Of a stretch of DNA of 43,791 bases, positions 1 to 43,791 are shown piece by piece (positions within the stretch are counted from its first letter, which is position 1; each line of letters opens with the position of its first letter). The stretch is from Candidatus Bipolaricaulota bacterium (GTDB taxonomy: Bacteria > Bipolaricaulota > Bipolaricaulia > Bipolaricaulales > Bipolaricaulaceae): NCBI GenBank assembly GCA_014360995.1, contig JACIWL010000011.1:1-43791 (forward strand). The letters run 5' to 3'. The position numbers were made by a program, and so were the translations under genes. The notes below the pieces were generated by a model. The model was given only the letters and a program-made list of their open reading frames with translations, did no database searches and was not told where the DNA came from.

Positions 1-2
1 GG

Positions 3-659
3 GAATGGGGGCTCAAACCGCCGAATTACCCGTTTGGGATGTATGAGGGGCCAAGCCTCCTTGAGGCCGATAACCCCCGGGACTTCCCCGGGACCATCGT
101 CCTCTTCCGCAGGCCCCTTGAGGAGTGGTGTGAAAGCGAGGAGGAGCTCAGGGACCAGATCCGGCGCACGGTCTTCCACGAGCTTGCCCATCGCTTTGGC
201 TTTTCCGACGAGGAAATGCTCGAGGAGCTCCGCGCGGGCGCCGGTTTCCCCTGGCCAAAGGAAAAGCGGCGCCGCGAGGCCGAGCGCCACCGCAAGCAGG
301 CCGCGCATGACCTCCTTGCGGCAAAGACCTTGTTGGAAAAAGGTTTCCATGATTGGGCGTTGGAGGCGGCCCTGACCGCGGCCTACCGGGCGCTCGTGGC
401 CTTCCTCATAGAGAAGGGGGAGGATCCAGAAGTGATTGTGGCCGAGGGGATACCAGAGCTCCTTTTCCGCGCGGCTAAGTATGAGCAGCGTTTTTCACGC
501 TTACAGAAACTTACAAGGCTGGACCGGGTGAGCACGGATATGGGCGACCCCGGCGTGGAACCGCCTTGTTTTAGGGTGCGGGAAAGGGATGCTGCCCTCG
601 CCGTGCGCCTTTCTGGGGAGCTTTTGGAGCTTGGAGGAGGTGGCGATGGAGAGGTTTGA
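3..659 (+). CDS. Zincin-like metallopeptidase fused to a HEPN domain (5' truncated)
   Basis: The frame is open to the window edge and reads coding-like residues before the first ATG at 39, so the true start lies upstream. Counting from that ATG, residues 47-57 read [11 protein letters not shown], an HExxHxxGxxD zinc site (H47, E48, H51, D57) typical of the small zincin family PF06262 (DUF1025). Residues of about 80-195 form a helical HEPN-like domain ([22 protein letters not shown] and following), the nucleotide-binding fold often fused to small enzymes. I see no RX4-6H motif, so an RNase-toxin role is not supported. The last 14 bases overlap the macrodomain gene, whose ribosome site lies inside this gene, so the two are probably translationally coupled. 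The substrate is unknown. Domain call firm; function open. Confidence 0.8.
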
Positions 660-1206
660 GACGGAGGTGGCGGGAACGCGGCTGGTGCTGGTGCAAGGGG
701 ACATCACCAAGCAAGAGGTGGAGGCCATCGTGAACGCTGCCAACCCGGACCTCACGCCTGGAGGCGGAGTTTCCGGAGCCATCCACCGTGCCGGTGGGCC
801 AACGGTCACGGAGGCGGCCGCGGAAATTCGGCGCCAACGGGGGCGCCTCCCCACCGGAGAAGCGGTGATCACCCCGGGCGGAAGCCTTCCCGCCCGCTAC
901 GTCATCCACACCGTGGGCCCAGTATGGCACGGAGGAAATCAAGGGGAGCCCGAGCTTTTGGCCAAGGCCTACCGATCGTGCCTTTCGTTAGCCGTGCAAG
1001 AGGGGATAAAAACCATTGCCTTTCCCAGCATCTCCACGGGCGCCTATGGCTACCCCGTGGCGGAGGCCGCGGTGGTGGCGCTGCGCACGGTGCGCGATTT
1101 CCTTCGGGAAAATCCCGGAAAACTTGCGGAGGTTCGCTTTGTCCTCTTTTCTGCAGCGGACTTTGCCGAGTATCGGAAGGCGTGGGAGAAGGTGAGTAGC
1201 GTATAA
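646..1206 (+). CDS. Macrodomain protein (ADP-ribose/O-acetyl-ADP-ribose hydrolase-like)
   Basis: A 186-residue single-domain macro protein of the YmdB/TTHA type. It has the N-terminal QGDIT, the substrate-loop [20 protein letters not shown] and the second loop [10 protein letters not shown], the classic ADP-ribose phosphate-binding segments. Such proteins remove ADP-ribose from proteins or nucleic acids, or hydrolyse O-acetyl-ADP-ribose. The ATG at 646 is chosen over an upstream in-frame start because GGAGGAGG (633-640) sits 5 bases before it and the protein then begins as family members do. It starts inside the zincin-HEPN gene (14-base overlap), which suggests a two-gene unit. A link to ADP-ribosylation-based defence or stress is inference. 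Confidence 0.88.
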
Positions 1207-1207
1207 T
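1202..1207 (+). promoter_or_regulatory. -10 box of a leaderless promoter for the nucleoside kinase gene
   Basis: A perfect TATAAT lies just 8 bases before the ATG at 1216, overlapping the end of the macrodomain gene. No Shine-Dalgarno sequence is present between them, so transcription would begin at or within a few bases of the start codon. The -35 region is weak (GGCGTG at 1179-1184 for a 17-base spacer). Confidence 0.6.
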
Positions 1208-1215
1208 TCCACCCC

Positions 1216-2922
1216 ATGATCCGGGCGGGCAAACCCAGGGACACTGTACAGGCCCTTTTCCCCGACGGCCGGATCCTCGAGGGGCCCGTGGGCACAAGCC
1301 TTGCGGAGTTTGTCGCCGCGGCCTACCCCGATCCCACGGTCCCCGCCGTGGCCGCGCTCGTGGACGGGGAGCTATGGGAGCTCAGCGAGCCCCTCCGCCG
1401 GGACGCCGAGGTCCGCCCCATTTTCCTGACCGATTCCGAAGGAATCAGGATTTACACCCGCTCATTGAGCTTCCTTTTGGCCGCCGCGGTGGCAGAGCTT
1501 TTCCCCCAGGCCCGCCTCATCATCGACCATTCCGTGCCCTTTGGTGGTTACTACTGCCGGGTGATGGGAAGGCCCCCGTTTTCTCCGGCCGAGCTCGCCC
1601 AAATCGAGGACCTGATGCAGCGCTGGGTGGAGGAGGACCGCCCCATCGAGAAGGAGCTCCTTCCGGCGAGCGAGGCGGCACGAGCCCTGGCCGCCCAGGG
1701 TTTCCCCCGCAAGGCCGCCCTTCTTTCCTCCCAAAATGACATGTCCATCCCCCTATACCGGCTGGGGACGTTCAGGGAATACCTGTTTGGGCCAATGGTC
1801 CCCTCTACCGGCTATCTTCGCTATTTCCGCCTTCACCCCTACCACGACGGCTTCATCCTCCAGTTCCCGCGGCGGGAGCGCCCGACGGAGCTCGCTCCGG
1901 TGGAGGACTACCAGCCCCTTTGGCAGGTGTTTGAGGAGTACGGCCGCTGGCTGGAACTCCTTGGCGTTTACGACGTTTTGACCGTGAACGAGGCCATCCG
2001 CACCGGCCGGATGGCCGAGGTGATCCTCGTCTCCGAAGCCCTGCACGAGCAGAGGATCGCCGAGATCGCCCGAGCCATCGCCCGGCGCGAGCCGAAGATC
2101 GTCCTCATCGCCGGCCCCTCCTCTTCGGGAAAAACGACGTTTACGAAGAGGTTGGCCATCCAACTTTTGGCCCTCGGGCTTCGGCCGTACCCGATCTCCA
2201 TGGACGACTACTTCCTTCCCCGGGAGGAGATGGCCCGCCGCGGCCTCACCGATTTCGACGATCTTTCCGCCCTGGACCTTCCTCTTTTCCACGAGCAGAT
2301 GGCCGCCCTCGCCGCCGGGGAAGAGGTGACCCTTCCTCACTTCGATTTTCCCACGGGCACCCGAAAAAAGGGGCTCACCCTGCGCCTGGACAGCGAAGCC
2401 CTCCTCCTTGTGGAGGGGCTGCATGCCCTCAATCCCGCTGTGCTCCCAAGCGACCTTGGCAAGAAAGTTTTCCGCATCTACGTTTCTGCGCTAACTCAGC
2501 TCAATCTGGATGACCATGTGCGCATTTCCACCACCGATACCCGCTTCATCCGCCGGATCGTGCGGGACGCGGCGTTTCGCGGGTACTCCGCTGAGCAGAC
2601 CCTGAGCCTTTGGGGGAACGTCCGCCGGGGGGAGAAACGCTTTGTGTTCCCCTACCAAGGCCGGGCGGACGTGATGTTCAATTCCGCCTTGGTCTACGAG
2701 TGGAACGTCCTGCGGAGCCGGGTGGAGCCCCTTCTGCTTCAGGTGCGCCACCCGCGCCTGAGGCTAGAAGCGGAGCGTCTTTTAGGGATTCTCCGGTGGT
2801 TTGCCCCTTACCCGGATGGGGAGGTCCCTGCCACCTCCATCCTGCGGGAGTTCATCGGCGGCGGGATTTTGGCCAGCTATTATCCAAGCCCGTTTGAGCG
2901 GGCCACGTGGAGGCGCGGATGA
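1216..2922 (+). CDS. TGS/ThrRS-like domain plus uridine kinase-type nucleoside kinase
   Basis: A 568-residue protein of a known fused architecture. An N-terminal TGS domain (about 10-75) and a ThrRS second-additional-like region with HSVPFGGYYCRV (about 105-118) precede a phosphoribulokinase/uridine kinase domain. The Walker A is GPSSSGKTTF at about 300-309, followed by SMDDYF and a FDFPTGTR stretch typical of uridine kinases, and an LVEGLHALNP segment. The family phosphorylates uridine/cytidine or a related nucleoside; the TGS part may sense nucleotides or RNA. Its stop overlaps the next ATG (ATGA, 2919-2922), so it is co-expressed with the flavin reductase-like gene. Translation is probably leaderless. 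Fold and domain order are clear; the exact substrate is not. Confidence 0.88.
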   Translation: MIRAGKPRDTVQALFPDGRILEGPVGTSLAEFVAAAYPDPTVPAVAALVDGELWELSEPLRRDAEVRPIFLTDSEGIRIYTRSLSFLLAAAVAELFPQARLIIDHSVPFGGYYCRVMGRPPFSPAELAQIEDLMQRWVEEDRPIEKELLPASEAARALAAQGFPRKAALLSSQNDMSIPLYRLGTFREYLFGPMVPSTGYLRYFRLHPYHDGFILQFPRRERPTELAPVEDYQPLWQVFEEYGRWLELLGVYDVLTVNEAIRTGRMAEVILVSEALHEQRIAEIARAIARREPKIVLIAGPSSSGKTTFTKRLAIQLLALGLRPYPISMDDYFLPREEMARRGLTDFDDLSALDLPLFHEQMAALAAGEEVTLPHFDFPTGTRKKGLTLRLDSEALLLVEGLHALNPAVLPSDLGKKVFRIYVSALTQLNLDDHVRISTTDTRFIRRIVRDAAFRGYSAEQTLSLWGNVRRGEKRFVFPYQGRADVMFNSALVYEWNVLRSRVEPLLLQVRHPRLRLEAERLLGILRWFAPYPDGEVPATSILREFIGGGILASYYPSPFERATWRRG

Positions 2923-3461
2923 ACGTGTTTGATAAAAAATTCCGGCGGATCGAACCGTGGGTGGGATTTGCTCAGGTGCAAAAGCAGCTTAGGGATGGCG
3001 GCGCCTTTTTGGTTTCCGTGGACAAAGGGGGCCGGCCCAACGCCATGACCATCGGCTGGGCCCTCCTCGGCACCATCTGGTATCAGCCAGTCTTGATCGT
3101 TTGCGTGCGCCCATCCCGCTACACCCACTCCTGCCTTTTGCATTCCCGGGAATTCACGGTGAACATCCCCTTCGGAAAAATGGAGAAGGAGCTGGAGTTC
3201 TGTGGGGAAAAATCTGGGAAAGACGTGGACAAATTCAAAGAGCTCGGACTTCGCTGGGAACGGGGGCACGAGGTTTCCATCCCCGTTTTGACCGATTGCG
3301 ATCTCATATACGAGTGCCAGATCATCGCCCAACTGGACTTGGTCCAGGAGGGGATCCTCTCCGAAGAGGTGCGCACCAAGTACTATCCTCAAGGGAACTT
3401 GCACACCTTGTTTTTCGGGGAGATCAAAGCGGCTTGGCGCGCCCGCGAAGGAGGGAAATAG
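2919..3461 (+). CDS. Flavin reductase-like (flavoredoxin family) FMN-binding protein
   Basis: A 180-residue split-barrel protein of the DIM6/flavoredoxin family. Typical segments are GGAFLVSVDKGGRPNAMTIGW near residue 30-50, the VRPSRYTHSCL FMN-phosphate region and REFTVNIP. Members reduce or carry FMN and serve as electron carriers or as partners of other redox enzymes. The ATG at 2919 is preferred over a GTG at 2907 because it forms an ATGA overlap with the kinase stop, the dominant coupling mode in this window. The 3' end overlaps the convergent yqeB-like gene by 38 bases, with no terminator between them. The redox partner is unknown. Confidence 0.85.
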   Translation: MNVFDKKFRRIEPWVGFAQVQKQLRDGGAFLVSVDKGGRPNAMTIGWALLGTIWYQPVLIVCVRPSRYTHSCLLHSREFTVNIPFGKMEKELEFCGEKSGKDVDKFKELGLRWERGHEVSIPVLTDCDLIYECQIIAQLDLVQEGILSEEVRTKYYPQGNLHTLFFGEIKAAWRAREGGK

Positions 3462-4221
3462 CTTCCACCACGCCCTCGGCAATTTTTAAAGACCTGGTAG
3501 CTATTTTGAAGGGCAAAGTGGGATCCGGCCGGGGATCGATCTCTAAAACCTTCATGCCTGGCCGGACTTCCAGCCCTTCATGAAGAACGCCCCGCACCAC
3601 CCCGGAGATGGGGGCCAAAAGCTCTGTCCCATCTACCCGCGCGATCGGTTCCCCTTCCTTCACCAGATCGCCAATGGTACAACGAGGGAAGAAAACCCCA
3701 GAGCAAGGAGCGCGCACAACCCTTTCCACCCGAAGCCCCTCCACCGCGCAGGGTCGGTGGGTGGGAGGAAGGGCGCTTCCCAGAAGGTAGACGCGCCCAA
3801 GATCCGGCCCCTCCAGGGTCTCCACTACGGCGTGACAATCGACTCCGGCAGTGAACCCCGGTCCAAGGCCTACAACAAGGGGAGCCTCAGAGATGCTCGT
3901 TCCCAAATTGCGCTTGGCCATGCGCGCGTCTATAAGGATTTCTGGAGCGATCTCCCTTAACGCCTCGCCCTCGGGAGCAAGCACCGCCACAAAACCTTCT
4001 TCCACAAGCCTTTTGGCCTCGGCCGGGGAAGGGGCTCGCCGCGCGACCACCCCTTCCACCTCCCATTCACCGCGATAAATCGCCTCGGAAAAGGACACGG
4101 CCCAGCGCAGGGTGGTGGGTTTGGGGAGCTCTGTGTAGATGAGCTTATAGCCCAAGGCATGCAAGAGGACCCCTACCACCGTGCCCACGTCCCCGGCGCC
4201 GCGGACAAAAACAACGCTCAT
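3424..4221 (-). CDS. yqeB: YqeB/EF2563-family accessory protein of selenium-dependent molybdenum hydroxylases
   Basis: A 265-residue protein starting MSVVFVRGAGDVGTVV, a Rossmann-like nucleotide-binding start. It continues with LIDARMAKRNLG, VVGLGPGFTAGVDCHAVVET and a C-terminal lipoyl/HlyD-like region (SGVVRGVLHEGLEVRPGMKVLEIDPR). This layout is that of the EF2563/YqeB family, which co-occurs with selenium-dependent molybdenum hydroxylases (xanthine or purine hydroxylases) and is needed for their labile selenium cofactor. Its ATG overlaps the hydantoinase stop by 4 bases (ATGA, 4218-4221), the same pairing seen in purine-catabolism clusters elsewhere. The hydroxylase itself is not in the window. 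The 3' end overlaps the flavin reductase-like gene by 38 bases. Confidence 0.85.
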   Translation of the reverse strand: MSVVFVRGAGDVGTVVGVLLHALGYKLIYTELPKPTTLRWAVSFSEAIYRGEWEVEGVVARRAPSPAEAKRLVEEGFVAVLAPEGEALREIAPEILIDARMAKRNLGTSISEAPLVVGLGPGFTAGVDCHAVVETLEGPDLGRVYLLGSALPPTHRPCAVEGLRVERVVRAPCSGVFFPRCTIGDLVKEGEPIARVDGTELLAPISGVVRGVLHEGLEVRPGMKVLEIDPRPDPTLPFKIATRSLKIAEGVVEAISLLRGRAKPL

Positions 4222-5543
4222 TTTTGCCAAGGGATGAACTTCCCCCGCCCTGGGCGGGCCAAGATCTCCCCATCCCGATAAACCCACTCCCCCCGGGAGA
4301 GCACTCCCACGATCTTTCCCCGCACGGAAAAGCCCTCGTACGGGGAGAAATCGACGGCCATGTGGAGGTCTTTGGCGTGGATCGTCCAGGTGGCCTTCGG
4401 ATCGATAAAGACCAGGTCGGCATCGGAGTTAGGCTGAACCGCGCCTTTTTTGGGCCAAAGGCCGAAGGCCCGCGCCGGCCCCTCCGAAAGAAGCCAGGCC
4501 AAATCCGAGGGACGCAGGCGACCGCTTCCCACCCCGGCGGAGAAGAGAAGCGGAAGAAGGGTTTCCACTCCCGGAAGGCCGGAGGGGATCCTCTCCGGAT
4601 GCTCCCGGTAAGGATCCTTTTGGGCGCGGGTGAAGGGGCAGTGATCAGTGGCCACCGCCTGTAGCCTCCGCCGGGCCAAGGAACGCCAAAGGGCCTCCTG
4701 ATCCTCACGTGTCCGCAGGGGCGGGGTCACGGAAAAAAGATGTCCATCGGGACGGCTATACACGCTCTCATCCAAAAGGAGGTAATGGGGACAAGTTTCC
4801 CCGAGGAGCGGGGCCCCGGCCGAGCGGGCGGAAAGGAGGGCCGAGAGGCCAGAAGCCGAGGAAATGTGGGCCACATATGTCGTGCAGTGTGTCCTTCGCG
4901 CAAGGATGCCCACTTCTGCAATGGCCACCTCTTCGCTCAGTGCGGGCCTTGCCCAGGGGAACGGCCCTCCTTTTTGGTCCACGAGCTCATCGGCCTCGGC
5001 ATGGACCATGGCTACACCCCCTATTTCCCGGATTGCTTCCATGGCCACTTTAAGATCCCCAAGGCTCGTGCGGCGACCAGAATCTGAATAGGCCAAATAA
5101 AACTTGAACGAGCGCACACCAAGCTCCCGCACGGCAGGAATTTCCCAAAGGCGCTCGGGCCGCCAACCCACCATCTCCGCGTGGAAGCTATAGTCCACCA
5201 CAGACACCCGCGCCTCGGAAAGCCTCCTTTCCACGGCCTCGGGGAGAGAAACCTCGGGATGGCCCAAGGTGAAGTCGATGAAGGTGGTGACTCCACCGGC
5301 CGCTGCGGCCAAAGAGCCGGTGTGAAAATCGTCCGCGGAACGCGTGCCGGCCACCGGCAAAGCAAAATGCACGTGCGCATCCACCACCCCGGGAAAGATA
5401 AGAAGGCCGTTAGCGTTGAACGTCTCCGCTGATTTGGCCGAAGCCTTGCCCACCCGCGCGATTCGCTCTCCCTCAACATAAAGGGTGGCCGGGCCCACGC
5501 GGTGCGACGTGACCACAATACCCCCGTGGATGAGCAAACTCAT
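4218..5543 (-). CDS. Dihydropyrimidinase/hydantoinase-type cyclic amidohydrolase
   Basis: A 441-residue binuclear metal amidohydrolase. It shows the DAHVHF metal site near residue 55, the SFKFYLAY strand carrying the lysine normally carbamylated (about 147), VHAEAD (about 178), AHISSA (about 230) and TDHCPF (about 307). It cleaves cyclic amides such as dihydropyrimidines, hydantoins or allantoin. Separating these from dihydroorotase needs phylogeny, but the ATGA-coupled YqeB gene points to purine/pyrimidine breakdown (SsnA/HydA/xanthine dehydrogenase-type clusters). A complete leaderless promoter lies directly upstream. The length is normal for the family. Confidence 0.85.
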   Translation of the reverse strand: MSLLIHGGIVVTSHRVGPATLYVEGERIARVGKASAKSAETFNANGLLIFPGVVDAHVHFALPVAGTRSADDFHTGSLAAAAGGVTTFIDFTLGHPEVSLPEAVERRLSEARVSVVDYSFHAEMVGWRPERLWEIPAVRELGVRSFKFYLAYSDSGRRTSLGDLKVAMEAIREIGGVAMVHAEADELVDQKGGPFPWARPALSEEVAIAEVGILARRTHCTTYVAHISSASGLSALLSARSAGAPLLGETCPHYLLLDESVYSRPDGHLFSVTPPLRTREDQEALWRSLARRRLQAVATDHCPFTRAQKDPYREHPERIPSGLPGVETLLPLLFSAGVGSGRLRPSDLAWLLSEGPARAFGLWPKKGAVQPNSDADLVFIDPKATWTIHAKDLHMAVDFSPYEGFSVRGKIVGVLSRGEWVYRDGEILARPGRGKFIPWQK

Positions 5544-5549
5544 ACAATA

Positions 5550-5578
5550 AGGTTAACAACCACGATTCCCTCGGCCAA
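5550..5578 (-). promoter_or_regulatory. Leaderless promoter of the hydantoinase-yqeB operon
   Basis: On the minus strand TTGGCC (5578-5573), a 17-base spacer and TAACCT (5555-5550) precede the ATG at 5543 by only 6 bases. No Shine-Dalgarno is present. The element occupies half of the 53-base gap to the divergent rlmN gene. Confidence 0.6.
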
Positions 5579-5596
5579 GGGAAGGATGGGGCAGCC

Positions 5597-6640
5597 ATGG
5601 AAAAGCGTCTGTTTTTGGATCTTTCCTATGAGGAGCTTGCCGAGGAGCTGAAGGCCCTCGGAGAGCCCGCTTATCGGACACAACAGGTCTGGGAATGGGT
5701 TTGGCGCAAGCTCTGCCCGGACTTTTCCGCCATGACCAATCTCCCCCTTTCCCTGCGGGAGGAACTTTCCCGCCGGTTTTCGCTAGACCCGTTCACAGTT
5801 TTGGCCAAGGAATGCGATGAGGAGGGGACGGAAAAAGTCCTCCTTTCCCTCCCCGATGGGGCGAGCGTTGAGGCCGTACTAATTCGCGAGGAAGACCGAA
5901 ACACGGTCTGCATTTCCACCCAAGTCGGTTGCCCGGTGGGCTGCTCTTTTTGCGCCACCGGACAGATGGGTTTTGTACGCAACTTAACCGCCGGGGAGAT
6001 CGCCGGCCAAGTTCTGTACTTTGCCAAAGTTTTAGAGGCCCAGGGAAAACGCGTAACCCATGTTGTGGTTATGGGGATGGGCGAACCATTTTTGAACTAT
6101 GAAGCCACATTAAAAGCGCTGAACAATTTAAACGACAAGCGCGGTTTTAACCTGGGCGCAAGGAGGATCACGGTCTCCACCATTGGGGTCGTCCCGGCTA
6201 TCCTCCGCTTCGCCCAAGAGGAGAAGCAATACAATTTGGCTATTTCCCTTCACGCGCCCGAGGACGAGCTTCGCCGCAAACTCGTGCCTTTGGCCGAACG
6301 CTGGCCCATCTCTCAGGTCCTTTCCGCAGCCGAGGCCTACATTTTGGCCACCGGCCGCCGGGTCACCTTCGAATACGTGCTTTTGTGCGGTGTAAATGAC
6401 GCGCTCAAACACGCGCGGGCTTTGGCGGCCCTTCTCCGCGGAAAGCTCGTGCACGTGAACCTCATTCCCTTTAACCCCGCTCCGGGTTTGCCCTTCTTTC
6501 CCCCTGACGAAGGTCAAATTGAGCTTTTTCGACGCGAGCTTTTGGCCCACGGCATCGATGTGACGGTGCGCCGCTCGCGAGGGATTAAAATCCAAGCGGG
6601 CTGCGGCCAATTGCGCTCTCGCGTTTTTCGCGAAAAATAG
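5597..6640 (+). CDS. rlmN: 23S rRNA/tRNA (adenine-C2) methyltransferase, radical SAM
   Basis: A 347-residue RlmN. It carries the radical SAM cluster motif CPVGCSFC (CxxxCxxC, about 112-119), VVMGMGEPFLNY, the SAM/product loop and the C-terminal KIQAGCGQLR with the second catalytic cysteine (about 338) that forms the methyl-carrying intermediate. Family members methylate A2503 of 23S rRNA and A37 of some tRNAs. The N-terminal helical RNA-binding domain (DLSYEELAEELKALGEPAYR) is present. AAGG at 5579-5583 gives only a weak, distant ribosome site. It stands alone, divergent from the hydantoinase and about 126 bases before the Rrf2 gene. Confidence 0.95.
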   Translation: MEKRLFLDLSYEELAEELKALGEPAYRTQQVWEWVWRKLCPDFSAMTNLPLSLREELSRRFSLDPFTVLAKECDEEGTEKVLLSLPDGASVEAVLIREEDRNTVCISTQVGCPVGCSFCATGQMGFVRNLTAGEIAGQVLYFAKVLEAQGKRVTHVVVMGMGEPFLNYEATLKALNNLNDKRGFNLGARRITVSTIGVVPAILRFAQEEKQYNLAISLHAPEDELRRKLVPLAERWPISQVLSAAEAYILATGRRVTFEYVLLCGVNDALKHARALAALLRGKLVHVNLIPFNPAPGLPFFPPDEGQIELFRRELLAHGIDVTVRRSRGIKIQAGCGQLRSRVFREK

Positions 6641-6707
6641 AATGGACCCCCTTGGTCAGCCAATTGGACCCCTTCCCACTTTTTCCCCTGAAGGCAGCCA
6701 GCCATTT

Positions 6708-6737
6708 TTGACACCTGAAGCCCATGCGTGTTATTAT
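6708..6737 (+). promoter_or_regulatory. Sigma70-type promoter of the histone-tailed Rrf2 gene
   Basis: A perfect TTGACA (6708-6713) is followed after 17 bases by TTATTA (6731-6736), or after 18 by TATTAT. The start codon at 6767 has AAGGAGG at 6756-6762, so this gene has a conventional leader of about 20 bases. A CCAATTGG palindrome (6660-6667) with two nearby ATTGGACC/ATGGACC copies lies upstream and could be an operator, but I cannot show that. Confidence 0.65.
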
Positions 6738-6766
6738 CAGTTTGCCAAAATGGGTAAGGAGGAATC

Positions 6767-7285
6767 ATGTTACTAGGAATGCGGTTAGCCAGCGGAATTC
6801 GTGCCCTTTACGAGCTCGCACTTTTGCCGGAGCGCCGCAGTGCCGTGCGGGAGCTGGCCAAAGCGTGCGGGGTCAGCGAGCCCTTCCTTCGCCGCATCTT
6901 TTTGGACCTGCGGGCCAAAGGTTATCTGGAAGCGCAGAAAGGAAGGGTTGGCGGCTTCAAATTAGTGAAAGAGCCGCAGGACATAAAAATCGCGGACCTG
7001 GCAAAAATTCTAGAGAAAGAGCCTGCGTTGGTGTTGGGCCGGGTTGGACGAGATCTTCTTTCACCCGATCCCAGCTGCCCAACTTATCCATTCTGGGAAA
7101 GCATGGAGCAAAAATTTATGCAGGAAATGGACAAGCTCACCTTGGCCGACGTGATTGCCCTCGCCGGGGAAGCAAAAAGACCAGCACCCGCAAAGAAAGC
7201 TCGCGCAAAGACGACACGAGGGACGCGCAAGAAGAAAACTAGTGCCAAAGCCTCTAAGCGTTCCCGGCGTCGCTCTCGCCGCTAG
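6767..7285 (+). CDS. Rrf2-family transcriptional regulator with a lysine/arginine-rich C-terminal tail
   Basis: Residues 1-135 are an Rrf2 winged-helix regulator (SAVRELAKACGVSEPFLRRIFLDLRAKGYLEAQKGR wing and recognition helix, then KIADLAKILE). Only one cysteine (in SCPTYPFW) lies where IscR/NsrR proteins have three cluster ligands, so a Fe-S cluster is doubtful. Residues 137-172 are unusual: 19 of 36 are Lys or Arg, none acidic, with PAPAKK and KKKTSAK patterns like the tail of histone H1 or AlgP. The stop codon is interlocked with that of convergent sufU in the sequence CTAG (7282-7285). Ribosome site AAGGAGG supports the start. A role in suf control is suggested by position only. Confidence 0.82.
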   Translation: MLLGMRLASGIRALYELALLPERRSAVRELAKACGVSEPFLRRIFLDLRAKGYLEAQKGRVGGFKLVKEPQDIKIADLAKILEKEPALVLGRVGRDLLSPDPSCPTYPFWESMEQKFMQEMDKLTLADVIALAGEAKRPAPAKKARAKTTRGTRKKKTSAKASKRSRRRSRR

Positions 7286-7638
7286 CTTTTCAACGCCTTC
7301 CGCAGGGCTCTCAGGGGCAGGAGGGCGCAATTTAGGCGGGTTTGTATAACCCCGCCCAGAGCGGAAAGGAGCTCCTCGTCCTTCATTTCCCGGAGCTCCG
7401 CAAGGGTCCGCCCTTGGATAAGCTCGGTGAGGAGTGAGGCCGCGGCCTGGGAAATGGCACAACCGTGGCCATCAAAGCGCACGTCCGCCACTTTCCCATC
7501 GGCGACCTTGAGCTCAAGCCTCACCGCATCCCCACAAAGGGGGTTCACTTCCACCCCCACTAGGTCCGGATCCGAAAGGCGCCCTTTATTGCGGGGGTTT
7601 TTCCAGTGGTCGAGGATCACCTCTTCGTAGGGGCTCAT
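7282..7638 (-). CDS. sufU: SufU/IscU-like Fe-S scaffold or sulfur-relay protein
   Basis: A 118-residue IscU-fold protein with the three conserved cysteines: C35 in PLCGD, C60 in GHGCAISQAAASLL, and C104 in RLNCALLPL, plus D37. Spacing and the C-terminal position resemble SufU, the zinc-dependent sulfur acceptor of SufS, although a scaffold role is possible. It is the last gene of the suf operon. Its ATG at 7638 overlaps the sufS stop by 4 bases; upstream in-frame starts are less likely. Its stop codon shares CTAG with the convergent Rrf2 gene. Confidence 0.9.
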   Translation of the reverse strand: MSPYEEVILDHWKNPRNKGRLSDPDLVGVEVNPLCGDAVRLELKVADGKVADVRFDGHGCAISQAAASLLTELIQGRTLAELREMKDEELLSALGGVIQTRLNCALLPLRALRKALKS

Positions 7639-8855
7639 CGCAAGGCCTCCCAAACCCTATCCAGGGCGGCCAAAAAAGCTTCCACCTCCTCGCGGGTGTT
7701 GTAAAGGTAAAAGGAGGCGCGGCAGGAGGCGGGGATGCCCAGGCGGCGATGGAGGGGCTGGGCACAATGATGACCGGCGCGAATGCAAATTCCCTCTTGG
7801 TCCAGAAGGGTGGCCACATCATGCGGATGGAGGCCTTTTAGGTTGAAGGAGACCAGCGCTCCGCGCTCCTTCGGATCGCGCGGGCCGTAGATCTCCACAA
7901 AAGAGCGGGTTTGCAACCCCTCCAGGGCCAAGGCAGTTAGTTCTCTTCCATGGGCGTTCACCGTAGGCATCCCTATCCCCGCGAGATATTCCACGGCCGC
8001 GGCGAGGCCAATGGCCTGGGCAATGGGCGGGGTTCCCGCCTCGAACTTGGCCGGGGGATCGGCCCAAACGGCCCGGTCCAGCCAAACCTCCCGGATCATC
8101 TCCCCGCCGGTGAGAAAAGGAGGCCACTCCTCAAGGAGCTCGCTTTTTGCCCAAAGAACGCCGATCCCAGTGGGACCCAACATCTTGTGGCCGGAGAAGG
8201 CCAAAACATCGGCGCCAAGCTCCTTTACACTTACCGGCATATGAGGTACGGATTGGGCGGCATCCACAACCACCACCGCCCCAACCCGGTGGGCCTCCTC
8301 CGCAATCTCCCCCACCGGGTTGATCGTGCCCAATACGTTGGATACATGGGCCAGCGCCACCACTTTCGTCCGGCGATTTAGCATTTTTCGGAAGGCGCTT
8401 AGATCGAGATGTCCCCCCTCCGTAATGGGAACGGCTAAAAGTTCGGCACCTTTTCGGCGGGCCAGCTCCTGCCAGGGGAGGATGTTGGCGTGGTGTTCCA
8501 TTTCGGTGACGATGATCCGGTCGCCCAGAGAGACGCGGGTTTCCCCCAAAGCCCAGGCCGCAAGGTTCAACCCTTCGGTAGTCCCGCGGGTGAATACGAT
8601 CTCCTCCGCTCGTGCCCCGAGGAATTCCGCCACCATACGGCGCGCAGCTTCATAAAGCTCGGTGGCCTCGTGGGAAAGAAGGTAAACGCCACGGCGCACG
8701 TTGGCGTTTTGCTCCCGGTAGAAGCGGGCCTCGGTCTCGATCACCTGGATTGGCTTTTGGCTTGTGGCCGCCGAGTCCAGGTAGATGAGGGGTTTCCCGT
8801 TCTCCAGCCGCCCTAGGATGGGGAAATCCGCGCGGAGCTTGGCAAGATCCATCAT
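7635..8855 (-). CDS. sufS: Cysteine desulfurase (class II, SufS)
   Basis: A 406-residue PLP enzyme that takes sulfur from cysteine for Fe-S assembly. Visible are the N-terminal YLDSAATSQKP, TRGTTEGLNL, EHHANILPW, the cofactor aspartate in VVVDAAQSVPHMPV, the PLP lysine in FSGHKMLGPTGIGVL, and the active-site cysteine in the short loop RAGHHCAQPLHRRLG near the C-terminus, which marks the SufS rather than the IscS type. The start forms an ATGA overlap with the sufB stop (8852-8855), and the stop overlaps the sufU start in the same way. Confidence 0.96.
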   Translation of the reverse strand: MMDLAKLRADFPILGRLENGKPLIYLDSAATSQKPIQVIETEARFYREQNANVRRGVYLLSHEATELYEAARRMVAEFLGARAEEIVFTRGTTEGLNLAAWALGETRVSLGDRIIVTEMEHHANILPWQELARRKGAELLAVPITEGGHLDLSAFRKMLNRRTKVVALAHVSNVLGTINPVGEIAEEAHRVGAVVVVDAAQSVPHMPVSVKELGADVLAFSGHKMLGPTGIGVLWAKSELLEEWPPFLTGGEMIREVWLDRAVWADPPAKFEAGTPPIAQAIGLAAAVEYLAGIGMPTVNAHGRELTALALEGLQTRSFVEIYGPRDPKERGALVSFNLKGLHPHDVATLLDQEGICIRAGHHCAQPLHRRLGIPASCRASFYLYNTREEVEAFLAALDRVWEALR

Positions 8856-10180
8856 GCGATGGCCCCCTCAAAGCTCATCTCCAACAGGCGGCGCAGCTCC
8901 ACCGCATATTCCAGGGGGATCTCCTTGAGGATCGGGGAAACAAAGCCGTTCACAATAAGGCTCAGAGCCTGGGACTCGTCAAGGCCGCGGGACATGAGAT
9001 AGAAAAGCTGTTCCTGGGAGACACGGCCCACGGTGGCCTCGTGGCCCAGCTCCACCTCGTCGTTCTCGGCGTTTATGACGGGGATGGTTTCCGTACGGGC
9101 CTCCGGCGAAAGAAGAAGGGTTGAGCACTCCACATGGGCCCTCGCACCCCGGGCCTCAGAAGCCACATAGACCAGACCACGAAAAACGCTTTTCGCCCGC
9201 CCTTGCACCACCGAGCGTGAAATCAAGCGGGACGTGGTATCCGAGGCACGGTGGATGGCCCGAGCTCCAGTGTCTAGCCACATCCCCTCCTGGGCAAAGG
9301 TGAAAGAAAGGTTTTCTGTGCGCGCGCCTTTTCCTAAAAGCACAGTGGTGGGATAGAGCATGGTCACTTTGCTCCCAAGGGAGCCGGAGACCCAATCCAC
9401 ACTGGCCCCAGCATAGGCCCAGGCCCGCTTGTTGTTGAGGTTGTACACGTTTTTGGACCAATTTTGGATGGTGGTAAAACGCACCCGTGCATCTTCTTTG
9501 GCGTAGATCTCCACCATACCGGAATGCAGGCTCGTCCGGCTATAGCGGGGCGCGGAGCAGCCCTCAATGTAATGCAGAGAACTTCCCCGCTCGGCGATGA
9601 TGAGGGTGTGCTCGAACTGCCCAACTCCTTCCGTCTGCATGCGGTAGTACGCCTGAAGGGGGATTTCCACCTCCACCCCCTCGGGGATCCAGATAAAAGT
9701 CCCGCCGCTCCACACGGCCCCGTGCAGGGCGGCAAACTTATTGTCTTCGGGCGGGATGATCTTCATGAAGTAGTCCTGGACCCAGGGAAATTCCCGCACG
9801 GCTTTTTCCATGCTAGTGAAGATGACCCCTTTAGCCCGAAGTTCATTAAGAAGAGAACGATAAACCTCCTCGGAATCCACCTGGGCTCCCAGGCCGGCCA
9901 GGGCCTTCTGCTCCGCTTCCGGAAGGCCAAGGGCCTGGAAGGTGCGGCGGATTTCTTCGGGAAGCTCCTCCCAGCGCCGGACGGGGTCCACAGGGCGGGC
10001 ATAATAAGTGAGATCTCCCAAATCCAGCGCGGAGAGATCCGGTCCGAAGCGGGGCATGGGGAGTTTCTCAAAGATCTCTAGGCACCTCAAGCGGTGCTCC
10101 CGCATCCAATCCGGCTCGTTCTTCTCCCAGGAAAGCCGCTCCACGAAGTCCTTGGAGAGCCTAGCCGCTACTTTGCTCAT
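8852..10180 (-). CDS. sufB: Fe-S cluster assembly scaffold SufB
   Basis: A 442-residue SufB. Recognisable are GVIFTSMEKAVREFPW, FAALHGAVWSGGTFIWIPEGV, HYIEGCSAP, NWSKNVYNLNNKRA and the C-terminal ENDEVELGHEATVGRVSQEQLFYLMSRG with the conserved glutamate/histidine region. The VECSTLLLS cysteine matches the core sulfur-relay cysteine position. SufB normally pairs with SufD and the ATPase SufC as SufBC2D. No sufD is next to it here, so either a SufB2C2 complex operates or sufD lies elsewhere. The ATG at 10180 overlaps the sufC stop by 4 bases; the upstream extension lacks homology. Confidence 0.95.
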   Translation of the reverse strand: MSKVAARLSKDFVERLSWEKNEPDWMREHRLRCLEIFEKLPMPRFGPDLSALDLGDLTYYARPVDPVRRWEELPEEIRRTFQALGLPEAEQKALAGLGAQVDSEEVYRSLLNELRAKGVIFTSMEKAVREFPWVQDYFMKIIPPEDNKFAALHGAVWSGGTFIWIPEGVEVEIPLQAYYRMQTEGVGQFEHTLIIAERGSSLHYIEGCSAPRYSRTSLHSGMVEIYAKEDARVRFTTIQNWSKNVYNLNNKRAWAYAGASVDWVSGSLGSKVTMLYPTTVLLGKGARTENLSFTFAQEGMWLDTGARAIHRASDTTSRLISRSVVQGRAKSVFRGLVYVASEARGARAHVECSTLLLSPEARTETIPVINAENDEVELGHEATVGRVSQEQLFYLMSRGLDESQALSLIVNGFVSPILKEIPLEYAVELRRLLEMSFEGAIA

Positions 10181-10899
10181 CGCCGCACCACCTCGAAGCC
10201 CATCTCCCCGATCTTCCACGCCAGTTCCGGCCCTCCACGATCCGAGATCTTTCCATCCAGAAGAACAAAAACTTCATCCGGAGGCACGTGCTCAAGGAGG
10301 CGGGGGTAATGGGTGATGATGAGGATCGCCGTCCCAAAGGCGGCCATTTCCGTTATGACTTCGGCGATTAGGCGCAGGGCGTCCACATCTACCCCGGAGT
10401 CCGGCTCATCCAAAAGAGCCACTTTTGGCCGAAGCATGTAAAGCGCTAAAAGCTCCGCGCGCTTCTTCTCACCGCCCGAGAAGCCCACGTTCAACTCGCG
10501 CCCTTTGAATTCCTCCATCCTCAGGCGCCTAAGGGCCTGGGGGAAGGCCTTTTGGAACTCACAGAAACCTTTTCCCCGTTCGCTACAGGCCAGGCGCAAG
10601 AATTCTCGGAGCTTTACTCCCTCGACTTCCGGCGGGTGCTGGAAGGCCACGAAGAGCCCAGCCCGAGCCCGCTCATGGGGTAGAAGGCCCAAAAGGTCTT
10701 GGCCTTCCAAAAAGGCCTGGCCCCGCACCACTTGGTACTCGGGATGGCCAGCCAAGGCCAGGGCAAGGGTGCTCTTCCCCGAGCCGTTTGGGCCCATGAG
10801 GGCGTGAACTTTTCCGGCCTCCAGGGCAAAGTCCACGCCCCGCAGGATGAGTTTGTCCCCAACACGAACGTGAAGATCGCGCACCTCTAAAGCGGCCAT
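10177..10899 (-). CDS. sufC: Fe-S assembly ATPase SufC
   Basis: A 240-residue ABC-type soluble ATPase. It has Walker A GPNGSGKST (about 36-44), the SufC-specific signature NVGFSGGEKKRAELL, Walker B VALLDEPDSGVDVDAL and the switch histidine in IITHYPRLL. SufC binds SufB (and SufD) and drives the conformational change that exposes the assembly site. It is the first gene of the sufC-B-S-U operon and has a leaderless promoter 8 bases before its ATG. Confidence 0.97.
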   Translation of the reverse strand: MAALEVRDLHVRVGDKLILRGVDFALEAGKVHALMGPNGSGKSTLALALAGHPEYQVVRGQAFLEGQDLLGLLPHERARAGLFVAFQHPPEVEGVKLREFLRLACSERGKGFCEFQKAFPQALRRLRMEEFKGRELNVGFSGGEKKRAELLALYMLRPKVALLDEPDSGVDVDALRLIAEVITEMAAFGTAILIITHYPRLLEHVPPDEVFVLLDGKISDRGGPELAWKIGEMGFEVVRR

Positions 10900-10907
10900 T
10901 TCTCAAA

Positions 10908-10936
10908 ATCTTACCAAAAGGTCCGATTAACCGCAA
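10908..10936 (-). promoter_or_regulatory. Leaderless promoter of the suf operon
   Basis: Minus-strand TTGCGG (10936-10931), a 17-base spacer and TAAGAT (10913-10908) lie 8 bases before the sufC ATG at 10899. No ribosome site is visible. The -35 hexamer falls inside the spacer region of the divergent gatB promoter, so the two promoters probably exclude each other. Confidence 0.68.
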
Positions 10937-10941
10937 CGTGG

Positions 10942-10947
10942 TATACT
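10942..10947 (+). promoter_or_regulatory. -10 box of the leaderless gatB promoter
   Basis: TATACT lies 9 bases before the gatB ATG (10957), with no Shine-Dalgarno between. The -35 region (AGGTCC at 10919-10924) is poor. The element overlaps the divergent suf promoter. Confidence 0.58.
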
Positions 10948-10956
10948 TCCGTCGTT

Positions 10957-12357
10957 ATGGACGCAGTCATTGGGCTTGAGATCCACGTGCAGCTCCTCAC
11001 GCGCACCAAGCTCTTTTGCCCCTGCCGCGCCGATTACTTCGCCGCTCCCCCCAACACCCTGACCTGTCCCGTATGCCTTGGCCTCCCCGGCGCCCTTCCC
11101 GTCCTGAACAAGCGTGCGGTGGAACTGGCCCTGCGAGTGGCCTTGGCCCTGGGTGCGCAGGTGCAAGAGGTCTCCCATTTCGACCGCAAAAATTACTTCT
11201 ACCCCGACCTCCCCAAAGGCTATCAAATCACCCAGCGGGAGATCCCCTTGGCCACAGGTGGAACCCTTTCCTTTAAGGTCGAGGGCCAGAAAAAAACCGT
11301 GCGCATCCGGGAAATGCACCTGGAAGAGGACGCAGGAAAACTAATCCACACCGAATCCAAAACCCTGATCGATTTCAATCGCTGCGGTGTTCCGCTGGTG
11401 GAGATCGTCACCGAGCCCGATCTTCGCTCCCCGCGGGAGGCCCGGGAATTCCTGCGGACCCTGCGCACCCTCCTCCGCCACCTTGGGGTGTCCAACGCCG
11501 ACATGGAAAAAGGCGAGCTTCGCTGTGACGCAAACGTCTCCCTCTCCGTGGACGGAGGAATGGGAACGAAAACGGAGATCAAAAACCTCAACAGTTTTCG
11601 GGCTGTGGAAAAAGCCCTTTCCGCGGCAATTGAATACCAGTGGGAAAGGCTTTCCCGAGGGGAGCGGGTGGAGCAGGTGACCTTTGGCTGGGACGACAGC
11701 CGCGACGAACTCGTAGTCCAGCGGGTAAAGGAAGAGGCCCACGACTACCGGTACTTTCCCGATCCCGATCTTGTGCCGCTTGTGATTTCCCGGGAATGGC
11801 TAGAGGAAGTGCGGGCGCGGATGCCCGAGCTCCCCTGGGAGCGGGTGGCCAGGTGGGCCCGGGAGTACGGCGTTCCCGAAAGGGAGGCGGAGGCCCTCCT
11901 TGCTGAGCCCGCCCGCGCCGCTTTCTTTGAGGAGGTGGCCAAAGCCATTCCCAATCCCAAAGCGGCCGTGGGATGGGTCCTCTCCGAGCTTTTGCCTTAC
12001 TGGACCGACGAAGAGCCGCCCCTTTCCCCGGCGGACCTTGCCCTTCTCATCCGCAAAGTGGAGGAAGGGACCCTTCCCCGGAACAAAGCCAAAGAGATCC
12101 TGGAACAAGTGGCCAAAAAGGAGGGCACGGTACCAGAGCTTGTCCGTGCCGCGGAGGGCTCGGTTTTACGCGATGAAGAGGGGCTGAGAGCTCTGGCCGC
12201 GGAAGTCCTCGCCGCCCACCCCCAAGCCGTGGCCGATTATCGCCAGGGAAAAATACAAGCCCTCGGCTTCTTGGTGGGCCAGGCTATGAAAAAAGCTCAA
12301 GGCCGCGCCGATCCCAAACGCTTAGCCCAGATCCTTCAAGAGCTCCTCAGGGAATAA
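10957..12357 (+). CDS. gatB: Aspartyl/glutamyl-tRNA(Asn/Gln) amidotransferase subunit B
   Basis: A 466-residue GatB. It begins AVIGLEIHVQLLT, carries the zinc-type cysteines of CPCRADYF and CPVCLGLPG, and has NYFYPDLPKGYQITQ, FNRCGVPLVEIVTEPDL, GELRCDANVS, KTEIKNLNSFRAVEKAL and RYFPDPDLVPL, with the helical and YqeY-like tail. With GatA and GatC (not in the window) it converts misacylated Glu-tRNA(Gln) or Asp-tRNA(Asn), implying a non-discriminating GluRS and/or AspRS. It is monocistronic and divergent from suf. Its 3' end overlaps the convergent nuclease-fold gene by 11 bases. Confidence 0.97.
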   Translation: MDAVIGLEIHVQLLTRTKLFCPCRADYFAAPPNTLTCPVCLGLPGALPVLNKRAVELALRVALALGAQVQEVSHFDRKNYFYPDLPKGYQITQREIPLATGGTLSFKVEGQKKTVRIREMHLEEDAGKLIHTESKTLIDFNRCGVPLVEIVTEPDLRSPREAREFLRTLRTLLRHLGVSNADMEKGELRCDANVSLSVDGGMGTKTEIKNLNSFRAVEKALSAAIEYQWERLSRGERVEQVTFGWDDSRDELVVQRVKEEAHDYRYFPDPDLVPLVISREWLEEVRARMPELPWERVARWAREYGVPEREAEALLAEPARAAFFEEVAKAIPNPKAAVGWVLSELLPYWTDEEPPLSPADLALLIRKVEEGTLPRNKAKEILEQVAKKEGTVPELVRAAEGSVLRDEEGLRALAAEVLAAHPQAVADYRQGKIQALGFLVGQAMKKAQGRADPKRLAQILQELLRE

Positions 12358-13126
12358 CCAAGTTCGATGGATCGGAAAGCTGGATCTCCGGAACGCCCTG
12401 GTAGAGGCGGATTTCCCCCAGCGCTCGCACGGTCCGGCCAAGGAGGTTGTTCCAAAAGCGCGCGCCAAAAGCGGCCTCGAATTTGCCCACGTGGCGGGCG
12501 GGGATGAACAGGGTGAACCGGCCCGGGTCGGGGTAGGGCTTGCCAAGGTTAAGGAAGACATCGCCGCTCCGGCTCGTGCCCACGCTGGCCACAGGGCCCT
12601 CCACACAGGCCATCTCGCCCACATGCCTTCCGGCCTCGCTCCAGGAGTAAACGGCAGGGCAGACTAGTGTCGGTTTGGTCGCAGGAACGCGGTCTAAATA
12701 AGAGAAAACGTGGTCGTAGCGGCTTGCCCCCGCCACAGGACCAAACCCCACAAGGTCAGTAGAGACGAGGATAGCGTTGACAAGGAGCTTTCCAGTTTTA
12801 TCCAAGAAAACGTAGGCCAGAAGACGGCCAGCTTCATCGCGGATTTTTTCATCTAGCTCAAGAAAAACTCTTCTTCCCTCCACAAGAGCGCCGTTTAAGG
12901 CTCGGGCAAGTTCAGCTTCTTCGGGTCGGCCTGGAAGTTGAACCCCGATATAGCGCACGCGCTCGCTTGCGCCCGGCCTAAGTCCAACTCCTGGGGGAAC
13001 GTCCTCGACGCGCACAAGGATCGTCGCCCCGTCCAGGACCTCCAAAACTTGGGCGGTGATCTCCGGCGCCCCAAAGACGGCAAAGGGCACAAGAATAGCC
13101 AACATGACCAAACCTATGTGCCTCAT
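12347..13126 (-). CDS. Secreted SNase-fold protein with a degenerate active site
   Basis: A 259-residue protein with a signal peptide (hydrophobic 4-19, ending FGAP) and a staphylococcal-nuclease-like domain. Where the active family has DGDT this has DGAT (D32, A34). The arginine is kept (R58), but the catalytic aspartate and glutamate positions read Q63 and G66. It should therefore be inactive as a nuclease and may be a binding protein. The second half (about 165-259) looks like an additional OB-like domain. The start follows AAGGAGG by 4 bases. It lies 44 bases after the thiY-like gene and may be co-transcribed. Compare the intact paralogue at 19675-20490, whose residues align at the same numbers. 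Confidence 0.72.
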   Translation of the reverse strand: MRHIGLVMLAILVPFAVFGAPEITAQVLEVLDGATILVRVEDVPPGVGLRPGASERVRYIGVQLPGRPEEAELARALNGALVEGRRVFLELDEKIRDEAGRLLAYVFLDKTGKLLVNAILVSTDLVGFGPVAGASRYDHVFSYLDRVPATKPTLVCPAVYSWSEAGRHVGEMACVEGPVASVGTSRSGDVFLNLGKPYPDPGRFTLFIPARHVGKFEAAFGARFWNNLLGRTVRALGEIRLYQGVPEIQLSDPSNLVIP

Positions 13127-13170
13127 TTCGCCTCCTTGCAAAAGATATTAGCCGAAAAGGCCAGCTTCCA

Positions 13171-14103
13171 CTATGGCAGAGCCTCGACGGTGTAAAGGAC
13201 TTCCAAGGGAAAGGCCTTTCCGATCATCCCCGTCCGCAAGAGGAATTCTTGCATCGCTTCCCAACGCTTTCGGTCGTCGTGTCTGACCCCTTTGGCGTAA
13301 AGGGGCAAGGTGACCTCAAAGCTTCGCCGGTTAAGCTCGTCGGAAAGTTCGGGGAAGACCTTTGTAAACACAGAAAAGCTCTCCGCAGGATGAGCCCGAA
13401 CATATTCGATCCCACGAGAGATGGCACGCAACACCGCCTGAACTTCCCAAAACCTTTGGGAAAGAAGGTCCGGATGGACCACGAAAAGGAGCTCATAAGT
13501 ATTGGGCACGCCGTAGTCTTCTTGAGGGAAGAAGACCGGGGTATAGCCCAAGAGCTCTACCGCCAAAAGCTCGTAATTGCGGAAGGCGCCAATGGCTGAG
13601 ACGGCCTGGCTTAAAAGGGCTGGAACTGTGCTCATCCCGGTATAGACGAGTTCGTACTCCCCGGGCTCCACGCCGACCGCTTTGAGCATCGTTTGCCAAA
13701 GGATCGGCTCCAAAGGTTCTAGAGAATAGCCGATGGTTCTTCCGCGGAGGTCGGAAAGCTTTTCAATCCCGTACTCCCGCAGGCTCAAAAGCCCGCCCAA
13801 CGCGCCGTCGATGAGGGCTCCCACGGCGATGAGGGGAAGGCCTTCGTCCCGGGCAATGAAAAAGTTCATCTGGGGGGTGAGCCCCATCTCCACCGCTTTG
13901 GTGGCCACAAGCTTCGCCGGCGCACTGGGATCGGAGGGCACGATGAACTTCACCTCGATCCCCTCTTCCCGGAAAAACCCCAACTCCTCCGCCACATAGA
14001 GAGGAACATGGTTCGGATTGGGATAGAAATCCAAAATTATGCTGAAGCTTTCGGCCCAACAAATAACGCCCACAAACAAGATGAGACCAAGCACTCGCCC
14101 CAT
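13171..14103 (-). CDS. ABC transporter substrate-binding protein, ThiY/NMT1 family
   Basis: A 310-residue exported binding protein: signal peptide (1-18, ending CWAES), then LDFYPNPNHVPLYVAEELGFFREEGIEV, the hallmark of the NMT1/THI5-like family. GYSLEPLEPILW and YTGMSTVPALLSQ follow. Such proteins bind thiamine pyrimidine precursors (HMP or formylaminopyrimidine); riboflavin and sulfonate relatives exist. It is last in a tdk-ATPase-permease-binding protein operon, 12 bases after the permease. No TPP riboswitch was seen upstream of the operon, so the thiamine link rests on family resemblance only. Confidence 0.82.
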   Translation of the reverse strand: MGRVLGLILFVGVICWAESFSIILDFYPNPNHVPLYVAEELGFFREEGIEVKFIVPSDPSAPAKLVATKAVEMGLTPQMNFFIARDEGLPLIAVGALIDGALGGLLSLREYGIEKLSDLRGRTIGYSLEPLEPILWQTMLKAVGVEPGEYELVYTGMSTVPALLSQAVSAIGAFRNYELLAVELLGYTPVFFPQEDYGVPNTYELLFVVHPDLLSQRFWEVQAVLRAISRGIEYVRAHPAESFSVFTKVFPELSDELNRRSFEVTLPLYAKGVRHDDRKRWEAMQEFLLRTGMIGKAFPLEVLYTVEALP

Positions 14104-14115
14104 AGCGCAAATATT

Positions 14116-14859
14116 TTACCGGCGGCGGAGAAGAAGGCGTTCACACAGCCCCACCACCCAAAAAAGGCCCAATCCTAAAAGGGTGAGGACGAGGATGGCA
14201 GCAAACACCCGGTCCAGGCGCAAGCGGGCGTTGGCCTGGATCATGAGGTATCCCAAGCCGCGGCTTGCGCCAACCCACTCTCCTACCGTGGCTCCCACCA
14301 AGGCCAGGGTCGCCCCCACCCGAAGTCCGGAAAAAAGAAAAGGTAAAGCCGCCGGACCGCGCACCATAAAGAAAATGCGGCGCTCCGGCGTCCCTAGGGC
14401 CTGGAAGAACTCCACTAATTCCGGCCTAAGGGAGCGCAACCCGTCCAGGAAATTGACGGCCACCGGGAAAAACACGATCATCGCGGCCACGGCCACCTTG
14501 GGCCAAATCCCAAAACCAAACCAAAGGACAAAGAGAGGCGCTACAGCAAATACCGGGATCACTTGCGAACCCACCAAGAAAGGGGTTAGTGCCCGCCTAA
14601 GAGGGCGCACATAAAAGGTCAAAATCCCCACCGCTAGTCCTACCACAGCTCCCAAGCCTAGACCCAGACCTACCTCGGCCAAGGTTACCGAGGCGTGGTA
14701 AAAAAGGAGCGAAAAGTCCTGGCCAAAGGTAAGAAAAACACGACTTGGGGAAGGAAGTACATAAGGGGGAAGCCGGAAAAAGCGCACCACGGCTTCCCAA
14801 ACCCCGAGGAGAAACCCGACCACAGCCAACGCCCACAAAAATTCCGCTTTCCTTTTCAT
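14116..14859 (-). CDS. ABC transporter permease, ThiX/SsuC type
   Basis: A 247-residue integral membrane protein with about six helices. The cytoplasmic EAA loop (EFFQALGTPERRIFFMVRG, about 158-176) contacts the ATPase. The N-terminal RLPPYVLPSPSRVF motif is typical of the nitrate/taurine/thiamine-precursor permease group. The start overlaps the ATPase stop by 4 bases (14856-14859), and the gene precedes the binding protein by 12 bases. It forms the channel of the same transporter. Confidence 0.9.
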   Translation of the reverse strand: MKRKAEFLWALAVVGFLLGVWEAVVRFFRLPPYVLPSPSRVFLTFGQDFSLLFYHASVTLAEVGLGLGLGAVVGLAVGILTFYVRPLRRALTPFLVGSQVIPVFAVAPLFVLWFGFGIWPKVAVAAMIVFFPVAVNFLDGLRSLRPELVEFFQALGTPERRIFFMVRGPAALPFLFSGLRVGATLALVGATVGEWVGASRGLGYLMIQANARLRLDRVFAAILVLTLLGLGLFWVVGLCERLLLRRR

Positions 14860-15602
14860 AAGTTCTTCCTGGCCAAAGCCGCAAGGATAGAAGCTCGCAA
14901 TGCCTGAACGGAGGAAGAGGATTTTTCCCGGGGCCGGGTCATATTGAGCGGGAAGGTAGCGGCTACATGAGCCGGGCGCGGGGTAAGAACCACAACTCGG
15001 TCGGAAAGAATCACCGCTTCCTCCACGTCGTGGGTCACGAGGACCACCGTCTTCTTAAGCCTTTGCCATACGCCAAGAAGCCAGTCCTGAAGCTCGGCGC
15101 GGGTTAGGGCATCCAAAGCACCTAAAGGCTCATCCAAAAGAAGGAGATCACGCTTGGCGAAAAATGTGCGTAGAAGAGCAACTCTTTGGCGCATCCCCCC
15201 GGAAAGTTCATGGGGAAAGCTTTTTGCAAAGTCGGCCAGGCCAAAATCCTCAAGGAACTCGAGCGCTTCGCGTTTTGTCTTTTTGTCTACGCGGCCGTCG
15301 GCCTCCCGGGCCGCCAAAATGTTCCCGAGCGCGGTTCGCCAGGGAAGAAGGGATTCGCCCTGGGGCATGTAGGCCACCTGGCCCCGCGGCACTTCTCCGA
15401 ACACCAAAACTTTTCCAGATTGTGGCCGAAGGAGACCGGCGGAGACGCGCAGGAGCGTAGTTTTCCCGCACCCGGAGGGCCCAACTACGCTCACCCACTC
15501 CTCCTTTTCCACAAGAAGGGAAAGGCGGTCCAACACGGAAAGAAAGCCCTTAGGGGTGGGATAACCTGCGCAAACCTCGTGAAGTTCCAAAGCTCCGGTC
15601 AC
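14856..15602 (-). CDS. ABC transporter ATPase, ThiZ/SsuB type
   Basis: A 248-residue ATPase beginning with GTG (VTGALELHEV). It has Walker A GPSGCGKTT, Q-loop MPQGESLLPWRT, signature LSGGMRQRVALLRTF, Walker B LLLLDEPLGALD and the switch VTHDVEEAV. The GTG at 15602 overlaps the tdk stop as GTGA; a longer upstream reading overlaps tdk and has no homology, so it was rejected. It powers the ThiX/ThiY-like transporter. Direct coupling to thymidine kinase is unusual, and may be chance packing or a nucleoside/pyrimidine link. Confidence 0.9.
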   Translation of the reverse strand: MTGALELHEVCAGYPTPKGFLSVLDRLSLLVEKEEWVSVVGPSGCGKTTLLRVSAGLLRPQSGKVLVFGEVPRGQVAYMPQGESLLPWRTALGNILAAREADGRVDKKTKREALEFLEDFGLADFAKSFPHELSGGMRQRVALLRTFFAKRDLLLLDEPLGALDALTRAELQDWLLGVWQRLKKTVVLVTHDVEEAVILSDRVVVLTPRPAHVAATFPLNMTRPREKSSSSVQALRASILAALARKNL

Positions 15603-16159
15603 GGAGCAAGAAAATGGTCGCGGCAGCGGGGCTCGTAAGTCTCCAGCCCCCCGATGAGGACCTCCGGCCCCTCCGTCACGGGGACCCCGTTGCAAAGGCG
15701 CAGGGAGCGCGTGGCGGGGTTCCCACACACTGTGCAGACGGCGGTGAGTTTTAAGACCTCGTCCGCCAGGGCCAAAAGGAACGGCATAGGACCAAACGGC
15801 TCGCCGCGAAAATTCAGATCCAAACCAGCGACAATTACCCGCTTGCCTTGCCGGACTAAAAATTCGCAGAGCTCAGGAAATTCTGGGCCAAAAAAGTTGG
15901 CCTCGTCGAAGGCCAGAACATCTGCGGAAAGAAGCACCGCCGGGAAGGAAGCGGGGTTAACCGAGGTGGGGAGGACGTAACAGGGCCAGCTTCTTCCGTT
16001 GTGGGCCACCACGCGGTCGGGGTGATAGCGGGTATCGAGCTCGGGCTTGCAAAGCACCACGTTTTTCCGGGCGATGCGGGCCCGCTCCACCCGCCTGAGG
16101 AGTTCCTCCGTTTTCCCGGCAAACATCGGGCCAGTGATGACTTCCAGGCGCCCCTTCAT
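15599..16159 (-). CDS. tdk: Thymidine kinase (type II)
   Basis: A 186-residue type II thymidine kinase. The P-loop is GPMFAGKTEELLRR (about 10-23), followed by CKPELDTRY, the catalytic aspartate region VLAFDEANFF, the VAGLDLNFRGEPFG lasso entry, a CTVCG zinc half-site and a late cysteine (ETYEPRCRDH). It phosphorylates thymidine for salvage. It leads the operon with a leaderless promoter 9 bases before the ATG and runs into the thiZ-like gene by a GTGA overlap. Confidence 0.95.
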   Translation of the reverse strand: MKGRLEVITGPMFAGKTEELLRRVERARIARKNVVLCKPELDTRYHPDRVVAHNGRSWPCYVLPTSVNPASFPAVLLSADVLAFDEANFFGPEFPELCEFLVRQGKRVIVAGLDLNFRGEPFGPMPFLLALADEVLKLTAVCTVCGNPATRSLRLCNGVPVTEGPEVLIGGLETYEPRCRDHFLAP

Positions 16160-16168
16160 AGCTAAGGC

Positions 16169-16174
16169 ATTTTA
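16169..16174 (-). promoter_or_regulatory. -10 box of the leaderless tdk-thi operon promoter
   Basis: Minus-strand TAAAAT (16174-16169) lies 9 bases before the tdk ATG, with no ribosome site. No clear -35 is visible. The 215-base gap to the divergent transporter operon holds this and the next promoter; I see no riboswitch in it. Confidence 0.5.
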
Positions 16175-16332
16175 GCCCTCTCCACTCCCTTGGGACCACC
16201 CGGCATAATCTTCGCCGAGGCGTTGTCGGCGCACGTTTCGGGCTGACGGCCGGGCTCCTCCGCAGGGACCTCCGTTCTCCGCACTTCTGATCGTGAATCG
16301 CTGGAAGGGACAAGACTTAGGAAGGCCACTGG

Positions 16333-16360
16333 TTGTTTCTCAAGCGGGGTAAAGTAAACT
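16333..16360 (+). promoter_or_regulatory. Probable promoter of the sugar-type transporter/nuclease operon
   Basis: TTGTTT (16333-16338), a 16-base spacer and TAAACT (16355-16360) precede the TTG start at 16375 by 14 bases, leaving a very short leader with a weak GGTGAGAG. Confidence 0.45.
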
Positions 16361-16374
16361 TTTGGTGAGAGACC

Positions 16375-17223
16375 TTGGCGCGACGGCGATCTCCAGATTA
16401 CTGGGTACGGCGCGGCTCTTGGCTTGGTCTTGTGTATGTCCTTCTGCTTTTCACCTTGGTGATCACCGCTTTGCCCTTCTTCTGGATGGTTACCACCTCT
16501 CTTAAAGAGAAAACAGCGGTCATGCGCATGCCGCCCCAATGGATTCCCAATCCCGTGCGCTGGCAAAACTATATCGAAGCTTGGAACTCCGCGCCGTTTG
16601 GCCGCTACTTCTTTAACTCCTTTTTCATCGCCATCGCCACCACTGTGGGAGACGTGCTTACTAGCATTCCTGCAGGCTACGCCCTAGCCAAGATGGCCTT
16701 CTTTGGCCGGGGGCTCATTCTGGCCCTCCTCCTTGGAACCCTCATGATCCCCGGCCAAATGCTCCTCGTTCCCACCTTCATTCTTGTGAAGAACATTGGC
16801 TGGTACAACACCTACCAGGTGCTCATCATCCCCTGGACGGCGGGGGTTTTCGGAATGTTTCTTCTGCGCCAATTTTTCAAAACCGTTCCCGATGAACTTT
16901 GGGATTCCGCTCGCATCGATGGTTGCTCACGGCTGCGTTATATGTTCCAAATCGCCGTGCCCCTCGTGCGCCCAGGCATTGCCACCGTGGCCCTTCTCAA
17001 GTTTGTAGGTTCGTGGAATGCCTTTCTCTGGGTCATCGTCATGACCGACAAGGTGGAGCTGCGCACCGTGCCCGTGGGGCTCAGGTTCTTGCAGATGGAA
17101 ATGGGCGACTATCATCATCTCCTCATGGCCGCCGCTACCATGGCCATCGTTCCCATCCTCGTCCTCTTTGCTCTTGCCCAAAAGCAATTCATTCAGGGGA
17201 TCGCCCGCACCGGTCTCAAATAG
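16375..17223 (+). CDS. Carbohydrate-type ABC transporter permease (MalG/UgpE family)
   Basis: A 282-residue CUT1 permease with about six helices. PFFWMVTTSLK, NYIEAWNSAPFGRYFFNSFFIA, the LLVPTFILVKNIGWYNTYQVLIIPW segment and the EAA loop DELWDSARIDGCSRLRYMFQIAVP are typical of MalG/UgpE. It begins with a rare TTG at 16375 (GGTGAGAG just before), since no ATG or GTG is placed to keep the N-terminus. Here it comes first in the operon, ahead of the binding protein, which inverts the common order. No ATPase gene is nearby, so a shared MsmX/UgpC-type ATPase must come from elsewhere. Confidence 0.9.
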   Translation: MARRRSPDYWVRRGSWLGLVYVLLLFTLVITALPFFWMVTTSLKEKTAVMRMPPQWIPNPVRWQNYIEAWNSAPFGRYFFNSFFIAIATTVGDVLTSIPAGYALAKMAFFGRGLILALLLGTLMIPGQMLLVPTFILVKNIGWYNTYQVLIIPWTAGVFGMFLLRQFFKTVPDELWDSARIDGCSRLRYMFQIAVPLVRPGIATVALLKFVGSWNAFLWVIVMTDKVELRTVPVGLRFLQMEMGDYHHLLMAAATMAIVPILVLFALAQKQFIQGIARTGLK

Positions 17224-17236
17224 AAGGAGGTGGCGC

Positions 17237-18436
17237 ATGCGGAAGCGGCTTTTTGCGGTGCTGATTGTGGCCTTAGGCCTTTGGGCCCTGGGCCAGGAGG
17301 TGACCATCACCTTCTGGCATGCCATGGGACGAGCGCACGGCCCCTTCCTCGAAGAACTCGTGCAGAAATTCATGAAGGAGAACCCCGGTATCAAGGTAGA
17401 GCTTGTATACCAGGGTGGTTACGGAGCTCTCCAGCAAAAACTCGTGGCCGCAGTGGCTGCTGGGACTCCTCCCACTATCGCCCAACAGTACGAGAACTGG
17501 ACGGTCACCTGGCTTGACGCACTCGTTGACCTCGATCTTTTCCTCCCCGAGGAGCTCCTTGCCGACCTTCATCCTGCGTTCATGCAGTACTTCGAGGGCC
17601 GTCTTGTCACTGTGCCCTTCAACAAGTCTGTGATTGTTCTTGTGTACCGGCCAGATCTTGTACCCGAGCCCCCGCGCACCTGGGAGGAGTTCCTCGCCGT
17701 GGTGGAAAAGATCGGTAAAGACGAGGCAAAACAGCTTTACGCCACGGGCTTCCGACCCCCGAACCCCGAGATGTTTTTGACCTTCCTGGCCCAGGCCGGT
17801 GGAGCGATCCTCTCCGAGGACTGGACGCAGGTCACCATCAACAACGAGGCTGGCCTAGAGGCTGCGGAGTTTGTGGCGAAACTGGCACCATATGCCCTAG
17901 TGCAGAGCGGCTACATCAATGAAGCCATGGCCGCCGGAGCCAACATTGCTCTTTGGCTCGACACCTCCGCTGGCTGGCCTTACAACGTCTCCGCCGCTCA
18001 GGAGCGGGGCGTGCCCATCGCGGTGACAACCGTACCCTGCCATAAAACCTGCGACTCCATGATTCAGGGCACCAACCTCGCCATCTTCTCCATGAACCAG
18101 AGCCTCGAGCAGATCAAGGCAGCAGCACGCCTAATCGAATTCCTCTTGCGCGCGGATAACATCGTCTACTGGGCCAAGATGTCTGGATACCTGCCGGTGA
18201 CCATGAGCGCTATCGAGTCCGAGGAGTGGAAGGCGTACATGGAGGAGAGCCCCATCGCCAAGGCTTCCACAGAGCAGCTTCTCGCGGGAGCTTTCCAGCA
18301 GCTTTTGCATCCGCGCTACATGGACATCCGCAACGTCCTCATCACCTACTGGGAGCTCCTCCTCACTGGCGAAATTAGTCCCAAGGAGTTCGTGGACGGC
18401 TTGGCCGCTGAAATCGAGGCTATCATCAGGGAATAG
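17237..18436 (+). CDS. Extracellular solute-binding protein, UgpB/MalE-like (family 1)
   Basis: A 399-residue exported binding protein. The signal peptide is residues 1-19 (no lipobox cysteine; cleavage near ALGQE), followed by VTITFWHAMGRAHGPFLEELVQKF, YQGGYGALQQKLVAAVAAGTPP and NKSVIVLVYRPDLV. This pattern is closest to glycerol-3-phosphate binding UgpB and related sugar binders. The substrate cannot be fixed from sequence. The ATG at 17237 follows AAGGAGG (17224-17230), 13 bases after the permease stop. Its company of a secreted nuclease and phosphoesterase suggests a nucleic-acid breakdown product or phosphate ester. Confidence 0.88.
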   Translation: MRKRLFAVLIVALGLWALGQEVTITFWHAMGRAHGPFLEELVQKFMKENPGIKVELVYQGGYGALQQKLVAAVAAGTPPTIAQQYENWTVTWLDALVDLDLFLPEELLADLHPAFMQYFEGRLVTVPFNKSVIVLVYRPDLVPEPPRTWEEFLAVVEKIGKDEAKQLYATGFRPPNPEMFLTFLAQAGGAILSEDWTQVTINNEAGLEAAEFVAKLAPYALVQSGYINEAMAAGANIALWLDTSAGWPYNVSAAQERGVPIAVTTVPCHKTCDSMIQGTNLAIFSMNQSLEQIKAAARLIEFLLRADNIVYWAKMSGYLPVTMSAIESEEWKAYMEESPIAKASTEQLLAGAFQQLLHPRYMDIRNVLITYWELLLTGEISPKEFVDGLAAEIEAIIRE

Positions 18437-18448
18437 GAAGGAGGCGAG

Positions 18449-18480
18449 GGGGAGGGGTAATCCCTTCCCCTCAGCTTTTT
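18449..18480 (+). terminator. Intercistronic hairpin after the binding-protein gene
   Basis: GGGGAGGG (from 18449) can pair with CCCTTCCCC (18462-18470) with one bulged base around a GTAAT-type loop. CAG and five T residues follow (18472-18480). It sits between the binding protein and the second permease, where partial termination or 3' protection would raise binding-protein mRNA over permease mRNA. Confidence 0.5.
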
Positions 18481-18482
18481 CC

Positions 18483-19661
18483 ATGAGATTGAGAATTCCG
18501 GTGTCTTGGAAAAGCAAACGCTTCTGGGGCGAGACCCTGGAGGCCTATATTTATCTTCTTCCTACATTGGCCGTTTTGGGACTTTTCACCTTCTATCCCT
18601 TCGTGAACGCCTTCCGTTACAGCGCCTATGACATCGGGACCCGCACCGTTCCAGGGGAACCAGTTCTTGTTGTCACCGAAGGGGTGGACGATTGGATGGC
18701 ACTATTGCGTCGCGGACGCATCTCTGAGGAGCTTTCAGAATTTCTTCACAAAAAATTCTCTATAAATCCAGAGAAACTTTGGGTGCGCTTACGTCAGGCC
18801 GATCGTTGGGTGCTTAGGGAGGAGGAAGGGGGTCGGGAGTTCGTGGTGTTGAGGGAGAGTGAAACCCTTACAGTCCGCCCTGCGGTGACCCGCTGGGATC
18901 TCCAGCCTGTCGGGTGGAAGAACTTTGAGAAAGTCCTGAAAGACAGAGATTTTCACAAGGCTCTGCTCAACACCACCAAATACGTAGTGATAAGCGTTCC
19001 CGTCACCCTATTTTTGGCTTTGCTTTTGGCGACCTTGCTCAACCAGGGAGTCCGTAGCCGCGCCCTTTTCCGCACCGCCAACTTCCTCCCGTACATTACC
19101 CCTTGGGTGGCGGTGGCCATGGTTTTCAGGTGGATCTACAACCGGGACATAGGCCTTCTTAATTATCTTCTTTCTTCGTTTGCCAATCTTTTCGGAACGC
19201 AAGCCAGCCTTTTTGATTGGCTGAACGACGCGCGCCTAGCTTTGCCCGCCCTAATCATCATGCAGGTCTGGCGGTTCACAGGATACCAGGCCTTAATCCT
19301 CCTTGCAGGAATGCAGGGGATCGACCGGGAGTATTACGAGGCCGCCCGTGTGGACGGGGCAAATGCATTCCAGGCCTGGCGCAAGATTACCGTCCCCCTT
19401 CTCACCCCCCAGATTTTCTTCCTCCTGATCATCTCCCTTATCGGCTCCTTTAAGATCTTCGAGGAGGTGATGATCCTTTTTATGGGATCCGGTCCACAAA
19501 ATTCCGCATTGACCATCGTCTATTACATATTCCGGAAGGCCTTCGAATCCGGGCATTATGGGCCAGCCTCTGCCGCCTCCGTAATCCTTTTCGCCATCAT
19601 CTTCATCCTCTCCCTTTTCCAACTCACGGTGGTCCAGCGCCGTGTCCATTACGAGCGCTAG
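18483..19661 (+). CDS. Carbohydrate-type ABC transporter permease (MalF/UgpA family) with enlarged first outer loop
   Basis: A 392-residue permease; UgpA proteins are usually near 295. The core is normal: first helix (about 21-43, YIYLLPTLAVLGLFTFYPF), later helices, and the EAA loop REYYEAARVDGANAFQAWRKITVP. Between helix 1 and helix 2, residues of about 50-150 form a charged, soluble insertion (DDWMALLRRGRISEELSEF, QADRWVLREEEGGREFVVL) predicted on the outside. Its role is unknown; docking the binding protein or the secreted enzymes is a guess. The ATG at 18483 lies just past the hairpin and has no strong ribosome site. Confidence 0.88.
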   Translation: MRLRIPVSWKSKRFWGETLEAYIYLLPTLAVLGLFTFYPFVNAFRYSAYDIGTRTVPGEPVLVVTEGVDDWMALLRRGRISEELSEFLHKKFSINPEKLWVRLRQADRWVLREEEGGREFVVLRESETLTVRPAVTRWDLQPVGWKNFEKVLKDRDFHKALLNTTKYVVISVPVTLFLALLLATLLNQGVRSRALFRTANFLPYITPWVAVAMVFRWIYNRDIGLLNYLLSSFANLFGTQASLFDWLNDARLALPALIIMQVWRFTGYQALILLAGMQGIDREYYEAARVDGANAFQAWRKITVPLLTPQIFFLLIISLIGSFKIFEEVMILFMGSGPQNSALTIVYYIFRKAFESGHYGPASAASVILFAIIFILSLFQLTVVQRRVHYER

Positions 19662-19674
19662 GAGGTGAGCGGTC

Positions 19675-20490
19675 ATGCGCGCTTTTCTTTTAGCAACCAT
19701 TCTTGGGCTTTCGTTCCTAGTACTCCTGGCCCAGCCCCCAGAAGGAGCATTCCCCGCCCGCGTGACCCGCTGGGTGGACGGGGATACCTGCATGTTGCGC
19801 TTTACCGAAACTGTCCCCCCAAATCTTTTTAGGTACGAAACGATAAGGCTCTTGGGTGTTAACGCTCCCGAAGTAGGTGAGCCCTTCGCCGACGAGGCCA
19901 CCCAATTTTTCCGAAAACTCACCATGGGAAAACAGGTCTATGTGGAGCTGAACCCCTATGAGAGGCGGGACCTCCACAACCGCCTCCTTGCCTACCTCTG
20001 GGTGGAAGCGGAAGAAGGCTGGACTTTAGTTAATGAAGCCCTCCTTCGCGCCGGGCTGGCTCGCCTCCTTGTGTTTTATCCTGAGCGAGAAAAATACTAC
20101 TGCCGGTTTCTGCATGCTTTGACCCTGGCTCAGCTGGAGGGGCTTGGCCTTTGGGAATCGGCGGGAAATCCTCGGGAATTGTGGGAGATCGAGGCCGACC
20201 CTGTGCGTTACGTCACCCAGGCCGTTTCCGCGATTTTTGAAGTGTCCCGGGTTGGTTTGGAACGGCAAGGTTGGGCCCTCTGGGCCGCGGGCAGCCGCTA
20301 TGGCCTTCGGGCGGTGCTCGATCCTGGAGTCTGCCGCTCCTTTTGGAACCTGGAAGTTTTTGACCCCGCCGTTTTCATGGGGAAGAAGGTCCTGGTCACG
20401 GGCGAGCTTCTTTGGGATAGTTTGGGGGGCGGCCCGCGCATCGTGGTGCGCTTTCCCGAGCAGCTTAGGCTTTGGGAGGAAAACCCATGA
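19675..20490 (+). CDS. Secreted thermonuclease-family (SNase) nuclease
   Basis: A 271-residue protein with a signal peptide (about 1-19) and an SNase domain that keeps the catalytic set: D35 and D37 in VDGDT, R58 and E66 in IRLLGVNAPE (N63 replaces the usual aspartate), and an arginine in HNRLLAYLWVE. The family cleaves DNA and RNA with calcium. A C-terminal region (about 180-271) resembles that of the degenerate paralogue at 12347-13126, so the two share a two-domain plan. The ribosome site GGAGGTGAG precedes the start, 13 bases after the permease stop. The stop overlaps the next ATG by 4 bases. It probably digests extracellular nucleic acids. Confidence 0.83.
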   Translation: MRAFLLATILGLSFLVLLAQPPEGAFPARVTRWVDGDTCMLRFTETVPPNLFRYETIRLLGVNAPEVGEPFADEATQFFRKLTMGKQVYVELNPYERRDLHNRLLAYLWVEAEEGWTLVNEALLRAGLARLLVFYPEREKYYCRFLHALTLAQLEGLGLWESAGNPRELWEIEADPVRYVTQAVSAIFEVSRVGLERQGWALWAAGSRYGLRAVLDPGVCRSFWNLEVFDPAVFMGKKVLVTGELLWDSLGGGPRIVVRFPEQLRLWEENP

Positions 20491-21638
20491 AATACTTTCT
20501 TTTAAGCCTTGTGTGGGCGGTGGTTTCCTTAGGAAGCCCTTTGCTTTATGGCCCCTGGAGTGGGAATCCTGAACTTACGGCCATCACCATCTCCTGGGCC
20601 GCAAGCCCTGCCTCCCCAGTGCGCATTGAATACGCCCCTCTTTCGGAGTACTTGAGAACACAAACATTTTCTAATTCCGCCTTTTATGAACCTCAAAGCC
20701 CCTCGGAAAAAGAAATCGTGCACTTCCGCCTGACGGAGCTGGAACCATCTACTTGGTATGTTTACCGTTTCGCCTTCCCTGATGGGGAGCAGACAGGGCT
20801 TGGCATGTTTCGTACGGCGACGAGAAGTGGTGAGCCCGTGGTATTTGGGGTTATTTCCGACACCCAGTGGCAGTGGTCAGGTTTAAACCGCGTGGAACTC
20901 GTCGCCCAGGCTATGAGCCTTGATCCATGGCCTTTTTACTTCGTCCTGCATGCGGGAGATCTGGTGGAAACGCCTGTTCCTTCGCATTGGGAGTTCTTCT
21001 TTAATTCCATGGCCCCAATCCTGCGGTGGGCTCCCTTCCTGCCCGTTTTGGGGAACCATGAGCGCGATAGCCTCAGCTATTATCAGCATTTTTCCCTGCC
21101 TCCTGGAGGAGGAAAGCAAGGAAAACGTTGGTGGGCCATGCACTATGGGGACCTCGTAGTCGTGGGCTTGGATTCCAATGCCCGCTCTCCCCAGGATTAC
21201 CAGGACCAACTAGCCTTTGCCAAAGAACATTTTTCTGGTCCTGAACCCCATAAAATCGTGGTCTTTCACCACCCAGTGTTTTCCTCGGACGCTTCCTACG
21301 GGCCTGGGGCCGAGGGATTGCAGAAGCTTTGGCATCCAGTATTTTCGGAGCTTGGTGTGGATTTAGTATTTAACGGCCACGCCCACAACTACGAGCGAAT
21401 AGAGCGGGACGGAGTGGTCTATCTTGTGGTAGGCGGAGGCGGAGCCAACCCCTATCCCCTTGCCAAAGAGCGCGTGGAAGGCTCGGTGGTAGGGGTAGAG
21501 AACCGGCATTTCTACGTGGCTGTGCGGGCCGACTCTTCAGGGATTTTTGTCCGGGTCGTGGGCGTGGCGGAAGTCATCGCCGGCGAAGTAAACCCAAAAA
21601 TAAAGGTCCTAGACAGCTTCTTTCTGCCCACGAATTGA
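20487..21638 (+). CDS. Secreted purple acid phosphatase-like metallophosphoesterase
   Basis: A 383-residue exported enzyme: signal peptide (1-17), an N-terminal fibronectin III-like domain (about 25-115, ending TELEPSTWYVYRFAF), then a metallophosphoesterase domain. The five metal motifs are VISDTQ, HAGDLVE, GNHERDS, VFHHPVF and NGHAHNYER. The layout matches purple acid phosphatases, which remove phosphate from monoesters or pyrophosphates. It is ATGA-coupled to the secreted nuclease, so nucleotides released by the nuclease are a natural substrate. It ends 2 bases before the convergent tRNA-Pro. Confidence 0.88.
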   Translation: MKYFLLSLVWAVVSLGSPLLYGPWSGNPELTAITISWAASPASPVRIEYAPLSEYLRTQTFSNSAFYEPQSPSEKEIVHFRLTELEPSTWYVYRFAFPDGEQTGLGMFRTATRSGEPVVFGVISDTQWQWSGLNRVELVAQAMSLDPWPFYFVLHAGDLVETPVPSHWEFFFNSMAPILRWAPFLPVLGNHERDSLSYYQHFSLPPGGGKQGKRWWAMHYGDLVVVGLDSNARSPQDYQDQLAFAKEHFSGPEPHKIVVFHHPVFSSDASYGPGAEGLQKLWHPVFSELGVDLVFNGHAHNYERIERDGVVYLVVGGGGANPYPLAKERVEGSVVGVENRHFYVAVRADSSGIFVRVVGVAEVIAGEVNPKIKVLDSFFLPTN

Positions 21639-21640
21639 GC

Positions 21641-21717
21641 TGGTCGGAGCGACCGGATTTGAACCGGTGACCTCTGGCCCCCCATGCCAGCGCGCTGCCA
21701 GGCTGCGCTACGCTCCG
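21641..21717 (-). tRNA. tRNA-Pro(GGG), CCA encoded
   Basis: Minus strand. Acceptor CGGAGCG/CGCTCCG, discriminator A and encoded CCA; D stem GCGC/GCGC; anticodon stem CTGGC/GCCAG with loop ATGGGGG (anticodon GGG); T arm ACCGG-TTCAAAT-CCGGT. All stems pair. Its 3' CCA lies 2 bases from the stop of the convergent phosphoesterase. Confidence 0.96.
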
Positions 21718-21775
21718 CCAAACTTAATTTTAGCCCCAAGGCCCTGGATCCGCCACAATCAGAGGGTGAAGGAGC

Positions 21776-22375
21776 ATGGGCCTTACTTTCTATACCGTCG
21801 GCCACTCCACCCGTTCTCTTCCGGAGTTTCTCGCAATCTTGGATTTTTACAAAATCTCCACGATAGCCGACGTCCGAGCCTTCCCCACCTCTAAGCGCTT
21901 TCCCCACTTCTCCCAGGATCAGCTCTCTCTGGCCCTTGAACAGGCGGGCATAAAATATTTCTGGTTGGGAAAGGAACTGGGTGGCTATAGAAAAACAGGG
22001 CTTGGAATATCTTCACCCAACACGGCGTGGAAAAGCCAAGGGTTCCAAAATTATGCGGACCATATGCTCACAGAGGAGTTTCAAGAGGGGGTGCAAAGGC
22101 TTCTTAGGCTTGGGGAGAAGGAACGCACAGCAATCCTCTGCGCGGAACGGTTCTGGTGGCGTTGTCATCGGCGGCTACTCGCGGACTGGCTTGTGGCCCA
22201 CGGGCATAGGGTAATCCATATCATGGAAATGAACCGCGTGGTGGAACATAAGCTTTCCTCGTTCGCCCGCGTTGAAGGGGAACGAGTAATCTACCCCGGG
22301 AGAGGTCCATGGAGCCCTGGGTGCGGGAAGGACTTCTTCAGGAGAAGCTTTCGGGCGGAAGGGCCCGGTGTCTAA
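21776..22375 (+). CDS. DUF488 family protein
   Basis: A 199-residue DUF488 (COG5483) protein with the diagnostic FYTVGHSTRSLPEF start, IADVRAFPTSKRFPHF and LCAERFWWRCHRRLLADWL containing the conserved Cys-Glu and Cys-His pairs. Family function is not established; a nucleic-acid or redox role has been suggested from the conserved cysteines and histidine. GAAGGAG precedes the ATG. Its 3' end overlaps the next gene by 67 bases, an unusually long overlap here, which ties expression of the two. Confidence 0.85.
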   Translation: MGLTFYTVGHSTRSLPEFLAILDFYKISTIADVRAFPTSKRFPHFSQDQLSLALEQAGIKYFWLGKELGGYRKTGLGISSPNTAWKSQGFQNYADHMLTEEFQEGVQRLLRLGEKERTAILCAERFWWRCHRRLLADWLVAHGHRVIHIMEMNRVVEHKLSSFARVEGERVIYPGRGPWSPGCGKDFFRRSFRAEGPGV

Positions 22376-23337
22376 CCTGCGCACGCCGCTGTGTCCTTGC
22401 CCCAGGCGAAACGGGATTTTGTAAAACGCGAGAAAACCGAGGCGGAAAAATTTTCACCCTTGTTTATGGACTGCTTTCCGCCGTCTCCGTTCACCCCATG
22501 GAAAAGAAACCTTTTTATCATCTTTTCCCTGGAGACCTCGCCCTCACCTGTGGCACCTGGTCCTGTAACTTCACCTGCCCCTGGTGCCAAAACTGGGAGA
22601 TTTCCAAGTGCCCTCCTCAGCCGGATTTGGGCTTTGGTTATACAACTCCGGAGGAATTCGTCCGCATGGCACAAGAGGAAGGATGTCAAGGAGTAAGCCT
22701 TAGCTTTAACGAGCCCACCCTCCTTTTGGAGTGGGCGGTGGACCTTTTCCCCTTGGCGAAAAGGGCCGGGCTCCATACAACCTTTGTCACCAACGGGTAC
22801 ATGGGCGAGGAAGCCCTGGAGGTTTTAGTGGCCGCAGGCCTAGACGGGGCGAACGTGGACTGGAAGGGCGGGCCAGCCGCGGTGCAAAAGTTTTGTGGAG
22901 CTGATTTCGAAGTGGTGGTAAAAAACTCTCGCTTCCTCAAGCGCCACGGCGTACACGTGGAAGTCACGACCTTGATCATCCCCGGCGTCAACGAAGACGA
23001 AGGAACCCTACGCTTCCTCGCCGAAAGAATCAGGGAAGAGCTAGGATCCACCACCCCTTGGCACGTCACCCGCTACTTCCCAGCCTATCAATTTCGCGCT
23101 CCCCCTACCCCTATATCCCTCCTAGAGAAAGCCAAGGAGATAGGTGAAGCCACAGGACTTCGGTTTGTGTATGTGGGGAATGTTCCGGGGCATCCCGGCC
23201 AAAACACGTATTGTCCAGGATGTAAGGCCCTTCTCATCGAGCGAGATGGTTTGAGCCTTGTGGCTTCCCATATTTCGGCCAATGTATGTCCTCGTTGCCG
23301 AGATGGTTTGCCCATCCGTTTCCATATTGAAAAATAA
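22309..23337 (+). CDS. amrS: AmmeMemoRadiSam system radical SAM enzyme (AmrS-like)
   Basis: A 342-residue radical SAM protein related to pyruvate-formate-lyase activase. The N-terminal cysteine pattern CLTCARRCVLAPGETGFC (about 21-38), SVHPMEKKPFYHLFPG and the cluster motif CNFTCPWCQNW (CxxxCxxC, about 86-93) match the AmrS family (TIGR04337), usually found with AMMECR1- and Memo-domain proteins. Extra CPGC and CPRC pairs lie near the C-terminus (about 304-330), probably an accessory metal site. The partner genes are not in the window. Substrate unknown. The start at 22309 lies inside the DUF488 gene. Confidence 0.87.
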   Translation: MEPWVREGLLQEKLSGGRARCLTCARRCVLAPGETGFCKTRENRGGKIFTLVYGLLSAVSVHPMEKKPFYHLFPGDLALTCGTWSCNFTCPWCQNWEISKCPPQPDLGFGYTTPEEFVRMAQEEGCQGVSLSFNEPTLLLEWAVDLFPLAKRAGLHTTFVTNGYMGEEALEVLVAAGLDGANVDWKGGPAAVQKFCGADFEVVVKNSRFLKRHGVHVEVTTLIIPGVNEDEGTLRFLAERIREELGSTTPWHVTRYFPAYQFRAPPTPISLLEKAKEIGEATGLRFVYVGNVPGHPGQNTYCPGCKALLIERDGLSLVASHISANVCPRCRDGLPIRFHIEK

Positions 23338-23339
23338 AA

Positions 23340-23366
23340 ACTCCCTTCCTACAAAAGGAAGGGAGT
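23340..23366 (-). terminator. Strong intrinsic terminator of the SLH-protein gene
   Basis: A perfect 10-base stem ACTCCCTTCC/GGAAGGGAGT with a 7-base loop. Read on the minus strand it is followed by TTTTTATTTTT (23340-23330), the best rho-independent terminator in the window. On the plus strand no T tract follows, so it serves the minus-strand gene at 23388-23894. Confidence 0.88.
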
Positions 23367-23387
23367 TCCTGAGTCTATACCCTGGGT

Positions 23388-23894
23388 TCAGAAGAAGATG
23401 AGCCAGGCCAGGGCGGCCAGCCCGAGGATCACTCCGGTAAGCCCAAGCACTACGCCCAGCTGGGCCTTCTGGGCCACCTCACCTCCTTGCCCGACCGCTT
23501 GCTGGAGGGCGTTGACTCGGGCGGAGAGGGTCGAGAGGTCCGCGCTCAGCCTGTTGAGGTCGGAGGAGAGGCTACGGACCTGGTTTTCCAGGGTGGCAAG
23601 CCTAGGGGTAAGGTCAGTGGTGGCGGAAATCTTGGCCTCGATGTTCTTTATCGCCCGATCCAACCACACCGCCGCATCGTAGCGCAAAAGGGGCTGATCA
23701 CCCATGAACTGCCCGCTGGAGGTGGGCACGAGAATCCCGCGGGAAAGGAGGTTCTGCACGGCGGAATAGGCCGGATGGCTTTTAGGTACATCGATAAAGG
23801 AACCGCCGGTTAAGCCAGCATCCGCCAAGCCGGGGGTGAGCCCCCAAACCGAAACAACCCCCACTGCCGCTGCCAGCAAAAGTAATCTGCGCAT
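23388..23894 (-). CDS. Small SLH-domain, coiled-coil, C-terminal membrane-anchor envelope protein
   Basis: A 168-residue protein in four parts: a signal peptide (1-26), a single SLH domain (about 34-85; FIDVPKSHPAYSAVQNLLSRGI, GDQPLLRYDAAVWL), a heptad-rich coiled coil (about 90-135; LATLENQVRSLSSDLNRLSADL), and a C-terminal hydrophobic helix (about 146-168; LGVVLGLTGVILGLAALAWL). The layout resembles a short Thermotoga Omp-alpha: a peptidoglycan-side SLH domain tethered by a rod to a membrane anchor. The start at 23894 follows AAGGAGG by 9 bases. With its own promoter and terminator it is probably well expressed. Function inferred from architecture. Confidence 0.8.
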   Translation of the reverse strand: MRRLLLLAAAVGVVSVWGLTPGLADAGLTGGSFIDVPKSHPAYSAVQNLLSRGILVPTSSGQFMGDQPLLRYDAAVWLDRAIKNIEAKISATTDLTPRLATLENQVRSLSSDLNRLSADLSTLSARVNALQQAVGQGGEVAQKAQLGVVLGLTGVILGLAALAWLIFF

Positions 23895-23931
23895 CGTTCC
23901 ATCGCCTCCTTGGGATGACTCCCGTGGCCCA

Positions 23932-23961
23932 AGGGTAGGGTCCGCCTTGGAACGGAAACAA
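23932..23961 (-). promoter_or_regulatory. Promoter of the SLH-protein gene
   Basis: Minus-strand TTGTTT (23961-23956), an 18-base spacer and TACCCT (23937-23932) predict a leader of about 30 bases carrying AAGGAGG, unlike the leaderless promoters elsewhere in the window. Confidence 0.45.
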
Positions 23962-24106
23962 GGAACCTCGGCCAGTGGCGCGGGGACGCGTGTTCCATTA
24001 AATGAGGGCGCGTGGCTCCCCAAAATCCAAGGTAGCCCACATTACCTTGGGAGGGGACATTGGCCCTAGCCCGAGAAGGAGCGGCGTTCTAACCTTCGTT
24101 TCGGTG

Positions 24107-24859
24107 ATGAGCATGCGATGGGTGGTCCTTTTCTTGGCGGCGTTTTCCCTGACCACTTGGGCGGCCACCGCAGCCCGCGGCCCCCTCCTCATTCGTTCCG
24201 TGGAGGACCTCTACGGCCTGGCGAGCGGTTTTGGCACAGCGCTTTCCCCATTCGTCATAGAAAACTTACGCATAGACGCAAATGGTGAGCCGTTTGGGAT
24301 CCTCATTGCCAACATTTCCGCTCCTTTAATCGTTCGCAATGTGGAGGTGTATGGAGCTTCCATCGCTGCCGTTAGGGTGCAAAACGTGCAAAACCTGACG
24401 GTGGAAAAGGCTTTGGTCCGCGGATCGCTCACCGGGATTCTCATCTGGGGAAGCAAAAAGATCGTGGTCAAGGAAAGTCAAATAGAGAATTGTGCTGACG
24501 CCATTCGAATCGCGTTTTCTGAGGAGATCACCCTCGCAGGGCTCACCGTGCGGAAAGCGGAGATTGGCGTGTGGTTCCAGGGGGTATGCCTTTCCACCCT
24601 CACCAACTCCGTGATACAGGACTGCGGCCTGGGCCTCCTTTTTGAATTGGAAAGCAAAGGGAACCTTGTGGCCAACAACGCCTTCCTCAACAATCACGTG
24701 CACGCTCAATCCTGCGGCTCAAACCAGTTTGATGACGGCCAGCGCGGAAACTTCTGGGAAGGCTTTGCTGCTACGGACCACAATTCCGATGGAATCTGGG
24801 ATGAGGCCTATCCCGTGGGCCTGGACGTCGATCGATTCCCCCTTGTTTTCCCGCCTTGA
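24107..24859 (+). CDS. Secreted NosD-like right-handed parallel beta-helix protein
   Basis: A 250-residue exported protein: signal peptide (about 1-22) then repeating beta-helix coils (PLIVRNVEVYGASIAAVRVQ, LTVEKALVRGSLTGILIWG, IVVKESQIENCADAIRIAF). The end, NFWEGFAATDHNSDGIWDEAYPV, is the closing motif of NosD/CASH-domain proteins. These are carbohydrate-binding or periplasmic assembly proteins. The start at 24107 was chosen over an earlier frame start because the signal peptide then begins properly; ATG at 24113 is also possible. TAACCT at 24090-24095 may be a near-leaderless -10. The 3' end overlaps the convergent membrane gene by 52 bases. Confidence 0.78.
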   Translation: MSMRWVVLFLAAFSLTTWAATAARGPLLIRSVEDLYGLASGFGTALSPFVIENLRIDANGEPFGILIANISAPLIVRNVEVYGASIAAVRVQNVQNLTVEKALVRGSLTGILIWGSKKIVVKESQIENCADAIRIAFSEEITLAGLTVRKAEIGVWFQGVCLSTLTNSVIQDCGLGLLFELESKGNLVANNAFLNNHVHAQSCGSNQFDDGQRGNFWEGFAATDHNSDGIWDEAYPVGLDVDRFPLVFPP

Positions 24860-25317
24860 TCCATTTCCCTTATAAACGCCCGCAGAAAAAGCCAGGCTAA
24901 CACGGTAACACCCACTATTGCCCAGAAATTGACGGAGAAGCGCAGAAAGGACGCGGCGAAAGCCAAACCTGCGCCCGTGCCCACCACGAGCCCGGACCAA
25001 AGAAAAACCCGACGCAATTCGACAGCTTTCCCCTTCATTTTGGGATAGGGAAAACGAAAGAAGGGCAAGAAATCCCAGGCAAAAAGGGAGAGCCCTAAAA
25101 TTCCAAGCCCGACCGCCAAATTCCCAAAAAGGACACACACGGTAGCCAAGGCCACAAGCCCAAAAAAGCCAAGGGAGCAGAAGATGCGCCGCCCAAGAGC
25201 CATCCCCAAAAGCCAAAAAACCAGGGGCAAAACGGTCAAGGCCCAAACAGGCTCAAGCGGCGGGCCTTGGCCAAACCAAGAAAGAAGGATAGCGGCAAGG
25301 GCGAAGATCAACGCCAT
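24808..25317 (-). CDS. Membrane protein of the MoxR/DUF58 cluster, unknown
   Basis: A 169-residue membrane protein not recognised as a named family. It has about five hydrophobic segments (ALIFALAAILLSWF, VWALTVLPLVFWLLGMAL, SLGFFGLVALATVCVLFG, LRRVFLWSGLVVGTGAGLAF, FWAIVGVTVLAWLFLRAF) and a basic tail. The ATG at 25317 overlaps the DUF58 stop by 10 bases; a much longer upstream reading antisense-free of homology was rejected. As the last gene of the MoxR cluster it likely shares its envelope-related role. The 3' 52 bases run into the convergent NosD-like gene. Confidence 0.7.
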   Translation of the reverse strand: MALIFALAAILLSWFGQGPPLEPVWALTVLPLVFWLLGMALGRRIFCSLGFFGLVALATVCVLFGNLAVGLGILGLSLFAWDFLPFFRFPYPKMKGKAVELRRVFLWSGLVVGTGAGLAFAASFLRFSVNFWAIVGVTVLAWLFLRAFIREMDQGGKTRGNRSTSRPTG

Positions 25318-26579
25318 GGGCGCAAAACCGTTGGGAATTTGCGGAAAAGGGGAGAGAGCGGGCGGCGGGGGTCCCATACCTCTACGATGACCCCGCTTCG
25401 CCGCAGCCTGCGCAGAAGAACCCACCGCTCCAAGTACAAAATCTGCCTTGCCATCTTCTCTTCGGGGGTCTCCAAGGACTTTCCGAACTCCAAGGCGGTG
25501 GGGTCCGGAAGGACCACCAGCACTCGATAGCCCCGGGCCACCAGTTTCCCCAACGCTTCCTCGTCGCCAAAGAGGAGGGGGGAGACGAAAAGAAGGAGGG
25601 AGCCTAAAGGCAGAAGCCGTGTGGGAAGGTAATCCAATTCCGCAAAGACCTCGGATTCTCCCAATTCCGCCTGGGCCAATTCCCACAGAATCCGCTCCCC
25701 GTGCCTTCGCCCATAGCCTGGGAAGACCCAGTCCAAAACGCCGCCGTATTTGAGCAGGGCCACGCGGTGCCCCTGGCGCAGGTAGTACTGGGCCAGGGAG
25801 GCCGCGGCCCGCACGGCGCACTCGAAAAGTTCCGGTGAAGCTCCCAAGTAAGTTCGGGCGCGCACATCCAGGATGACCGCCACCTCGGCCGCCCGTTCCT
25901 CCTCAAATTCCACGATGGCCAGCTCACCGCGCCGGGCAAAGACTTTCCAGGCCAGCCGCCGCACTTGGTCTCCAGGACGATACTCCCGCACCCCGTAGAA
26001 CTCTAGACCCGCACCGCTGCGCCTGGCCCGGGCCGTCCCAGGCATGACCAGGGTCCGCCGCGCCCAAATCTCCAGCCGAGAAAGATCCTCGTAGCGCGGC
26101 AGCACCCACACTTCCGCAGGACACGAAAGTTCCAAGCGCCGCGGGGCAAGGCCCAAGGGGTCCCGCGCCTCCACCAGGAGCGCCTCAAGGCGATAGAGGC
26201 CCCGCGCCGGCTTGGCCCTGTAAGAAAGGGAAACGCTTCCTCCCGACGGCAAAACCGCCGTGGTCCAATAATTCCCGCTTTCCACGGAAAATTTCGCGTA
26301 GGGGCCATCGCACAAAAACAAATCTAGCGTGTATTTCCCAGTGTTTTGGACCTCCACCGTGACCTGGACTGTTCCGCCCTCGCTTAGCCTTTTTGGCCAA
26401 ACCAAGCGCCGCGCGGTGAGGGTGCCGCGCAGCTCGGGAGGGGCGAAAAAGAGGCCAAAGGTGAGACGCCAAGCGAAGGGGATGGCCAGGACAAGAAGGC
26501 CTGGGTGTCGCAGGGCCAGACCCACCGCAAGAAGAAAAAGGAGAAGGAAGAGCTCCAGACGCGCCTTGGGGCTGATCAT
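25308..26579 (-). CDS. DUF58 domain protein (MoxR partner, vWA-like)
   Basis: A 423-residue protein with two N-terminal membrane helices (LELFLLLFLLAVGLAL, LLVLAIPFAWRLTFG), a beta-rich region (VQVTVEVQNTGKYTLDLFL) and the DUF58 hallmark GLEFYGVREYRPGDQVRRLAWKVFARRGELAIVEFEEE (split here: GLEFYGVREYRPGDQVRRL then AWKVFARRGELAIVEF). A vWA-like fold follows (VAVILDVRA). These proteins accompany MoxR ATPases and are thought to be chaperone partners for envelope or metal-enzyme assembly. The ATG overlaps the moxR stop by 4 bases (26576-26579). Confidence 0.88.
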   Translation of the reverse strand: MISPKARLELFLLLFLLAVGLALRHPGLLVLAIPFAWRLTFGLFFAPPELRGTLTARRLVWPKRLSEGGTVQVTVEVQNTGKYTLDLFLCDGPYAKFSVESGNYWTTAVLPSGGSVSLSYRAKPARGLYRLEALLVEARDPLGLAPRRLELSCPAEVWVLPRYEDLSRLEIWARRTLVMPGTARARRSGAGLEFYGVREYRPGDQVRRLAWKVFARRGELAIVEFEEERAAEVAVILDVRARTYLGASPELFECAVRAAASLAQYYLRQGHRVALLKYGGVLDWVFPGYGRRHGERILWELAQAELGESEVFAELDYLPTRLLPLGSLLLFVSPLLFGDEEALGKLVARGYRVLVVLPDPTALEFGKSLETPEEKMARQILYLERWVLLRRLRRSGVIVEVWDPRRPLSPLFRKFPTVLRPWR

Positions 26580-27529
26580 ACGGGGATCTTGGGGACCGGG
26601 ACGTGGGCCAGGATCTCCGCCACGATGTCCTCGGCCCGGACCTCCCGCGTCCAAAGTTCTGGCGAAAGGAGCAGACGGTGGCTGAGGGCGGGGATGGCCA
26701 CGGCCTTCACGTCGTCGGGTAGGACGTAGTCCCGGCCGTGGAGGGCGGCCCAAGCGCGGCTCATGCGCAGTAACGCCAGGGTGCCGCGGGGGCTAGAGCC
26801 AAGGCTCAGGGCCTCGTGCCGCCTCGTGCGGGCCACAATCTCCGCCATGTACCTAAGGAGATCAGGGTCCACAAAAACTTCCTCCAACGCCGCCCGCATG
26901 GCCAATACCTCTTCCGGAGAAGAAACAGTTTTTACCAAGACCTCCTCGCTTTTCCGGGCGATGCGGCGCTGCAAGATCTCCACTTCCTCCTCCACGCTGG
27001 GGTAACCAAAGCGCACGCGCACCAGGAATCTGTCCACCTGGGCCTCGGGAAGGGGAAAAGTTCCCTCGTACTCAATGGGGTTTTGGGTGGCCAAAACTAC
27101 GAACGGCTGCGGGAGAGGATATGTTGTCCCCTCCACGGTGACCTGGTTTTCCTGCATGGCCTCAAGGAGCGCGGATTGGGTCTTAGGGGTGGCCCGGTTT
27201 ATCTCGTCAGCAAGGAGGATCTGAGTGAAGATCGGGCCGGGCTGAAACACGAACTTTCCTTCTTCCCGGCGAAAGACGTGGGTACCCACGATGTCCGCGG
27301 GGAGCAGATCAGGGGTGAACTGGATTCGGCGGAAGGTGAGGCCCAACGCTTGGGCCAGACACCGGGCGGCCAAGGTTTTGGCCAATCCAGGATAGTCCTC
27401 GATGAGCACATGCCCCCCAGCAAGGATCGCCCCAAGGATCAGGGTAAGGGGCTTTTCCTTCCCGACGATGGCCTTTCCCACTTCGGAAAGGATGGTGTCA
27501 GCTCGGGCCTTCAGCTCTTCAATGGTCAA
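26576..27529 (-). CDS. MoxR family AAA+ ATPase
   Basis: A 317-residue MoxR ATPase with the P-loop-like GHVLIEDYPGLAKT, RIQFTPDLLPADIVG, Walker B ILLADEINRATPKTQSALLEAMQE, sensor-1 VLATQNPIEYEGTFPLPEAQ and the C-terminal lid (SPRGTLALLRMSRAWAAL). I place the start at TTG 27529 because AAGGAGG (27541-27535) sits 5 bases before it. An upstream ATG at 27547 would contain this ribosome site within the coding region. The sequence block GCAAGGAGGCGAAA also precedes the start of the gene at 13126. Partner of the DUF58 and DUF4129 proteins. Confidence 0.9.
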   Translation of the reverse strand: MTIEELKARADTILSEVGKAIVGKEKPLTLILGAILAGGHVLIEDYPGLAKTLAARCLAQALGLTFRRIQFTPDLLPADIVGTHVFRREEGKFVFQPGPIFTQILLADEINRATPKTQSALLEAMQENQVTVEGTTYPLPQPFVVLATQNPIEYEGTFPLPEAQVDRFLVRVRFGYPSVEEEVEILQRRIARKSEEVLVKTVSSPEEVLAMRAALEEVFVDPDLLRYMAEIVARTRRHEALSLGSSPRGTLALLRMSRAWAALHGRDYVLPDDVKAVAIPALSHRLLLSPELWTREVRAEDIVAEILAHVPVPKIPV

Positions 27530-28142
27530 TTTCGCCTCCTTGCGCATAAAGGAAAAGCTCCTCCAGCGCTTCTTTCAGGGAGCTCATAAAATCCTTTGTG
27601 TCCTCTCCCCGGAGAAATCGGCCGAGGGCGCAATCCCTCGGCCAGCGCCCGCTCCAAAGCTCCTGCCAGACCTGATCCGGGGAGATAAGTTCCCGCTCCG
27701 TCCGAAGAGCGATGAGGATACGAGCAAGATGAGATCGGAGGGCCCGCCGAGCCCAGGGCGAATATCGCGCCCGGCGCAAAAGGAGCAGAAGCTCCCGGCC
27801 CCTTTGGAACTGGGGCCGCTCCTTATTCGGTCTCTTCCGCTCGCTAGGCTGCCGGTTAAGAAACCGAAGTGCAAAGAAAAATAGAATGCCAACGACTAGT
27901 AGCCAAACAATACCTTGGGGAAGGGAATCGAGGATTAGGAACAGCCGCAAGGCTGGGTCAACCAAAAAATCCCGCACCAAATCAGGGAAAGAAAGGAGCA
28001 AAAAGCAAAAAAGGGCGGTCAGGCCAGCGGTAATAAGCGCCAGCTTGGCCTTAGGCGAAAGCTCGTTCCAGCGCAGAGAGAGCCGAAATGGCCTCCTCCC
28101 GCCGGGTCTCGCTCTCTTTGTGCCCGTATCGCACCTCCTCAA
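27519..28142 (-). CDS. Two-helix membrane protein of the MoxR cluster, unknown
   Basis: Up to 207 residues with two hydrophobic segments (LALITAGLTALFCFLLLSF, GIVWLLVVGILFFFALRFL) and a basic, helical cytoplasmic-type C-terminal half (GRELLLLLRRARYSPWARRAL, SLKEALEELFLYA). Such small membrane proteins are routine between MoxR and DUF4129 genes but I cannot name the family. The start is uncertain. The listed TTG at 28142 overlaps the DUF4129 gene by 92 bases; hydrophobic sequence begins only near residue 32, so a later non-ATG start close to 28060 is plausible. Its stop overlaps the moxR start by 11 bases. Confidence 0.65.
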   Translation of the reverse strand: MRRCDTGTKRARPGGRRPFRLSLRWNELSPKAKLALITAGLTALFCFLLLSFPDLVRDFLVDPALRLFLILDSLPQGIVWLLVVGILFFFALRFLNRQPSERKRPNKERPQFQRGRELLLLLRRARYSPWARRALRSHLARILIALRTERELISPDQVWQELWSGRWPRDCALGRFLRGEDTKDFMSSLKEALEELFLYAQGGEIDH

Positions 28143-28872
28143 ATAACCTGGTCAGAACTTCCACCGCTTCGTGCCCAAATCCCAGCTTCGCCATATTTTC
28201 CGCGAATTCCCGAGGGGTGAAGTGCGGCCGATCACCATGGCCAGAACGGGCAGACAAAATCTCCACCATACGGAGCCAAGCCCTAAGGACCACGTCTGTG
28301 ACAGGAAGCCCTTCCTTCAGCTCGGCCACTGCCTCTTGAGCCACCCCTTGAATTGCCCTCTTTTTATGTTTGCGCTCAAAGGCCAACGCCAGCCGTGGCC
28401 CAAGCCAAAGGGCAAGGCCCAACGCCACCAAAAAAGAAGCCGCATAAATCGCCCAGGATGGAGCACGCGGAGGAACCCGCTCTTCTCCCACTTCGCTCTC
28501 TCCGCCTTCTTGGGAGGGGCCCGCTAAGGGAGCCTCCCTTTCCGCAGACAGAGGCAAACGGGAGAGGCTATACCAAAGAAAGAGGAGGATGGCAAACGCC
28601 ACCAAGAGGTAAAAGGCGTGTCTGCGAAAATTGCGGGAGAAAAGGAGAGCCAACGCCGCAAGCAAAAGGCCAAGGAAAATGCCGAGTCTGAAGAGGTCAA
28701 TCAGCCATTCCCCGGAAGGGGGCGTTCCCGGGGTGGGAAAGGAGATCTCGGAAGAGTCCGGGGAAGGAAAGGAACGGCCACCACGAAATTCCGTACCCCG
28801 CAAGGCCCCGACCAAAAAAACCAGGGACAAGATCAAAAGACCGCCGAAAATCGCGAGCCGCCGATTTCCCAT
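28051..28872 (-). CDS. DUF4129 domain membrane protein
   Basis: A 273-residue protein with an N-terminal helix (LAIFGGLLILSLVFLVGAL), two central helices (LIDLFRLGIFLGLLLAALALLF; FYLLVAFAILLFLWYSL, with the first quoted in part), a further helix near SWAIYAASFLVALGLALWL, and the C-terminal DUF4129 region (RAWLRMVEIL, HFTPREFAENMAKLG, LTRLFEEVRYGHKE). DUF4129 proteins are common in MoxR/DUF58 clusters and some transglutaminase operons. The ATG at 28872 is 4 bases past the aspS stop, so the cluster is read through from aspS. Confidence 0.82.
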   Translation of the reverse strand: MGNRRLAIFGGLLILSLVFLVGALRGTEFRGGRSFPSPDSSEISFPTPGTPPSGEWLIDLFRLGIFLGLLLAALALLFSRNFRRHAFYLLVAFAILLFLWYSLSRLPLSAEREAPLAGPSQEGGESEVGEERVPPRAPSWAIYAASFLVALGLALWLGPRLALAFERKHKKRAIQGVAQEAVAELKEGLPVTDVVLRAWLRMVEILSARSGHGDRPHFTPREFAENMAKLGFGHEAVEVLTRLFEEVRYGHKESETRREEAISALSALERAFA

Positions 28873-28876
28873 TCCC

Positions 28877-30604
28877 TCACAAGTCCAACTTGATGTGAAG
28901 CTCGCGGAGCTGGGCCTCGTCCACCTCGGCTGGAGCCCCGGTGAGTGGGCAGGCGCCAGTGGCCGTCTTGGGAAAGGCGATGACCTCTCGAATGGAACTT
29001 TCACCGGCGAGCATCATCACCCATCGATCGAGCCCAAAGGCGATGCCCCCATGTGGCGGAGCCCCGTACTCCAAAGCCCGGAGGAAAAAGCCGAACCGCC
29101 GCTCCGCCTCCTCCGGCCCGATCCCCAAGATCTTGAACACCCGCTCCTGAAGATCGCGCCGGTGGATACGGATGGAGCCGGAGGCGAGCTCCACCCCGTT
29201 CAAAACGAGGTCGTAGCATTTGGCCCGCACCCGAAGCGGATCGCTTTCCAAATAGGGAAGATCCTCGTCCTTGGGGGAGGTGAAGGGATGGTGCTCGGAC
29301 TCAAGTCTCCCGTTCTCCCCCACCTTGAAAAGGGGGAAGTCCACGATCCAGGCAAAGGCCCACACATCTTCGGGGATGAGGCCAAGCTCCCGGGCCAGGC
29401 GCAGCCGAAGCTCGCCCAGAGCCTGGGACACGGCCTTTTCCGGTCCGGCCGCAAGGAGAAGGAGGTCGCCAAAATTCAGGCCTGCGCGGGACATCGCCCC
29501 CGCCAAAACTCCTTCTCCCACGTGCTTTAGGAAGGGCGAGGTAATGGTTTCCTCTCTCTTTGCCCAAAGAAGCCCACCAACCCCGAAGGATTTCGCGATT
29601 TCTTCAAGCTTTAAAAGCTCTGTTCTAGATTTCTTCGCTCCGCCAGGCACGGGAAGCGCCCGAATAACCTCCCCCCTGGCCACAGCCTCGGAAAACACCC
29701 GAAAGTCCGTGCCCCAAAAAAGATCGGTTAGGTCTAAAAGCTCCATCCCAAAACGCAAGTCGGGTTTATCCGAGCCATAACGGGCCATGGCCTCCGCATA
29801 GGGAATGCGAGGGAAAGGAGTGGCAATCTCCACCCCCAAAACCTTTCGGAAGACGTGGCTCACAAGCCCCTCAAGGAGAGAAAAGAGCTCCTCCGGATCC
29901 TCGAGAAATGCCATCTCCAAATCGAGCTGGGTGAACTCCGGCTGGCGATCAGCCCGGAGGTCCTCGTCCCGGAAGCAACGAACGATCTGGAAGTAGCGCT
30001 CAACCCCGGAGCAGACGAGGATCTGCTTGAAAAGTTGGGGCGATTGCGGCAGGGCATAGAACTTCCCCGGCTCCAGGCGGCTGGGCACAAGGAAGTCCCG
30101 GGCCCCTTCGGGCGTGGAGCGGGTGAGCATCGGCGTTTCCACCTCGATGAAACCATGGGCATCTAGGTATTCGCGGATGGCCATGGCCACCTTGTGCCTT
30201 AGACGCAGGTTCTTCTGCATGCGGGGCCGCCGCAGATCCAAAAAGCGAAAACGAAGGCGCGTCTCGTCGCTTGCTCTCACCTCCTCGTCGGGAAGAAAGG
30301 GAAGGGGCTTGGACTTCGCCAAGATTTCCAGTTCTTCCACGGCCACTTCCACAGTGCCCGTGGGAAGGACGGGGTTGGGGCTTTCCCGCCGCACCACCAT
30401 CCCGCTGACCTTGATCACATCCTCTCGGCCAAGCTCACGCGCCTTTTCATTGCCGCGGAAGACAAGCTGCACAATCCCCGAGGAGTCCCGCAGATCCACA
30501 AAGGTGAGGCTTCCGAAGTCTCGCACGGCTTGGACCCAGCCGGCCAGCGTCACCCGCCGGCCCACATCCTTCTCCCTAAGCTCCCCACAACGCTCCCTTT
30601 TCAC
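28877..30604 (-). CDS. aspS: Aspartyl-tRNA synthetase
   Basis: A 575-residue bacterial-type AspRS: N-terminal OB-fold anticodon domain ([23 protein letters not shown]), class II motif 2 ([23 protein letters not shown]), a GAD insertion in the middle (about 280-400), [10 protein letters not shown] and motif 3 [16 protein letters not shown]. It charges tRNA(Asp). With GatB present it may also be non-discriminating toward tRNA(Asn), which sequence alone does not settle. The start is GTG 30604, with AGGAGG 5 bases upstream. It leads into the DUF4129/MoxR genes at a 4-base gap. Confidence 0.96.
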
Positions 30605-30626
30605 CCCGTCCTCCTCACGAGCCCGA

Positions 30627-30632
30627 ATTGTA
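30627..30632 (-). promoter_or_regulatory. Possible -10 box upstream of aspS
   Basis: Minus-strand TACAAT in the 39-base gap between the helicase stop and aspS would give aspS its own short leader carrying AGGAGG. The -35 region (CTGCCC, 30655-30650, 17-base spacer) lies in the helicase gene and is weak. Confidence 0.4.
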
Positions 30633-30643
30633 CGGGTTTTTTC

Positions 30644-33559
30644 CTAAAGGGGCAGGGCCGCTGGGCAAATGGTGCGATAAACACAATACTGACAGGCCGC
30701 GTAAGATGGCCTGGGCTGGAAATCCTCGCGGCGAATGCCCTCTGCCGCCTCCTGAATGGATTCCCAGGCCCGGCGCAACGTCCTCTCCGTGGGCTCAGCC
30801 CGCCCCACCACCACCTCCGGGGTCAAAAACCTGAGTTGCAACTCCTTAGGAAGCTCACCGAACATGCGCTCATAGGCGAGGGTATAGATCGCAAGCTGCA
30901 AAGATTCCTGCACCCGGCGATCCGCCGCCTCCACCTTCACTTCCGAAGTTTTGTAGTCAATTAGAATGGCGCCATCGCGACGCCGATCCACGCGATCCCA
31001 GTAGCCGATTATTTTGACTCCGTTTTCTTCGAAGGCGAAGTACTGCTCTACGAAGGTGGGGCGGGCACCCTCTCTTTCCTCGAACTCGTAGAAGTGGCGG
31101 AGGGCTTCCTGGCCGTGCCGGCGGAGCTCCTCCTCGTGGGCCGCGGAAAGGAAGCCCTCGGATCGCCAGGCCCGCTCAAATATCCCAAGAAGCTCTTCCA
31201 GCGAGATATTCCGCCCCTGCTTTTTGGCAAGATGATAGCTTTGAATGGCCTGGTGCACGGCGTTACCCAAGATCACCGTGGGGTGGAGGCGGACGGGAAC
31301 ACGAAGGACGTGGATGTACTTGTACTTGAGAGGGCAGGTGAGCCAGTCGTCCACTTGGCGGAAGGAGAGCTGAAGCGTGCCCTCCACCCGCGCGGTGGGC
31401 ACGGGAGTGGGCGTCGTCGCGGCGCGGCTGATCCTAAAGAGAGGGGAACTCGCGGCGACCCGCGGCCCCAAATTCTCCTCCCCTAACGCCTCCACCACGA
31501 ACCGGGAGACCTTGGCCGGCCTTTTCCGCGGCTCCTCCCCGGGCAACCGGTAGTCATCGGAGGAGAGGAGGAAAAGGTAACGCTTAGCCCTGGTCATCCC
31601 CACGTAAAAAAGGCGGCGCTGTTCCTCCACGTGGGCCAAGTCCGCAGGGAGATCTTCCAAAACAAGGCCTTTAGGGAGAGAAAACACCGGCCGCTGAATC
31701 CTTCCGGGGAAGAAATCCTCCACAAGGCCGGTGAGAAAGACCGCGGTGAACTCTCGGCCTTTGGCCTGATGAAAGGTCATCACCTGGACGGCATCAACCC
31801 CGGGATCGGCCTCGCCCACCATCGGGTTCCAGCCCAGCTCGCGAAGCTCGTCTACATAGTGCACAAACCACGGGACGCGGTCGTAGCGGGCCACCTCCTC
31901 AAAGCGGCGCACCACCTCCTCGAAGAAGGCGGCGATGTTTTCCAAGGTCCGCTGGGATTGCGGAGAGATCTCTTGGGCCAGCCGGCCCAAAAAACCCGTA
32001 CGCTCAGCGAGAAAATGGTAGAGGACCTGCCCAGTGGGAGAGCTGCGCGCCAGCATCTCGCAGTGTTCCAGATCCTCGAGGACCCGCCGGGCCGTGCCCA
32101 GCCCCTCCGGGGAAAGCTCTCCCCGCTCCACCGCCTCCGCAAGGAGCACGCGCAGCGGCCGGTGCGTGCGTTGGGAAAGAGCGGTAAGATGAGCAAGATC
32201 TGAACTATCCAGGCGATAAATGGGTGATCCTAAAAGGTGGTAAAGGGATTGATCATCCCGGGGGTCGGCCAGCGCACGGAGAAAAGACATGATGAGCTTT
32301 ATCTCCTCCTGGTCGAAGAGGCCAGCTCGGTAGCCACCAGCCAAGGTCCAGGGGACGCCGGCCTCGGAAAGGGCCCGCAGGTACGGCTCCGGCCGGTAGC
32401 GGTTGCGGTAAAGCACGGCCATCTCGCGATAGGGAATGCCCTGGGAAGAGTGAAGCTCCTGAGCTTTTTCCGCTACATATGCCGCCTCTTCCATTACAGT
32501 GGGAAAATGCCGGTGCACCGGATCCAAACCGGGCCCGAACGGAGACCGAAGCTCTTTCGTGATGGAATGGGGGATCTCTCCGCGAATGGATAAGGCCTCC
32601 AAACGGTAGGCATTTTGGCGAATCAGGCGCACCGCGCAATCCAAGATCTTCTGTGTGGAGCGAAAGTTGTGGGTCAACACCACCACCTTGCTTTGGGGAA
32701 AGGCCCGGAGGAAGGCGAGGAGGTTGTCCCAAGGCACACCGCGGAACCCGTAAATAGCCTGGTCATCGTCGCCCACCACGGTCACATTTCCGTGCTTGCC
32801 AAGCAAAGTAACCAGGCGCAACTCCGCCCGGCTTGTGTCTTGAAACTCGTCGGCAAGGACAAAGGGAAAACGTTCATGGTACTCGGAAAGAAGCCCCGGA
32901 TGCGTGAGAAGGAGGTCGACACACCTCAGGATGAGATCGCCAAAATCCACCACGCCCTCTTGGGAAAGGAGTTCCTGATAAGCCCGGTAGACCTCAGCCA
33001 GTTCCCGGTGCAGTTCCCGCTCGTCAGGAGAAAGAGAATCTTGGTTTTTCTCCCACCAGCGCAGGTACTCCTCGGGGGTAATGGCCTCGTCTTTGGCCCG
33101 CTGGATGAGGGAGAGGATAGGGGAAAGGAAAGAAAGGGGCCGGCGGAGGGCCTGAGGACGAAGTTTCCGCAGGGGAAGATCGGTTAGATGGTCCAGCAAG
33201 AACACGCGCTGGTCCCATTCATCGAGGATTTTGAAGTCCGGAGGAAGCCCGGCCAAAGGGGCGTTTTCGCGAAGGATGCGCTCGCAAACGGAGTGGTAGG
33301 TGGCCACCCAAGCATCAAGGGCGGCATAGCGGATCCATTCGAAGGCCCGATCCAACATTTCCTCGGCGGCCTGGTTGGAGAAGGTGAAGACGAGGAGCTG
33401 GCTGGGCCTCTTCACGAAGCCCTGGGCGATGAGGTAGGCGATGCGGCGGGCGATCACCGTCGTCTTCCCCGTTCCTACCCCAGCCAAAACGAGGAGGGGG
33501 CCGGAGCCGTGGGTCACGGCCTCCCGCTGTTCCTCCGTCAGCCCTGCCAAAATCTCCAT
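30644..33559 (-). CDS. UvrD/PcrA-type helicase with C-terminal Fe-S PD-(D/E)XK nuclease domain
   Basis: A 971-residue protein. The N-terminal 650 residues are a superfamily 1A helicase: LTEEQREAVTHGSGPLLVLA with Walker A GVGTGKTT, FTFSNQAAEEML, Walker B ADEFQDTS, VVGDDDQAIYGFRG, VLTHNFRSTQ and VMTFHQAKGREF, RRLFYVGMTRAKRYL. The last 270 residues are a RecB-family nuclease (GNAVHQAIQ, YWDRVDR, LIDYKTSE) with four cysteines placed for a 4Fe-4S cluster: one in LTCPLKYKY and three in CQYCVYRTIC. This resembles single AdnA/AdnB or AddB-like halves and suggests double-strand break processing. It is read from a leaderless promoter. Confidence 0.93.
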   Translation of the reverse strand: MEILAGLTEEQREAVTHGSGPLLVLAGVGTGKTTVIARRIAYLIAQGFVKRPSQLLVFTFSNQAAEEMLDRAFEWIRYAALDAWVATYHSVCERILRENAPLAGLPPDFKILDEWDQRVFLLDHLTDLPLRKLRPQALRRPLSFLSPILSLIQRAKDEAITPEEYLRWWEKNQDSLSPDERELHRELAEVYRAYQELLSQEGVVDFGDLILRCVDLLLTHPGLLSEYHERFPFVLADEFQDTSRAELRLVTLLGKHGNVTVVGDDDQAIYGFRGVPWDNLLAFLRAFPQSKVVVLTHNFRSTQKILDCAVRLIRQNAYRLEALSIRGEIPHSITKELRSPFGPGLDPVHRHFPTVMEEAAYVAEKAQELHSSQGIPYREMAVLYRNRYRPEPYLRALSEAGVPWTLAGGYRAGLFDQEEIKLIMSFLRALADPRDDQSLYHLLGSPIYRLDSSDLAHLTALSQRTHRPLRVLLAEAVERGELSPEGLGTARRVLEDLEHCEMLARSSPTGQVLYHFLAERTGFLGRLAQEISPQSQRTLENIAAFFEEVVRRFEEVARYDRVPWFVHYVDELRELGWNPMVGEADPGVDAVQVMTFHQAKGREFTAVFLTGLVEDFFPGRIQRPVFSLPKGLVLEDLPADLAHVEEQRRLFYVGMTRAKRYLFLLSSDDYRLPGEEPRKRPAKVSRFVVEALGEENLGPRVAASSPLFRISRAATTPTPVPTARVEGTLQLSFRQVDDWLTCPLKYKYIHVLRVPVRLHPTVILGNAVHQAIQSYHLAKKQGRNISLEELLGIFERAWRSEGFLSAAHEEELRRHGQEALRHFYEFEEREGARPTFVEQYFAFEENGVKIIGYWDRVDRRRDGAILIDYKTSEVKVEAADRRVQESLQLAIYTLAYERMFGELPKELQLRFLTPEVVVGRAEPTERTLRRAWESIQEAAEGIRREDFQPRPSYAACQYCVYRTICPAALPL

Positions 33560-33569
33560 TCCCGGAAAG

Positions 33570-33575
33570 AGTTTA
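33570..33575 (-). promoter_or_regulatory. -10 box of the leaderless helicase promoter
   Basis: Minus-strand TAAACT (33575-33570) lies 10 bases before the helicase ATG at 33559, with no clear ribosome site. It is back to back with the promoter of the small exported protein gene. Confidence 0.5.
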
Positions 33576-33608
33576 CCTTCTTCGCTGGCGGGGGAAAGGG
33601 TTTTCTCT

Positions 33609-33614
33609 TATCCT
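33609..33614 (+). promoter_or_regulatory. -10 box of a leaderless promoter for the small exported protein
   Basis: TATCCT (or TTATCC at 33608) lies 6 bases before the ATG at 33621, with no ribosome site between them. The -35 region is not recognisable. Confidence 0.42.
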
Positions 33615-33620
33615 TGAAGT

Positions 33621-34028
33621 ATGCAGCCGTTTCAGCTTTTCTTGCTTTTGGCGCTCCTCGGAACGGTGGTGGTGCTGGGCTATCTCACCGTGACCGATTG
33701 CGCGCAAAGTGAGCTCGTGATTCAACAGGGCGTAGTGGTGGGAAAAACGGTGGGCACGGTGGAGCGGGAACAAACGATTGTCGTGGGCGGATGTCCCCTC
33801 TGCCCCGGCTCCAAGCCCGAAACGCGGGTGGTGCGGGTGAGCGAAGAAGTTTATTATTTGATTGTGGAAGTCGAAGAAAACGGGGCGAAAAAGGTTCAGC
33901 GGATTTTGGTGAGCGAAAAGATCTACCGGGGCACGGAGCCGGGCACAGCGGTGGAGATCCGCTACTTGCGGGGCAAACTTCGGGGGACGATGTGCACGCA
34001 GCCGGAGCTGATTTTCCCGGGGCCCTGA
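33621..34028 (+). CDS. Small exported or membrane-anchored protein, unknown
   Basis: A 135-residue protein with one N-terminal hydrophobic segment (about 6-24; LFLLLALLGTVVVLGYLTV), then an extracytoplasmic beta-rich domain with a cysteine pair CPLCPG (about 58-63), a cysteine at TDCAQ (about 27) and a late cysteine (MCTQPEL). I do not recognise the family. The four cysteines could form disulfides or bind a metal. It stands alone between the divergent helicase and the tRNA-Arg gene, with a promoter directly at its start codon. Coding use (third-base GC, TGA stop) matches neighbours. Confidence 0.7.
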   Translation: MQPFQLFLLLALLGTVVVLGYLTVTDCAQSELVIQQGVVVGKTVGTVEREQTIVVGGCPLCPGSKPETRVVRVSEEVYYLIVEVEENGAKKVQRILVSEKIYRGTEPGTAVEIRYLRGKLRGTMCTQPELIFPGP

Positions 34029-34029
34029 G

Positions 34030-34058
34030 CTGGCACACGCAATTTCGGCACGGTAAGA
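34030..34058 (+). promoter_or_regulatory. Promoter of tRNA-Arg
   Basis: CTGGCA (34030-34035), a 17-base spacer and TAAGAT (34053-34058) end 11 bases before the mature tRNA 5' end. The -35 starts just after the upstream stop codon. Confidence 0.55.
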
Positions 34059-34069
34059 TGGGTTTAGCT

Positions 34070-34143
34070 GCGCCCGTAGCTCAGTAGGACAGAGCGGCCG
34101 CTTCCTAAGCGGCAGGCCGCAGGTTCGAGTCCTGCCGGGCGCA
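34070..34143 (+). tRNA. tRNA-Arg(CCT), CCA not encoded
   Basis: Acceptor GCGCCCG/CGGGCGC with discriminator A; D stem GCTC/GAGC; anticodon stem GCCGC/GCGGC with loop TTCCTAA (anticodon CCT); T arm GCAGG-TTCGAGT-CCTGC. The 3' end is followed by GTTTCTTTTTTCCCC rather than CCA, so CCA must be added, and the T-rich run may end transcription. The tRNA-Pro and tRNA-Ser genes here do encode CCA. Confidence 0.96.
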
Positions 34144-34158
34144 GTTTCTTTTTTCCCC

Positions 34159-34187
34159 TTTACACAAAGCCAACCATAGAGTATAAA
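34159..34187 (+). promoter_or_regulatory. Promoter of the PiT phosphate permease gene
   Basis: TTTACA (34159-34164), 17 bases, TATAAA (34182-34187), then a leader of about 17-20 bases holding a G-rich ribosome site (34202-34208) before the ATG at 34211. Confidence 0.6.
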
Positions 34188-34210
34188 GCCCACCATACAA
34201 AGGGGGGGCG

Positions 34211-35149
34211 ATGTGGGCAGTGCTCCCGGCGTTGTTCATGGGCTGGGCCCTGGGGGCCAACGACGCGGCCAATGTATGTGGCCTGGCCGTGACAGTGGGA
34301 GCCATTCGCTACCGCACCGCGGTGGTCCTCACCGCCCTCTTTGTGGTGTGCGGAGCGGCCTTAGCTGGCTCCGCGGGGATGAGTACCTATGGGGCGCTCG
34401 CCGCTCACAACATGGCCGGGGCGTTCCTCGTGGCCCTCGCCGCTGGGCTTACCGTCACCGTTATGACCTGGCGGGGCCTTCCGGTGTCCACCTCCCAGGC
34501 CGCGGTGGGCGCCATCGTGGGCGTGGCCCTGGCCAGCGGAAAACCCGTGGACTGGAGCGTTTTCGGCCGCATCGCACTCTCCTGGATCACCTCGCCTCTT
34601 GGAGCGCTTGCCATCGCCTATTCTCTTTACCGGTTCCTCACCCCACTTTTTGAGCGCAAGGTCTTTGGGCTTACGGGCTTTGATCAATTCCTGCGCTTCG
34701 GTTTGATTCTAATAGGGGTCTGGGGAGCCTATGCTTTGGGTGCCAACAACGTAGCCAACGTCACCGGCGTCTTCGCTGGAGCAGGAGTGCTTTCCCCGCT
34801 TTTGGCTGGGCTTATTGGCGGAGGAAGCATCGCGCTGGGCGTTCTCACCTACTCCCGGCCGGTGATGGAGACCATCGGACAGAAACTCGTGCAGATCGGC
34901 ACCTGGCCGGCACTTTTGGCTTTAGTGGCCCAGGCCGCTGTTCTTCAGCTTTTCACGGCTATAGGTGTTCCTGTCTCCTCATCCCAGGCCGTGGTGGGGG
35001 CGGTGGTGGGGATCGGGCTGGTGAAGGGGGTGACGGCGGTGAATCTCCGCCAGGTCTTGGCTATTCTTCTTGGCTGGGTTCTGACCCCCGTTTTTGCGGG
35101 AATTTTGGGTTTGGTCCTGTGGTTTAGCTTTGGTCGCTTTTTTGGTTGA
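34211..35149 (+). CDS. pit: PiT-family inorganic phosphate transporter
   Basis: A 312-residue membrane protein with the duplicated PHO4/PiT signature: GANDAANVCG near residue 16 and GANNVANVTG near residue 178, each followed by a SSSQA-like loop (PVSTSQAAVGAIVGVAL; PVSSSQAVVGAVVG). About nine hydrophobic segments. It carries metal-phosphate symport at low affinity. It sits alone between tRNA-Arg and tRNA-Ser; the -35 of the tRNA-Ser promoter overlaps its stop codon. Phosphate uptake fits with the secreted phosphoesterase at 20.5 kb, but the two are 13 kb apart. Confidence 0.93.
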   Translation: MWAVLPALFMGWALGANDAANVCGLAVTVGAIRYRTAVVLTALFVVCGAALAGSAGMSTYGALAAHNMAGAFLVALAAGLTVTVMTWRGLPVSTSQAAVGAIVGVALASGKPVDWSVFGRIALSWITSPLGALAIAYSLYRFLTPLFERKVFGLTGFDQFLRFGLILIGVWGAYALGANNVANVTGVFAGAGVLSPLLAGLIGGGSIALGVLTYSRPVMETIGQKLVQIGTWPALLALVAQAAVLQLFTAIGVPVSSSQAVVGAVVGIGLVKGVTAVNLRQVLAILLGWVLTPVFAGILGLVLWFSFGRFFG

Positions 35150-35174
35150 GGTTTGAGGAGCAAGCTCCTATACT
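35146..35174 (+). promoter_or_regulatory. Promoter of the tRNA-Ser/SRP RNA unit
   Basis: TTGAGG (35146-35151, overlapping the pit stop codon), a 17-base spacer and TATACT (35169-35174) end 9 bases before the tRNA. It is the only promoter visible for the following two RNA genes. Confidence 0.65.
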
Positions 35175-35183
35175 TTTTGTGAC

Positions 35184-35274
35184 GGAGGGGTGGGCGAGCG
35201 GCCGAAACCACCTGCCTGGAGAGCAGGTGCACCCCAAAAGGGTGCCGCGGGTTCAAATCCCGCCCCCTCCGCCA
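35184..35274 (+). tRNA. tRNA-Ser(GGA), CCA encoded
   Basis: A class II tRNA of 91 bases including CCA. Acceptor GGAGGGG/CCCCTCC with discriminator G and CCA; anticodon stem CCTGC/GCAGG with loop CTGGAGA (anticodon GGA); long variable arm GCACCC-CAAAA-GGGTGC; T arm GCGGG-TTCAAAT-CCCGC. The next base after CCA is the first base of the SRP RNA helix. Confidence 0.97.
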
Positions 35275-35549
35275 GGGTCCGTGCAGGGTGGGGGGGTAGC
35301 GGTCCCCTGGTTCCAAAACCCGCTATACGTGGAGCCCATGGGCCCTCCGAGAGGCGGGGTGGCGGAAGCGGCCCGGGAGAGGCGGCGATGACGGCCGAGC
35401 CCCCTGCGACGCAGGCCGGTAAACCCCGCCAGGCCCGGAAGGGAGCAACGGTAAGCCGTAACCTGCGGGTGATAGGGGACCCCTTGGCCCGAGCCTACCG
35501 CCCGGGCGCGCCCGGAGGCCTTGGCCCCGACGGGGGTCCGCACGGACCC
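35275..35549 (+). ncRNA. ffs: Signal recognition particle RNA, large (Alu-containing) type
   Basis: Domain IV is unmistakable: the CCAGGCCCGGAAGGGAGCA core (GGAA tetraloop at 35437-35440, asymmetric loop AGCA at 35444-35447). The ends pair perfectly, GGGTCCGTGC (35275-35284) with GCACGGACCC (35540-35549), giving about 275 bases. The 5' part holds Alu-domain-like GGTAGCGGT (35295-35303) and CCCGCTATA (35319-35327), as in large SRP RNAs of Bacillus or Thermotoga. It guides ribosomes making membrane proteins together with Ffh. It abuts tRNA-Ser with no spacer and ends 5 bases before the convergent PqaA gene stop, leaving no room for a terminator outside that gene. Confidence 0.92.
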
Positions 35550-35554
35550 ACTAT

Positions 35555-36820
35555 TTATGGCCCAACCACCTGAGGCGGCGTGGAGAAAAAGGCCCTCAGC
35601 CCCTCCAATTCAAAAACCACCTCAAAGAAAACCGCTTGATACCCCTGCTTCGCGTCGATCTTCACCTCGCCCTCCCCGGGGCTAAGCCTCGTCTCTTCCC
35701 AGCGGGCTTTCCGGAAATCCCGGGAGGAGCTCTCCGCCCGCCAAAGGGCGACGCTTTTCGCTGGCCAATCCTCGGAAACCCTTATGAAAAGACCATCTTC
35801 AAGGTAGCGATGTTCCACACTTACCTTGGGAAGAGGCTTTCCTTCGGCCACCAAGCGACAAAAGGCGATGATGGTGGGAATAACCCTCGTCCAGTCAAGA
35901 ACGTTATGCCCAGCGTTGGGCACGACCAAAAGCAGTTTCGGTTCGGGAAGACCAGGCCAGTAAAAGTTCACCCCGTCCACCGTCCAATAAGGATCGTTCG
36001 CCCCGAGGATCACCAGTTTGGGCATGGTGTAGGCGTACGCGTAAGAATAAGGATCGACGAGCCACAGAAGCCTTGCGGCCTCCGGAACCCTGCCAAGCTC
36101 TAGCCAAAGACCCCTTTGCGCGTAGTCCGAAAGCATGAACGAAGGTCCTCCATAACACCGCTCCTGGTGGACCATCTGCAGGGGAATGTTCACCATGTCA
36201 AACACGATGGGCACCATCCCCACCGTTTTCTCCGGGGCTGTGGCCGCCGCCAAATACGTGGTCCATCCCCGTTTGGAGGCCCCAATCAAGATGAACCCCC
36301 GCACCGGGATGTTCCAGCGCTCAAGGAAAATCGCCTCCAAGGCCTCCATGGCGGCATGGACGCTCCGCACCATCGGGAAAAGAAGGGGCCAATCCGGCTC
36401 CTTAGTTTCCAAGTATTGGGAAAAGGTGTAGGCGATGAGGGCATCTTCCCGAAGCCCAAAGAGGGGCTGGAAGGGGACGTTATGCAAAAGGGCCACGGGA
36501 AGACGGCTTAGGGAACTTACAGTTGCGCATAGCAACGAATCCCCAGGGCTAGGATCCCCGGAGATGTAAAGGACCACCACGTCCCTCACCATCGGGTCCT
36601 TTGGGGAATAAAGGAACAGACGGTGGCGCCAAGGTATTCCCTTCCATGTTTGGGAAAGCAGCAAGATTTCCAAGGAGTCCAAATTTCCCGTTTCCCCAGC
36701 GTTCTCAATTTGCCAGAAAGCTTTGCCTTTCTGGGCTTGCACGTAGTCGAAAAGCTTCATAGGAGGAAAAGCTAATCCCCAAAAAGCCACAAACACAATG
36801 ACCGCCAAAACACCTTTCAT
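35555..36820 (-). CDS. PhoPQ-activated pathogenicity-related (PqaA-type) secreted hydrolase
   Basis: A 421-residue PhoPQ_related family (PF10142) protein: signal peptide (about 1-17), an alpha/beta-hydrolase core with the nucleophile-elbow-like GASKRGWTTYLAAATAP, VPIVFDMVN, GANDPYWTVDG and NAGHNVLDW. The aspartate and histidine of a possible triad (ANDPYW, NAGHN) are visible. Members are found in many bacteria without PhoPQ; the substrate is unknown. GGAGG precedes the ATG. TATTAT around 36856-36861 on the minus strand may be its -10. Its 3' end nearly touches the convergent SRP RNA. Confidence 0.83.
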   Translation of the reverse strand: MKGVLAVIVFVAFWGLAFPPMKLFDYVQAQKGKAFWQIENAGETGNLDSLEILLLSQTWKGIPWRHRLFLYSPKDPMVRDVVVLYISGDPSPGDSLLCATVSSLSRLPVALLHNVPFQPLFGLREDALIAYTFSQYLETKEPDWPLLFPMVRSVHAAMEALEAIFLERWNIPVRGFILIGASKRGWTTYLAAATAPEKTVGMVPIVFDMVNIPLQMVHQERCYGGPSFMLSDYAQRGLWLELGRVPEAARLLWLVDPYSYAYAYTMPKLVILGANDPYWTVDGVNFYWPGLPEPKLLLVVPNAGHNVLDWTRVIPTIIAFCRLVAEGKPLPKVSVEHRYLEDGLFIRVSEDWPAKSVALWRAESSSRDFRKARWEETRLSPGEGEVKIDAKQGYQAVFFEVVFELEGLRAFFSTPPQVVGP

Positions 36821-36976
36821 CCTTCCTCCCGTCCGTCCCTTACGGGGCCTTGATAATACCTCCCCTCTTGGCCAGAAGGACGAGGATCTCCATCACCGGG
36901 GTTCCATGGGCAGCCATCTCCTAAACGTATTCCCGTAGCGGCACTGGAGAGGTTGGGCTGCGCCTTGTTGGCTATG

Positions 36977-37003
36977 GGCCCGCGCTTCTCCTAGACGCGG
37001 GCC
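36977..37003. repeat. Inverted repeat upstream of the Rrf2-DUF438 operon
   Basis: GGCCCGCG (36977-36984) and CGCGGGCC (36996-37003) form a perfect 8-base inverted repeat with an 11-base loop, 13 bases before the -35 box. No T tract follows on either strand, so an operator or RNA-independent structural role is more likely than termination. The rest of the 36821-37079 gap shows only the promoters noted. Confidence 0.45.
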
Positions 37004-37015
37004 GGCGCGTCCCCC

Positions 37016-37044
37016 TTGATTCCCCGGCCTTGTCCGCTTAAGAT
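37016..37044 (+). promoter_or_regulatory. Promoter of the Rrf2-DUF438 operon
   Basis: TTGATT (37016-37021), a 17-base spacer and TAAGAT (37039-37044). The predicted transcript start near 37051 lies after an in-frame ATG at 37047, which rules that ATG out and supports the start at 37080. Confidence 0.62.
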
Positions 37045-37079
37045 AAATGGACAAAAAAGTCAGAATTTGGGGGATGTTG

Positions 37080-37496
37080 ATGCGCCTGACCCTTTCCACC
37101 AAATACGCCATTTTGGCCTTGGGGGAGCTGGCCCGCCGCGGAAGCTTTGCCTCCGTCCAGGAGATCGCGGACACGATGGAAATCCCCCAGGCCTATCTGG
37201 CTAAGCTCGTCCCCCTTTTGGTGCGGATGGGAATCCTCACAAGCCAGCGCGGCCGCGGCGGCGGCGTCTCCCTGGCCAAGCCCGCGGAAATGATCACCCT
37301 GAAAGAGATCATCGAGGCGGTCGAGGGACCAACCTCCCTCCAGGACTGTCCGTTTGAGCTCTCCCCTTGCCCGGGAAACCCAGGATGTCCCCTCTATCCC
37401 GTCTGGGATCCCTTGCGTGAACGCATCGTGGAATTCCTTTCGCAAACGAGCTTGGCCGAGGTGGTGCAGCGCATCGCTCCCCAAAAAGGAGGCTGA
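37080..37496 (+). CDS. Rrf2-family regulator with three-cysteine cluster (IscR/NsrR-like)
   Basis: A 138-residue Rrf2 regulator: MRLTLSTKYAILALGELARRG, EIADTMEIPQAYLAKLVPLL and a GRGGGVSLAKPAEMITL wing. Three cysteines in QDCPFELSPCPGNPGCPLY stand where IscR, NsrR and RsrR bind an Fe-S cluster, so redox or nitric oxide sensing is likely. The ATG at 37080 gives the family-standard N-terminus; GGGGG (37069-37073) is the ribosome site. It is followed after 3 bases by the hemerythrin-type gene it presumably controls. Confidence 0.9.
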   Translation: MRLTLSTKYAILALGELARRGSFASVQEIADTMEIPQAYLAKLVPLLVRMGILTSQRGRGGGVSLAKPAEMITLKEIIEAVEGPTSLQDCPFELSPCPGNPGCPLYPVWDPLRERIVEFLSQTSLAEVVQRIAPQKGG

Positions 37497-37499
37497 AGG

Positions 37500-38672
37500 A
37501 TGAGCGAAATTCTGAGTAACCGAAGGAAAGAGGCCTTGAAGTCCATCTTGCGGCGCTTGCATGCTGGGGAAAGCCCGGAAACATTGCAGGAAGAATTTCG
37601 GAGAGCCGTGGGACAAATCACCCCTTTCGAGATCGCCCAGATTGAAGAGGAGCTCGTGCGCGAGGGCGTCCCACCCGAAGAAATCAGAAAACTCTGCGAT
37701 TTGCACCTTTCCCTCTTCCGCGAGTCCTTGGAGAAAGAGGAGCCCCTTGCCCCACCGTGGCATCCCATCGGGATCCTGATGGCCGAGCACCGCGAACTTC
37801 TGCGCCTTGCGGAGCATTTGAACCGCGCCGTTGACGCCAACAACCAAGAAGAGATCGCCCATATCCGAGAGCATCTGAGGGAGTCGGAGAAGCACTACCT
37901 GCGGGAGGAAAACGTCCTTTTCCCCGTCTTGGAAAAGCATGGGATCGTAGAGCCGCCACGGGTGATGTGGAGCGAGCACCAGGATATCCGTGCCCTAAAG
38001 AAGGAAATACAAACCGCGGAAGGGCCGCGCCTCAAGGAACTGGCCATTACTTTAGCCGAAATGCTTGCCTCCCACTTTTTCAAGGAGAACCGCATTCTTT
38101 TCCCCACAGCCCTGCGAGTGGTGCCCGAGGCCGAGTGGCCTCATCTTCGGGCTCAGTTCGACGAGATCGGCTATTGCTGCTTTACACCAGAAGTTCCGCC
38201 CGCCCCTATAACCCCGACCGAGCCTAAAACCATGCCGACCATGGCTTCTACGACCGATGTTCGATTACGCTTTCCCACGGGTGAGCTTTCTCCGGCGGAG
38301 CTTGAGGCCATCCTCGATGCGCTTCCTGTGGACATCACTTTTGTGGATAAGAACGACACCGTCCGCTACTTCAACGCCTCGAAGGACCGGATCTTTGTGC
38401 GCACCCCCGCGGTCATCGGAAGAAAAGTTCAGAACTGTCACCCCCAGAAAAGCCTCCCCGTGGTGGAGCGCATCCTCCGGGAGTTTCGGGAGAAAAAGCG
38501 GGAGGTGGCGGAGTTCTGGATCGACTACAGGGGGCGCTTCGTGTACATACGCTACTTTCCGGTCTGGGGGGCCAACGGAGAGTACTTGGGCACCCTGGAG
38601 GTGACCCAGGACGTGACGCGCATCCGGGGGCTTTCCGGCGAAAAGCGCCTCCTGGACGAAGAAGCCCGTTGA
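37500..38672 (+). CDS. DUF438 / hemerythrin / PAS protein
   Basis: A 390-residue protein in three parts: DUF438 (about 1-75, ETLQEEFRRAVGQITPFEIAQIEEELVREG in part), a hemerythrin-type four-helix domain (about 85-220) with di-iron ligand-like residues in MAEHRELL, HYLREENVLFP, WSEHQDIR and HFFKENRILFP, and a C-terminal PAS domain (about 265-375; VDITFVDKNDTVRYFN). It resembles ScdA/YtfE-class proteins linked to nitrosative stress and Fe-S repair, or oxygen sensing. Coupling to the cysteine-rich Rrf2 gene (3-base gap, AAAGGAGG within that gene) supports a nitric oxide or redox response pair. Confidence 0.9.
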   Translation: MSEILSNRRKEALKSILRRLHAGESPETLQEEFRRAVGQITPFEIAQIEEELVREGVPPEEIRKLCDLHLSLFRESLEKEEPLAPPWHPIGILMAEHRELLRLAEHLNRAVDANNQEEIAHIREHLRESEKHYLREENVLFPVLEKHGIVEPPRVMWSEHQDIRALKKEIQTAEGPRLKELAITLAEMLASHFFKENRILFPTALRVVPEAEWPHLRAQFDEIGYCCFTPEVPPAPITPTEPKTMPTMASTTDVRLRFPTGELSPAELEAILDALPVDITFVDKNDTVRYFNASKDRIFVRTPAVIGRKVQNCHPQKSLPVVERILREFREKKREVAEFWIDYRGRFVYIRYFPVWGANGEYLGTLEVTQDVTRIRGLSGEKRLLDEEAR

Positions 38673-38685
38673 CCGTGTTTCCCCA

Positions 38686-38761
38686 CCGAATTTGGGGCGC
38701 ATGCGCAGCATGGGCATCTAGAGGGCTGGAAAGCTGATCTGGACTCCTGAACGAAATTCGG
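38686..38761. repeat. Inverted repeats upstream of the thioredoxin reductase-like gene
   Basis: CCGAATTT (38686-38693) and AAATTCGG (38754-38761) are a perfect distant inverted repeat, and GCGCATGCGC (38697-38706) is a perfect 10-base palindrome between them. They fill the 115-base gap before the gene at 38788 and could be regulator sites or a leader structure. No clear promoter was recognised here. Confidence 0.35.
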
Positions 38762-38787
38762 GGCTTTGCCTGCCAAGGGAGGCAAAA

Positions 38788-39744
38788 ATGGCCGGCCTCA
38801 ATCCCGACGTGTACGATGTGGTGGTGATCGGGGGAGGACCAGCCGGAGCCAGTGCCGCTTTGTATGCGGCGCGAGCTGGACTCAAAACGCTCGTTTTGGA
38901 TAAAGGCCTCTACGAAGGGGCGGCCGGCCGGGCCCAGCGCATCGAGAACTTCCCGGGAATCCCCGGTCCCGTTTCCGGAGCAGAACTCGTCCGGCGCATC
39001 CGGGATCAGGCCCGTTCCTTCGGCGCGGAGCTCCGGGAGGAAAAGGTCCTGCGGGCCGAGGTCCTAAGGAACCCAAAGGAAGTATGGACCGCCGCGGGAA
39101 TGTATTTGGCCAAGGCTGTGATCGTGGCCAGCGGAGCCCTGGGCCGGAACAAATTCCTTCCCGGGGAGGAACGCCTGATCGGACGCGGGGTGAGCTATTG
39201 TGCCGCCTGCGACGCCCCCTTCTTCCGGGGCCAAAAAGTGGCAGTAGCCGGCTCCACCACCGAGGCCGTGGAAGAGGCCTTGGCTCTGAGCTCTTTCGCT
39301 GACCACATCATTTTCCTGGCGTCCACCACTAAAGTGCTGGTTCCCCCAAAGCTATGGGAAGAACTGCAAGCCCAGCCAAAAGTGGAGGTAAAACTGGGCG
39401 TGCGTATCACGGAGATCCTGGGACAAGACCGCGTGGAAGCCATCCGGGTGGCCGGCGAAAACGGGGAGACCATCATCCCCGTAGACGGAGTGTTTCCGCT
39501 TTTGCAGGGGACCGCGCCGGTGGTAGACTTCCTCTACGGTCAAGTCCCGCTGGCGGAGGGCGGTTGTCTGGTGGTGGACGGGGAAATGCGCACACCTGTG
39601 CCTGGGGTTTTCGCAGCCGGCGACGTGCGGTGCAAGCAATTCCGGCAGGCTGTGATCGCTGCGGCGGAAGGGGCGCAGGCCGCTTTGTCTGCAGAGCTTT
39701 ACGTGCGGGGTCGGGCGCGGCCCCGCATCGACTGGGGCCATTGA
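38788..39744 (+). CDS. Thioredoxin reductase-like flavoprotein lacking the NADPH-specificity motif
   Basis: A 318-residue TrxR-family enzyme. FAD site VVIGGGPAGASAALYAARAGL (in part GGGPAGASAA), redox-active CAACD (about 139-143) and the second FAD motif PGVFAAGDVR are all intact. In the nucleotide domain the usual GGGDSA reads AGSTTEA, and the HRRxxxR NADPH-phosphate motif is replaced by LASTTKV. It therefore probably does not use NADPH; ferredoxin-dependent or other reductants, as in deeply branching TrxR relatives, are possible. AGGGAGG precedes the ATG. No thioredoxin gene is adjacent. Confidence 0.87.
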   Translation: MAGLNPDVYDVVVIGGGPAGASAALYAARAGLKTLVLDKGLYEGAAGRAQRIENFPGIPGPVSGAELVRRIRDQARSFGAELREEKVLRAEVLRNPKEVWTAAGMYLAKAVIVASGALGRNKFLPGEERLIGRGVSYCAACDAPFFRGQKVAVAGSTTEAVEEALALSSFADHIIFLASTTKVLVPPKLWEELQAQPKVEVKLGVRITEILGQDRVEAIRVAGENGETIIPVDGVFPLLQGTAPVVDFLYGQVPLAEGGCLVVDGEMRTPVPGVFAAGDVRCKQFRQAVIAAAEGAQAALSAELYVRGRARPRIDWGH

Positions 39745-39749
39745 GTTCC

Positions 39750-40305
39750 CGCGGGTCCCCAAGAACCAAACCCCGCAGGATCTGAAAGCGCAGAGAATCC
39801 CGGGGCGGATGCACGGTGCGGAGCACCACCGGCAGCCCCTGCGCCGTCCCACGCACCTCCCAAACGTGCCCGAGAAACTCCACCTCCCCCACCTCGGCTT
39901 TAAAGGGACCCTCACCCAGCTCCAGCCACTCGGGCCGGAAAAAGAGAAAAACGGAACCTCCCTTCGGGGTGCTGAGGAGCTCCGCTTCCACCACAGCGCC
40001 GGCTACCTCACCCCCCTTCCGCGCTGGAGCCGTGCCGGCCAGAGGCTGGCCTGTCCCAGGAACTCTGCCACAAACGGGGTTTGCGGCCGCTGGTAGAGAA
40101 CCTGGGGGTGATCCACCTGCTCCAGTTTTCCTTCCCGCATCACCGCCACTCGGTCACCCGGACTCAGGGCTTCCTCCTAGTCGCGGGCAACGTATACCGC
40201 GCTCGTGCCCTGATCCTGCAGGATTCTTCGGAGTTTACGGCGCAATTCCCGGCGGAGGGCCGCATCCAAAGCGCAAGAGGCTCGTCCAGGATCCGCTCCT
40301 TGGGC
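39750..40305 (-). pseudogene. Broken ABC transporter ATPase (C-terminal half, PotA/FbpC type)
   Basis: Minus-strand reading recovers an ATPase only by switching frames. Walker B LDEPLA ends near 40276. A one-base loss there moves the rest (LDAALRRELRRKLRRILQ, GTSAVYVARD) to another frame. A TAG at 40179-40177 replaces the glutamine of the H-loop region (HDQEEAL expected), then EEALSPGDRVAVMREGKLEQ and PQTPFVAEFLGQASLWPARL follow. A second shift occurs in the C6 run at 40011-40016, after which a TOBE-like end continues (GSVFLFFRPEWLELGEGPF). The nucleotide-binding half with Walker A is missing. Clear decay rather than a functional gene. Confidence 0.78.
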
Positions 40306-40619
40306 CGCGTCAGCCCGTAGGCGTCGAGGAACGCCTCCTGGGCCGCCGGCCCGAGGGAGTGGGGCACGTTCCGCACGTCACTCCAGGCGAGGCCGATCCC
40401 AAGGAGATGGTGGTCGAACACGATCTCCCGAAGCAGAGGCTGGCGCGGCAGGGCGGGGTTCGTCCATTGGAGGTCGTTGTAGTTGAGCGTGCTCGGGAGC
40501 TCACGGGCCCGGGTGCGAAGCGCCTCCAGGTGCCGCGCCGCGTACTCCCAAACAGGGTTCCCCTCCATCTTTAGGCCCTCTCATGCCTTTTGGATCCCCT
40601 CCGGGGTGAGGTTGTGCTC
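40306..40619 (-). pseudogene. Phosphotransferase (APH-like) fragment fused to the ABC remnant
   Basis: The minus-strand reading LPSTLNYNDLQWTNPALP, FDHHLLGIGLAWSDVRNV and AAQEAFLDAYGL resembles the catalytic part of aminoglycoside/choline phosphotransferase-like kinases (N-D-L and D-H-H style active-site segments). It runs without a break into RPKERILDEPLA, so a deletion joined it to the ATPase. Upstream, the same frame continues through a TGA at 40583-40581 (HNLTPEGIQKA stop EGLKMEGN, where tryptophan would fit). The N-terminal lobe is not recognisable. Non-functional remnant; family call tentative. Confidence 0.6.
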
Positions 40620-40892
40620 TTGCTTTTGTGGTCAGGCCTTTCTTTTTGTGTTGTTGACTTTTACTAGCCCGAGCAGGGCTTTTGCTATATGCCGGGGAAG
40701 GCTCACGATGCCTCCGCGGTCCCAGGAGGAAAAAGGATGGGCTGCCAGTCCGCCGCTCATTTCCAACTTTCTCCCATACGCAAGGGCAAGAAGCCCCAGG
40801 ACGCTAAGCTGCGCGGACCCAAAAACCAATTGTGACCCCCTGGCTCAGAGCTAGTTGCAAAATAGAAGCCGAACATTCCCATCGCTGCTTTG
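40620..40892. other. Region without a supported gene
   Basis: About 270 bases between the pseudogenes and the nuclease-like gene. Minus-strand frames contain short open stretches, one of them in frame with the phosphotransferase remnant, but broken by TGA codons and with no recognisable domain. It is probably further decayed sequence. No repeats, RNA gene or promoter could be supported. Confidence 0.5.
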
Positions 40893-41846
40893 CTAACCCA
40901 TCTTGTCTTGAGGACTAAACTGTGGTAAGGGCCAATTACAGGGGAAAAGCCAATGACTGTTAGGACCAGGAGAAGGTCCCTGGGAACGTACAATGCCGCC
41001 GGAGGTGAAAAGATGAGGCGGGTCTCCCCTGTTTCCTCCACCATGGTCAACCTCTACTAACAAGACTTGGAGGAAGCGGTGCGCTTTTGGACCCATAGCT
41101 TGTGGCCAGTGCACTACGTAGATACCTTGTAAGATCTTTAGACTGCTAGAGATGCACTCTGGTTTCGTGCCCCTAATCTCCTCTTCTATCAATGAAGCAA
41201 ACTCCTCTACCTCACCTTTGATCAGGCCTTCAACGTCGTCAATCAGCAGGACTAAGGCCGTGTACCTCGCGGCAATTTCGTTGAACGTCCTCAGATGCCG
41301 CACCACATTTTTCGCTACAGATCGAAGATCCACGCCCATTGAGTAAGATGGGTCAATCCTTAAGGGACCATCACGCTCTTTCCAGAAGATCACATGATGC
41401 TTCCTGAGCAACGTGCTCTTGGGAATTACCCGCGGGCCTTTCTCTATTTCGCCAGTTCGGCATAAAGACGACAGTTCCTGCTCTAAAGCGTTTATGAAAT
41501 CCTTGTGCTCCCTCTTGGGGGGTAAGGAAGCGATCCGAATCGTCCAACCATGGCATTCCGGGAGTCTGCCGCGAAGCTCCTTTTCGATTTCAGACGCTTT
41601 CTTCGCTTCAGCAATCTTTCGGCTCTGTAGATTCCTCTGCTCATTCTCTTGGCACGCTCGGAGGACCTCTATGGCAATGCGCCGCTGCCCTTCTACGAAG
41701 CAGAAGTCAGGAGGCTTGTCCTTTCCTTCTGGGTAATCCAGGATATCCACATTCCTAAGATCGCAAGCCCAATCTGCCCCGTAGAATTGGAGAAAGCGGT
41801 CGAGGCATTCTTGCTCTTGCTTATCGCGGCTGCTACACATTGGCAT
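40893..41846 (-). CDS. Nuclease-like protein paired with a type II methyltransferase
   Basis: A 317-residue protein of no named family. Residues near 45-70 read KPPDFCFVEGQRRIAIEVLR, the D-x(n)-E-x-V pattern of a PD-(D/E)XK fold lacking the usual lysine, followed by helical KIAEAKKASEIEKELRGRL. A middle region (YTALVLLIDDVEGLIKGEVEEF) is well ordered. The last 60 residues, after LVEVD near 41050, become Gly/Pro/Ser-rich, and another frame is open there, so a frameshift or degraded end is possible. The ATG at 41846 (or 41840) overlaps the methyltransferase stop. A restriction role is suggested only by this pairing. GC is lower than in the core genes. Confidence 0.6.
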   Translation of the reverse strand: MPMCSSRDKQEQECLDRFLQFYGADWACDLRNVDILDYPEGKDKPPDFCFVEGQRRIAIEVLRACQENEQRNLQSRKIAEAKKASEIEKELRGRLPECHGWTIRIASLPPKREHKDFINALEQELSSLCRTGEIEKGPRVIPKSTLLRKHHVIFWKERDGPLRIDPSYSMGVDLRSVAKNVVRHLRTFNEIAARYTALVLLIDDVEGLIKGEVEEFASLIEEEIRGTKPECISSSLKILQGIYVVHWPQAMGPKAHRFLQVLLVEVDHGGGNRGDPPHLFTSGGIVRSQGPSPGPNSHWLFPCNWPLPQFSPQDKMG

Positions 41847-43791
41847 CCCCGTCCTTCTGTCCCTGCAAAATCCCCTCAACTAGTGCGATCTCTTGTTCGG
41901 TGAGACCATAAAGGCGGTAGACGATTTGGTCGATCAGGCCGTCGGTGAGGCGGAGGCGTTCCTTAATCGGCCGAAGTTTGGCCAAGCTCCGTTCGTAGGC
42001 GTCACGGAGTTCGGCCATGAACTCGTACGTGAGCTTGCACCCAATCCGGCTCTTATTTCTCTGAAGGATTTTCCAGAGTTCCGCAAATGAGAGCTCGGGC
42101 TCGTTCTTCTGGTAGTCGCCCAGGTAGTTCCTAAGCTCGGTCTTGCCAAACAAAGCTTCGATCCCTGTACTGCCGTTCTTTTCTTCCTGAATCCGAAGTT
42201 CAGCCTCCAGCCAAGTGAGGAAGTTCTTCATTTCCGCTTGCTTCTCCTTGTTCAAACGGATCATTTCCTCGGCAAGGAAGGCGAGGAAGTCGTGGACTAC
42301 ATCGCTCTGCTCCCAGAGCGCTCCCTCCGGAATCTGCCAGTCCTTGTTCAAGGGATCAGCGTTGTGCTTTCTGACCAGCTCCAAGTCAGTCGGGTGCTTT
42401 TTCTGGAGTCTCTCTTCAACAAACTGCAGGGTTTTTGAGAAAACCTCGGTCAAAGCGCGTGGTTTTTGGTGGGCTTCAAGTTCAGTTTGATAGAGTCTCT
42501 TTGCCTCCTCCACCAGTCGTGCCCGCTCTGTGGAGGGAGTAGTAGAGGCGATGCGACGAATGGGAATCTCAACAAGGTACTGGTAGATGAAACGCACATA
42601 TCCTCCCCGGTAGACAGCTGAACGTTGACGATACCACCAGTTCAACAACCGGCTGTTTAGGATTGCGATAAGCCACAAGCTGGGAATGGGGATGATGTAT
42701 GCTGTGTTGCCAACAAAGAGGTGCGTGTCATCATAAGCAGCTTGTGCCTCTGCCGCTATGTCCGGAAGAATGACTTTAGGCTTCGCGAAGTCGGCGTAGT
42801 AGTCAATGGTGTCTTGGATTTCGTACCACTTGTAGGCTCCTGGCTTGCGACCAGGCCACGGGCCCTGGCTCGCCTCATCCCAATCCGGTGGCCGAGGTTC
42901 GAGATGCTCTCGGAACTGCTCAAGGTGCCGCTTGACCGCCGGGTAGCCGTCGATGTCGATTCCACGGCGCGCGAAGATCAGGTAGCGGTTCTTGTAGTCG
43001 ATCTCGTAGCGCTTGATGTCCTCGCCGACGACCAATGGCTTGATGATCTCCGCGCTCTTGGGGTCCTCGGCAATCAACCTCTGGCGTGTGGCCTCATCGA
43101 TGAAGAACGCCTCGTTCAGCCCCGTCTTGACCCCGTAGTTAATCTTCACGTCTCCAAGCCACTGTCTGAGAGGGACGCTCACAGCCTCCATCTTGGCCAA
43201 GATCGCGAGTTCGTCAGCTTGCGCAAGCCGCCAACCCTCCTTGGCAAGAGCTTCGGACGGTACAGGAGTGGACCTCTCTCGGACGAGGCGGTCGAGGGAC
43301 TCGAACTCCAGCGATGGGACGCGAACGTAGCTCACCCCTCCCCCGCCTGGGCCGCCAACGGTGAGGACAATGCAAGGGTAGGCAGTCGCGTCGGGGAACA
43401 CGGGAAGATCGCCGAAGTCAATGATCTGCTGGAGCTGGACTTGGTCAGTGAGGAAGCGCCGGAGCTTTTCCCCGTAGGCGGCTCGCATGAACTTGTTGGA
43501 CGTGATCATCCCGAACCGACCACCCTGGCGAAGCAGGCGATGCGCAATCTCGTAGAAGTAAACGTAGAGGTCGGCAACCCCGTCGTAGACCTGGAAGCTG
43601 TGTTTCAGGAACTCTTTGTTCTCGCGGAGCTGTTCCTGGCGCACATACGGGGGATTGCCGATCACCGCGTCAAATCCGGCGTTTTCCCTCCGCCTACCGT
43701 ACTCATCGAAGAACACCTCGGGGAACTCGAGCTCCCAGTGGAAAAAGCGCCGCCGTGCCGCTTCCTCACAGGCACGGCGGAACCAGCCTTG
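41833..43791 (-). CDS. Eco57I/type IIG-like N6-adenine DNA methyltransferase (5' truncated by window edge)
   Basis: At least 652 residues, open to the right edge (reading HWELEFPEVFFDEYG upstream of the first start codon at 43716, so the gene begins outside). Motif IV NPPYVRQ in GFDAVIGNPPYV is the adenine methyltransferase catalytic site; HWELEFPEVF and GGRFGMITSNKFMRA are standard for the Eco57I/BREX PglX group. A target-recognition-like region (KINYGVKTGLNEAFFID) and the C-terminal LTDGLIDQIVYRLYGLTEQEI follow. The SAM-binding motif I and any fused nuclease would lie beyond the edge. It overlaps the nuclease-like gene by 14 bases. Probably a restriction-modification or phage-defence enzyme. 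Confidence 0.87.
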   Translation of the reverse strand, partial: QGWFRRACEEAARRRFFHWELEFPEVFFDEYGRRRENAGFDAVIGNPPYVRQEQLRENKEFLKHSFQVYDGVADLYVYFYEIAHRLLRQGGRFGMITSNKFMRAAYGEKLRRFLTDQVQLQQIIDFGDLPVFPDATAYPCIVLTVGGPGGGGVSYVRVPSLEFESLDRLVRERSTPVPSEALAKEGWRLAQADELAILAKMEAVSVPLRQWLGDVKINYGVKTGLNEAFFIDEATRQRLIAEDPKSAEIIKPLVVGEDIKRYEIDYKNRYLIFARRGIDIDGYPAVKRHLEQFREHLEPRPPDWDEASQGPWPGRKPGAYKWYEIQDTIDYYADFAKPKVILPDIAAEAQAAYDDTHLFVGNTAYIIPIPSLWLIAILNSRLLNWWYRQRSAVYRGGYVRFIYQYLVEIPIRRIASTTPSTERARLVEEAKRLYQTELEAHQKPRALTEVFSKTLQFVEERLQKKHPTDLELVRKHNADPLNKDWQIPEGALWEQSDVVHDFLAFLAEEMIRLNKEKQAEMKNFLTWLEAELRIQEEKNGSTGIEALFGKTELRNYLGDYQKNEPELSFAELWKILQRNKSRIGCKLTYEFMAELRDAYERSLAKLRPIKERLRLTDGLIDQIVYRLYGLTEQEIALVEGILQGQKDGDANV

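Follow-up and report, generated by a model that had tools for sequence, protein, structure and literature searches.

The CUT1 family as a whole consists of sugar importers. What, then, does a CUT1 importer carry when the genes that follow it encode a nuclease and a phosphoesterase? The question is raised by a five-gene operon on contig JACIWL010000011.1 of Candidatus Bipolaricaulota, analyzed here within a window of 43,791 nucleotides, the whole stretch of DNA examined. All five genes lie on the (+) strand in the order CUT1 permease, substrate-binding protein (SBP), second permease, SNase-type nuclease and metallophosphoesterase, separated by gaps of 13, 46 and 13 bases and, finally, a 4-base overlap. 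Gene order and spacing agree to the base with an initial annotation of this DNA, which recognized all five genes and overlooked the divergent arm of thymidine kinase (TK), ABC importer and SNase-like genes (Table 1). Together, the five genes probably form an operon for the digestion of extracellular nucleic acid and the import of its products, with an importer that takes nucleotides or dinucleotides, a reading without ligand or activity data. No papers on the Bipolaricaulota operon were found among open PMC papers.

Table 1. Features of the operon and of the divergent arm; positions are those of the window.
Feature	Coordinates	Strand	Evidence or remark
MalG/UgpE-like CUT1 permease	16375..17223	+	PF00528 68.8 bits; TTG start, start codon uncertain
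Predicted periplasmic SBP, putative U3G (dinucleotide)-binding type	17237..18436	+	SBP_bac_8/SBP_bac_1; ORF as listed begins at 17168, ATG at 17237
Strong intercistronic hairpin followed by T-run	18446..18472	+	Between SBP and MalF genes
MalF/UgpA-like CUT1 permease, insertion before core	18483..19661	+	PF00528 73.1 bits, residues 177-386
SNase-type nuclease, predicted secreted, C-terminal beta-rich domain	19675..20490	+	PF00565 67.5 bits (SNase domain, Pfam cut-off 21)
Metallophosphoesterase, predicted secreted, purple-acid-phosphatase-like architecture	20487..21638	+	PF00149 61.1 bits (Metallophos, cut-off 21.5)
Divergent intergenic region, TK versus operon	16160..16374	.	
TK, divergent from operon	15599..16159	-	PF00265 152.3 bits
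ABC ATPase of second, NMT1/ThiY-type importer	14856..15602	-	PF00005 99.8 bits
Permease of second importer	14116..14859	-	PF00528 110.1 bits
NMT1-type binding protein of second importer	13171..14103	-	PF09084 195.9 bits
Second SNase-related protein, catalytic residues lost, C-terminal domain conserved	12347..13126	-	Alignment; no Pfam match

The operon satisfies the composition of a CUT1 importer, a MalF/MalG-type permease pair with a MalE/UgpB-type SBP, and both permeases contain the Pfam domain BPD_transp_1. No ATPase gene lies inside the operon; a single MalK-type ATPase (OB_MalK) is encoded in the same genome and is inferred to serve this importer.

The domain identities of the two enzymes are well supported. 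The SNase model matches SNase structures with a Z of 21.0 over residues 23-161; the PDB matches span these residues only, and the C-terminal domain remains unidentified. Residues Asp37, Arg58, Glu66 and Arg103, the equivalents of catalytic Asp21, Arg35, Glu43 and Arg87 of staphylococcal nuclease, are invariant or nearly so across the alignment of relatives. The catalytic residues that had been claimed for this enzyme are therefore in place, but the position of calcium-site Asp40 is occupied by Asn, as in 11 of 32 alignment rows counted by eye (21 have Asp), and this replacement may lower activity. The phosphoesterase carries the metal-ligand motifs D125, D158, N190, H191, H261, H298 and H300, kept in 33-35 of 35 relatives. 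Its Pur_ac_phosph_N domain scores 29.0 bits against a cut-off of 30, and 43.5 bits in a fusion protein (L051). Plant purple acid phosphatases have an iron-binding Tyr after the GDL motif, whereas this enzyme has Glu161 and 32 of 35 relatives have Glu; the term purple in the earlier description is thus probably wrong.

The predicted hairpin in the 46-base gap between the SBP and MalF genes recurs throughout the group. Folding of this gap gives -34.6 kcal/mol with a z of -4.8, confirming the structure first annotated there. Of 50 loci, 48 have a strong hairpin (z < -3) at the same place, against none of 54 and none of 41 for the other two gaps tested. A simple scan of the divergent intergenic region revealed no sigma-70-like promoter. 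Control of the divergent arm by a TPP or other riboswitch was rejected: six sources contain no Rfam riboswitch, their only Rfam matches being tRNAs and the large SRP RNA.

The enzymes recur beside the importer across the phylum. An SBP match occurs in 63 phylum genomes, of which the locus count covers 60 (G036, G058 and G091 were excluded as distant homologues), and five of the 40 family genomes (G014, G017, G024, G031 and G036) have no locus in it. Among family genomes with a visible gene at that position, the SNase gene lies directly 3' of malF in 33 of 34, a co-occurrence far beyond chance. A phosphoesterase, counted by HMM, follows the SNase in 26 of the 34 and is absent from eight. The five-gene set is thus conserved, which was the check proposed initially, but it is not fixed. 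In eight genomes the SNase and phosphoesterase are fused in one polypeptide, a fusion with a single origin (tree support 97/96). One or the other enzyme lies within the operon at 13 of 14 loci of a second family and, phylum-wide, one or both occur at 48 of 55 loci, leaving seven with neither.

The SBP bears on the nature of the cargo. Its closest PDB sequence match is 7c0f (E 7.5e-36), of a series that reportedly represents the U3G (dinucleotide)-binding protein of a Thermus thermophilus ABC importer, described by Chandravanshi in 2021; the two proteins are 33.8% identical over 320 aligned residues. The best 16 PDB matches of the SBP structure model (pLDDT 94) are all this one dinucleotide-binding protein, with Z of 43.8-44.8 and rmsd of 2.6-2.8 over 367-370 residues, and the next protein has a Z of 42.3. 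The eight ligand-site positions that carry mutations in the PDB series (Y56, F79, N81, S127, Y224, T240, Y246 and Q274) correspond to Y62, Y85, N87, S131, Y226, T243, Y249 and Q277, seven of eight being identical and F79 replaced by Tyr. This seven-of-eight signature is found in 27 of 36 loci with an SNase versus 2 of 16 without (relatedness not corrected), and the SBPs of the seven loci devoid of both enzymes share one to six of the eight residues. From sequence and structural model, the best reading is that the SBP belongs to the U3G (dinucleotide)-binding branch of CUT1, dinucleotide binding itself being inferred. U3G is described as 'endogenously bound' in the PDB entries, that is, derived from the expression host, so the natural cargo of the T. 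thermophilus protein is itself unproven.

These pocket residues also bear on the possibility that the operon encodes an ordinary oligosaccharide importer with a nuclease and a phosphatase as chance neighbors. The usual cargo of CUT1 importers and a GH57-CUT1 operon adjoining the locus in six family genomes would fit such an importer. The GH57 operon, however, has its own permeases and its own SBP (25-28% identical), the sugar-type SBPs linked to it differ from the operon SBP at most pocket sites, and chance does not explain the SNase neighbor or the phylum-wide enzyme linkage. No glycoside hydrolases were found as operon partners at orthologous loci. Both observations named at the outset as refuting a nucleic-acid role, consistent linkage of the transporters to glycoside hydrolases and an oligosaccharide-specific pocket, were looked for and neither was met. 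A sugar importer is disfavored by the SBP structure matches, pocket residues and enzyme linkage together, and is very improbable.

Homologues outside the phylum point to nucleic acid by another route. In a Bacillota sample of one locus from each of 20 of the 21 matching genomes (G377 was omitted), the homologous importer lies directly 3' of comEC at 16 loci and without comEC linkage at four. The order at the 16 is ComEC, SBP and a CehA/McbA hydrolase (a PHP-type metallohydrolase, predicted to be secreted), with MalF, MalG, ComEA and HolA also present where the contig reaches. The ComEC C-terminal domain has nuclease activity, according to PMC8579336, and the HxHxDH motif of the nuclease domain is retained in all 16 proteins. 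At locus L186, the second gene upstream of the homologous operon encodes an alpha-amylase, which weighs against a nucleic-acid role. A search of 398 Pseudomonadota genomes returned no homologues at E 1e-60, an empty result that shows nothing in the absence of a positive control. Three plasmid records contain matches of 27.5-29.4% identity.

Could the importer instead be Ugp-like, carrying glycerophosphodiesters or glycerol phosphate, with the enzymes supplying phosphate and nucleic acid serving merely as a phosphorus source? UgpB is the nearest named SBP family in NCBIfam, the phosphate-contact Tyr and Ser positions are common to the SBP and UgpB-type proteins, and a glycerol-3-phosphate ABC transporter is listed for one published Bipolaricaulota genome (PMC6092417). 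Yet the equivalog cut-offs are widely missed by the SBP (UgpB, 85.4 bits against 411) and by the MalF-like (UgpA, 107 against 335) and MalG-like permeases (UgpE, 143.9 against 297); the MalF equivalog cut-off is likewise missed. UgpB holds glycerol in a two-Trp clamp, according to PMC12718374 and the title of PDB 6x84. By sequence alignment this clamp is gone from the SBP, with W169 replaced by Tyr and W172 by Gly. Escherichia coli UgpB, in turn, has only two of the eight ligand-site residues of the dinucleotide binder; it carries Glu and Asn in place of Tyr224 and Tyr246, two positions that stay aromatic in 69 and 68, respectively, of 69 orthologues. Cut-offs and clamp exclude membership among glycerol-3-phosphate importers, and a Ugp-like cargo, which would also leave the comEC linkage in Bacillota unexplained, is unlikely.

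The divergent arm raises a further alternative, that the importer carries nucleosides released by nuclease and phosphatase and feeds TK directly. Of 33 family genomes, 24 have TK within the locus, as do 8 of 15 in the second family; simple ORF callers overlook some genes, and tblastn finds a TK gene, uncounted in the locus tally, in L041, which shares its contig stretch with L080 (G019). At one locus (L134), MalG, SBP, MalF, phosphoesterase, ATPase, permease, NMT1 and TK genes follow one another on one strand. With a phosphoesterase in the operon and TK beside it in most family genomes, nucleosides would be a plausible product, and seven of 17 high-quality genomes, all seven with TK at the operon locus, have no detected ThyA or ThyX. 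Across the family, ThyA is found in 0 of 40 genomes and ThyX in 30, so thymidine auxotrophy fails as the whole explanation and can hold for some species only. The nearest PDB match of the NMT1-type binding protein is the formyl-aminopyrimidine-binding protein 3ix1 (E 1.5e-32); the TK-linked importer thus resembles thiamine-pyrimidine transporters, and TK linkage may reflect another pathway. Every one of the 40 family genomes encodes Bmp-type nucleoside SBPs. The operon importer can therefore not be claimed as the only nucleoside route, salvage does not depend on it, and its cargo is likely to be phosphorylated, a nucleotide or dinucleotide rather than a nucleoside. The phosphate-contact residues retained in the SBP and the eight loci lacking a phosphoesterase also weigh against nucleosides, an improbable cargo.

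Gene content, order and conservation, domain identities, active-site and pocket residues, the SNase-phosphoesterase fusion and the comEC linkage of the homologues are observed directly; the preferred reading builds on them a pathway in which secretion, enzyme activity, cargo and direction of metabolism are all inferred. Staphylococcal nuclease yields 3'-phosphorylated mono- and short oligonucleotides. The SNase would release such products from DNA or RNA outside the cell, where the metallophosphoesterase would trim phosphates. The SBP would capture nucleotides or dinucleotides and hand them to the MalF/MalG pair, with import powered by the MalK-type ATPase whose gene lies outside the operon. 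Salvage of the imported pieces would follow in the cell, with the linked TK converting thymidine to dTMP. The nucleic-acid scavenging proposed in the initial annotation gains support from the conserved and sometimes fused enzymes, the linked TK, the dinucleotide-binder pocket and the comEC-linked Bacillota homologue; uptake of a digestion product stands, but as a likely phosphorylated cargo instead of the nucleoside or sugar phosphate envisaged there.

A broader proposal is tentative, and falls somewhat short of being probable: a distinct CUT1 branch that has nucleic-acid fragments, either dinucleotides or short oligonucleotides, as its physiological cargo. In Bipolaricaulota it would be arranged as a self-contained digest-and-import operon; in a Bacillota lineage it would belong to the competence operon and recover pieces of the strand degraded by the ComEC nuclease domain outside the membrane. 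If true, the proposal would provide the dinucleotide-binding branch, whose natural cargo is so far unproven, with a physiological role, correct the glycerol-phosphate or sugar label that many genomes are likely to carry, suggest nucleic acids as food for Bipolaricaulota, and tie DNA uptake in Bacillota to recovery of the degraded strand.

A comparison with known systems places the operon among several partial likenesses. Degraders of extracellular DNA in marine sediment (PMC8289736) similarly secrete nucleases and both release and take up phosphate; the relevant passage mentions nucleotidases together with a phosphate ABC transporter but no CUT1 importer, and neither Bipolaricaulota nor Acetothermia occurs in the paper. 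UgpABCE belongs to the same family and has the same phosphate-contact positions, but its E. coli operon includes ugpC and ugpQ, whereas the Bipolaricaulota operon lacks an ATPase gene and its proteins lack the curated scores and Trp clamp. Bacillota carry a closely related importer in the comE competence operon (ComEA-ComEC), where it separates comEC from holA; this link is seen only in the Bacillota homologues, and no com gene was recognized at the Bipolaricaulota locus. The T. thermophilus U3G-binding protein, whose operon context lies outside this comparison, differs at Phe79 from the Bipolaricaulota SBP, which sits with SNase, phosphoesterase and TK; it is nonetheless the best match in both sequence and structure, with nearly the same ligand site.

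The five-gene operon was confirmed. As the initial annotation had described, its genes lie on a single strand, the first four spaced 13, 46 and 13 bases apart and the last two overlapping by 4 bases, and Pfam agrees with the types assigned: two permeases, a CUT1-type substrate-binding protein (SBP), an SNase and a metallophosphoesterase. Just past the last operon gene lies a tRNA-Pro gene, encoded on the opposite strand. Elsewhere in the window, a bacterial large SRP RNA directly follows a tRNA-Ser gene.

Coordinates of features in the window and in homologous loci (L) and genomes (G)
Feature	Location	Strand
SNase-like gene	window 12347-13126	
Second importer, NMT1/ThiY type	window 13171-15602	-
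Thymidine kinase (TK)	window 15599-16159	-
MalG-like permease	window 16375-17223	+
SBP	window 17237-18436	+
MalF-like permease	window 18483-19661	+
SNase	window 19675-20490	+
Metallophosphoesterase	window 20487-21638	+
tRNA-Pro	window 21641-21717	-
Large SRP RNA	window 35279-35545	
614 aa protein	L051:12758-14602	
AP_endonuc_2 gene	L131:8591-9400	
AP_endonuc_2 gene	L186:8441-9250	
ThyX in two frames	G020:C11:468395-468932	

Fold prediction places a strong hairpin within the 46-base gap between SBP and MalF. Of 50 loci, 48 have z < −3 at this gap and all have a fold energy below −20 kcal/mol; no locus reaches that z for the MalG-SBP gap (0/54) or the MalF-SNase gap (0/41). Hairpins separating SBP and permease genes are commonly viewed as favouring SBP expression.

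The predicted model of the SBP is confident (pLDDT 94), and the 16 top-ranking PDB rows (Z 43.8-44.8) all belong to a single protein, titled 'dinucleotide-binding protein of ABC transporter endogenously bound to uridylyl-3'-5'-phospho-guanosine'. The next matches are a cyclic-maltosyl-maltose binder (Z 42.3) and M. tuberculosis UgpB (42.0), while E. coli UgpB scores 39.8 and 38.7. Because the margin above Z 42.3 is modest, a residue test weighs more. Eight residues named by mutants in the PDB titles were assumed to form the ligand site; the window SBP matches seven of them and has Tyr for Phe at the eighth, while E. coli UgpB shares two. The window SBP and the dinucleotide binder share 33.8% identity across 320 aligned residues, and by a simple binomial at a rate of 0.32 the probability of at least seven identities in eight is 0.002. 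The Tyr224 and Tyr246 positions are aromatic in 69 and 68 of 69 orthologous rows, a set that counts some loci of one genome twice, with a His as the lone exception. Furthermore, the 7-of-8 signature occurs in 27/36 loci with the SNase versus 2/16 without it (Fisher's test, p 4e-5, relatedness ignored). PMC12718374 describes a phosphate-contacting Tyr and Ser common to U3G-, glycerophosphocholine- and G3P-binding proteins.

The window's assembly comprises 1.29 Mb and is 86% complete. Eleven of 12 close named relatives carry the label Bipolaricaulota, Bipolaricaulis or Acetothermia; the twelfth (L040) is recorded as Thermotoga and has identical gene order. In a sample of 100 genomes of the phylum, an SBP match at E 1e-40 was obtained in 63, and 55 with a visible gene 3' of MalF were used for neighbour counts. 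The SNase directly follows MalF in 40 of these, 34 have a phosphoesterase within or next to the operon, and 48 have at least one of the two. Within the window's family, Bipolaricaulaceae, the SNase is next to MalF in 33/34, and the phosphoesterase is downstream in 26 and fused in 8. A second family (n=14) has the SNase next in 6, the phosphoesterase up- or downstream in 8 and one or other in 13; in four other families, 1/7 genomes has either enzyme. Six genomes encode the fusion as one frame of ~640 aa, and in two it is interrupted by contig ends (Pfam was run on one fusion protein); the SNase tree gives it a single origin (support 97/96). On the same tree, the SNases of two genomes (G004, G012) cluster with SNases from the second family, a placement that suggests exchange across families, on the evidence of the SNase alone. 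A GH57/glucodextranase-like protein of 952-961 aa adjoins the operon in six family genomes (L036, L038, L050, L051, L056, L074); this neighbouring operon has its own CUT1 SBP and MalF (512-516 aa), plus MalG where the stretch extends that far.

Among the 33 family genomes where an upstream gene is visible, 21 have an adjacent TK and 24 have TK within the locus; for the second family the count within the locus is 8/15. Two family genomes carry TK downstream of the phosphoesterase on the same strand, and in L134 the second importer and TK come after the phosphoesterase, all on one strand. The closest relative of the second importer's SBP is a formyl-aminopyrimidine-binding protein. The divergent arm also holds a further SNase-like gene, whose product in the window has lost active-site aspartates and the glutamate but retains its C-terminal domain. 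Alignment A3 shows this protein without catalytic residues in several genera, its C-terminal domain highly conserved; the catalytic motifs are intact in L069, L083 and L085. In L051, a 614 aa relative of the C-terminal part lies between TK and MalG. ThyA was found in 0/40 family genomes and ThyX in 30/40. Seven of 17 high-quality genomes lack both, and all seven have TK at the locus; absence in incomplete assemblies is no proof. In G020, ThyX appears to be split across two frames, possibly a decaying gene or a sequencing frameshift.

The initial annotation's proposal of nucleic-acid scavenging is supported as an interpretation, with its cargo amended. The simplest chain would run from the nuclease through the phosphoesterase to capture, import and salvage; the order of action, exact cargo and secretion are inferences. 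The case is weakest in four respects: the ligand is unproven, the window SNase has Asn at the Asp40 position, some loci have neither enzyme, and Bmp nucleoside proteins occur in 40/40 family genomes.

The most surprising result, which deserves independent checking, is a link to comEC in a second phylum, Bacillota. No SBP match was found in 398 genomes from the phylum of a Rhodobacteraceae record; among 398 from that of the Paenibacillus solani record, 21 match at E 1e-60. In 16 of 20 loci examined, the SBP lies directly 3' of comEC, with a CehA/McbA-type metallohydrolase gene next in line; MalF, MalG, ComEA and HolA join this set wherever the contig extends that far (identities by Pfam and NCBIfam on representatives, the remainder by BLAST). 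L186, L200, L204 and L205 lack the arrangement. In L186, an AP_endonuc_2 gene follows the SBP; in L131, from another family of Bipolaricaulota, one lies between SBP and MalF, a position taken in L130, L132 and L133 by a gene of about that size. Such a TIM-barrel gene adjoins SBP genes of one kind in both phyla. Fifteen comEC-linked SBPs recovered by the ORF caller are 48-96% identical to one another and form seven clusters at 85%. All 15 metallohydrolases inspected carry the PHP-type HxHT motif, and most show a signal-like N-terminus, as read by eye. The comEC-linked SBPs have 5 or 6 of the 8 pocket residues of the dinucleotide binder, and ComEC keeps HxHxDH in 16/16; PMC8579336 attributes nuclease activity to this domain, which is proposed to degrade the nontransforming strand.

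Follow-up and report, generated by a model that had tools for sequence, protein, structure and literature searches.

When an SRP RNA gene follows a tRNA gene with no intervening nucleotide, where does the SRP RNA begin and what would release it? The question is raised by a 43,791-nt stretch of DNA from a Candidatus Bipolaricaulota bacterium (contig JACIWL010000011.1; hereafter the window), in which a tRNA-Ser(GGA) gene runs into a large bacterial SRP RNA gene on the same strand (Table 1). A sequence-only reading of the locus had proposed that both RNAs come from one promoter upstream of the tRNA, that the SRP RNA 5′ end is made by cutting at the tRNA 3′ end, and that serine tRNA supply is thereby tied to secretion. 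Our analysis points, with a probability of about 0.75, to tRNA-Ser(GGA) and the SRP RNA forming one dicistronic stable-RNA unit, expressed from the tRNA promoter and divided by a single cut after the CCA. The promoter 5′ of the tRNA would drive one tRNA-Ser(GGA)-SRP transcript, and one endonucleolytic cut after the encoded CCA would yield both the mature tRNA 3′ end and the mature SRP 5′ end. The joint probably reflects economy, in the zero-spacer packing that the source genome also uses for its tRNA arrays, rather than a means of letting serine tRNA control secretion.

Table 1. Features of the tRNA-SRP RNA junction in window coordinates.
Feature	Position	Strand	Basis
Sigma-70-type promoter-like site, TTGAGG-17 nt-TATACT	35146-35174	+	Motif scan; 9 nt 5′ of tRNA-Ser
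tRNA-Ser(GGA) with encoded CCA	35184-35274	+	ARAGORN, 91 nt; Rfam RF00005, 51 bits
Predicted cleavage site, CCA / first SRP base	35274-35275	+	Helix start, promoter comparison, tRNA spacers, RNase Z likeness
Large bacterial SRP RNA gene	35275-35549	+	RF01854 core plus outer helix pairs

The anatomy of the junction can be read directly from the DNA. The covariance model RF01854 matches 35279-35545 (+) over its whole length (model 1-256) with 104.2 bits, the gathering score being 60, and begins 4 nt inside 35275. Perfect pairs extend the helix outward from there: 35275-35278 (GGGT) pair with 35546-35549 (ACCC), four pairs beyond the Rfam model, giving an uninterrupted closing helix of 10 bp (GGGTCCGTGC/GCACGGACCC, 35275-35284 with 35540-35549). 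Within the window's family, the first three pairs outside the model are present in 28 of 28 loci, joined and detached, and the fourth in 16 of 28, so that the helix usually ends 3 nt beyond the model and the window carries one extra pair. On the other side of the junction, the tRNA has the cloverleaf, long variable arm and serine anticodon GGA of a tRNA-Ser (ARAGORN; RF00005); the Rfam call (35184-35271, 51 bits) stops short of the CCA because the model does. The closing helix opens at the base after the CCA, which leaves a spacer of 0. ARAGORN, RF01854 and the outer pairs together bear out the proposed CCA end at 35274 and SRP start at 35275.

Folding energy was dropped as evidence, since the joint RNA is no more stable than its shuffles (z -1.06; 16 of 100 shuffles equally stable); its MFE fold retains the cloverleaf and the closing helix. 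A phage origin was likewise set aside, 35184-35549 being without a match in 50,697 phage records. The 3′ strand of the SRP RNA has an alternative self-fold (GGGTCC GCAC GGACCC, within 35534-35560) ahead of a T-rich stretch. Runs of at least five T follow this self-fold in the congeners G001-G005, and in the window the T stretch is interrupted (ACTATTTATG). It is possible that the self-folding 3′ strand and the T-rich stretch act as a terminator that refolds later.

The tRNA-Ser(GGA) is the only one among the 44 tRNAs that ARAGORN finds in the source assembly, which is 86% complete, and a joint transcript must therefore give a working tRNA. The promoter-like site ahead of it (1 observed, 0.1 expected) is the sole such site in a scan of 34900-35800, in agreement with the earlier claim that the only visible promoter lies upstream of the tRNA. 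Further upstream, tRNA-Arg(CCT), a transporter-like ORF (34211-35149) and tRNA-Ser stand in succession across 34069-35274; the ORF resembles a Pit-type transporter as judged by eye only, and its stop codon falls within the -35 box. Genus g13 has its tRNA-Arg and tRNA-Ser at most a few nt apart, with no ORF between them.

The arrangement recurs among related genomes, a check that the sequence-only reading had called for. The class-wide pattern required a distance of 158-188 nt between a tRNA T-arm and the SRP tetraloop motif, with the reversed pattern as control. Among 100 genomes from the class, 37 match the pattern (families f1, f2, f4, f5, f7 and f8) and 0 match its reverse, so the junction is not a product of chance; so many genomes with the close arrangement also rule out an assembly error. 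Detached and short-spacer families are among those it does not catch, as are motif variants such as the joined G037 and G057. A search of 60 relatives with RF01854 found the SRP RNA in 48, giving 49 loci, of which one with a partial SRP RNA (L042) and two at contig ends (L007 and L044, both of which fit the joined pattern) were left out of the promoter comparison. The 46 usable loci comprise 23 joined, 6 with a spacer of 12-23 nt and 17 detached; among the detached, 14 lie 88-505 nt from the tRNA-Ser and 3 have no tRNA-Ser in the stretch covered. The helix start was measured in 22 joined Bipolaricaulota loci (L010 and L007 were skipped) and falls at the A of the CCA or at the base after the CCA in 15; in the other 7 it lies 1-3 nt further on.

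The partition into joined and detached loci bears on the main reading. Promoters were scored by a simple consensus count for sigma-70-type sites only, with 8 or more of the 12 consensus bases matched and a spacer of 16-18. An SRP-proximal site of this kind occurs in 17 of 17 detached loci, in 0 of 23 joined loci and in 0 of 6 short-spacer loci, against 1.9% of random positions; the promoter is thus observed exactly where the SRP RNA is detached. In the detached loci the -10 box ends 7-9 nt before the first helix base, 3 nt outside the Rfam model. In most joined loci this base comes right after the CCA. The helix thus ends at one and the same position in the two layouts, which agree on a single SRP 5′ end. 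Among the 23 joined loci, 20 have a site with at least 8 of 12 consensus bases 5′ of the tRNA or of the tRNA-Arg/tRNA-Ser pair, a count from a wider scanned stretch to which the 1.9% chance rate does not apply; the simple scan finds no good promoter 5′ of the tRNA in the other 3, one of which (G048) is at a contig end. The SRP RNA of the window lies directly downstream of the tRNA on the same strand, at a spacer of 0, and the sigma-70-type scans assign it no promoter; this is the layout of a dicistronic tRNA-ncRNA gene. That the SRP RNA instead starts on its own, from within the tRNA gene or at its end, with the contact reflecting only dense packing, we regard as highly improbable: the promoters of the 17 detached relatives do mean that SRP RNA can be transcribed alone in this family, but a promoter-like site at the right distance is seen in none of the 23 joined loci, and the window scan shows solely the site upstream of the tRNA (sigma-70-type in both cases). 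The comparison is good evidence for what would be a joint precursor cut between the CCA and the SRP RNA. On these grounds the earlier proposal of joint transcription, with the SRP 5′ end set at the tRNA 3′ end, has good comparative support (0/23 against 17/17, and 22 of 22 helices 0-3 nt after the CCA or including its A), whereas its tie between serine supply and secretion lacks support, as discussed below.

Lineages separate the two genes with ease. In most genera of the window's family where the SRP RNA was found it is detached from tRNA-Ser, and a tree of 41 SRP RNAs requires a minimum of 4 changes between layouts, 2 of them forced by well-supported branches. In genus g5, G030 (on the tree) and G062 (by its genus label) are joined within an otherwise detached clade, which suggests re-joining, although the branch of G030 is long; genus and family labels of the relatives are tool-assigned. 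Between the two RNAs, 7 of the 14 detached loci with tRNA-Ser in view hold a whole or broken gene of PF05635, the 23S rRNA intervening sequence protein family (G011, G012, G022, G023, G028, G032, G036; L030, L038, L033, L026, L023, L037, L019). Among the other 7 detached spacers, the reading frames of the 4 searched gave no PF05635 match. An element of this type may have driven the tRNA-Ser and SRP genes apart.

Several other variants were seen in the relatives. Family f3 (L045, L046, L047, L049) has a hairpin-like spacer of 12-23 nt, such as GCAGGCTTCGCCTGC, 3′ of tRNA-Ser, and its SRP RNA is shorter and weak-scoring. The partial SRP match in G025 (L042, G025:C21:1611-1722; 77 bits, model 103-214) is that genome's second and lies on a separate contig; it could be either a second copy or contamination. 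The joined tRNA-Ser has AAA in place of the encoded CCA in genus g39 (G096-G098) and in L150, and CTA in G029 (L034), so that in these cases CCA must be added and the cut must be elsewhere. Together with the 7 of 22 helices that start 1-3 nt past the CCA, the AAA of g39 and the CTA of G029 mean that an exact cut after CCA cannot be a universal rule.

Which enzyme would make the cut in the source genome is a separate matter. Spacers between its close neighbouring tRNA genes are 0 nt in 6 of 19 pairs and 1 nt in 5 of 19, and a cut between a CCA and the next RNA must therefore be routine there. We favour RNase Z, at roughly even odds, and the cutter would most likely be the T. maritima-like RNase Z that the genome appears to encode. 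This candidate (L209:1474-2316) scores 261 bits to PDB chain 1ww1 (tRNase Z), which we take to be the T. maritima enzyme, and 59 bits to the next solved RNase Z. Its sequence contains neither a PxKxRN motif nor a GP motif and carries an RLKxxYxxL stretch; the PxKxRN motif has been linked to inhibition of RNase Z by CCA. The T. maritima enzyme is described as cutting immediately 3′ of CCA (PMC7479834). The candidate has a standard HEAT (residue 206) and HST (221), unlike the type described for T. maritima, and only "T. maritima-like" can thus be claimed. At 135 bits it is below the TIGR02651 cut-off of 293. RNase Z-type matches are present in 30 of 30 genomes, joined and detached alike, none of them above the TIGR02651 cut-off, so RNase Z does not track the layout. 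A stem that begins at the first trailer base may also hinder RNase Z.

A cut by RNase P is the less probable alternative. RNase P would act where the SRP closing helix begins, as on E. coli SRP precursors (pre-4.5S RNA), leaving the tRNA with a finished CCA and the same ends as a cut by RNase Z. Bacterial RNase P is known to act on SRP RNA precursors and on polycistronic tRNAs, which it separates (PMC10731613). Its protein and its RNA are both encoded in the source genome, and it would likewise divide the zero-spacer tRNA pairs (6/19); but the T. maritima-like RNase Z candidate would suffice, and the 1-3 nt offsets in some relatives suit neither enzyme better.

The joint is not confined to Bipolaricaulota. 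GTDB contigs were scanned for a tRNA T-arm near an SRP tetraloop, a pattern that admits short spacers only, and yielded at least 120 loci. Among the 120 matches listed, 6 lack a tRNA at the T-arm, 52 lack a large-SRP anchor and 1 has a weak helix, and the remaining 61 were measured by anchored helix search. The tRNA end and the helix are 0-4 nt apart in 22 of these 61, among the matches listed, including 5 from Bipolaricaulota (L070, L126, L150, L097, L139). Of the five, L097 matches G055 in its junction sequence. Another, L139, is titled Neomarinimicrobiota and has the same junction sequence as Bipolaricaulota G027:C177, and its record looks mislabelled or misbinned. At least 17 joined loci are thus from outside Bipolaricaulota, with phylum labels taken from record titles: 11 Bacillota (Clostridium and relatives), 2 Calditrichota and 1 each from KSB1, Neomarinimicrobiota, Fimbriimonadaceae and a Fusobacteria-labelled MAG. 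All 6 of the 17 that were checked with Rfam and ARAGORN were confirmed. The SRP RNA adjoins tRNA-Ala(CGC) in KSB1, Calditrichota and Neomarinimicrobiota, and recurrence with tRNA-Ala partners means that the identity of the tRNA is not essential. In L130 a tRNA-Ser(GGA) lies upstream of the SRP-adjoining tRNA-Ala(CGC), and in Fimbriimonadaceae (L158) a five-tRNA array terminates in the SRP RNA.

These partners bear on the idea that shared transcription and processing match SRP output to serine tRNA supply. The joint does occur in several families of the class, and in other phyla it recurs mostly with tRNA-Ser(GGA), among the matches listed; such a regulatory coupling nevertheless seems very unlikely to us. 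In KSB1, Calditrichota and Neomarinimicrobiota the direct neighbour is a tRNA-Ala(CGC), the window's family often has the two genes detached (in most of its genera, with at least 4 changes of state on the SRP tree), and unrelated tRNAs in the source genome are packed with the same zero spacing. For these reasons the link to serine was rejected.

Beyond the main reading of one dicistronic unit lies a wider one that we put forward tentatively. In Bipolaricaulota and several other lineages, the SRP RNA might be produced solely as a tRNA 3′ trailer, with the tRNA promoter as its sole promoter and a 5′ end obtained only through tRNA 3′ maturation. Protein export would then be bound to the promoter of a tRNA and to the activity of RNase Z or RNase P, in an obligatory coupling that was repeatedly gained and broken. 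The window's family offers a natural experiment, as a promoter of its own accompanies each SRP RNA that is separated from the tRNA. Cultured clostridia (Clostridium celatum, C. thermopalmarium and Thermobrachium celere) carry the joint as well, and it can therefore be tested at the bench. If confirmed, it would represent a bacterial housekeeping ncRNA whose 5′ end is set by tRNA 3′ processing, as has been proposed for Nanoarchaeum, and it would aid annotation, since SRP 5′ ends could be assigned from the tRNA end.

The best reading by comparison with known systems is a dicistronic tRNA-ncRNA precursor of the sort known in plants and Nanoarchaeum, here probably with an SRP RNA as the second member. 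In the open-licence literature, as far as the available excerpts go, we recognized no paper that describes a bacterial tRNA joined directly to an SRP RNA. Polycistronic bacterial tRNA operons and SRP precursors cut by RNase P are similar in that a tRNA-processing endonuclease separates neighbouring stable RNAs, but the SRP RNA is not described as a direct continuation of a tRNA in the accessible text (PMC10731613). In Mycobacterium tuberculosis, 4.5S RNA is listed beside serV (tRNA-Ser), and a joint RNA is not described in the sections available (PMC2764107). Nanoarchaeum equitans tRNA-C/D box sRNA pairs and plant tRNA-snoRNA genes place an ncRNA directly 3′ of a tRNA, and for Nanoarchaeum it was proposed that tRNA 3′ processing by RNase Z automatically sets the sRNA 5′ end (PMC3491384). 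A comparable tRNA-sRNA case is reported from Thermococcus (PMC4247193). The window is like the Nanoarchaeum and plant pairs in having an ncRNA gene immediately downstream of a tRNA; it differs in that the ncRNA is an SRP RNA, the host is a bacterium and the tRNA encodes its CCA. The 7S RNA of Methanothermus fervidus, linked to a tRNA-Ser gene (Haas et al., 1990, cited in PMC3035299), likewise combines an SRP RNA with tRNA-Ser, but in an archaeon and in linkage to an rRNA operon.
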